32,559 bases of DNA, taken from positions 1 through 32,559 of the forward strand of contig CAMFCQ010000001.1 in the NCBI GenBank assembly GCA_945948915.1, read 5' to 3'. Positions 1-32,559 of this stretch are shown one piece after another; positions within the stretch are counted from its first letter, which is position 1, and every line of letters begins with the position of its first letter. The notes under the pieces are model-generated. The model ran no database searches. It saw only the letters and a list, made by a program, of their open reading frames with translations, and was not told where the DNA came from. The translations under genes and the position numbers were made by a program. This DNA is from an uncultured Clostridia bacterium. GTDB lineage: Bacteria; Bacillota; Clostridia; Christensenellales; Aristaeellaceae.

Positions 1-64
1 CGCGCTTCCCCTGAAGACGGCTGTCTTCATATTTCTTAATGAACTTTAGCTCCCTGTTGCGCAA
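1..64 (-). CDS. Possible N-terminal start of an unidentified protein, cut by the window edge
   Basis: Just after the stop of the ATPase gene, an open frame starting with TTG at 64-62 reads MRNRELKFIKKYEDSRLQGK and stays open to the edge. The Lys/Glu/Arg-rich start resembles cytoplasmic N-termini of small clostridial membrane proteins, but that is only an impression. There is no clear Shine-Dalgarno sequence, so translation would depend on coupling to the upstream gene. An alternative ATG at 30-28 in another frame (MKTAVFRG) also runs off the edge and cannot be excluded. The function is unknown. Confidence 0.3.
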   Translation of the reverse strand, partial: MRNRELKFIKKYEDSRLQGKR

Positions 65-70
65 TGAAGA

Positions 71-826
71 CTATTGCCACTGCGCGTACATCTCGCGCAT
101 CCACCCGCAGACATCCATCTCATAGACGTCCTGCAGATTTTCGCGCGTCAGCGTCTCGCCGATCGTCCCCTGCGCGGCGCTGTGTCCGCGATCCATCAGC
201 ACCGCATGCGTGCCGTACCGGCGCGCCAGGCTCAGATCGTGCACGACGGACATCACCGCGCGCCCCGGCGTCTTCAGCCACTGGCCGATCAGCGAGAAGA
301 TGTGCTTTTGATAGACCAGATCCAGATGGTTGGCCGGCTCGTCGAGAATCAGGAGCTGTGGATTCTGCGCGAACACCTGCGCCAGAAACGTCCTCTGCAG
401 CTCGCCGCCGGAGAGCGTGAGCACGCTGGCGCGGCGCAGCTGCGTCAGACCCGTCAGTTCAAGCGCTTCTTCGATGCGTGCCTTTCCCTCCGCGTCGCCG
501 CCGGAAAGCATGCCGGAGGCGTACGCGTAGCGGCCAAGCGACACCACTTCTTCCACCGAATAGGCATAGCCCACGCTGTGCTGCTGGGACAGGACGCCGA
601 TCATCCGTGCAAGATGCGCCGGCTTGTAGGATCGAACGTCCCTGCCGCCGAGCGTGATGCTGCCCGCGTACGGCACGCCCTGCGAAATCGCATGGATCAG
701 CGTGCTCTTGCCCGCGCCGTTGGGGCCGACGAGCATGAGCCACTGCCCCGTCCCCAGCGCAAAGGACAGGTCATGAACGATGGTCTTGCCGTCACAGCGA
801 ACCGTAACGTGCTCCGCTTTCAGCAT
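71..826 (-). CDS. btuD: Corrinoid (vitamin B12) ABC transporter, ATP-binding protein
   Basis: This 251-residue cytoplasmic ATPase would drive substrate import through the adjacent permease. Walker A GPNGAGKST is at residues 34-42, the Q-loop glutamine at about 81, the signature LSGGE at 138-142, Walker B LLILDEP at 158-164 and the switch histidine at 196. The length is normal for the FecE/BtuD family. The ATG lies 3 nt after the permease stop and is preceded by a GGGGTGA-like ribosome-binding site, so the genes are probably translationally coupled. On sequence alone the family covers iron-siderophore, haem and cobalamin importers. The corrinoid assignment comes from the cobalamin riboswitch at the head of the operon. 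Nothing in the protein looks damaged. Confidence 0.88.
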   Translation of the reverse strand: MLKAEHVTVRCDGKTIVHDLSFALGTGQWLMLVGPNGAGKSTLIHAISQGVPYAGSITLGGRDVRSYKPAHLARMIGVLSQQHSVGYAYSVEEVVSLGRYAYASGMLSGGDAEGKARIEEALELTGLTQLRRASVLTLSGGELQRTFLAQVFAQNPQLLILDEPANHLDLVYQKHIFSLIGQWLKTPGRAVMSVVHDLSLARRYGTHAVLMDRGHSAAQGTIGETLTRENLQDVYEMDVCGWMREMYAQWQ

Positions 827-829
827 AGC

Positions 830-1855
830 TCACCCCGCCTTTCTGGTGCGGTAGAAGACCGCCACAAACGCAGCAGCGCCCACCATGGAGGTCACCACGC
901 CGATGGGCAGCTCAATGGGGCGCAGCAGCGTGCGCGCCGCCAGATCCGCCAGCAGCAGGAACACCGCGCCGGAGAACATGGAGGCGGGCAGCAGCTTTCT
1001 GTGGTTCGGCCCGATGAGCATGCGCGCCATGTGCGGCATCACCAGGCCCACGAAGCCGATCGTGCCGCCGACAGAGACGCACACGCCGATGAGCACGGAA
1101 ACCGACACCAGGATGAGCAGCTTGACACGCCTGACGTTCACGCCAATGTGCCGCGCATTGTCCTCCCCGATAGCGAAGGCGTTGAGCTCCCTTGCGCAGC
1201 GCAGGATGACCCCGCCGCACACAAGCAGCGCCAGCACGAGGATTCTGGCGTGCAGATAGCTTGTGCCGGAGAGCGAGCCCATCGTCCAGAACGTGATGGA
1301 GCGCACCCGATCACCCGCAAAGGCGATGATCAGCGTCATCAGGCTCGAGGCGAACATGGAAAAGATCACGCCAATGAGGATGATGCTGTTGGTGGAAAGC
1401 GACCGGTCCAGCACATACGCCAGCGACAGGATCAGCAGCAGTGACAGAAAGGCGAAGAGCATCGCCATCACCATCACACCGCCATAGGCTGTCCCCGGAA
1501 TCTGCACGCCGAACGCCAGCGCGATCACCGCGCCCAGCGACGCACCGGAGGACACGCCGAGCGTGGAGCCGTCCGCCAGCGGATTGCGCAGCAGGCCCTG
1601 CATAGCCGCGCCGCACAGCGAGAGCGCCGCGCCCATCAGCGCCACGTTGAGCACGCGCGGCAGGCGGACGTTGAGGATGATGTTCCCGCTGACGCCCGCC
1701 GGCAGCTCAAGCCCCCGCAGCGCGCGCCAGATGACCGCAGCCGTATCGGCGGGCGGGATGGACACGCTGCCCACGCAGACGCACAGCAGCATGACCGCCG
1801 TCAGCACCACCGCAAACAGGACGGCCATGCCCGGGGAAAGACGGTCGGATTTCAT
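830..1855 (-). CDS. btuC: Corrinoid ABC transporter, FecCD/BtuC-type permease
   Basis: This 341-residue polytopic membrane protein is the channel subunit of the importer. It begins with a hydrophobic helix at about residues 10-30. It then carries the family hallmarks RLPRVLNVALMGAALSLCGA and the following QGLLRNPLADGSTLGVSSGA stretch at about 64-105. About ten membrane segments follow, with the IGFVGLVMPHMARMLIG region near residue 270 that contacts the ATPase. The length matches the family. Its ATG overlaps the stop of the binding-protein gene in an ATGA arrangement (1852-1855), so the two are probably co-translated. The corrinoid substrate is inferred from the upstream riboswitch. Confidence 0.88.
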   Translation of the reverse strand: MKSDRLSPGMAVLFAVVLTAVMLLCVCVGSVSIPPADTAAVIWRALRGLELPAGVSGNIILNVRLPRVLNVALMGAALSLCGAAMQGLLRNPLADGSTLGVSSGASLGAVIALAFGVQIPGTAYGGVMVMAMLFAFLSLLLILSLAYVLDRSLSTNSIILIGVIFSMFASSLMTLIIAFAGDRVRSITFWTMGSLSGTSYLHARILVLALLVCGGVILRCARELNAFAIGEDNARHIGVNVRRVKLLILVSVSVLIGVCVSVGGTIGFVGLVMPHMARMLIGPNHRKLLPASMFSGAVFLLLADLAARTLLRPIELPIGVVTSMVGAAAFVAVFYRTRKAG

Positions 1856-2760
1856 TCCGCATTCTCCGCTTCAGCGGCGCTGACGAAGCTGTACAGCTCG
1901 AGCGCAGCGTCCTTGAGCCGCGGGCCCGGGCGGGAAATGGCGTTGGAATCCGCGTTGAGAATGTTGCCGTTTGCGACGGCCTTCAGGCTGCCCCAGCCCG
2001 CGCGGCTCATGATCTCCTCCACAGGCGTCGGGCCTTCGCCAAAGTACATGGCGATGGTCACGATGTAATCCGGGTCGCGGGCGAGCACCTGCTCCTCGGA
2101 CACGGCGCTCCAGCCGTTCACATCCGCAAAGGCGTTGGTCAGGCCGCACATCGCCGCCAGCTCGTCCATGAAGGTGCCGGTTCCGGCCGTCCACAGCCCA
2201 TACTGGAGCGGAGACACCTCAAAGTACACCGTCTTGCCGGACGCCTGGCTGACGATGCCGTCAAAGGTCGCCTGCATGTCCGCAATCAGCGCTTCGGCCT
2301 GTGCATCCAGGCCCGTCAGCGCGCCGATCATGCGGATGGCCGTATACACGCCTGCGATGTCGTTCGCGTCGCTGATGACGACCTGCACGCCGTTGGCCTG
2401 CAGCATCTCAACCTGCTCCACGGTCTGGGACATGTCGCTCATGAGCACCACCTGCGGCTCCAGCGCCAGGATCTCCTCGATGTTGGTTTCCGCGCCGGAC
2501 TGCACAACCGGCAGCGCGGCGATCGTCTCCGGGTAGTCGCAGTATTCGCCGCGGCCGACGAGCAGCGCTTCGCCGCCCAGCGCACACAGGATTTCACAGT
2601 CGGATGCCGTCAGCGCGACAACGCGCTCCACCGGCTGGTCAAGCGCAATCTCGCGGCCATACATATCGGTGACAGTGACGGACGCGCCCTCGGCGCAGGC
2701 GCTGCTCAGGCAGAGTGCCAGCAGCACGGCGAGAAGCAGGGAAACAAGTTTTCTGGACAT
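1852..2760 (-). CDS. btuF: Corrinoid ABC transporter, substrate-binding protein
   Basis: This 302-residue extracytoplasmic binding protein is the first gene of the riboswitch-controlled operon. A signal peptide (hydrophobic core at about 5-20) ends in a region reading SSACAEG. The AxA-like site favours signal peptidase I; the cysteine at 22 is not in a canonical lipobox. The mature protein starts with the VTVTDMYGREIALDQPVERVV signature of the periplasmic-binding class III fold. The GRGEYCDYPE stretch near residues 68-77 and the NIEEILALEPQVVL stretch are typical of BtuF-like proteins. The ATG at 2760 follows AGGAGGGACTGCT, a good ribosome-binding site. The family also contains iron-siderophore binders; the riboswitch decides for corrinoids. 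Confidence 0.87.
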   Translation of the reverse strand: MSRKLVSLLLAVLLALCLSSACAEGASVTVTDMYGREIALDQPVERVVALTASDCEILCALGGEALLVGRGEYCDYPETIAALPVVQSGAETNIEEILALEPQVVLMSDMSQTVEQVEMLQANGVQVVISDANDIAGVYTAIRMIGALTGLDAQAEALIADMQATFDGIVSQASGKTVYFEVSPLQYGLWTAGTGTFMDELAAMCGLTNAFADVNGWSAVSEEQVLARDPDYIVTIAMYFGEGPTPVEEIMSRAGWGSLKAVANGNILNADSNAISRPGPRLKDAALELYSFVSAAEAENAE

Positions 2761-2866
2761 AGCAGTCCCTCCTTGATTTTGATCAAATGAATCAGCGGGA
2801 AGCGCCCGCCCTTCTCCTTCAAGGTCTTCCGTTCATCCTGCCCCGATTCCCGCGGGCAAACCCTTG

Positions 2867-2899
2867 AAAAAGAAAAACGTGCCCCTCCCCGAGGGACAC
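2867..2899 (-). terminator. Intrinsic terminator of the cobalamin riboswitch expression platform
   Basis: On the minus strand a GUGUCCCUC / GAGGGGCAC hairpin with a GGG loop (2899-2879) is followed by a GTTTTTCTTTTT tract (2879-2867). It lies between the riboswitch and the btuF start, where a corrinoid-induced terminator would be expected. Bound ligand would stop transcription here before the transporter genes. Confidence 0.82.
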
Positions 2900-2904
2900 T
2901 AAAC

Positions 2905-2934
2905 AAACCACGCGGCGCACTGCGCCCGCGGTTT
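2905..2934 (-). promoter_or_regulatory. Leader hairpin between riboswitch and terminator
   Basis: A strong stem of about 13 base pairs with one bulge and a 3-nt loop (AAACCGCGGGCGC pairing with GCGCCGCGTGGTTT on the minus strand) lies just upstream of the terminator. It could be a pause or insulating hairpin of the expression platform. I could not identify the competing antiterminator pairing by eye. Confidence 0.55.
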
Positions 2935-2973
2935 CCATAGCAACTCCCAGCCCCAGAGGAATGATTCTTTTCA

Positions 2974-3152
2974 CGGTGTAAACAGGTCTCCCGGCTTGGC
3001 TTCATCCTACTTGCGCGCCTTCTCGCATTGACGCAATGGCTTTGCTGCGTTCGTCCGCTTCACGGTTACTGGGATAGCCCGGAAATCTCATCCGCATTCC
3101 CATGACGCGCCCGGTTTGGGGCGCGCCGCGCCTGATGGCGCAGATACACCGG
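2974..3152 (-). promoter_or_regulatory. Cobalamin riboswitch
   Basis: Read on the minus strand, this leader has the order of conserved elements of the cobalamin aptamer. The closing P1 helix pairs CGGUGU (3151-3146) with ACACCG (2979-2974). A GGGAAUGCGG-type segment lies near 3104-3090, followed by CCCAGTAACCGTGA (3073-3060, the GCCACTGTGA-like core). Next come an AAGCCATTG element near 3040, AAGTAGGATGA (about 3012-3002) and the classic B12 box CAAGCCGGGAGACCTGTT (2998-2981). It lies about 13 nt downstream of a consensus promoter and upstream of a terminator. This predicts that corrinoids repress the transporter operon. Confidence 0.92.
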
Positions 3153-3171
3153 CTATTCATTTGTCACAGGT

Positions 3172-3201
3172 ATTATAATGCCCGCAGGCGGCATTCGTCA
3201 A
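3172..3201 (-). promoter_or_regulatory. Promoter of the btuFCD operon
   Basis: A TTGACG -35 (3201-3196) and a perfect TATAAT -10 (3177-3172) are separated by 18 nt on the minus strand. Transcription would start near 3165, just before the 5' strand of riboswitch helix P1. Confidence 0.85.
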
Positions 3202-3215
3202 TCCATTTGGCGCCA

Positions 3216-3258
3216 CAAAAAGAGCGCCGCTGCAAAGGAAGCTCCTTCGCGGCAGCGC
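3216..3258 (-). terminator. Terminator of the DUF5107/TPR gene
   Basis: A long hairpin (arms 3258-3242 and 3240-3224, about 15 pairs with one mismatch) is followed by TCTTTTTG on the minus strand. It lies 20 nt after the stop of the upstream gene and just before the btuF promoter, so it separates the two transcription units. Confidence 0.85.
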
Positions 3259-3277
3259 CCTGTAAAGGGGGGCTGGT

Positions 3278-6200
3278 TCAGATCAGCTGACGGTGCAGGA
3301 TCGCGCCCTGATGCGCGCAGTCGATGGCCAGCGCCGCGTCAAAGCATTGGCCGGCGCGCGCCCTGTCGCCCAGGCCATAGCTGCCCAGCGCGATCAGATA
3401 CTCGCAATGCGCACGGTTGCGGACGGTCAGGTCCTCGTCAAACAGCTGCAGATCGGGCAGGGACACGGCGAAGTAGTCGATCTTCACCTGGTCGTAGTAG
3501 TGCTTCTCGCCATAGGCGATCAGCTTGTGGAAGCGGGCGCTGGCGTGATCGCGCTCGCCCAGCGCCAGCGCGGCCAGTCCCTCGTAGAGGATCAGCTCCG
3601 CGGGCTGGTCGTTGTAGTACATCGCGCTGGCCGGCTCCTCGTTGCCCGCCGCCGCGCGGGAGAGATGGCGGACAGCCGCCTCCTCGTTGCCCAATGCGCG
3701 CTCGCACAGGCCGAGGTAGTAGTAGATGTTGTTGTCCTTCGCGCCCTCCAGCTTGCCCTCGCCCAGGTTGTGCGGGAAGACCAGCGCGCGCTCGAGCAGC
3801 TCGCGCGCAAGGGCAGCGTCGCCGCTCTCCAGCGCCCTGCGCGCCAGCTGCGTCAGCGCCAGGGCGTACTGCGTGGTCACCTTGCCCTCGCCGCCTTCCC
3901 ACGGATGGAACTTGCGCCCCATGATGATGGCCAGCGCTTCCTCGTAGCGGCCCATGTCATTGAGCAGCGTGCAGTATTCCACGGTCAGATCGTCGCGGAC
4001 AAATACGGTCTCCCGGTGGCTGTCAAGGAACGCGAAGCGCTCCGCGACCGGCATGCCGAGCTTGCGGTAGAGCTGATCCAGCTCCAGCAGCACGCGCGCA
4101 TCGCCCGTGTCCAGCGCATAGGCGCGCTCCATGCATGCGCGGGCCTTCTCCGCCCTGCCCTGCTTGTTGTAGTAGGCCAGCGACAGGTTGCGCCAGACCG
4201 TCGGGAACGACGCATCCAGCTCGCTGCTCCTCTCCCACATCGCCGCCGCGCGGTCGTACTGGCGCTTGTCATACCACAGGCAGCCCAGGTAGTACGGCGC
4301 TCTTGCGTCCGCCGGGTTGTGCGCCAGCGCGTATTCGAGCGCGAGGATGTCCTCCAGCTTGTTGGGGAAGCAGTACAGGCTGTCGCGCTGCGCCGCCGTC
4401 TCAAGCGCGGCTTTGGCCAGCGCCCCGTCATAGCGGGACGCATAGAGCGCCTTGTGATAGGCAATCATCGGCACGGGCGCCGGGCACAGATCGAGCACCG
4501 CGACGGCCTTCCTGTAAAAGCCGGCCTCCGCGTAGTCGATTGCGCACTCGATAAAGCTGCTGGCGCGGCCGCCCATGAGCGAAAACGCGCCCTGCACGTC
4601 GCCGGACTCGACGCGGGAAACGTAGTCAAACGCATCCAGCTTCAGGTTCTGCGCGTACCAGTCCGCCGCCTCCGCGCTGCGGCCCAGCTCGTCCAGGATC
4701 ATTCCGCGAAGCGCGCGGGCCTTGAGGTTGTGCCCATTCTTCACCAGGCTGCGCTCGATATGCTCCAGCGCCAGGCGGTATTCTTCGCGGCGGCAGTCGA
4801 TCGCGGCAAGATAGTAGAAGCCGGTTTCCTGCTCGGCCGCCGTCCAGGTGGCCTTGTAGAAGGCGTCGTAGGCCTCGTCGTCCCGGCCCTGGTACAGCAG
4901 CGCCAGGCCGAGATTGAGGTACGCCTCGCTGTCATACGGATTGGGGTTGCGCTCGGTCATGCGCGCAATCGCCGTGCGGAAGTGCGCCTCCGCCTCGGCA
5001 AACAGGCCGCGGCGCAGCAGCAGCATGCCGTAGGCGTTGTTGACGCGGATGTCGCCGGGATCGCGCTTGAGGGCTTCGAGGTAGTACGGATCGGGCAGGT
5101 ACGTCGCGTGGCGGTACTGCTCGATGTGCAGGCCCGTGAGGTAAAGCTCCTCGTTGGTGAGGATCTCCTCCGGCAGCTTCGCCGCAGGCGCGGGATCCGG
5201 GATCTTTTCGATCTTCTTGGGCTGCGGCGCGTAGTCAAGCAGTCTGCGGCCCTTCGCATCGTACACAGCGAGAACGAGCTTCGTCTCCGGCACGTCCACC
5301 GGAACGCTGTCCTTGAGCACATCCACCGGGCTGAGCGTCAGCGTCCTGTCGTAGACGGCCCTGCCGCCGGCGGTCAGCACCACGCGCGCATCCCTGTACA
5401 CGCCCGTGGCATAGACGGTGATCTCCGCCTTCCCTTCGGCACACTCCAGATTGAGCACGGCCTCGGTGTTGGCGTTCTTGGCGTAGCCCGCCGCCTTGTA
5501 GGGCATGAAGTACTGGGTAAAGGTCTTCTCCTCGAAGGGCTTGAGCCAGGTGAAGTCCGGCTGGTTGTCGCAGAACATGCCGGTCATCAGCTCGATGTAC
5601 GGGCCGTTCTCGTCGGTCAGGTTGCGGTCCCAGGCCCGGCCGAAATCGCCGCAGCCCCAGGTCCACTGCTTCTTACCGGGCGAGACGTGATGATCCGCGA
5701 TGTGCAGGATGCCCGCCCCGACGCCGTAATCATAGCCGCCGACGAAGTTGTAGTCGCTGTGCGCGCACATGTAGCTCGTGGGCACGGGGATGTTCCTGTA
5801 GCGGGAGATGTCCACGCCCGCGCCGTAATCGTGTTTGTAGTAGACGCCCGTGGCGATCGGGAAGGTGGACACGTCGCGCTTGCCGTGATCGTACACGGCG
5901 GTGACGTCCGGCGGGAAGACGGACTGCGTGTTGTCATTGACCGCCACAGCCGGATTGGCCCACCACAGGAACGTCTGCGGCAGATTCGTGCGGTTGTAGA
6001 GCTGGCCCTTGATCTCGATGTACGCCTTGCCCGGGTAGACGGTGAAGGTCATCTTGCCCTTCGTGCCGTACATCTGATCGACCTCGGAGAGCTCCACGGA
6101 TTTGCTGCCGTCCGCGTTCTCCACCACGCGCCAGTCGGTCGGCGCATAGGTGGTCGGGCGGTGGTGCTGCGGCCAGTTGAACTCGATGCCGCCGGAAATC

Positions 6201-6541
6201 CACGGGCCGACCAGGCCGACGAGCGCCGGCTTGATGACCTCGTTGTAGTAAACGAAGTCGTAGCCGTTGGTCTTGTCATAGGCGCGCTGAATGCGGCCGC
6301 CCAGCTCGGGCAGCACCATCACGCGGATGTAGTCGTTCTCCAGCCACACGGCGGTGTAGGGCTGATCGACCTTCTCATCGAGAATCTTGTCCACGACCGG
6401 CAGCGGATAGACCTTGCCGCTGGAGCCCTGATAGACGCGCTTTTCCAAAAACATGGGGTTCTTGTCCGCCTTGCCGATGCCGTAGGTGGGCAGCGTGATC
6501 TGCTCCACCCAGATTTCAGCCTGACCCGGAATGTGTTCCAT
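3278..6541 (-). CDS. Large DUF5107 (mutarotase-like) and TPR protein
   Basis: This 1087-residue protein has no signal peptide and is probably cytoplasmic. The N-terminal part (about 20-350) matches the DUF5107 type of beta-sandwich, related to galactose mutarotase, with motifs such as LPELGGRIQRAYD, GGIEFNWPQHHRPTTY and WTWGCGDFGRAWDRN. A linker follows, then roughly 600 residues (about 470-1070) of helical TPR-like repeats with patterns such as AYLNLGLALLYQGRDDEAYDA and PYYLGCLWYDKRQYDRAAAMW. The length is typical for this family, whose biochemical role is not established as far as I know. The ATG at 6541 follows AGGAGG with 8 nt spacing. It has its own promoter at 6626-6654 and a terminator after it. 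A neighbouring aldose epimerase and pentose importer suggest a role in sensing or handling sugars or glycosides. The function remains inferred. Confidence 0.85.
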   Translation of the reverse strand: MEHIPGQAEIWVEQITLPTYGIGKADKNPMFLEKRVYQGSSGKVYPLPVVDKILDEKVDQPYTAVWLENDYIRVMVLPELGGRIQRAYDKTNGYDFVYYNEVIKPALVGLVGPWISGGIEFNWPQHHRPTTYAPTDWRVVENADGSKSVELSEVDQMYGTKGKMTFTVYPGKAYIEIKGQLYNRTNLPQTFLWWANPAVAVNDNTQSVFPPDVTAVYDHGKRDVSTFPIATGVYYKHDYGAGVDISRYRNIPVPTSYMCAHSDYNFVGGYDYGVGAGILHIADHHVSPGKKQWTWGCGDFGRAWDRNLTDENGPYIELMTGMFCDNQPDFTWLKPFEEKTFTQYFMPYKAAGYAKNANTEAVLNLECAEGKAEITVYATGVYRDARVVLTAGGRAVYDRTLTLSPVDVLKDSVPVDVPETKLVLAVYDAKGRRLLDYAPQPKKIEKIPDPAPAAKLPEEILTNEELYLTGLHIEQYRHATYLPDPYYLEALKRDPGDIRVNNAYGMLLLRRGLFAEAEAHFRTAIARMTERNPNPYDSEAYLNLGLALLYQGRDDEAYDAFYKATWTAAEQETGFYYLAAIDCRREEYRLALEHIERSLVKNGHNLKARALRGMILDELGRSAEAADWYAQNLKLDAFDYVSRVESGDVQGAFSLMGGRASSFIECAIDYAEAGFYRKAVAVLDLCPAPVPMIAYHKALYASRYDGALAKAALETAAQRDSLYCFPNKLEDILALEYALAHNPADARAPYYLGCLWYDKRQYDRAAAMWERSSELDASFPTVWRNLSLAYYNKQGRAEKARACMERAYALDTGDARVLLELDQLYRKLGMPVAERFAFLDSHRETVFVRDDLTVEYCTLLNDMGRYEEALAIIMGRKFHPWEGGEGKVTTQYALALTQLARRALESGDAALARELLERALVFPHNLGEGKLEGAKDNNIYYYLGLCERALGNEEAAVRHLSRAAAGNEEPASAMYYNDQPAELILYEGLAALALGERDHASARFHKLIAYGEKHYYDQVKIDYFAVSLPDLQLFDEDLTVRNRAHCEYLIALGSYGLGDRARAGQCFDAALAIDCAHQGAILHRQLI

Positions 6542-6625
6542 TGCTCAAACCTCCTGAATTCCGTGTTTTGCTCACTCATTGAATCTGTCGTGAAAACCGT
6601 ATGAAGTCCCCCGCGTTTGCGCCCC

Positions 6626-6654
6626 ATTATACAGGCACAAAGGCGGAGAAGCAA
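6626..6654 (-). promoter_or_regulatory. Promoter of the DUF5107/TPR gene
   Basis: A TATAAT -10 (6631-6626) with a weak TTGCTT -35 (6654-6649) and 17-nt spacing sits on the minus strand between the epimerase stop and the TPR gene. Two TGCGCA palindromes occur upstream, 21 nt apart start to start, about two helical turns. They may bind a regulator, but that is speculative. Confidence 0.65.
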
Positions 6655-6697
6655 TCGTCTGCGTTGCGCAGTTGTTTGGCGGATTTGCGCACCTGCG

Positions 6698-7654
6698 TCA
6701 GGACGTCGTGTCAAACCTGTATACGATGTGCCGCCTGTACACCTCGCCGGGCCGCAGCTCCGGCGTCTCTGGCGCAAACGGGCTTTCCGGATGCTCCTGC
6801 GCCTCCAGCGCGACGGCGCAGCCGGGCACCGGCAAAAAGCCGCCCGAATACACCATGACGCACGGCTGATCCGTGTACAGCCGCATCCGCCTGCCCGAGC
6901 AGGGATCGCTCAGCGTGGCGGCGGGCGCATCCCCGCAGCGGCTGAGCACATAGCAATGGTTCAGCCCCCGCGCACACTCGCGCTGTGCATCGCCGTCCAT
7001 GCCGCCTACGTTGCGGGGCTGGCGGTAATCAAGCGCCGGCGGCGGCGCACCGCGCCCGCAGGCGAGAAACGCCCCGTCGTTCAGATAGACCTCATCCGCG
7101 CAGACCTGCAGCTGCTCCCCCGCCGCGCTGCGGGAAAAATCGCCGCTGAGATTGAAATAGGCGTGATTGGAAAGATTGACGCGCGTGGGTCTGTCCGTCA
7201 CCGCGGTCAGCGTGAGGACAAGCCGCTGATCGGCGCAGAGCCGGTAGGTGACGGTGAAGCGCCGGTTGCCGGGAAACCCGTCCAGACCGTCCTGCGCATC
7301 AGCGGAGAAGGCAATCTCCTGAAACCCCGGTCCCTCACGCAGCCCGTCACAGTGCCAGCGCTTGTGCGCCAGCGAGCCGGGTCCGCCGTGAATCTGATTG
7401 CTGCCTTCGTTGATGGAGAGCTGTACAGCCTTGCCGTCGATGTGCAGAAGCCCGCCGGGAATGCGCCCCGCATAGGGTGCCAGCGTCACGCCGGCACAGC
7501 TGGGATCGTCGAGCCCCTCAAGCGGCAGCGCAACATTGGCAAATGTGCCGTCTCTGTCCGCCATGCGCACACAGGTCACGGCAGCGCCCGCGTCCAGCAG
7601 CACAACCTCCATGCCGGACGGGCAAAAAAGCCTGTATTCCTTGCAAAACTGCAC
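6698..7654 (-). CDS. galM: Aldose 1-epimerase (mutarotase)
   Basis: This 318-residue enzyme would interconvert alpha and beta anomers of aldoses such as galactose or arabinose in the cytoplasm. Family landmarks are GRIPGG at about 63-68, IHGG with the first conserved histidine at 89, SNHAYFNLSG with the second histidine at 164, and the catalytic-type glutamate in ALEAQEHP at 284. I chose the GTG start at 7654 because it follows GGGGAGG at 7 nt. The longer open frame to 7783 adds residues that do not look like this family and lacks a ribosome-binding site. It is divergent from the pentose importer and shares its regulatory region, so they are probably coregulated. Confidence 0.88.
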   Translation of the reverse strand: MQFCKEYRLFCPSGMEVVLLDAGAAVTCVRMADRDGTFANVALPLEGLDDPSCAGVTLAPYAGRIPGGLLHIDGKAVQLSINEGSNQIHGGPGSLAHKRWHCDGLREGPGFQEIAFSADAQDGLDGFPGNRRFTVTYRLCADQRLVLTLTAVTDRPTRVNLSNHAYFNLSGDFSRSAAGEQLQVCADEVYLNDGAFLACGRGAPPPALDYRQPRNVGGMDGDAQRECARGLNHCYVLSRCGDAPAATLSDPCSGRRMRLYTDQPCVMVYSGGFLPVPGCAVALEAQEHPESPFAPETPELRPGEVYRRHIVYRFDTTS

Positions 7655-7711
7655 CCGAGCACCTCCCCGCGCAGCGTAGGATATAGTCCTTCTGACGATA
7701 AAAGGATAGCA

Positions 7712-7776
7712 AAATCCAAGCGAGTTGCAAGTGGTTCCGAGCCAAAAGCGCAAGAAATCCAAATAATACGGCAAGT
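7712..7776 (+). promoter_or_regulatory. Direct repeat, probable regulator-binding sites
   Basis: Two copies of AAATCCAA-N7/8-GCAAGT lie in the same orientation at 7712-7732 and 7755-7776, about 43 nt apart. This is close to four helical turns. The second copy ends just where the -35 of the importer promoter would be, and that promoter has no good -35. This is the geometry expected of an AraC-type activator. Binding by the AraC-family protein encoded at 11457-12299 is inference. Confidence 0.55.
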
Positions 7777-7802
7777 CAGCCAAAATATTTCCATTCGTTT
7801 TG

Positions 7803-7811
7803 TGCTAAAAT
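7803..7811 (+). promoter_or_regulatory. Extended -10 promoter of the pentose importer operon
   Basis: TGC-TAAAAT on the plus strand is an extended -10 element. No TTGACA-like box lies 17 nt upstream, which fits an activator-dependent promoter. The leader to the chosen start codon would be about 55 nt. Confidence 0.55.
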
Positions 7812-7872
7812 TCATTTAGTGAAAACCGCAACCGCAAAAATCATCCAATTTGAACACAGGAGGTGTGAAAGC

Positions 7873-9369
7873 GTGGGCAATACACTGGAGTTTCGCCACA
7901 TTACCAAGTACTTCCCCGGTGTAAAGGCGCTCGACGATGTCAGCTTCGTCGCATACAGCGGCGAGGTGCTGGCCTTCCTCGGCGAAAACGGCGCAGGAAA
8001 GTCAACGCTGCTCAAAACGCTCAACGGCGATTATCAGCCGACCTCAGGTCAATACCTCATCAACGGCGAGGAGGTGCACTTCCGCAACCCGCATGAGGCG
8101 ATCGAGGCCGGCGTGAGCATCATTTATCAGGAGCGTCAGCTGCTCATGGAGCTCTCCGTGGCGGAGAACATCTACCTGGGCCGCATGCCCGCCAATTTCC
8201 TGGGCGTGATCGACACGCGCAAGGCGAACGAGATGGCCCAGAGGATCATCGACGAGTTCGGCATCCCGATCAGGGCCACCGACAAGGTGAAGGATCTGAG
8301 CGTCGCCTACCAGCAGCTGGTGGAAATCATGAAGGCGTGCAGCCGCGAAAACCTGCGCGTCATCTGCTTTGACGAGCCGTCAGCCAGCCTGAGCGATTCG
8401 GAGATCGAGGCGCTGTTTGCCATCATCCGCAAGCTGAAGGCGGAGGGCAAGATCATCATCTACGTCACCCACCGCATGAGCGAGATCTTTCAGATCACCG
8501 ACAAGGTCGCCATCTTCAAGGACGGCCGCTACGTCGATACGGTCAACACCGCCGAGGTACAGGAGCCGCAGCTCATCCGCATGATGGTCGGCCGCGATCT
8601 GGGCGATATCTACAGCTCGCTGGATCGGGACAAGCAGATCGGCGAGGTGCTGCTGGACGTGCGCGGGATCTCTTCGGACTATGTGGAGAACGTCTCCTTC
8701 ACGCTCCACGCGGGCGAGGTGCTGGGCTTCTCCGGCCTGGTCGGCGCGGGCCGCACGGAGACGATGCGCGCCATCATCGGCGCGGACAGGCAGACCGGCG
8801 GCGAGGTGTACCTTGCGGGTGAAAGGATCGTCTGCCACAGCCCGCACGACGCCATGCGCCACGGCATCGTCCTGGTGCCGGAGGACCGCAAGATGCAGGG
8901 CATCCTGGCCAACATGGACGTGCGCAACAACATCAACATCTCCCTGCTGGACCAGCACGCCAACCGCTTCGGCGTGATCGATGCCAGGGCCGAGGACGAG
9001 GCCGCGCGCAAGGGCATCGAGGACTTCCGCATCCGCACGCCCAACGCGGAGAAGAAGATCGTCGAGCTCTCCGGCGGCAATCAGCAAAAGTGCATCGTCG
9101 CCCGCTGGATGAGCACCCACCCGCGCGTGCTGATTCTGGACGAGCCGACCAAGGGCATCGACGTCGGCGCCAAGTCCGAGTTCTATCAGATGATCTGCCA
9201 GTTCGCCAAGCAGGGTCTGGGCGTCATCCTCGTCTCCTCCGAGCTGCCGGAGGTCATTGGCCTGAGCGACCGCATCATCGTCATGCGCGGACGCAAGATC
9301 GTCGGCGAGGTGATGCGCGAGGACGCCACGGAAGACCGGCTGCTCGCCCTGGGCATGACGGAAAACTGA
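7873..9369 (+). CDS. araG: L-arabinose-type sugar ABC transporter, double ATPase subunit (AraG-like)
   Basis: This 498-residue protein has two fused ATPase domains, as in the AraG/RbsA/MglA family. Domain 1 (about 1-235) has Walker A GENGAGKST at 37-45 and Walker B ICFDEPSASLS. Domain 2 (about 245-498) has a degenerate P-loop GLVGAGRTE, a signature LSGGNQQK and Walker B LILDEPTKGIDVG. The junction reads MVGRDLGDIY, which closely resembles what I recall of E. coli AraG. I start at GTG 7873 because AGGAGG lies 9 nt upstream; an in-frame GTG at 7819 has no ribosome-binding site and adds 18 unrelated residues. The gene leads an importer operon. The arabinose substrate is inferred mainly from the binding protein. 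Confidence 0.87.
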   Translation: MGNTLEFRHITKYFPGVKALDDVSFVAYSGEVLAFLGENGAGKSTLLKTLNGDYQPTSGQYLINGEEVHFRNPHEAIEAGVSIIYQERQLLMELSVAENIYLGRMPANFLGVIDTRKANEMAQRIIDEFGIPIRATDKVKDLSVAYQQLVEIMKACSRENLRVICFDEPSASLSDSEIEALFAIIRKLKAEGKIIIYVTHRMSEIFQITDKVAIFKDGRYVDTVNTAEVQEPQLIRMMVGRDLGDIYSSLDRDKQIGEVLLDVRGISSDYVENVSFTLHAGEVLGFSGLVGAGRTETMRAIIGADRQTGGEVYLAGERIVCHSPHDAMRHGIVLVPEDRKMQGILANMDVRNNINISLLDQHANRFGVIDARAEDEAARKGIEDFRIRTPNAEKKIVELSGGNQQKCIVARWMSTHPRVLILDEPTKGIDVGAKSEFYQMICQFAKQGLGVILVSSELPEVIGLSDRIIVMRGRKIVGEVMREDATEDRLLALGMTEN

Positions 9370-9394
9370 GTTGACAGTCAGGAGGAATCCGTAA

Positions 9395-10375
9395 ATGAAG
9401 GAACGGCTCAAAAAAACATTCGGCGGCGACAAGCTGATCCTGCTTGCCGCGACCGTCGTGGTCTTCGCGCTGTTCACGGCGCTGAACAAGAACTTCCTCT
9501 CGTGGAGAAACATCGTCAACATTCTGGTCGCCTCCTCGCTGGTCGGCATGGTCGCCATCGGCCACACCTACCTGATCATTGCGGGCCAGAACGACCTGTC
9601 CCCGGGCTCCGTCGCCGCGTTCTCCGGCGTGCTGGCTGCGCTGCTGGTGTCAAGCGGCGTGAACCTGTGGCTCTCCTTCCTCATCACCATCGCCGCCGGC
9701 GCGCTCATCGGCGTGTTCAACGCCTTCATGATCAACAAGATCAAGCTCGAGGCGTTCATCGCCACGCTGGTCACGCAGAGCATCATCCGCGGCTTCGCCT
9801 ACATCCTGTGTGACGGCAAGCCCGTGGCCATCAGCAACGCGACGTTCATCAAGCTGGGCAAGACCCGGTTCCTCGACATCCCGCTGGCCGTGTGGATCAT
9901 GCTGATCTGCATCGTGATCTTCGGCTTCATCCTCGCCAAGACGCGCTTTGGCCGCAGCATCTACGCCATCGGCGGCAACAAGGACGCCGCCCGTCTGGCC
10001 GGCCTCAACCCGCAGCGCATCATCACCACCACCTTTATCATGATGGGCATCCTGTGCGCCATCGGCGGCATCATCTTCGCCGCCCGCATGAACAGCGGAC
10101 AGCCTGCCGCCAACGTCAACCTGGAGTTTGACGCGATCACCGCCGTCATCCTGGGCGGCGTCTCCTTCTCCGGCGGCGTGGGCACGATGGGCGGCACCAT
10201 CATTGGCGTGTTCCTGATTCAGGCGTTCAACACCGGCCTTACCATGGTCAACGTTCCGTCCTTCTGGCAGTATGTCGCCAAGGGCGCCCTGCTCCTCTTC
10301 GCGCTGACGAGCGACTTCATCCGCAAGCGCAACCGCGAGAAGCAGCTGCTGGAAGCCAGCAAGAAGAACGGCTGA
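9395..10375 (+). CDS. araH: L-arabinose-type sugar ABC transporter, permease (AraH-like)
   Basis: This 326-residue inner-membrane permease of the AraH/RbsC family has about eight to ten hydrophobic segments. Characteristic stretches are LIIAGQNDLSPGSVAAFSGV near 62-81, YAIGGNKDAARLAG near 189-202, AARMNSGQPAA near 228-238 and AVILGGVSFSGGVGTMGGT near 249-267. ARMNSGQP parallels the ASRMTSGQP stretch I recall for AraH. The ATG follows AGGAGG at 8 nt and lies 25 nt after the ATPase stop. It partners with the ATPase and the binding protein in one operon. Confidence 0.87.
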   Translation: MKERLKKTFGGDKLILLAATVVVFALFTALNKNFLSWRNIVNILVASSLVGMVAIGHTYLIIAGQNDLSPGSVAAFSGVLAALLVSSGVNLWLSFLITIAAGALIGVFNAFMINKIKLEAFIATLVTQSIIRGFAYILCDGKPVAISNATFIKLGKTRFLDIPLAVWIMLICIVIFGFILAKTRFGRSIYAIGGNKDAARLAGLNPQRIITTTFIMMGILCAIGGIIFAARMNSGQPAANVNLEFDAITAVILGGVSFSGGVGTMGGTIIGVFLIQAFNTGLTMVNVPSFWQYVAKGALLLFALTSDFIRKRNREKQLLEASKKNG

Positions 10376-10390
10376 CCGCATCCCTTTGCA

Positions 10391-10410
10391 ATATGCCAAG
10401 AACGGCATAT
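10391..10410 (+). promoter_or_regulatory. Intercistronic hairpin before the binding-protein gene
   Basis: ATATGCC and GGCATAT form a 7-bp stem around a 6-nt loop in the 59-nt gap between permease and binding protein, with no T tract. Such hairpins can protect the downstream message and raise binding-protein levels over the membrane subunits. That role is inferred. Confidence 0.5.
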
Positions 10411-10434
10411 CAATAAACGTTAGGAGGAATCCCC

Positions 10435-11409
10435 ATGAAAAAGACTCTGGCTATCGTCCTGGCTCTGGCACTGATGCTCTGCGCGCTGACCGCGGTCGCG
10501 GAGAGCAAGGGCATGATCTACGGCATCTACAAGGCCGGCGATCAGACCTGGTTCATCGACGAGGGCGCCGCCGCCGAGGCCGCTGCCAAGGCTGCCGGCT
10601 ATGACTTCACCTACGTGGACGCGAAGATGAGCCCCGAGGAGTATCTGCGCGCCATCGACAACGCCATCGCCAACAACGCGGCGGGCGTGGTCACCTGCAT
10701 CCCGGATCAGACGATGTCCCAGGCGGCTGTGGACAAGCTGGCCGAGGCCGGCATCCCGGTCGTCGCGGCTGACGACGCGCTGCAGACGCCCGACGGCACC
10801 AAGATCGCGCCGTGGGTCGGCATCAACGCCTACGTCATCGGCGAAGCCAACGGCGCCTGGGTGGCCGAGTACGCCAAGGCGAACAACCTGGTGAACGATC
10901 CGGAATGCGCCCTGCTCATCCTGACCATGGACACCGTTTCCAGCTGCGTGCCGCGCGCTGAGGGCGAGTATGCCAAGTTCACCGAGCTGTGCCCGGAATT
11001 CGACACCGCGAAGATCTACAAGGCTGACTACGACGGCACCACCGACAAGGGCAACATCGCCGCTGCCGCCGTGTTCACCGCGCATCCGGAAATCACCAAG
11101 TGGCTCGTGACCGGCGCCAATGAGGAAGGCACCATCGGCGCGCTGCGCGCGCTGGAGTCCGCCGGCCTGGACGGCGAGTCCTGCGTCGTCGGCCTGGGCG
11201 CCTACATGGCCAAGGACGAGTGGAAGAAGGAAGGCCCGAATGCCATGAAGGCCGCCGCGTACTTCTCCTCCCTGTCCGTCGGCGCCGGCTCCGTTGAGGT
11301 GCTGCTGCAGATCATCGACGGCCAGGAAGTGACCATGGAGACCGCGGTGGACGCCGTTGTCGTCACCCCGGAAACCTACGTCGAGGTCATGGGCAAGGAC
11401 GCCGAGTAA
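10435..11409 (+). CDS. araF: L-arabinose-type sugar ABC transporter, substrate-binding protein (AraF-like)
   Basis: This 324-residue exported protein has a signal peptide (MKKTLAIVLALALMLC...) ending at about AVA-ES, residues 20-24. There is no lipobox cysteine. The mature protein has the periplasmic-binding-protein class I fold. Several stretches align with my memory of E. coli AraF: GDQTWF near the N-terminus, GVVTCIPDQTMSQAAVDKL, IPVVAADDAL, HPEITKWLVTGANEEGTIG and VVVTPETYVEVM near the end. L-arabinose is therefore the best guess; other pentoses or galactose are possible. AGGAGG lies 7 nt before the ATG. The gene follows the permease at 59 nt and is followed by a terminator. Confidence 0.82.
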   Translation: MKKTLAIVLALALMLCALTAVAESKGMIYGIYKAGDQTWFIDEGAAAEAAAKAAGYDFTYVDAKMSPEEYLRAIDNAIANNAAGVVTCIPDQTMSQAAVDKLAEAGIPVVAADDALQTPDGTKIAPWVGINAYVIGEANGAWVAEYAKANNLVNDPECALLILTMDTVSSCVPRAEGEYAKFTELCPEFDTAKIYKADYDGTTDKGNIAAAAVFTAHPEITKWLVTGANEEGTIGALRALESAGLDGESCVVGLGAYMAKDEWKKEGPNAMKAAAYFSSLSVGAGSVEVLLQIIDGQEVTMETAVDAVVVTPETYVEVMGKDAE

Positions 11410-11425
11410 ACCTTTCCAACAAATT

Positions 11426-11453
11426 GAGGAGCGGATATCCGCTCCTCTTTTTT
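11426..11453. terminator. Terminator between convergent araF-like and AraC-family genes
   Basis: A perfect 22-bp palindrome (11426-11447, 11-bp arms centred on GATATC) is followed by TTTTTT on the plus strand. It ends the importer operon. The AraC-family gene converges on it and stops 4 nt away, and the A/T-rich left flank could let it act in both directions. Confidence 0.85.
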
Positions 11454-11456
11454 CGG

Positions 11457-12299
11457 TTATCTCTGGTTTCTGTACTCCAGCGGCGTCATTCCGGTGAGGC
11501 GCTTGAACGTCGTGCAGAAGGTGGAATCGCTGCCGTAGCCGCAGCGATAAGCGATCTCCTTGAGGGAGAGCTGCGTGGTGCGCAGATAAAAGCGCGCCGT
11601 ATTGATGCGCGTGTTGATGAGGTATTCGCGCAGGGTGTAGCCGGTCTCGCGCTTGAACACGCGGGAAAAATAGAACGGGCTGAGCGACACGCGCTGGGCA
11701 AGCTCCTCCAGCGTCAGCGGCTGATCGATGTGCTCATTGACATAGCTGAGCACCTCCTCAATTCGGGCGCTGTGCTCGGACAGGCCCTCCTCGGGCAGCT
11801 CCGTGACCAGGAATTCCGTGAGGATGGACGTGATGTTCTTGGAGATCAGCGCCTCGCTGATCCGCTTATCGACGTGGAACATGTTGTAAATGCGCTCCAG
11901 GCCGTGTGCCGCATGGTAGGCATTCTTGAGCAGGATGAGCTGGCGGCGGTTCTGCACGATGGCCTCGAAATAATCCCTGGCCAGCCGTCCGTCAAAATGA
12001 ATCCAGCGGATCTCCCAGTCGCTGTCCGTGCCGTAGCGGTGCGGCAGATAGCAGTCCAGAATGATCAGGGAGCCCTCGTGCAGCTCCATGCGCTGATTGT
12101 CCAGATAGCAGTAGCCCTTTCCCCGGACGACATAGAGAACCAGAAAGCTGTCATAGGCGGAACGGCGAACGGCGTAGTGCTCGTTGCAGAAGTAGTGACC
12201 GGTACAGTTCAGCGTGAAAAAGAGGTTCTGTGCCATCACGCTGGACGTATGAAAGTAGGCGTTGGACTCAGGCAGCACGCCCGGTTCGTTGATCTTCAT
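11457..12299 (-). CDS. AraC-family transcriptional regulator
   Basis: This 280-residue regulator has an N-terminal cupin-like sugar-sensing domain (about 1-160, with LYVVRGKGYCYLDNQRMELHEGSLIILDCYLPHRYG). The C-terminal AraC/XylS domain (about 180-280) has two helix-turn-helix units, LEELAQRVSLSPFYFSRVFK and LKEIAYRCGYGSDSTFCTTF. I choose ATG 12299: a promoter maps just upstream at 12339-12367, and the longer open frame to 12392 would run through it. The ribosome-binding site is weak (AGGGAAGTGA). It converges with the pentose importer and is the natural candidate to control it through the 7712-7776 direct repeats, but this link is inferred. Confidence 0.88.
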   Translation of the reverse strand: MKINEPGVLPESNAYFHTSSVMAQNLFFTLNCTGHYFCNEHYAVRRSAYDSFLVLYVVRGKGYCYLDNQRMELHEGSLIILDCYLPHRYGTDSDWEIRWIHFDGRLARDYFEAIVQNRRQLILLKNAYHAAHGLERIYNMFHVDKRISEALISKNITSILTEFLVTELPEEGLSEHSARIEEVLSYVNEHIDQPLTLEELAQRVSLSPFYFSRVFKRETGYTLREYLINTRINTARFYLRTTQLSLKEIAYRCGYGSDSTFCTTFKRLTGMTPLEYRNQR

Positions 12300-12338
12300 G
12301 CAGCTTTCACTTCCCTTCGCCTTTCTGCGGATATCCTC

Positions 12339-12367
12339 AGTGTAGCCCATCAGGACGCAAAATGCAA
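12339..12367 (-). promoter_or_regulatory. Promoter of the AraC-family regulator gene
   Basis: TTGCAT (12367-12362) and TACACT (12344-12339) are separated by 17 nt on the minus strand. They lie about 40 nt upstream of the chosen ATG and about 33 nt from the left end of the MITE-like element. Confidence 0.65.
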
Positions 12368-12399
12368 GGCGGCAAGCCGAATTCTCCCGCACCGCGTCA

Positions 12400-12594
12400 T
12401 ACTATTCTCAAATAGAAACGAGCTATAAGCGCGAAGCGAAGAAGGGGTCTGGGGACTGGTCCCCAGGCTAGGGGTTTGGGGGATGAAATCCCCCAACGTC
12501 TCCATATCGCGAAGCGATCAAAGAAAAGCAGTCAGGGAGCGAAGCGTTACCTGACGGCCGGTTATTGCATGGCCGATTTTATTTGAGAGTAGTA
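12400..12594. mobile_element. 195-bp MITE-like element with terminal inverted repeats
   Basis: The noncoding gap between the AraC-family gene and the hydrolase gene holds a bounded element. The ends TACTATTCTCAAATA (12400-12414) and TATTTGAGAGTAGTA (12580-12594) are inverted repeats matching at 14 of 15 positions. Each is flanked outside by TCA (12397-12399 and 12595-12597), a possible target duplication. Inside are hairpins at 12449-12466, 12476-12496 (9-bp stem, GAA loop), 12506-12518 (GAA loop), 12531-12555 and 12555-12575. GCGAAGCG-type motifs occur three times (about 12431, 12509 and 12540). No protein-coding potential was seen. Mobility is inferred from structure only. Confidence 0.6.
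12427..12499 (+). repeat. Structured 73-nt repeat, copy 1
   Basis: This core lies inside the MITE-like element. It starts AAGCGCGAAGCGAAGAAGGGG and continues with two GC-rich hairpins (12449-12466 and 12476-12496), ending AACGT. A second copy lies in inverted orientation at 13535-13607. Both share the leader and the two-hairpin layout but differ in loop sequences and in some paired stem positions. Confidence 0.75.
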
Positions 12595-12609
12595 TCAGAA
12601 GTCAGCAAA

Positions 12610-12631
12610 GGCCCCGGAGTCTTCCGGGGCC
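12610..12631 (-). terminator. Terminator-like hairpin after the hydrolase gene
   Basis: A 9-bp GC-rich stem (GGCCCCGGA / TCCGGGGCC) with a 4-nt loop lies 8 nt after the hydrolase stop on the minus strand. The following TTTGCTGACTTCT tract is only moderately T-rich, so termination may be partial. Confidence 0.6.
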
Positions 12632-12639
12632 AGAATAAC

Positions 12640-13512
12640 TTATAGGTTCTTCAGGAACCGCGCAGCCAGCCGCGGCCATTCAGCGCATTCCGGCCGCTGC
12701 AACGACGCATCCCACGCGGCGCAGGTCTGCGTATTGCACAGGCTCAGCCCGTGGCGGCCCTCCGGGTAGATGTGCACCTCCGTGCGTACGCCCGCGTCCG
12801 CCAGCGCCAGCGCCATGCGCAGGCTGTTCTTCACCGGCACGGCGTCATCGGAAAACGTATGCCACAGGAACGTCGGCGGGTAATCGCCGCTCACCCAGTT
12901 CAGCACGCTGTAGCGCTGGTGCGCCTTCACATCCTCCGTGCCGGAGAGATGCACAAACGAGCCGCGATGCGCGTCCTCATCCGCGCAGATGACCGGATAG
13001 CACAGCACGGCGGCGTTGGGCCGCACGTCCTCGGGCGCAAGCCCCAGCTCCTGCCACAGCTCGGCACGCTGCCACAATCCGCTCAGGCTCGCCGCCAGAT
13101 GGCCGCCGGCCGAGAAGCCCATAACCGCGATCCTGTTCGGATCGGTATGCCACTGCTCTGCATGGCTGCGCACATAGGCGACAGCCGCCGCCGCGTCGTG
13201 CTGGGGCAGCGGGAAGGTGTTTTCCGGCGCCTTGTCGTACCAGGCAGACGCATCCTGCCCGCGAATCTCGTCCTCCGGCTGCGCGCCCACGCGGTACCAC
13301 AGGACAAACACATTGAAGCCTTCCATCAAAAAGCGCAGCGCCACCGGCTCGGACTCGCGCTCGCTGCAGAACGCGTAGCCGCCGCCAGGACAGATGACGA
13401 TGGCCGGCCGCCTGATCTCGGGATCGATCTCCCGGGAAACGCGCGGAACGTACACATCCATGCTCACCTGCGTGCCGCGTGAGGACGGCACAAGAACCCG
13501 TTCGTGAATCAT
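12640..13512 (-). CDS. Alpha/beta hydrolase, carbohydrate (acetyl-xylan) esterase-like
   Basis: This 290-residue hydrolase has no signal peptide and is probably cytoplasmic. The oxyanion-type CPGGGY is at 41-46, the nucleophile elbow GFSAGG at 132-137 with Ser134, the acid SDDAVP at 221-226 (Asp223) and the histidine GRHGLS at 252-257 (His254), so a full catalytic triad is visible. The layout fits small BD-FAE or acetyl-xylan-esterase-like enzymes that deacylate imported oligosaccharides. The exact substrate cannot be read from sequence. The ATG at 13512 follows AGGAGGT at 5 nt; the longer frame to 13557 is not supported. No convincing promoter lies directly upstream, so it may be read from the ABC exporter transcript. 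It is flanked by inverted copies of the structured repeat. Confidence 0.82.
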   Translation of the reverse strand: MIHERVLVPSSRGTQVSMDVYVPRVSREIDPEIRRPAIVICPGGGYAFCSERESEPVALRFLMEGFNVFVLWYRVGAQPEDEIRGQDASAWYDKAPENTFPLPQHDAAAAVAYVRSHAEQWHTDPNRIAVMGFSAGGHLAASLSGLWQRAELWQELGLAPEDVRPNAAVLCYPVICADEDAHRGSFVHLSGTEDVKAHQRYSVLNWVSGDYPPTFLWHTFSDDAVPVKNSLRMALALADAGVRTEVHIYPEGRHGLSLCNTQTCAAWDASLQRPECAEWPRLAARFLKNL

Positions 13513-13534
13513 ACTGACCTCCTGATTCTGGGGT

Positions 13535-13607
13535 ACGTTGGGGCTGCAAGCCCCCAACCCCGCTTGGGGATTTCATCCCCAAACCCCTTCTTCGCTTCGC
13601 GCATAAG
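13535..13607 (-). repeat. Structured 73-nt repeat, copy 2 (inverted)
   Basis: On the minus strand this begins CTTATGCGCGAAGCGAAGAA and carries two hairpins: TTGGGGAT-GAA-ATCCCCAA (13582-13564) and a GGGGCT/AGCCCC-type stem (about 13558-13537). It ends AACGT. It lies in the leader of the hydrolase gene, 13 nt upstream of its AGGAGG. The 15-bp terminal repeats of the copy-1 element are not present around it. Confidence 0.75.
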
Positions 13608-13631
13608 AAAGTGTCTTTGGGGAAAACAGCA

Positions 13632-15425
13632 TCAAAAGTCCATCGCCATCCTGCTGGACTCTTCCTCGGACAGCTCGGTGATCTGCTTGTCCATCACGCG
13701 GTACACGCGCTGGCACATGTTCAGCACGCTCGGCCTGTGCGTGGTGACGATGCAGGTCTTGTTCGGCCGCTGCCTGATGATGTTGCGCAGCACCTGCCGC
13801 TCGGTCGTCACGTCCAGCGCGGAGGTCGCCTCGTCCAGCAGCAGCACCGGCGCGTCGCGCAGCACCGCGCGGGCAATCGCGATGCGCTGAGCCTGGCCCT
13901 CGGACAGACCACGGCCGCGCTCGCCGATCTTGTAGTTGATCGTCTCCGGCATCTTGCTCACAAAGTCCCACGCGCAGGCAATCTTCAGCGCCTCAATGAT
14001 CTCTTCATCCGTCGCATCGTCCTTCACCATGCGCATGTTTTCCGCAATCGTACCGGAAAGGATCGTGTTGCCCTGCGGCACATAGGAGAACAGATGGCGC
14101 GTGTCAGCATTGAGCGGCAGCTCCAGGCCGCTGCTCGCGCGGATCACCGCATCGCCGCCCTTGGGCTGAACCAGGCCGAGGATCAGGCGGATCAGCGTCG
14201 TCTTGCCCTCGCCGGACGGGCCGATCAGCGCAACGATCTCGCCCGGCCGCGCGATCATCTGCGAATCCTTGATGACGCGCTTTCCGCGGACGTAGCCAAA
14301 GCTCATGCCGCGCATCTCGACGGTAAAGCCATCCTCGATGTACGCATCCAGCTCGCTGCTGCGCGCCACATGCGCTTCGCGCGGCAGATCCACCAGCTCG
14401 CGGATGCGGTGTGCGGAGATCGACGTATTCAGGAACGCCGGAATGATGCCGACCAGGCTGGAAAACGCGCCGGCGAGCTTGTTGCGCTGCTGCATAAAGA
14501 GCGTCATCGTGCCGTAGGTGATCTCCCTCGTCCACAGGCGGTACAGGCAGTAGCCGAAAACGCCGCCCTGAAGGATGAAGCCGAAGATCGAGCTGACAAT
14601 GCCCGTCTTGATGGAGAACATGTTGTACTGCAGCTGGAAGTCCTTCATCGTCTTCTGCCATTCGCGCAGCTTTTCGCTGTAATGCGGCGCGATGCCGAAG
14701 GACTTGATCGTATCGAAGTTGTAGAACGTCTCCACCTGGAAGCTCATCACCTGGCTGCTCATTTCCTTGGCGCGTTTGGCATAGCGGCGGCGGTATTTCA
14801 TCAGAATCGCCGACATCGCAAAGCCCACCGGCGCGCCGACAAACGCCAGCACCGCCATCATCTTGTCATAGCGCATGATGACGAAGAACGTGACGACAAA
14901 GTTGTACACAAGGATGATGATGGACGGAAACCAGCCGATCGCGTTGCTGGAAATGGTGCTCACATCGTTGGAAAAGCGGTTGAGCAGGTCGCCGTTGGGG
15001 TACTTGCTCATGGCGTACCAGTCCGCGTCGATGATCTTGTCAAAGATGTCCGCCTGGATGTCGTTGCCGATATTGATGCTCAGCTTCAGGTTGAAGCGAT
15101 TCAGCCAGTTGCCGATCGTCAGGTTGAAAACCGTGGATGTCACCGCCACGGTCACCAGCAGCCACAGCTTGTCCGTCTGGTAGCCGGTGATCACGTCCAG
15201 CAGGTACTTGCTCATCAGGCTGCTCACAACGCCGAGCGTCGTGCTGACCAGGCCCATCACCGTCGAATACACGATGGCCCAAATATACTTTTTGCTGTAT
15301 GAAAAGATCCACTTCCAGTCATCGATGGTCTCCTCGATGGAGCCGTCGTACCACTTGTTGATCAGAATCTTCAGCGATTCAAAAGCGATCTTGACCTCCC
15401 GGCTCTGATCGCGGTTTTCTGCCAT
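13632..15425 (-). CDS. ABC exporter, fused membrane and ATPase domains
   Basis: This 597-residue half-transporter would work as a dimer in the membrane. The N-terminal membrane domain (about 40-350) has roughly six helices and the stretch GDLLNRFSNDVSTISS typical of exporters. The ATPase domain (about 368-590) has Walker A GPSGEGKT at 402-409, Q-loop glutamine near 451, signature LSEGQ at 507-511 (a variant of LSGGQ), Walker B VLLLDEA at 527-533 and the switch histidine at 563. All catalytic residues appear present. The ATG at 15425 follows AAAGGAG at 8 nt; the frame to 15461 is not favoured. It has its own strong promoter. The cargo is unknown; lipid, peptide or drug export are all possible. 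Confidence 0.87.
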   Translation of the reverse strand: MAENRDQSREVKIAFESLKILINKWYDGSIEETIDDWKWIFSYSKKYIWAIVYSTVMGLVSTTLGVVSSLMSKYLLDVITGYQTDKLWLLVTVAVTSTVFNLTIGNWLNRFNLKLSINIGNDIQADIFDKIIDADWYAMSKYPNGDLLNRFSNDVSTISSNAIGWFPSIIILVYNFVVTFFVIMRYDKMMAVLAFVGAPVGFAMSAILMKYRRRYAKRAKEMSSQVMSFQVETFYNFDTIKSFGIAPHYSEKLREWQKTMKDFQLQYNMFSIKTGIVSSIFGFILQGGVFGYCLYRLWTREITYGTMTLFMQQRNKLAGAFSSLVGIIPAFLNTSISAHRIRELVDLPREAHVARSSELDAYIEDGFTVEMRGMSFGYVRGKRVIKDSQMIARPGEIVALIGPSGEGKTTLIRLILGLVQPKGGDAVIRASSGLELPLNADTRHLFSYVPQGNTILSGTIAENMRMVKDDATDEEIIEALKIACAWDFVSKMPETINYKIGERGRGLSEGQAQRIAIARAVLRDAPVLLLDEATSALDVTTERQVLRNIIRQRPNKTCIVTTHRPSVLNMCQRVYRVMDKQITELSEEESSRMAMDF

Positions 15426-15491
15426 GCATGCATCTCCTTTCCCTCCGCGCGCGGTTCGCACGCCCGCCTGTCCGTATATCCATTATCCTTT

Positions 15492-15520
15492 ATCATACGC
15501 CATTCCCCGGGGTTCGTCAA
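15492..15520 (-). promoter_or_regulatory. Promoter of the ABC exporter gene
   Basis: TTGACG (15520-15515) and TATGAT (15497-15492) with a 17-nt spacer on the minus strand are close to consensus. They lie about 65 nt upstream of the exporter ATG and downstream of the glycan-operon terminator. Confidence 0.85.
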
Positions 15521-15581
15521 GCGCGCCAAATGCCTTCCCGCTGCCAAAGGGCCTGACCCGGCTCAGTTCTTCCCATCAGAC

Positions 15582-15612
15582 AAAAAGCGCGCAGGAATGC
15601 TTTCCCGCGCGC
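15582..15612 (-). terminator. Terminator of the surface-glycan operon
   Basis: A GCGCGC/GCGCGC stem extended by GGAA/TTCC (15612-15587) is followed by TTTTT on the minus strand. It lies about 40 nt after the nucleotidyltransferase stop and marks the end of the long operon entering from the right. Confidence 0.85.
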
Positions 15613-15651
15613 CGGCAATGCTCCCCGGTGAACACATGACATCCCGGGCCG

Positions 15652-16902
15652 TCATTTGATGATCCCGTACCGACGCAGCAGCTCCACGCGCTCGCTGCCG
15701 ATGCGCAGGCTCTCCGCAGCGCGGTTGTCCGTCCCAGCCCCGCGGTGCTCCCCCGCGTAATGCACAATGCGCAGCACCCAGGCGAGCGGCAGCAGCCAGG
15801 GCTTTGTCCGCAGGAAGGGATAGCGCCCCACCAGCGTACTGCGGCCCGGAAAGAGCGTGCGCAGCACGTTGCCCCCGGCCTTCCTGCCCCGCCTGTCCGC
15901 GGCAACAGCATTGAGCGTCATGGTGCTCGAGTGCTTGCGGCTCATGCTGGCGTCGCCAAACACGCCGCTGCTGAGCAGGTCGTCAAGCATACGGCAATAA
16001 CCACCCGCGATCTCCTGCCATGCCTGCAGGCATCCCGCCGCATTCGGTTCAAAGCTCAGGTACTTTCTCCCAATCTTCAGCAGCGCCGCCGCGAACTGCT
16101 CCGCCCGGATTTCTCGGCAGTTCTCCAGCACAGCCGTCCAGTCGATCTCCTGCCCATAGCGTCCCGCGAAGAGCACAATGTCGCACACCTGCCGGATACC
16201 GAAGCCGCTGTGCAGGAAGTGCTTGAACGCGTGGCAGATCAGATAGAAGAAGTGATCCGTCGGGCTGAGCGTCATAAGCGGCACGCCGTCCACGACGATC
16301 TCCGTCGTATGCGCGTGCACGTCCGCAAAGAACCGGTTGAAATCGCCGTACGCGTCATTCTCCGGCGGGAACAGGTGCTTGTGCAGCTCGATGTACAGCG
16401 GGCTGCCCGGCCTGCCGTAGGGAATCTCATGCGCGTTCTGTACCTCCTGCTGCGTATCAAGCGGCTGCATGCCGAAGGCGAGCATCGCCTCGTGGCAGCG
16501 CGCAAACTGCTCCGGCGGGATCAGCACGTCCTCGTCTCCGGAAATCCGGTGATCCGGATGGGGATACAGCTCCCTGCAGACGATGCCCTTCACCACGCAC
16601 GGCGTCAGGCCCGCATCGCGCAGGTGCTTCATCAGCACGAGGAATTCGCTGGTCTTCATCGCCTGCATCATCACGCTCTGCATGGTCTGCCGCTTGGCCA
16701 TCTGCATCAGCCTCGCGTCCGCGCTCTGCGCCGCAGGGCAGGCATACGCCGCCTCAAAGATCATCGGCAGCACCTGGTGCTCCTGCGCCAGCCCGAACAG
16801 CGCAGCCCAATCCTGCGTGCTCAGCGGATTCTCCCAGTGCACATGCCCGCCGCGCAGGCTCTCGCGCAGCGCTTCCAAGAACAGTTGCTCGATCTCGTTC
16901 AT
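15652..16902 (-). CDS. Nucleotidyltransferase-family protein (PF14907 type)
   Basis: This 416-residue soluble protein carries the signature of the uncharacterised nucleotidyltransferase family. The motif reads CVVKG (Lys105) followed by ELYPHPDHRISGDEDVLIPP, with Arg119 and the Asp123-x-Asp125 pair expected to bind metal. Length is normal for the family (about 350-420). Its ATG overlaps the stop of the metallophosphoesterase gene (ATGA at 16899-16902), so it is the last gene of the glycan operon. Members of this family also occur in capsule clusters and in some RiPP (lasso-peptide) clusters, where the reaction is poorly defined. Here transfer of a nucleotidyl or phosphoryl group to a glycan or lipid intermediate is a guess. 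Confidence 0.8.
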   Translation of the reverse strand: MNEIEQLFLEALRESLRGGHVHWENPLSTQDWAALFGLAQEHQVLPMIFEAAYACPAAQSADARLMQMAKRQTMQSVMMQAMKTSEFLVLMKHLRDAGLTPCVVKGIVCRELYPHPDHRISGDEDVLIPPEQFARCHEAMLAFGMQPLDTQQEVQNAHEIPYGRPGSPLYIELHKHLFPPENDAYGDFNRFFADVHAHTTEIVVDGVPLMTLSPTDHFFYLICHAFKHFLHSGFGIRQVCDIVLFAGRYGQEIDWTAVLENCREIRAEQFAAALLKIGRKYLSFEPNAAGCLQAWQEIAGGYCRMLDDLLSSGVFGDASMSRKHSSTMTLNAVAADRRGRKAGGNVLRTLFPGRSTLVGRYPFLRTKPWLLPLAWVLRIVHYAGEHRGAGTDNRAAESLRIGSERVELLRRYGIIK

Positions 16903-17780
16903 TCTTCCCCCATCGCTCTCTGCGGTACAATATCGACCACGATAACCTCCGGTACGTTGCCAAAGCGGGGCACAGCGTTTCCGCTGCCCAGCCCGCGCGA
17001 GAGAACCATCGCCTTTTTTCCGTCCTCCGACAGATACACCCCGCTTGAGCGCCCCGGGAAAAAGCCCTGATCCGGCGCATACAGCCCGCCGATCAGCGGC
17101 AGACGAATCTGGCCGCCGTGCTCATGGCCCGACAGCACGCAGTCAATCTCCCAGATATCCAGATTGTCGTTGCGAATCCAGCACGTCGGCAGATGCGCCA
17201 GCAGCAGCGTATAGTCCTCCGTATTCTGGAATTCCTTGAGAAACTCGCACTCCCAATACCGCGCCTCGCCGGTGGCATAGTATTTCTCCGGTAGGCAATA
17301 GCCGTAGATGCCGCCCAGGCGAATCGTCTGCCCGTTCACCGTCACATCTTCATACGTCCGGTTGAGCACCACTGCGCCCGCTTCCTCAAAGAGCACCGTG
17401 AGGTCCCTGCGGAAGGTGTTCTGGTGCGTCACCTCATGGTTGCCATAGGAGAAGTACACCGGCGCAGTCTCCGTCAGCCCGCGAACCAGATTCACAGCGA
17501 CCTCCGTCTCCTCTTCCCTGCCATTGAGCATGTCTCCGGTCATCAGAATCAGATCCGGGTGCTGCCGGCTGACCATGCGCACCAGCCGCTCGTTATTTTT
17601 CCCGAACTCGCTGTTGTGCAGGTCCGTGAGGTGAACAAGGCGAATGGGCGCGGTGAGCTTGTCCGTGGTCAATGCATACTGCGTCACTGTCAGCAGATAC
17701 TTGCAGCGCCAAACCTCAAGCAGCAACAGCGCAATCAACAGCAGACAAGCCATCGCAGCACAACGCTTGAACCTTTTCAT
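16899..17780 (-). CDS. Membrane-anchored metallophosphoesterase
   Basis: This 293-residue protein has an N-terminal membrane anchor (about 8-23), probably placing the catalytic domain outside the cell. The calcineurin-like metal ligands are all visible: TDLH (Asp53, His55), GD (Asp83), GNHE (Asn114, His115), AHLP (His196) and GHEHGG (His219, His221). The layout matches YkuE-type phosphoesterases. It starts 34 nt after the upstream glycosyltransferase stop and overlaps the next gene by ATGA. Hydrolysis of a phosphodiester or pyrophosphate in a lipid-linked or secreted glycan precursor would fit the context, but the substrate is unknown. The ribosome-binding site is weak. Confidence 0.85.
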   Translation of the reverse strand: MKRFKRCAAMACLLLIALLLLEVWRCKYLLTVTQYALTTDKLTAPIRLVHLTDLHNSEFGKNNERLVRMVSRQHPDLILMTGDMLNGREEETEVAVNLVRGLTETAPVYFSYGNHEVTHQNTFRRDLTVLFEEAGAVVLNRTYEDVTVNGQTIRLGGIYGYCLPEKYYATGEARYWECEFLKEFQNTEDYTLLLAHLPTCWIRNDNLDIWEIDCVLSGHEHGGQIRLPLIGGLYAPDQGFFPGRSSGVYLSEDGKKAMVLSRGLGSGNAVPRFGNVPEVIVVDIVPQRAMGEE

Positions 17781-17814
17781 GCAATCACTAACCCTATTCT
17801 ACATGTTATTGGGT

Positions 17815-18774
17815 TCAGGCAAAGAAATCCGCATTCTCTTCCTGTGCATCCGCTTTCCTCGGCGTGCACGTTTCAAACAGCGCCCGCAAATACGCGTATT
17901 TCTCCTTGATGCCCAGATTTCCCCACAGTACCCGTCCGCAGTATGTCCGCTGCAGCTGTCTGGCCATTCCACACGCCTGCGGGTATTCCTGCGATTCCCG
18001 GGCAAAGGTAATCAGTGCATCAGCAAAATTGCTCAGATACGCCGTATACAAGGCCGGATATCGCTTCGTAACGAGCTCAAACCGCTCAGGATAGTATTCC
18101 ATTCGGTCCATCAAAATGCGCGCTCTCTTCCCCTGACTCATCACGCCGGAATTCCTCTGTCTGTAATCATACAGCGTTTCATCGCACAGGACAACCTTTT
18201 TTGCATTCAGAACCGCTTTGTATGTGAAAAACTCGTCGTCGATGACGTGTCCTTCCTCAAAGCGCACGCCCCTGAGGACGTCCCTTCTGAACAACTTGTT
18301 CCACAACAGGCCGCAGTTCCAGTCCCTGATGAAATCGCCGAGATACTCCTCTGCGCTGAGAACGCCCGTCCGCAGGTTTTTCTGCACTTCCCTTCGGGAT
18401 ACAAACAGCTTTTGATAAGCGCACACACTGATATCCGCACCATTGTCTTCCATCTGCTGAAGCAGTTTCTCCAGATAGTCAGGATGCGGCACATCGTCGC
18501 TGTCGACAAATGCAATATAGGCACCGCTTGCCAAGTTCATCCCCACGTTGCGCGCATGTGCCGCACCGCCGTTTTTCTGGTGCAGTACACGGACACGCTC
18601 ATCGCGACAGGCGTAATCATCGCAAATCGGTGCAGAGCAATCCGTTGATCCGTCATCAATCAGCAGGAATTCAGCATGACGGTATGTCTGACCCAGCAAG
18701 GCGTCTAGGCATTGCGGAAGATACGCCTCGACATTGAATATCGGAACAATGACGCTAATTTTTTCCTGACTCAT
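17815..18774 (-). CDS. GT2 family glycosyltransferase
   Basis: This 319-residue cytoplasmic GT-A enzyme transfers a sugar from a nucleotide donor to a growing lipid-linked repeat unit. It opens with ISVIVPIFNVE, has the IDDGSTD donor-binding segment at 39-45 and the metal-binding DSD at 91-93. The acceptor-side WNKLFRRDVL motif and a DDEFF motif follow near 178-210. Its ATG overlaps the stop of the upstream gene (ATGA). The transferred sugar and linkage cannot be assigned. Confidence 0.9.
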   Translation of the reverse strand: MSQEKISVIVPIFNVEAYLPQCLDALLGQTYRHAEFLLIDDGSTDCSAPICDDYACRDERVRVLHQKNGGAAHARNVGMNLASGAYIAFVDSDDVPHPDYLEKLLQQMEDNGADISVCAYQKLFVSRREVQKNLRTGVLSAEEYLGDFIRDWNCGLLWNKLFRRDVLRGVRFEEGHVIDDEFFTYKAVLNAKKVVLCDETLYDYRQRNSGVMSQGKRARILMDRMEYYPERFELVTKRYPALYTAYLSNFADALITFARESQEYPQACGMARQLQRTYCGRVLWGNLGIKEKYAYLRALFETCTPRKADAQEENADFFA

Positions 18775-19943
18775 CTCTTTGCGTTCCTCAACTGCCTCAG
18801 CTTCTTCTTCATTGGATCCGGGATCAGCCGCACAGCCAGCGCGCGTGCTCTTCCCTTAACATCAAGAATCGCCCCAATCAGTCTCACAAAATCCAACGCA
18901 TACCGCCCAGCAATCTCTGATTTTGTAAAGGGCCAGCACAGATCGTTCGCATCACTGTATGCTTTCAGATCGTTTCCGGGATACAGCAGAAAGGGCCCTG
19001 CTCCGATTGACTTGGGATATCCGTGAATCGGCTCGCTGTAAACATCGATATATGTCATTCTGCAGGGCCGCATCAGTAAATACAGCTCCAGATTCTTATG
19101 GACCAGCTTCGTCTTGTTCAACACAACGAGTTCAAGATTGCGATTCTGTGAGAAGGCGATGTTGATCGGAATCGACCCATTAAGGCAGGCAATGGTTCCG
19201 GCATGATTCCAGATGTAAACCTGATCACGCAAGGAAAGCTGTTCGGGCGGAAGATGCATATACCCGTTGGCCTTCAGCCACTTTGAAATCATCTGCTCGC
19301 CGAATTCCGTTCTCTTCGCCTTGCCAAAATCAAGCCGGGAAAAATAGACGCGCTGCAGGTTCACTTCCGGATTGAATTCATACTTTTCTTCCCGTACCCT
19401 GTCTGTGATATGGTCAAAGATCGACAGATACTCTTTCGTGTACCAGATGCAAGGCCTGCAGGCAAACTGCGGTACAATCACGTTCCTGAATCGGGTCGGC
19501 TTTGTGATGTGTATGAGCTGCTGTGCCTCAAGACCCAACAGTTCAAAAAACTCCAGGAAATTGCCGTCCGGCTCTTCATCACCCAAATAAGCCAGCTTAA
19601 CCTGACGCCCTCTGTGCGGATGTTGAACAAAGAACCAAAGGCGGGCAATATCGTCAACCAGGAAGTGTCCCCAGTGCCTGGAAAACAATCCCATGTAGAC
19701 AGCTTCGCATTCCTCATAGATTTCCTCATCCCAGGGATACGCCCCGCCATGCGCAGCCCAACCGCCGTCATAAGCGGATAACTCGACAAACCGCCCCTCA
19801 CCGTCACAAACGCCGCCTAGTCCCCATGAAGGACCGTCCTTCTCGTATTTTCTCGGCAGGACAACGCCTTGTGCATATTCCTGGAGCGCCATCGGCTGCT
19901 CAGAAAGAAACATCTTATACTGATTTGTAAACTGTGTTGCCAT
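18771..19943 (-). CDS. GT61-like (DUF563) glycosyltransferase
   Basis: This 390-residue protein resembles the GT61/DUF563 family of bacterial capsule and exopolysaccharide clusters. Supporting stretches are the SRHWGHFLVDDIARLWFF region near 88-105 and the RVYFSRLDFGKAKRTEFGEQ region near 198-217, like the conserved Y-x-S-R...R...E pattern. A WNHAGTIACLNGSI segment precedes the tail. I start at ATG 19943, 8 nt after GAGG; an in-frame TTG at 19949 is too close to that site. It lies 10 nt after the upstream gene and overlaps the next by ATGA. The sugar transferred is unknown. Confidence 0.78.
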   Translation of the reverse strand: MATQFTNQYKMFLSEQPMALQEYAQGVVLPRKYEKDGPSWGLGGVCDGEGRFVELSAYDGGWAAHGGAYPWDEEIYEECEAVYMGLFSRHWGHFLVDDIARLWFFVQHPHRGRQVKLAYLGDEEPDGNFLEFFELLGLEAQQLIHITKPTRFRNVIVPQFACRPCIWYTKEYLSIFDHITDRVREEKYEFNPEVNLQRVYFSRLDFGKAKRTEFGEQMISKWLKANGYMHLPPEQLSLRDQVYIWNHAGTIACLNGSIPINIAFSQNRNLELVVLNKTKLVHKNLELYLLMRPCRMTYIDVYSEPIHGYPKSIGAGPFLLYPGNDLKAYSDANDLCWPFTKSEIAGRYALDFVRLIGAILDVKGRARALAVRLIPDPMKKKLRQLRNAKR

Positions 19944-19953
19944 GTTCAATTCC

Positions 19954-20925
19954 TCATTTTTCAGCGCAGCAGCCGAGTTTTTTCAGAAAAACCGCCAACT
20001 GTTCCTTGATATATACCCTGCGGTTTTCCCTGTACAGCTTTCTGCCCATCTTTTCGTCCAGCGCCAGAACCAATCGCCTTTTTTCCCTCATGCTCATACC
20101 GGCATTATGGAAAATCAGATACGCATACAGCTCAATCTGCCGCCTGCGGTCCGTCTCAACCGCCGCCTCAATCACGTCGGGCGTCATGCCCATCAGCGTA
20201 TACAGCATTCTGAGATTCTTGAGCGGTTCTTCCACGCTTTCATAGCCGACGCGGAACATCAGCGAGCCCGCCTGGTCGCGCATGTAATGATACAGCGGCC
20301 TGTTGATGAGCGCTGCCCGTTCCGGCCTGGCCACCTGCAAATAACCCAGGATGAACCGCAGGTCTTCGCCAATGCTGATGCGCTCATCAAAGCAAAGCCT
20401 GGCCTTGCGGATTTCCGACAGAAGAAAGACCTTGTTCCAAAGCTGCTGCAGCAGCCTGTGGTCATACAGGGCCTTGAGTTCGCCCTGCAGTTCCTTCACC
20501 TGTACATCCGCCTTGCCCGGCCATGCAAAGATATCCGTGCGTCCATTGTTCTTTTCATCGTGATTCACATATCCGCACACGGCAAAGCTGCACCCTGTCG
20601 TTTCCAGCACATGCTGAAACGACGCGATGTATGTGGGTTCGACCCAGTCATCGCTGTCCGCAAACAGCACATACTCGCCGCTTGCAGCCTGCAATCCACG
20701 GTTTCGCGTAAACGACACGCCGCGGTTGACGTCATTTCTCAGAGCCTTCACCGCAGGATAACGCGCCGCGAGCCTCTGGCAGACTGCCCACGTTCCATCC
20801 TTTGAGCAATCCTCTACCACGATGATCTCAACCTCTGCCGTACAGATGTTGGCCATCAGGCTGTCCACGCAGCGCTCAAGCGTGTTTTGCGCTCCATACG
20901 CCGGAATGATCACGCTGAATTTCAC
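19954..20925 (-). CDS. GT2 family glycosyltransferase
   Basis: This 323-residue GT-A enzyme starts KFSVIIPAYGAQ. Its donor-binding segment is VEDCSKDG at 37-44, in place of the usual DDGS, and the metal-binding DSD is at 90-92. LWNKVFLLSEI and GEDLRF mark the acceptor-side region. I prefer the GTG at 20925 because family members begin at this point and GAAGGGA lies 9 nt upstream. The longer frame begins with TTG at 20943 and overlaps the upstream stop. Specificity is unknown. Confidence 0.87.
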   Translation of the reverse strand: MKFSVIIPAYGAQNTLERCVDSLMANICTAEVEIIVVEDCSKDGTWAVCQRLAARYPAVKALRNDVNRGVSFTRNRGLQAASGEYVLFADSDDWVEPTYIASFQHVLETTGCSFAVCGYVNHDEKNNGRTDIFAWPGKADVQVKELQGELKALYDHRLLQQLWNKVFLLSEIRKARLCFDERISIGEDLRFILGYLQVARPERAALINRPLYHYMRDQAGSLMFRVGYESVEEPLKNLRMLYTLMGMTPDVIEAAVETDRRRQIELYAYLIFHNAGMSMREKRRLVLALDEKMGRKLYRENRRVYIKEQLAVFLKKLGCCAEK

Positions 20926-20939
20926 AGAAAACCGTCCCT

Positions 20940-21974
20940 TCAAAACTGTGCCTTTGATCCATAGACCTCGTTAAGCAGGTATCCATACAGCGTCAGCTGT
21001 CCCTCCGACGTTTTCTTCTGCAGGTCCATCTTATACGTCAGCTTGTGCATCACGTTTCGCGCTGTCAGCCGTTCGTACAATTCCCTGGAATACGGCTGAT
21101 TGAGCATGCGATACAGGCAGAAGATATCCTCATTGTTATCCGGCACGCTGTCAATCACCGCCCGGATCGCCGGTACAGCCCGATAGCCGGCCATCAGCAG
21201 ATAATCAATCTGCACATAATCGATGATGAGATCGTTCTCTTTCCACCAGGCAGAAAACGCATCGTTCATATAGCGGAACACGACATTGCCCTTTTCTCCT
21301 GCCATCGAGAAACCGCACCATTTTCCGCGGCACGCTTCCCGCCGCGTTTCAGCCAGGTTTGCCTCCATCCGCTGACAGTAAAACCGTCCTGTAAAGTACT
21401 CCTCCGGGATATCTCCACTAAAAAACAGCGTCGCATCCAGCCAGTACCCGCCATACTTTTCCAAAAGCTTAAAGCGCAGCACATCGGACATGGTTGTCAT
21501 GGTAATCACGCCGCGATTGAATTTTTCCAGAATGTGCGGCTCGATGTTCACATACGACGCGTAATTCTCCAGGGTGATCAGATGCAGCTCCGCCCTGTCC
21601 GTCGGAATGACCTGCTTCAGGCGTGCATGGCACATCTGCACAATCTCAGGCATCTGCGCCTCGCCCTGCCACCAGCAGCACCAGATCGGAGTCTTCTCCG
21701 TCACTGCCGGCAATTCAGGCTCGCCTACCGGCTCATCCCGATACTTCTTCGTGACGTTCTGCATCGCCCGATCGACATACGCGGCAATCGTGGCAATATA
21801 TCGCTCGCTCTTTCCCGGGGGAATCAGCCCGTCCCAGAAGGATTCCAGCGCCACCTTGGCACCGAAGGCCTTCATTCGTTTGGGAAACACACGTCCCTCC
21901 CGGACAATGCGCTCACCCAGATGATATGCACGCTGGAAAAAACGAAAAACTGTATGAATCCCTCTCGATTTCAT
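20940..21974 (-). CDS. Capsular polysaccharide synthesis (GT32-like) glycosyltransferase
   Basis: This 344-residue protein fits the Caps_synth/GT32-type family. It has PIWCCWWQGEAQMPEIVQMC near 95-114 and the family's core SDVLRFKLLEKYGGYWLDATLF near 164-185, where the DxD-like aspartates sit in YWLDAT. A WCGFSMAGEKGN stretch follows. The family adds sugars such as mannose, galactose or glucose to capsule repeat units. The ATG overlaps the acyltransferase stop (ATGA at 21971-21974). No membrane anchor was seen. Confidence 0.83.
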   Translation of the reverse strand: MKSRGIHTVFRFFQRAYHLGERIVREGRVFPKRMKAFGAKVALESFWDGLIPPGKSERYIATIAAYVDRAMQNVTKKYRDEPVGEPELPAVTEKTPIWCCWWQGEAQMPEIVQMCHARLKQVIPTDRAELHLITLENYASYVNIEPHILEKFNRGVITMTTMSDVLRFKLLEKYGGYWLDATLFFSGDIPEEYFTGRFYCQRMEANLAETRREACRGKWCGFSMAGEKGNVVFRYMNDAFSAWWKENDLIIDYVQIDYLLMAGYRAVPAIRAVIDSVPDNNEDIFCLYRMLNQPYSRELYERLTARNVMHKLTYKMDLQKKTSEGQLTLYGYLLNEVYGSKAQF

Positions 21975-22996
21975 GCTTTCATCACTCTCAAGTGTCTCTC
22001 AATGCCTGCAGCTATGGGTTCCAGAACGATTCCGCTTAAGGCAGAGAGCAGCAGGCACCATGCAAAAATCAGCCATGAACAGTAAGGTGCAAAACACAAT
22101 TTCTGAAAATAATAATATGCAAAAAACGTATGTGTGAGCCAGATATACGTCGAATAACGACCGACGACTTTCAGCACAGCACCGCATACTTTCAGGCAGT
22201 ACTTCGACTTTAAAGCACAGGAGCATACCCATATCAGGATTGGCGCATAGAAGAAGTCCGTCAGAGTTCCTTGGCTCCACACGACTCTGCTGGCGAGAAT
22301 CCCTATGCAGGACACCATAAAGACGATGTACGCAAATCTTCCTCTTCTTCGCAGTCTATCGTCCAGAACATCAAATATGCAATACTCGGCAGCAATCATT
22401 CCTATAAACGAACACAAAAACACGTTTGCAAATGTATTTCCTTTCATTGAAAAAAGCAACGAAACACCGGCTATCGCACATGTGATATACTTGCTTTTTT
22501 TGCCTCGGCGAATCAAATAAGCAGCGATCGGGAAAACCAGTAGTATCTTTATATACTCTGAGACGTACCACCATTCCTGGTTGTATTTACAATTCAGGCC
22601 CAGCAGTCCTCGAAAAAATGTACGCGCCTCCCATTCGTAGCTGCCTCTGACAATTCCTAACGGAACCCATATGGCATATACCAGCCAAAAACGCAGTAGG
22701 AATTTCGTCAGTTGCCTCATTGCACTTCCATAACCTCTGCGTATGCTTTGATACTCCTTATTCTGTTCTTTTTGGATCATCCCATAACCCGTTAGAAACG
22801 CGAATATCGAAATGCATATTCTTCCGTAATATGCCAGAATGGTCTCAAGATGCAACCCGGCAAAATCCAAAGGAGCAAAATAGCTATATGAAATCCTTTC
22901 TGGAAAAGCAAATAGATGATGAAAGACCATCAGCATGACTGCGAGACCTCTTATCATGATCGATTCCTCTTTTGAGATGAATTTCGCTTTGCCCAT
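21971..22996 (-). CDS. Acyltransferase 3 family membrane O-acyltransferase
   Basis: This 341-residue polytopic membrane protein has about ten hydrophobic helices. The N-terminal IRGLAVMLMVFHHLFAFPE segment contains the conserved His-His pair of acyltransferase 3 enzymes. The region around 130-150 (FFRGLLGLNCKYNQEWWYVS) matches the family's second landmark. Such enzymes transfer acetyl or similar acyl groups to sugars of exported polysaccharides. It starts 3 nt after the pyruvyltransferase stop with GGGAG as ribosome-binding site. This part of the operon is visibly more AT-rich than the left half of the window. Confidence 0.88.
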   Translation of the reverse strand: MGKAKFISKEESIMIRGLAVMLMVFHHLFAFPERISYSYFAPLDFAGLHLETILAYYGRICISIFAFLTGYGMIQKEQNKEYQSIRRGYGSAMRQLTKFLLRFWLVYAIWVPLGIVRGSYEWEARTFFRGLLGLNCKYNQEWWYVSEYIKILLVFPIAAYLIRRGKKSKYITCAIAGVSLLFSMKGNTFANVFLCSFIGMIAAEYCIFDVLDDRLRRRGRFAYIVFMVSCIGILASRVVWSQGTLTDFFYAPILIWVCSCALKSKYCLKVCGAVLKVVGRYSTYIWLTHTFFAYYYFQKLCFAPYCSWLIFAWCLLLSALSGIVLEPIAAGIERHLRVMKA

Positions 22997-22999
22997 ACT

Positions 23000-24106
23000 T
23001 TACTCCCTGCCAAGCGCGCGGTCCAGCACCTCAAAATGCCGATTCGCGCCCTGCCGCCATTCGTTGATTTTCTGTGCATCCGCGTGGCCAAAGCCTTCGC
23101 GAAGTTGCTCCTGCGTGATGATCTTTTGGCTGCGGATATCCGCAATCTTCCCATTAAATCCGATATCGTCCAATACGCGGATCGTTTTATCGCTGTACAC
23201 GACTGGGAACACCCATCTTCCCGCCGCCAGCCCCAGAATCGCGGCGTGGAACCGCGAAGCAATCACCTGTGCCGACTGCGCGATCTCCCTCACCATCTCG
23301 TCAGGATTCGTTCCGTCATAGCACAGAATCCGGATGCGCGCATCGTCCATCGCAACGCCTGCCGCTTCAAGGATCTCCCGAATCGCGATTTCATCGCCTT
23401 CAATCCGGCAGAACGAGGCCAGCACACAGGCATACCCCTCCTGCAGATAACCTTGAATGATCTGCGCCATAGAGGCGACATACCCCCGGCGATATTCTCC
23501 CAGGCTGCGGCTTCCTTCGCCCTTCTGCCCGCAATGAATCACGGAAATCAAGACCTGCTTCTCCCTGACCTCGACGTCTGGAATGGGGTAAGAGAACAGA
23601 ATATCCGGCGCGCAGCGCACCTTTGAGCATTGTGCAAATTTGTCCCGTGAGTATCTGTCCCTGAAGCACACATCCTGCGTCTGTTCAAAGATCGTTTCCA
23701 GCCTTGCCCGGTATTCCTCGCTCTGATAGGGGCCAAAGTTCGCGCCAAGCACATAAAACGGATACTGCCCGGCCGCATATGCCCACCAATTCAGGATCAT
23801 CGGCCAGTTCTCATATTCAATAAACAGCGATCCGCCGATATACACCACCGCATCGCAGCGCTTCTCGTGCCATGTTTTATAGCGCGCGGCGAATGAACTG
23901 CGGATTCCGGATAGCATGCGAATAACGCCCGAGTCAGGATCGAGCGCCTTCATGTTGTCGATAGAGGCAAAAGAAACCCGGTTTTCCGGCCCCGCCCAGA
24001 TATAAAACTGTACGTCAGGATACCGCCGCGTAATCGTTTGAATAAACAGATCGTCTCCCAGGTTTGCGGCGTTGTAGGCGTAAAGAAATACACGCTTCTT
24101 TTTCAT
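23000..24106 (-). CDS. Polysaccharide pyruvyl transferase
   Basis: This 368-residue enzyme would add a pyruvate ketal from phosphoenolpyruvate to a sugar of the repeat unit, giving the glycan a negative charge. Family landmarks are NAANLGDDLFIQ near 13-24, VVYIGGSLFIEYE near 87-99, the CFRDRYSRDKF segment, APDILFSYP near 166-174 and the C-terminal SRFHAAILGLAAG near 284-296. The ATG follows a weak AGGA site; 85 nt without a clear gene or terminator separate it from the flippase. It is followed 3 nt later by the acyltransferase gene. Confidence 0.88.
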   Translation of the reverse strand: MKKKRVFLYAYNAANLGDDLFIQTITRRYPDVQFYIWAGPENRVSFASIDNMKALDPDSGVIRMLSGIRSSFAARYKTWHEKRCDAVVYIGGSLFIEYENWPMILNWWAYAAGQYPFYVLGANFGPYQSEEYRARLETIFEQTQDVCFRDRYSRDKFAQCSKVRCAPDILFSYPIPDVEVREKQVLISVIHCGQKGEGSRSLGEYRRGYVASMAQIIQGYLQEGYACVLASFCRIEGDEIAIREILEAAGVAMDDARIRILCYDGTNPDEMVREIAQSAQVIASRFHAAILGLAAGRWVFPVVYSDKTIRVLDDIGFNGKIADIRSQKIITQEQLREGFGHADAQKINEWRQGANRHFEVLDRALGRE

Positions 24107-24191
24107 ATATCCGCTTTCCTAAATTCCGTGAGATTTGCGTCTGCGCTGCTTCATCTCCGATATTGAATCGATTGGATAAAGCGTTTCAATT

Positions 24192-25724
24192 CTATCTTTT
24201 CAAAATACGAAGTGCTTTACGAAAAATCCCACCGAACAGATTCTTCTCATACGAATTCATCGAGAAAAACCAACTCAATCCAACAAAAACCGCACTGTAT
24301 AGGACGACACCCGCCAGAAACGGCACCATACTTACTATGCTCAGCCTGACATTTACAATATAGTATCCGGCAATGATCATCAGCAGCGGAACCACGCTGA
24401 TCTTCCCAATGTTCTTCCAAAACCCCTTGATATCCAGGCCAATCTTGAAGCTATAGTAACCGTTCATGATGATGCCGTTGCCCACAATAAACGCAATGGC
24501 TGTACAGGATGCTGCGCCGATGATGCCAAACCTGGGGATGACCAGATAGGTAGAAACCACATTGATGACAGCAATCACCACATATAGAACTGACCGGAAT
24601 TGATGCTTGTTCTGCGCGACAATCGTTGAAAAAGCAATGCCCTGAATCAGCGGCACGGCAAGCGGAATCATGGTCAGAAGCGCAACATAATACGCATCCT
24701 CATATCCGGCTCCGGCCCACAATCTGATAAAACACTGTCCAAAGACAATATATCCGGACAGGATGAGCGAAACCACGTAATACTGGATTCTTCCGACTCG
24801 AATCAGCAATTCCGAGATTTCCTTCGTATTGTCGCTCTTCTGTGCGATCATCATGGCTTTAGGCGTAAACACGCTGCTGATGGAATGCGCCATATTCTGC
24901 AGCATGGCTGTAAATGTACCACCAATATTATAAACCGCAACCGCGGCAGCGCCTATTGTTGCACCAATGATGACCTTATCGGTTGCCCAATACAGCATAT
25001 CTGCGATCGAAGATAGGAAAACAAACGCGCTGAACTTCCAGATTTCCTTCAGCAAATGGACAGGCATATTCCTAAAACTCGGGTGCAGATTGAGCTTTTT
25101 TCTGCAATATGTGTATTGAACAATGCCGTTTACAACCTGAAAAGCGAAGCCGCCTACAGCCATACCAACAGAAGCATATCCGGCAAACAGGATGACCAGA
25201 TTCAAAATAGGTCCCAGAATTGTCCCAAATATACTCCAAATATTTGCAAAAACAAACTGTTCATAGGCAGAGACAATCGAAGAATACATGCTGATGGGTA
25301 TCGAAATGGCCATATGCGCAATCATGATGACCATCAGGCATTTGAGTCTCTCAAGTTCATTGTAGGACAGGCCTTTTGCAAAAAACGCATCAGCCTTGAC
25401 CACCAGAACAGCGCCCACCGCACAAATCAGCAAAGATAAGAAGCCGTAAATCAGCGTAAATAAGCCCATCAAGCCGCGGACTTCTTCTGTTTGGTTGTCG
25501 ATTCGGCGCTTTGTTGCATAACGAACGATTGCCGAACCCATACCAAAGCTCAACAACCCCAAATAACTTGTGACAGAGCTGGACAGCGAAAACAGGCCAT
25601 ACTCTGCCTGCCCCAATATATTCAGCATAATGGGGGTGTAGAACAACGGAATAACGCAGCTCAATCCCAAATTAAAATAAGAGAGCAAGACTCCCACTCT
25701 GCGCTGATTGACACTTTCTTTCAT
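24192..25724 (-). CDS. Wzx-type oligosaccharide flippase
   Basis: This 510-residue membrane protein has about 12-14 hydrophobic helices and the polysaccharide-biosynthesis flippase layout. It starts with NQRRVGVLLSYFNLGLSCVI, then YTPIMLNILGQAEYGLFSLS and a middle segment ADMLYWATDKVIIG. It would move the undecaprenyl-linked repeat unit to the outer face of the membrane. I use ATG 25724; a frame extending to TTG 25769 adds 15 residues without a ribosome-binding site. The site for ATG 25724 is weak (GGAG at 11 nt). Its presence points to a Wzx/Wzy-dependent pathway. Confidence 0.88.
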   Translation of the reverse strand: MKESVNQRRVGVLLSYFNLGLSCVIPLFYTPIMLNILGQAEYGLFSLSSSVTSYLGLLSFGMGSAIVRYATKRRIDNQTEEVRGLMGLFTLIYGFLSLLICAVGAVLVVKADAFFAKGLSYNELERLKCLMVIMIAHMAISIPISMYSSIVSAYEQFVFANIWSIFGTILGPILNLVILFAGYASVGMAVGGFAFQVVNGIVQYTYCRKKLNLHPSFRNMPVHLLKEIWKFSAFVFLSSIADMLYWATDKVIIGATIGAAAVAVYNIGGTFTAMLQNMAHSISSVFTPKAMMIAQKSDNTKEISELLIRVGRIQYYVVSLILSGYIVFGQCFIRLWAGAGYEDAYYVALLTMIPLAVPLIQGIAFSTIVAQNKHQFRSVLYVVIAVINVVSTYLVIPRFGIIGAASCTAIAFIVGNGIIMNGYYSFKIGLDIKGFWKNIGKISVVPLLMIIAGYYIVNVRLSIVSMVPFLAGVVLYSAVFVGLSWFFSMNSYEKNLFGGIFRKALRILKR

Positions 25725-25740
25725 GCTTACTTTGACTCCA

Positions 25741-25766
25741 GTGCAAAACGCACTCTCTATTTGCAC
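25741..25766 (-). promoter_or_regulatory. Intercistronic hairpin before the flippase gene
   Basis: GTGCAAA and TTTGCAC pair across a 12-nt loop in the 45-nt gap between the glycosyltransferase stop and the flippase ATG. There is no T tract, so it is unlikely to be a terminator. It may tune flippase expression; this is inferred. Confidence 0.4.
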
Positions 25767-25769
25767 CAA

Positions 25770-26849
25770 CTAATCAGACAGACGCCTAAGCCTTGATAGC
25801 AGGCGAACTAACACCCTCATAAAACTACACGCATGCAGCTTTTCATAGAATGCATACCCGTTCAGCGCACTGCGGCCCTTTCCCGCAACAACCAACCTGC
25901 TGCTCCTCTGTTCAAAGGCATTTTCGCATGTTCTCTTTGAATACCATGCGATGACCTGCTGATTAGACAATGTGTTTTCTATATCGGTTTTGATTTGTTT
26001 CCGGTTCTCTTTCTCTTTAAGCGAACGATAGATCATGTTCTCGATCGATTTTGCCCAATATGTATTCACATATTCAGTATCAAAATCGTAGCAGTCCCCA
26101 TACCAATCTTTATACATTCGATAGTTTTCCAGAATAATCCGAAAAAATTCTCTGCTGTATCTTCTGCTCAAGGAGTTCGGGATATCCACATAGTTATAGA
26201 AACATTGATCCATGGAATAAAAGCTCTCACAATACCGCAGATACCAGACAACAAATGGGCGGTCTTCCCATACGCGCCTTCCTTCATCAAACTCTATCTT
26301 GTGTTCGTTGATGATTTCCCGCTTGAAGGCTTTCGTACATGAAAAATCGTAGATAAAGTGTTCTTCATCTTTGCAAAGATTAAGCAGCGGCGGCAGGATC
26401 GTTGTCCGAATCTCGTCTCGGGTTAACAGACAATTCTTCTTAACCTGATGAAGATTCCTCGAAATTTCTCCGCTTGAGCTGACATACTTCCAGCCATAAT
26501 CGATCATGTCCGGCGCATGCGATTCAATGACTCTCACCAGCTCTTCGCACGCCACAGCATCGAGATAATCATCCGCATCCAGAAAGAGAATGTACCGTCC
26601 TTTTGCTGCAGCAATTCCGGCATTTCGAGCTGAAGATATTCCACCATTTGCCTTATGAACCGCATGTATATACTCATACTGCTCCGCATACGAATCCGCG
26701 ATTCTTCCTGATTGGTCCTTTGAGCCATCATCAACGATAATCAGTTCTATCCTTTTTTCTGTTTGGCTGAGAATGCTGCTGATTGCCCTTTCAACAAACT
26801 GTTCACCATTATAAACAGGAATAATTACAGAAATCAATATGTTATCCAT
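25770..26849 (-). CDS. GT2 family glycosyltransferase
   Basis: This 359-residue enzyme is longer than its GT2 neighbours. It starts ILISVIIPVYNGEQ, has VDDGSKD at 39-45 and metal-binding DAD at 91-93. An acceptor-side FSCTKAFKREII segment and WEDRPF, in place of the usual D-E-D, follow. The C-terminal 130 residues are rich in aromatic and charged residues. The ATG at 26849 follows GAGG at 8 nt; a frame to 26876 would overlap the upstream gene and is not favoured. Sugar specificity is unknown. Confidence 0.88.
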   Translation of the reverse strand: MDNILISVIIPVYNGEQFVERAISSILSQTEKRIELIIVDDGSKDQSGRIADSYAEQYEYIHAVHKANGGISSARNAGIAAAKGRYILFLDADDYLDAVACEELVRVIESHAPDMIDYGWKYVSSSGEISRNLHQVKKNCLLTRDEIRTTILPPLLNLCKDEEHFIYDFSCTKAFKREIINEHKIEFDEGRRVWEDRPFVVWYLRYCESFYSMDQCFYNYVDIPNSLSRRYSREFFRIILENYRMYKDWYGDCYDFDTEYVNTYWAKSIENMIYRSLKEKENRKQIKTDIENTLSNQQVIAWYSKRTCENAFEQRSSRLVVAGKGRSALNGYAFYEKLHACSFMRVLVRLLSRLRRLSD

Positions 26850-26859
26850 CGTTCTGTCC

Positions 26860-27840
26860 TCAAACGCCAATCCCAAGCCGATTCCTGATGCTCGCCGTCA
26901 ATCCGGGCGCGCAAAGGAACAGGCGGTACCAAATCTTATACTTCAGATTCAGCTCCAGCTTCTGCCATTTCACAGGCTCGATCTGATCAAGCTTCTCTCG
27001 AATCATATCAAGCGCATGCGATTTTTCTTCGCCGCAGAGCTGCCTGAGCACACATTGCCAATGATACAGGCACTCAAGCACCGCGTTCTGTCGCGTTAAG
27101 TCCGCTAACTCCGGGTATTTCTGCAAATCCTGCATCCGCCGGTATCGCGCTTCCAGCCCATCCAATCGCTTGAGGGAATACCCCTCTCCCATGATGCCCG
27201 ACGCGCGCTGCAGATAATGATACAGGGAGCGTTTGATCACAACCATGCGCTCCATGCGTTCCAGCACCTGATATGTCCAGAAATCGTCCTCATGGCACTT
27301 GCCAACCTCAAAGTCGATTCCTTCGATGACCGCTCTTCGGTACAGCTTATTCCACACCGTCTGGTAGACGCCCTTTTCCAGGACCAGACGGCGAAGCGCT
27401 TCGATCCTGTCCAGGCAGACGCATTCTTCCTCGCAGCTCCGCTCCCGCAGAACCTGACCGCCTTCATCTGTCAGCAGCACGCCGCACTCCGCAATGTCGG
27501 CCTGCGCATCATTCAATACCCGATAGAGGGCTTCTATATACTGCAAATCAACGTCGTCATCGCTGTCCACGAAGGCCACAAACGCCCCCGCCGCCATCCG
27601 CAGTCCGGCGTTGCGCGCGTCGGAAAGACCGCCATTTTCCTTGTGGATCACGCGGATCCGGCTGTCCCGCTTTGCCCATTCGTCGCACATCTGCGGGCAG
27701 CGATCCGGCGAGCCGTCGTCCACCAGGATGATGTCCAGATTCGTGTAGGTCTGCTGAGCAATCGAAGAAATGCACCGATCAAGATATGCCTCGACCTTAT
27801 AGGCTGGCACGATAACACTGATCAAAGGCCAATTCTCCAT
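26860..27840 (-). CDS. GT2 family glycosyltransferase
   Basis: This 326-residue enzyme has ISVIVPAYKVEAYL at the start, VDDGSPD at 40-46 and the metal-binding DSD at 92-94, followed by a run of aspartates. WNKLYRRAVIEG and the ECHEDDFW-type KCHEDDFWTY segment form the acceptor side. AAAGGAG precedes the ATG. It lies 12 nt after the upstream GT2 gene. Its GC content seems higher than that of the flippase next door, which may reflect mosaic assembly of the operon. Confidence 0.9.
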   Translation of the reverse strand: MENWPLISVIVPAYKVEAYLDRCISSIAQQTYTNLDIILVDDGSPDRCPQMCDEWAKRDSRIRVIHKENGGLSDARNAGLRMAAGAFVAFVDSDDDVDLQYIEALYRVLNDAQADIAECGVLLTDEGGQVLRERSCEEECVCLDRIEALRRLVLEKGVYQTVWNKLYRRAVIEGIDFEVGKCHEDDFWTYQVLERMERMVVIKRSLYHYLQRASGIMGEGYSLKRLDGLEARYRRMQDLQKYPELADLTRQNAVLECLYHWQCVLRQLCGEEKSHALDMIREKLDQIEPVKWQKLELNLKYKIWYRLFLCAPGLTASIRNRLGIGV

Positions 27841-27852
27841 TGCTACTCTCCT

Positions 27853-28833
27853 TTAAGCATAGACGTTCTTCTGAAAATAACGACAATAGATGCCGTAAAT
27901 TGGCTTATAAACAAACGGAACATGGAGAATCATCCTCGCCATCATTGCCCTCTTTTTTCCAAGCAGGTAAAAGGATTCTCTCTCATCCTTCAGCAAATCG
28001 CGGACTTTTAGCAGATCCTCCCGATACTCTGCTCCTGCAAACATCAACGCATGATAAGTATTGATACAGGTATTGACGTATGCTTTCTGGGCATCATCCT
28101 GGATATCCTCAGTCGAATGCTTTCGAATGATTTCTTTTACCCTGATGGGATCATAGATTCTATGGTCATTGAGTTTCGCCCGTGAGGCAGAGGTGTTGCG
28201 AACAATATAATGGTATGGACACCAATCATGAAAGACAGTCTGCCCTGCATTCGAAAACAGATAGTAATTCATCAGCAAATCTTCATTGATTCTGATGCTT
28301 CTGTCCATGACCTCTGTATGTAACAAGCTGTGGAACAATTTCTTGTGAAAGAGCTTGTTACACAGACCCGGCTCGACAAGTGAGCCGGACAACAACTCCT
28401 TTAGACCTGTTGTTTTGTCATGCCTTACAAGACAGCCTGTGTTGTGAAAGCAGTTGATTCGACCGTCTGCAAAAACCATCTGATATCCGCAATGAGATAT
28501 GTCCGCCCCATATATCACTGCATTCTTCAAAAGCAGCTCATACATATCCGGCTCAATCTCATCATCGCCATCAACAAAACCTATCCATTCGCCGGAAGCA
28601 TGCCTGACGCCTTCGAGCCGCGCTGAAGTTACTCCACCGTTTTCTTTATATAGCGGCACAATTCTCTCATCTGTTTCCGCCAGTTCCTCAATAATCCTTC
28701 GACTGTCATCCGTCGATCCATCATCAACCAGAATAATCTCCAGATCCCGATGAGTCTGCGCAGCAATGCTGCTCACGCATCTTTTCAACTCCCTTTGAAG
28801 ATTATAAACAGGTACAATTACAGATATTTTCAT
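27853..28833 (-). CDS. GT2 family glycosyltransferase with DGD motif
   Basis: This 326-residue enzyme starts KISVIVPVYNLQ, has VDDGSTDD at 36-43 and a DGD at 88-90 where neighbours have DSD or DAD. LCNKLFHKKLF and NEDLLMNYYLF follow. DGD still keeps the two metal-binding acids, so activity is expected. The ATG overlaps the stop of the broken acetyltransferase gene (ATGA at 28830-28833), so its translation may depend on reading of that damaged gene. Specificity is unknown. Confidence 0.9.
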   Translation of the reverse strand: MKISVIVPVYNLQRELKRCVSSIAAQTHRDLEIILVDDGSTDDSRRIIEELAETDERIVPLYKENGGVTSARLEGVRHASGEWIGFVDGDDEIEPDMYELLLKNAVIYGADISHCGYQMVFADGRINCFHNTGCLVRHDKTTGLKELLSGSLVEPGLCNKLFHKKLFHSLLHTEVMDRSIRINEDLLMNYYLFSNAGQTVFHDWCPYHYIVRNTSASRAKLNDHRIYDPIRVKEIIRKHSTEDIQDDAQKAYVNTCINTYHALMFAGAEYREDLLKVRDLLKDERESFYLLGKKRAMMARMILHVPFVYKPIYGIYCRYFQKNVYA

Positions 28834-29425
28834 GCTTCATCCTTATTCATCAGTATGCGGTTTCTGCCGCCGACAATCACCATATTCGCAGGAACATCCT
28901 TTGTTACGACCGTTCCCGCACCAATCACCGAATGATCTTCAATGTGAATACCGCCAATAACAATTGCACCAGCATATATTGTCACATGGTCGCCGATAAT
29001 TGGCAGATCATTTCCATCAATACTCCTTCCTCGCCCAATTGTTACATTCTGATAAACCGTACAGTTTTCACCATCGAATGACAAAAAACAATCGTCGAAT
29101 AACCATGATATATCAGTAGGCCTCCGCCAATCTGTCCTGTCGATGCACTTATTTCCAGGCTGTCAAGCGGACGGTATGTCCATCGGACAAAGGCATATTT
29201 GATCACAGATTCTATATGCACCCGTACGAAATACTGCCTTCTGAATACCACATTGCTCAGCATAGCTTCATGCAGCGCAATGAGGCCCTTCTTTCCGCTC
29301 AACCTCACCAGATCCGCATCAATCTGTTATCAGGTTTTCATCGACAACGAACAATAGACGAGAATTGCAGGAAGCGAACGCCAAATGATCAGAATACGAA
29401 TCAATCCACATCCAACGCTCATCAT
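28830..29425 (-). pseudogene. Serine-acetyltransferase-like hexapeptide protein, broken
   Basis: The pieces together resemble a roughly 198-codon left-handed beta-helix acetyltransferase of capsule clusters. The start at 29425 (ATGA overlap with the upstream GT4 stop) gives MMSVGCGLIRILIIWRSLPA and 11 more residues. Then tandem in-frame stops TGA TAA occur at 29332-29327. The same frame continues with QIDADLVRLSGKKGLIALHE up to the T6 run at about 29084-29079. There the continuation moves to another frame (FDGENCTVYQNVTIGRG, then the hexapeptide repeats IIGDHVTIYAG, IGGIHIEDHSVIGAG and TVVTKDVPANMVIVGG). One extra T in the run would restore the frame. At least two lesions argue for a real pseudogene, although assembly error at the T run is possible. 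Confidence 0.8.
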
Positions 29426-30540
29426 GCTCTCGCCAACCGCTCCATCATTTCTTCTACTGCTCGCACCGTATTCTCCGTGCTGAACGCCTTCCCGCGCTCT
29501 TTCGCCTTTTCACGGTAATGCTGAAGCAGCTCTGTGTCATCAAGCAGACGCTTGATTCCCTGATACAGCGCTTCCTCATTGTTCTGCGTCACGATGCCCC
29601 ACTCGTTGCCTTCGCCCAGCATCTCCCGCATGCCGGAGACCTCGACCGTGCAAACCGGCGTCCCGACGATCAAAGCCTCGGTTGCCGCGGTGGAAAAGCC
29701 CTCTGCCGTGGATGCGCAGACAAACAGGTCGCATTTCGCCACATATTTGTACGGATTGGTCTGGTATCCCAAAAGGGTAAACGTGCTTTCCAGATGATGC
29801 TCCGCAAGATAGGCTTCGATCTTCTCCTTCTCGGGACCGATGCCCAGCACATAGCTGTGCACGGGATACCCTTCGTCCCGGAGACGCTTATGAATCCTCG
29901 CCAGCTTATCGAAGCCCTTCACCGGCATCAGCTTGCCGACGCCGCAGAGCCGAATCTCTCCCTCAGAAAACACGTTCGCCTCAACCGGCTCATCCTTCAG
30001 CGCCAGAATCTGATCCGTCTCATTGGTATTGTACAGCACCTCTGCCCGTTCTAGCATCGGGTAAATCGAAAGGAAATCCTCCTTCACCGTTTGTGAGACA
30101 CAGATCGTCTGATCAAAGCGCCGATAGCATGCTGCGGATTCCCTGTAACTGCGGAATGCCCTGGCTGCCTGCTTTTTTGTGTGCTGTTCCACATGAATCC
30201 ACGACACCAGCTTCGTCGTTCGGTCCGCACATCCGCTGACAATCCTGGCGGACGGTCCTTCCAGATACGACACCTCGATATCGTAATGCTCTTTTACAAA
30301 CAGTTTGTGCAGCAGCCGGGGAGAGAACAGCTTCATCACATGGCTGTTGCCTGGAAATGACTTGGGGAAAACCGCATGATAATGCACGTCCGGCTTCAGG
30401 AATTGCTCGTTGACGCCGCCGAAGAGCGCAATCACCGTGATATCGAATCGTCTTCGATCCAGATGATTGACCAGATTCACCAGCACCTTTTCCGCGCCGC
30501 CATGACCCAGATCATGGATCATGAACAGGATTCGAATCAT
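29422..30540 (-). CDS. GT4 family glycosyltransferase
   Basis: This 372-residue GT-B enzyme has the N-terminal acceptor-side HDLGHGGAEKVLVNLVNHL motif near 8-26. The C-terminal donor domain includes GVGKLMPVKGFDKL near 203-216 and the catalytic-type CASTAEGFSTAATEALIVGTPV near 281-302, where the E-x7-E pattern is intact. It would add a sugar to the repeat unit with retention of configuration. I start at ATG 30540, 5 nt after AAGGAGG; an in-frame start at 30558 overlaps the upstream gene. Its stop overlaps the start of the broken acetyltransferase. Confidence 0.9.
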   Translation of the reverse strand: MIRILFMIHDLGHGGAEKVLVNLVNHLDRRRFDITVIALFGGVNEQFLKPDVHYHAVFPKSFPGNSHVMKLFSPRLLHKLFVKEHYDIEVSYLEGPSARIVSGCADRTTKLVSWIHVEQHTKKQAARAFRSYRESAACYRRFDQTICVSQTVKEDFLSIYPMLERAEVLYNTNETDQILALKDEPVEANVFSEGEIRLCGVGKLMPVKGFDKLARIHKRLRDEGYPVHSYVLGIGPEKEKIEAYLAEHHLESTFTLLGYQTNPYKYVAKCDLFVCASTAEGFSTAATEALIVGTPVCTVEVSGMREMLGEGNEWGIVTQNNEEALYQGIKRLLDDTELLQHYREKAKERGKAFSTENTVRAVEEMMERLARA

Positions 30541-30554
30541 GTGCGCCTCCTTCA

Positions 30555-31448
30555 TCATTTTTGTACTTTATATCGAATATAGAGCGAAAGCAGGAAGCCA
30601 AACGGAAGAGCCAGCAACGCCAGCGCAGGCTGCGGCGACTCCTTCACAGCCCGCATGATGTCACCCGCCAGGATGCAGCTGGACACCAGATGGATCGAAT
30701 GACGCAGCCGGAACTTCAGGGACGTTCCGGGAAAGCTGAGATAGAGCTTGCGAATCTCCGCAAAGCTGTTCGGGCTGCTGCGATACTGCCAGAGCATCGA
30801 ATTACTCATGCCGGTGGGCTGATAGTCCACAAAGCGCAGGTTTTCATTGAGCACAAGGAAATCGTACTCCCGGCTGATCTGCAGATGCAGATAATGCGGA
30901 TTGAAGTTTCTTTCGCCCGGGAACACCTTCATCGGCGCAAAGCGCTTGTAGAGCGCCGTTCTGACCACATTGGTGCGGTCTCCGTTGACAATCGGATACT
31001 TTCCCGTCAGCAGATCGATCAGGTTGACGGTCCTTTGCTGCGGCAGCGGATCGCCGATCACATGCCCATTCAGGTCGTAATCCAGACCGACGATACCTGC
31101 AACCTCGTCCGATCCGTTTTCATCCCAAAACCGCAGAATCGTCTCGACCGCCCGATCCGGCATAAAGTCGTCCGAGTCAATGCATACGCACAGCTCGGTT
31201 TCGATGTGTGCAATCGCTTCGTTGTATGCCGTGTGCAGGCCGCCATTTTCCTTGTAGAGATACTGAATCTCAAAATCCCGCGTCTCTTCCTGCCATCTTT
31301 CAGCCTGCGCCCGCGTATCGTCCGTTGAGCCATCGTCAACAATCATCCAGATGAAATCCTTGCACGTCTGCCGCTTCATGCTCTCATAGCAGCGGGCGAG
31401 CAGCTGCACCCGATTATACGCCGGTGTAAACACCGTCAGTCTCACCAT
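30555..31448 (-). CDS. GT2 family glycosyltransferase
   Basis: This 297-residue enzyme begins RLTVFTPAYNRVQLLARCYE, has VDDGSTDD at 37-44, the GGLHTAYNEA segment near 69-78 and metal-binding DSD at 91-93. Its tail ends in a hydrophobic stretch (ALALLALPFGFLLSLYI), probably a membrane-associated helix. This sets it apart from the other GT2 members here and places it in a different subfamily. ATG 31448 follows GAGG at 6 nt; the longer frame to 31535 overlaps the upstream gene. It lies 2 nt after that gene. Confidence 0.9.
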   Translation of the reverse strand: MVRLTVFTPAYNRVQLLARCYESMKRQTCKDFIWMIVDDGSTDDTRAQAERWQEETRDFEIQYLYKENGGLHTAYNEAIAHIETELCVCIDSDDFMPDRAVETILRFWDENGSDEVAGIVGLDYDLNGHVIGDPLPQQRTVNLIDLLTGKYPIVNGDRTNVVRTALYKRFAPMKVFPGERNFNPHYLHLQISREYDFLVLNENLRFVDYQPTGMSNSMLWQYRSSPNSFAEIRKLYLSFPGTSLKFRLRHSIHLVSSCILAGDIMRAVKESPQPALALLALPFGFLLSLYIRYKVQK

Positions 31449-31450
31449 AG

Positions 31451-32434
31451 TCAGCCTCTTTTTCTTCCAAACAGCATTCGAATCAGCCTGCAGGTGGCCC
31501 GATATCCCAGCACACTGCAGCTCAGATGCAGACACAGCAGCTTTTTATTGCCATGATGATATTTCAGAATCCCCTGATGCGGCGCGAGCTGCGCGATGCA
31601 GTCCTTCTGCACATGCTCAGCCTGCGCCTGCACCATAAAGAAGGTTCCAAATTGGAACGCCGTATAGGCAAGAAGCGCCTGTTTTTCTGCGCCTTCCGCC
31701 TGCTGCGCCATCTCGATGCACTTCAGAATGTTATTCTTCAGATCACTGCACTTTTTGTCATTGATCGTATGCCGAATCGAGCTGCTGCGCTGCCTGTAGC
31801 TGTACAGCTGTTCTGCGATATAATCAAACGATTCCGCTTTCAGCAACAGGCGCGCGCACCAGTCAATGTCTTCAGAATAAATTCCTCTGCAAAACAGCAG
31901 TTCTTCATTCAGCAGGCTCCGCTTAACCATTTTATTCCAAGAACAAGCAATATACAGACTATGATTGATCATATATTCCAATTGATCTCGTTTTGTTGAA
32001 AGCAAAGGCATATCAAGTTTCTCTGAGAAATAAGGCTTTTCTTGTCTTCCATCTTCACTAAACTTGGTGAAAGAAAAACTCGTCACATCTGCATTGGTTA
32101 TCTTCGCACGCGCAACAAGTCGAGATATAACGTTCTCATTTCTCAACAAGTCGTCGCTGTCAAGAAACAGGATATACTCTCCAGATGCATAAGCCATTCC
32201 CCTATTTCTCGCCTCAGATAGCCCTCTGTTCTCCTGATGAATAACAATAATCCGTTTATCCTTCGCTGAATACTGGTCGCAGATTCGGGATGAGCCATCC
32301 GTCGATCCATCATCAATCAGTATAAGCTCCAAGCTTGAATATGTCTGATTCAAAACGCTTTCCACGCATTCTGATAAATACTTCTCCACCTGATACACCG
32401 GAACAACGATACTAACTCTGATCCTCTCTGTCAT
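31451..32434 (-). CDS. GT2 family glycosyltransferase
   Basis: This 327-residue enzyme has VSIVVPVYQVEKYL, IDDGSTDG at 40-47 and metal-binding DSD at 92-94. CSWNKMVKRSLLNEE and the SEDIDWCARLL segment mark the acceptor side. It begins one base after the stop of a gene that enters from the right edge (TGATATG), so it is part of the same transcript and translation is probably coupled. Sugar specificity is unknown. Confidence 0.9.
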   Translation of the reverse strand: MTERIRVSIVVPVYQVEKYLSECVESVLNQTYSSLELILIDDGSTDGSSRICDQYSAKDKRIIVIHQENRGLSEARNRGMAYASGEYILFLDSDDLLRNENVISRLVARAKITNADVTSFSFTKFSEDGRQEKPYFSEKLDMPLLSTKRDQLEYMINHSLYIACSWNKMVKRSLLNEELLFCRGIYSEDIDWCARLLLKAESFDYIAEQLYSYRQRSSSIRHTINDKKCSDLKNNILKCIEMAQQAEGAEKQALLAYTAFQFGTFFMVQAQAEHVQKDCIAQLAPHQGILKYHHGNKKLLCLHLSCSVLGYRATCRLIRMLFGRKRG

Positions 32435-32435
32435 A

Positions 32436-32559
32436 TCAGATAATCCCCCAGGTAAAACGCATCTGTAAGTAATAGAAGATCACATAGCACACGATGGCCA
32501 GCGAGCGCATCTGCTTTCCGAAAACATGCTTGAATTCCCACGGCAGCAGTATGCCATTT
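32436..32559 (-). CDS. C-terminal end of a membrane protein, cut by the window edge
   Basis: A frame open from the right edge ends with TGA at 32438-32436. The 40 visible residues read NGILLPWEFKHVFGKQMRSL followed by a hydrophobic segment AIVCYVIFYYLQMRF and a short tail. This looks like the last membrane helix of a polytopic protein. In this position a polymerase of the Wzy or EpsG type would be expected, but the fragment is too short to tell. Confidence 0.55.
   Translation of the reverse strand, partial: NGILLPWEFKHVFGKQMRSLAIVCYVIFYYLQMRFTWGII

Follow-up and report, generated by a model that had tools for sequence, protein, structure and literature searches.

The element at positions 12400–12594 of the window, by which we mean the whole stretch of 32,559 nucleotides that was analysed, is a MITE which has multiplied recently in the genome of its host, a bacterium that looks like an uncultured gut inhabitant. 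Judging from its ends, its target sites and the insertion sequences of relatives, this MITE is probably non-autonomous and mobilised in trans by a transposase of the IS630 family (Tc1/mariner-like, DDE), with TACT...AGTA ends, insertion at TNA and a 3-bp target duplication. Inside it lies a modular array of hairpins that belongs to the genus and is carried by these ends as cargo. Measured against the open-access literature, what seems to be new is the TNA target in combination with an IS630 transposase, together with a structured interior which is, in its own right, a modular repeat of this genus.

Structure and coding capacity of the 195-bp element

Re-checking of the sequence returned exactly the coordinates 12400–12594 for the 195-bp element, which lies on the plus strand and represents a subfamily that we call A. 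Its terminal inverted repeats, TACTATTCTCAAATA at 12400–12414 (plus strand) and TACTACTCTCAAATA at 12580–12594 (read on the minus strand), match at 14 of 15 positions, and both the sequence and the comparison of end pairs identified the trinucleotide TCA, of the class TNA, at 12397–12399 and again at 12595–12597 as the left and right copies of a target duplication. Within the element, the motif GCGAAGCG occurs three times (12431–12438, 12509–12516 and 12539–12546). Its first copy, on the plus strand, forms the 5' edge of the interior hairpin array or core (12431–12555, plus strand; 152.7 bits with the covariance model R1), the similarity of copies without ends starting at this motif or shortly before it. 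The array comprises, all on the plus strand, hairpin 1 with 10 pairs (12447–12468), hairpin 2 with an inner stem at 12476–12496 and four outer pairs (12471–12503), hairpin 3 around the second motif (12506–12518) and hairpin 4 around the third (12531–12555), and it is followed by a weak hairpin 5 and a T-rich tail (12556–12575, plus strand) which are terminator-like by pattern only. The original prediction had described 15-bp inverted repeats with one mismatch, TCA on both sides, five hairpins, three such motifs and no coding frame, and all of these were recovered, the fifth hairpin being weaker. As to coding capacity, five ORFs of at least 20 amino acids touch the element and only two, of 36 and 23 amino acids, lie wholly inside it; being short, with inverted ends and no transposase gene, the element has the properties of a MITE.

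The predicted RNA fold of positions 12390–12604 reached −91.2 kcal/mol as compared to a mean of −60.57 kcal/mol (SD 4.38) in 200 shuffled sequences (z = −6.99), none of which folded as well. When positions 12300–12700 were searched against Rfam, no family attained its gathering score, the highest bit score being that of Clostridiales-2 (19 versus 58.6), an RNA for which we found no paper in the open-access literature. The 195-bp element had no match in plasmids and phages, and the end pattern was found in 24 stretches of viral contigs, with one exact match each.

Copy number, target duplication and empty sites

The host assembly (2.9 Mb in 158 contigs, 88.7% complete) was searched for further copies, 40 of 196 first-look candidates being scored. 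Instead of a single copy, it contained at least 27 full-length copies of 97–100% identity (47 matches listed), and the copies stop sharply at the inverted repeats. Identical 3-mers, always of the form TNA, flanked 26 of the 27, the exception being L026 (TTA/TGA), so that the earlier proposal of a MITE with a target duplication was upheld. When all end pairs were counted, diverged relatives included and viral contigs left out, the flanking 3-mers were identical in 44 of 65 pairs and in 30 of the 33 pairs from the host genome. Every one of the 44 was TNA (TCA 18, TAA 11, TTA 9 and TGA 6). Among the other 21 pairs, 18 came from other genomes and 11 had TNA on both sides with a differing N. Since N is the same on both sides of the matching pairs, the unit duplicated is the 3-bp TNA rather than the TA found at either end of the element.

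The proposed comparison with empty sites pointed in the same direction. For the host copy L023, an uninterrupted site was found in the relative G011. Over the 30 bases to the right of the junction, in ungapped comparison, 23 matched if one TNA was kept, 10 under a TA model and seven if nothing was removed; the site itself reads TTG in G011 versus TTA in the host genome. The empty site for this copy fits a single TNA better than TA. At another locus, L016, the element was absent from G011 in a poor alignment, and at the window's own site the right flank alone was comparable with G011, in which no element was seen.

The number of insertions in the host genome is probably above the count of full copies, since such an element end is found about 110 bases or less from the terminus of 16 of its contigs (C3, C13, C16, C23, C45, C46, C55, C66, C67, C69, C78, C101, C105, C112, C122 and C135); repeats with such ends thus break assemblies. 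Two further MITEs of the host genome have such ends and a TNA duplication, namely subfamily B, of 192 bp, with a homologous interior (L136, L139), and MITE C, of 159 bp, with a different interior (L140:1079–1237, L141:1075–1233). Several MITEs with common ends would fit one transposase serving several passengers. In other genera of the family, L366, L367, L368 and L374 have TACT ends and an interior carrying a different, CATTCTGAGCGAAGCGAAGAATC-like repeat, also with GCGAAGCG.

An IS630-family transposase as the probable partner

Within the family, 10 of 200 genomes, the host included, carried the exact end pattern, and these belonged to five genera. One of the loci found by this pattern, L363 from another genus, encodes in its interior an interrupted IS630 transposase. 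A search for PF13358 (DDE_3) in 29 genomes of the host's own genus gave matches in nine, in eight of them above the cut-off. The best preserved insertion sequence, L394 in the congener G026, measures 1109 bp and has TACTAAACTCAAAT and ATTTGAGAATAGTA as its ends, with TAA on both sides. It contains two overlapping ORFs (965–1465 and 1378–2010), an arrangement that suggests a programmed frameshift, the second of which scored 145 bits with the NCBIfam IS630 model NF033545 (cut-off 100) and 71.7 bits with DDE_3 (cut-off 28.6). In the congener G011, L382 encodes a transposase that scored 140.1 bits with the same NCBIfam model and is 77% identical to that of L394 over 177 amino acids; its ends are similar and less perfect, the left one being off by two bases. 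Among these three insertion sequences with TACT-type ends, identical flanking 3-mers were observed in L394 only, those of L363 and L382 being, by eye, TGA/TAA and TAA/TTA. For the more distant IS630-like elements L377, L379 and L381, the inverted-repeat search gave TA and no 3-bp duplication.

Autonomous insertion sequences sharing the ends of the MITE were thus present in relatives and none was found in the host assembly, where DDE_3 had no match. Four congeners with such MITE ends (G018, G022, G025 and G028, all draft genomes) likewise gave no DDE_3 match, and multicopy insertion sequences are often missing from draft genomes. According to the original prediction, elements of this kind are usually moved by a transposase elsewhere in the genome. 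Of this, movement in trans is probable and the transposases with such ends reside in relatives, with none in the assembled host genome.

The profile scores of L394 and L382 place the probable partner in the IS630 family, the partnership being drawn from the ends. In the present system, information on the ends is thus joined by that on the target and on the transposase family. The element works like an IS630 MITE without the classical feature of that family, a TA duplication, in the place of which the end pairs counted above have TNA. These sequences are best read as pointing to a partner that would be a variant of the IS630 family whose target is 3 bp long and which appears to cut with a 3-bp instead of a 2-bp stagger. 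Its transposase would recognise the TACT...AGTA ends and insert the MITE at TNA with duplication of the three target bases, the ends taking along the hairpin array. We infer that the IS630 transposase of relatives could move the MITE in trans, and that the moving transposase may have been lost from the host genome or have remained unassembled.

Duplication of TNA is a property of IS5/IS1031-like elements. For IS630 elements a 3-bp TNA duplication is not known, and we found no paper on it in the open-access literature. Taken together with the lack of a DDE_3 match in the assembled host genome, this could mean that an insertion sequence of another family, e.g. an IS5/IS1031-like one, moved the ends, and that the IS630 ends reflect coincidence or capture. 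We regard such an origin as quite unlikely, since TACT-type ends enclose an IS630 copy in three separate cases. Our profile searches covered PF01609, PF01797 and PF13358, and PF01609 (DDE_Tnp_1) matched at three places in the host genome, all of them insertion sequences with other ends, so that an IS5-type transposase was rejected as the partner of the MITE.

An insertion sequence that encodes a DDE_Tnp_1 transposase and has the ends GAGTGTGTTTCTAAA is present twice in the host genome (G000), at L090 on contig C62 and at L091 on contig C143. In L090, the right end of this insertion sequence is absent where a MITE starts, and the flanks of that MITE differ (TTA/TAA); we read the junction as a rearrangement or an assembly chimera. 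A further MITE-like repeat, starting with TACTAATTCGCAGTTAAAATG, was seen in L382 (2466–2625, by eye), L091 and L065. The copy in L382 is flanked by TTA at either end and lies within the upstream portion of the G011 IS630 element.

Base pairing in the hairpin array

At E ≤0.01, a covariance model of the array built from 19 copies matched 159 times in 92 sources, the majority of them selected for containing the motif. In the 150 best-aligned copies, which are related to each other and whose alignment was fitted to the model, changes on both sides were found in 34 of the 35 base pairs (10/10 in hairpin 1, 11/12 in hairpin 2, 5/5 in hairpin 3 and 8/8 in hairpin 4). Cells changed on both sides numbered 872 as compared to 212 in shuffles, and 93.1% of the cells were paired (96.1% in hairpin 1), compared to 48.5–50.9% when partners were slid by one column; a first MAFFT alignment (A1), in which hairpin 1 was misaligned, is excluded from the pair counts. 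With double-sided changes in nearly every pair, base pairing in the array is maintained, which may have occurred at the RNA or the DNA level alike. The original prediction had called for a fold and a test of covariation on the view that the RNA or single-stranded DNA form matters; the covariation bears out that pairing counts, and it does not tell the RNA from the DNA level.

Stems with the same head differ from each other in individual pairs, as in GTCTGGGGATGAAATCCCCAGGC and GTTTGGGGATGAAATCCCCAAGC, or in TTGGGCGGCAGCCCAA, CTGGGCGGCAGCCCAG and CCGGGCGGCAGCCCGG, and conservation extends to stretches beyond the stems. One head, GATGAAATC, is used at both positions, with 52 occurrences in hairpin 1 and 10 in hairpin 2, which suggests an exchange of pieces. 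Such exchange would be expected if the compensating changes resulted from palindrome correction, whether copies exchanged sequence by gene conversion or by template switching, the structure being a by-product of a multicopy palindrome. We consider this somewhat unlikely in view of the pair-by-pair changes under a constant head and of the conservation outside the stems, both of which are nevertheless compatible with correction too. By analogy with REP/BIME, RUP and NEMIS, the array might instead act in transcripts as an intergenic RNA hairpin (a 3'-end or stability element), a tentative proposal to which we give not quite an even chance. The interior being a mobile repeat that has undergone compensatory change on a massive scale, one can ask of it whether the cargo is selected for transcript structure or is a palindrome kept by DNA repair.

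Distribution of the array and copies without ends

With stricter filters, the array, with or without ends, was detected in 18 of 28 congeners and in two of 31 genomes from other genera of the family, and in none of 40 genomes from other families of the order. The matches per genome ranged from one to at least 35, the latter in six genomes. Named records with the motif, among the matches listed, were Clostridia or Clostridiales metagenome-assembled genomes, several from rectum or caecum, and included Candidatus Ventricola gallistercoris; no relevant paper on a MITE in Ventricola was found in the open-access literature.

Many copies of the array occur apart from the ends. Of 249 distinct motif starts, 195 had no recognisable end upstream, a number that includes chance matches in genes and the inner motifs of hairpin 3. 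Among the matches listed, some end-less copies have empty sites in relatives (e.g. L311 versus L012), and a small extra hairpin around CTTAAAA tends, by eye, to precede them. The window itself contains a second core copy at 13529–13600 on the minus strand (50 bits, E = 2.2e-11), with hairpins 1 and 2 only and without terminal repeats, which has the stop codon of an ABC exporter gene on one side and, on the other, the AGGAGG upstream of the ATG of an esterase. The G011 genome matched this locus over query bases 2–551 of 551, at 88%. Dense structure as such had been called unusual for a MITE, an opinion that found no support, since a review (PMC2229807) describes transcripts of the bacterial repeat families that it covers as highly base-paired; what is unusual is an interior that is modular and also occurs by itself across the genus.

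End-less copies with empty sites and conserved hairpins could also point to an array that spreads in the manner of REP sequences, with a tyrosine (Y1/RAYT) transposase that works on the hairpins in single-stranded form, the terminal repeats being secondary. Y1 genes are indeed present in the array-rich genomes G025 and G027, and Y1 matches were obtained in G005, G007 and other array-bearing genomes as well. This mode of spread is nonetheless very unlikely, for Y1_Tnp (PF01797) had no match in eight array-rich genomes, that of the host among them (G000, G010, G011, G017, G019, G022, G026 and G028), and good PF01797 matches occurred in G002, G004 and G021, in which no array was detected.

Gene context of the insertions

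ORFs were called crudely, and 14 of 40 sites that fell inside an ORF were dropped. In 13 of the 26 insertions called intergenic, the flanking ORFs were convergent, and in a second count the same held for 14 of 30 arrays with ends versus 175 of 561 neighbouring ORF pairs. In addition, positions 12300–12700 contain one terminator-like pattern, with 0.5 expected from shuffles. These observations would suit a repeat that is an ordinary family of transcription terminators at gene ends. Against it, and making it unlikely, stand the crude ORF calls and the dropped sites behind these counts, the end-less arrays, which follow an ORF on the same strand in 40 cases and on the opposite strand in 35 (51 inside long ORFs dropped), and the second copy in the window, which lies directly upstream of a ribosome-binding site. 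No clear preference of the array for orientation or gene context emerged from these ORF calls, which are unreliable in GC-rich DNA.

Because TAA and TGA, as well as their reverse complements, fall within TNA, we also tested whether stop codons are targeted. After the same sites inside ORFs had been dropped, three of 26 sites lay at a stop codon, with 4.6 expected. A looser count, of stops ending an open run of at least 60 codons, gave 17 of 40 versus 18.6% of all TAA and TGA, the background here being drawn from genic and intergenic DNA alike. Targeting of stop codons by the element is not supported.

A nested module of about 93 nucleotides

Several copies of the array contain, in the apical loop of hairpin 1 or 2 and in either orientation, a second structured module of about 93 nucleotides (CCGRAGCC...TTYCCCGG), whose exact loop position rests on individual sequences. 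It was seen at L137, L138, L163, L196, L226, L152 and L044. Its limits could be set in 38 of 195 seed matches, and the array motif lay at most 90 nucleotides away in 29 of these 38; at least six ungapped pairs flanked the module in 16 of the 38, versus 260 of 1968 random positions. It is conceivable, if doubtful, that the whole forms a multi-layer, self-nesting system in which the array propagates itself, the module targets its apical loops and the IS630 3-bp variant captures everything as cargo. If true, this would amount to a class of mobile elements in bacteria that target the hairpin loop of another repeat.

Comparison with known systems

In the open-access literature we found no paper matching palindromic repeats or MITEs of this kind; PMC5896051, in the part considered, treats another element. 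The transposases of L394-type insertion sequences belong to the same family (NCBIfam NF033545, Pfam DDE_3) as those of ISY100 and other IS630/Tc1-mariner elements. The studied IS630 elements insert at and duplicate TA according to the part of PMC2170065 used here, whereas the 195-bp element duplicates TNA.

RUP of Streptococcus pneumoniae, as presented in sections of PMC2229807 and PMC3049150, is a tightly folded element of 107 bp with about 110 copies per genome, whose ends resemble those of IS630-Spn1 and whose mobilisation in trans was likewise inferred from ends and target. The 195-bp element is similar to the RUP/IS630-Spn1 pair in being a folded MITE with IS630-like ends. It differs in that RUP inserts at TA and not with duplication of a 3-bp TNA, and in that RUP is AT-rich (27.5% GC) compared to about 58% GC in the interior of the array. 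Those sections describe no end-less interior form of RUP, whereas the array has end-less copies.

REP/BIME sequences with RAYT (PMC2817692) are high-copy intergenic hairpins in mosaic arrangements, as is the case here; unlike them, many copies of the array lie inside a MITE with inverted repeats, and the eight array-rich genomes named above gave no Y1 match. Finally, the Correia/NEMIS elements of Neisseria also possess inverted repeats and a target duplication, and are transcribed as stem-loops for which RNase III cleavage has been proposed (PMC2229807, in the portion concerned). Their ends and interior are different from those of the 195-bp element, in which the array combines four covarying hairpins in series with nested modules.
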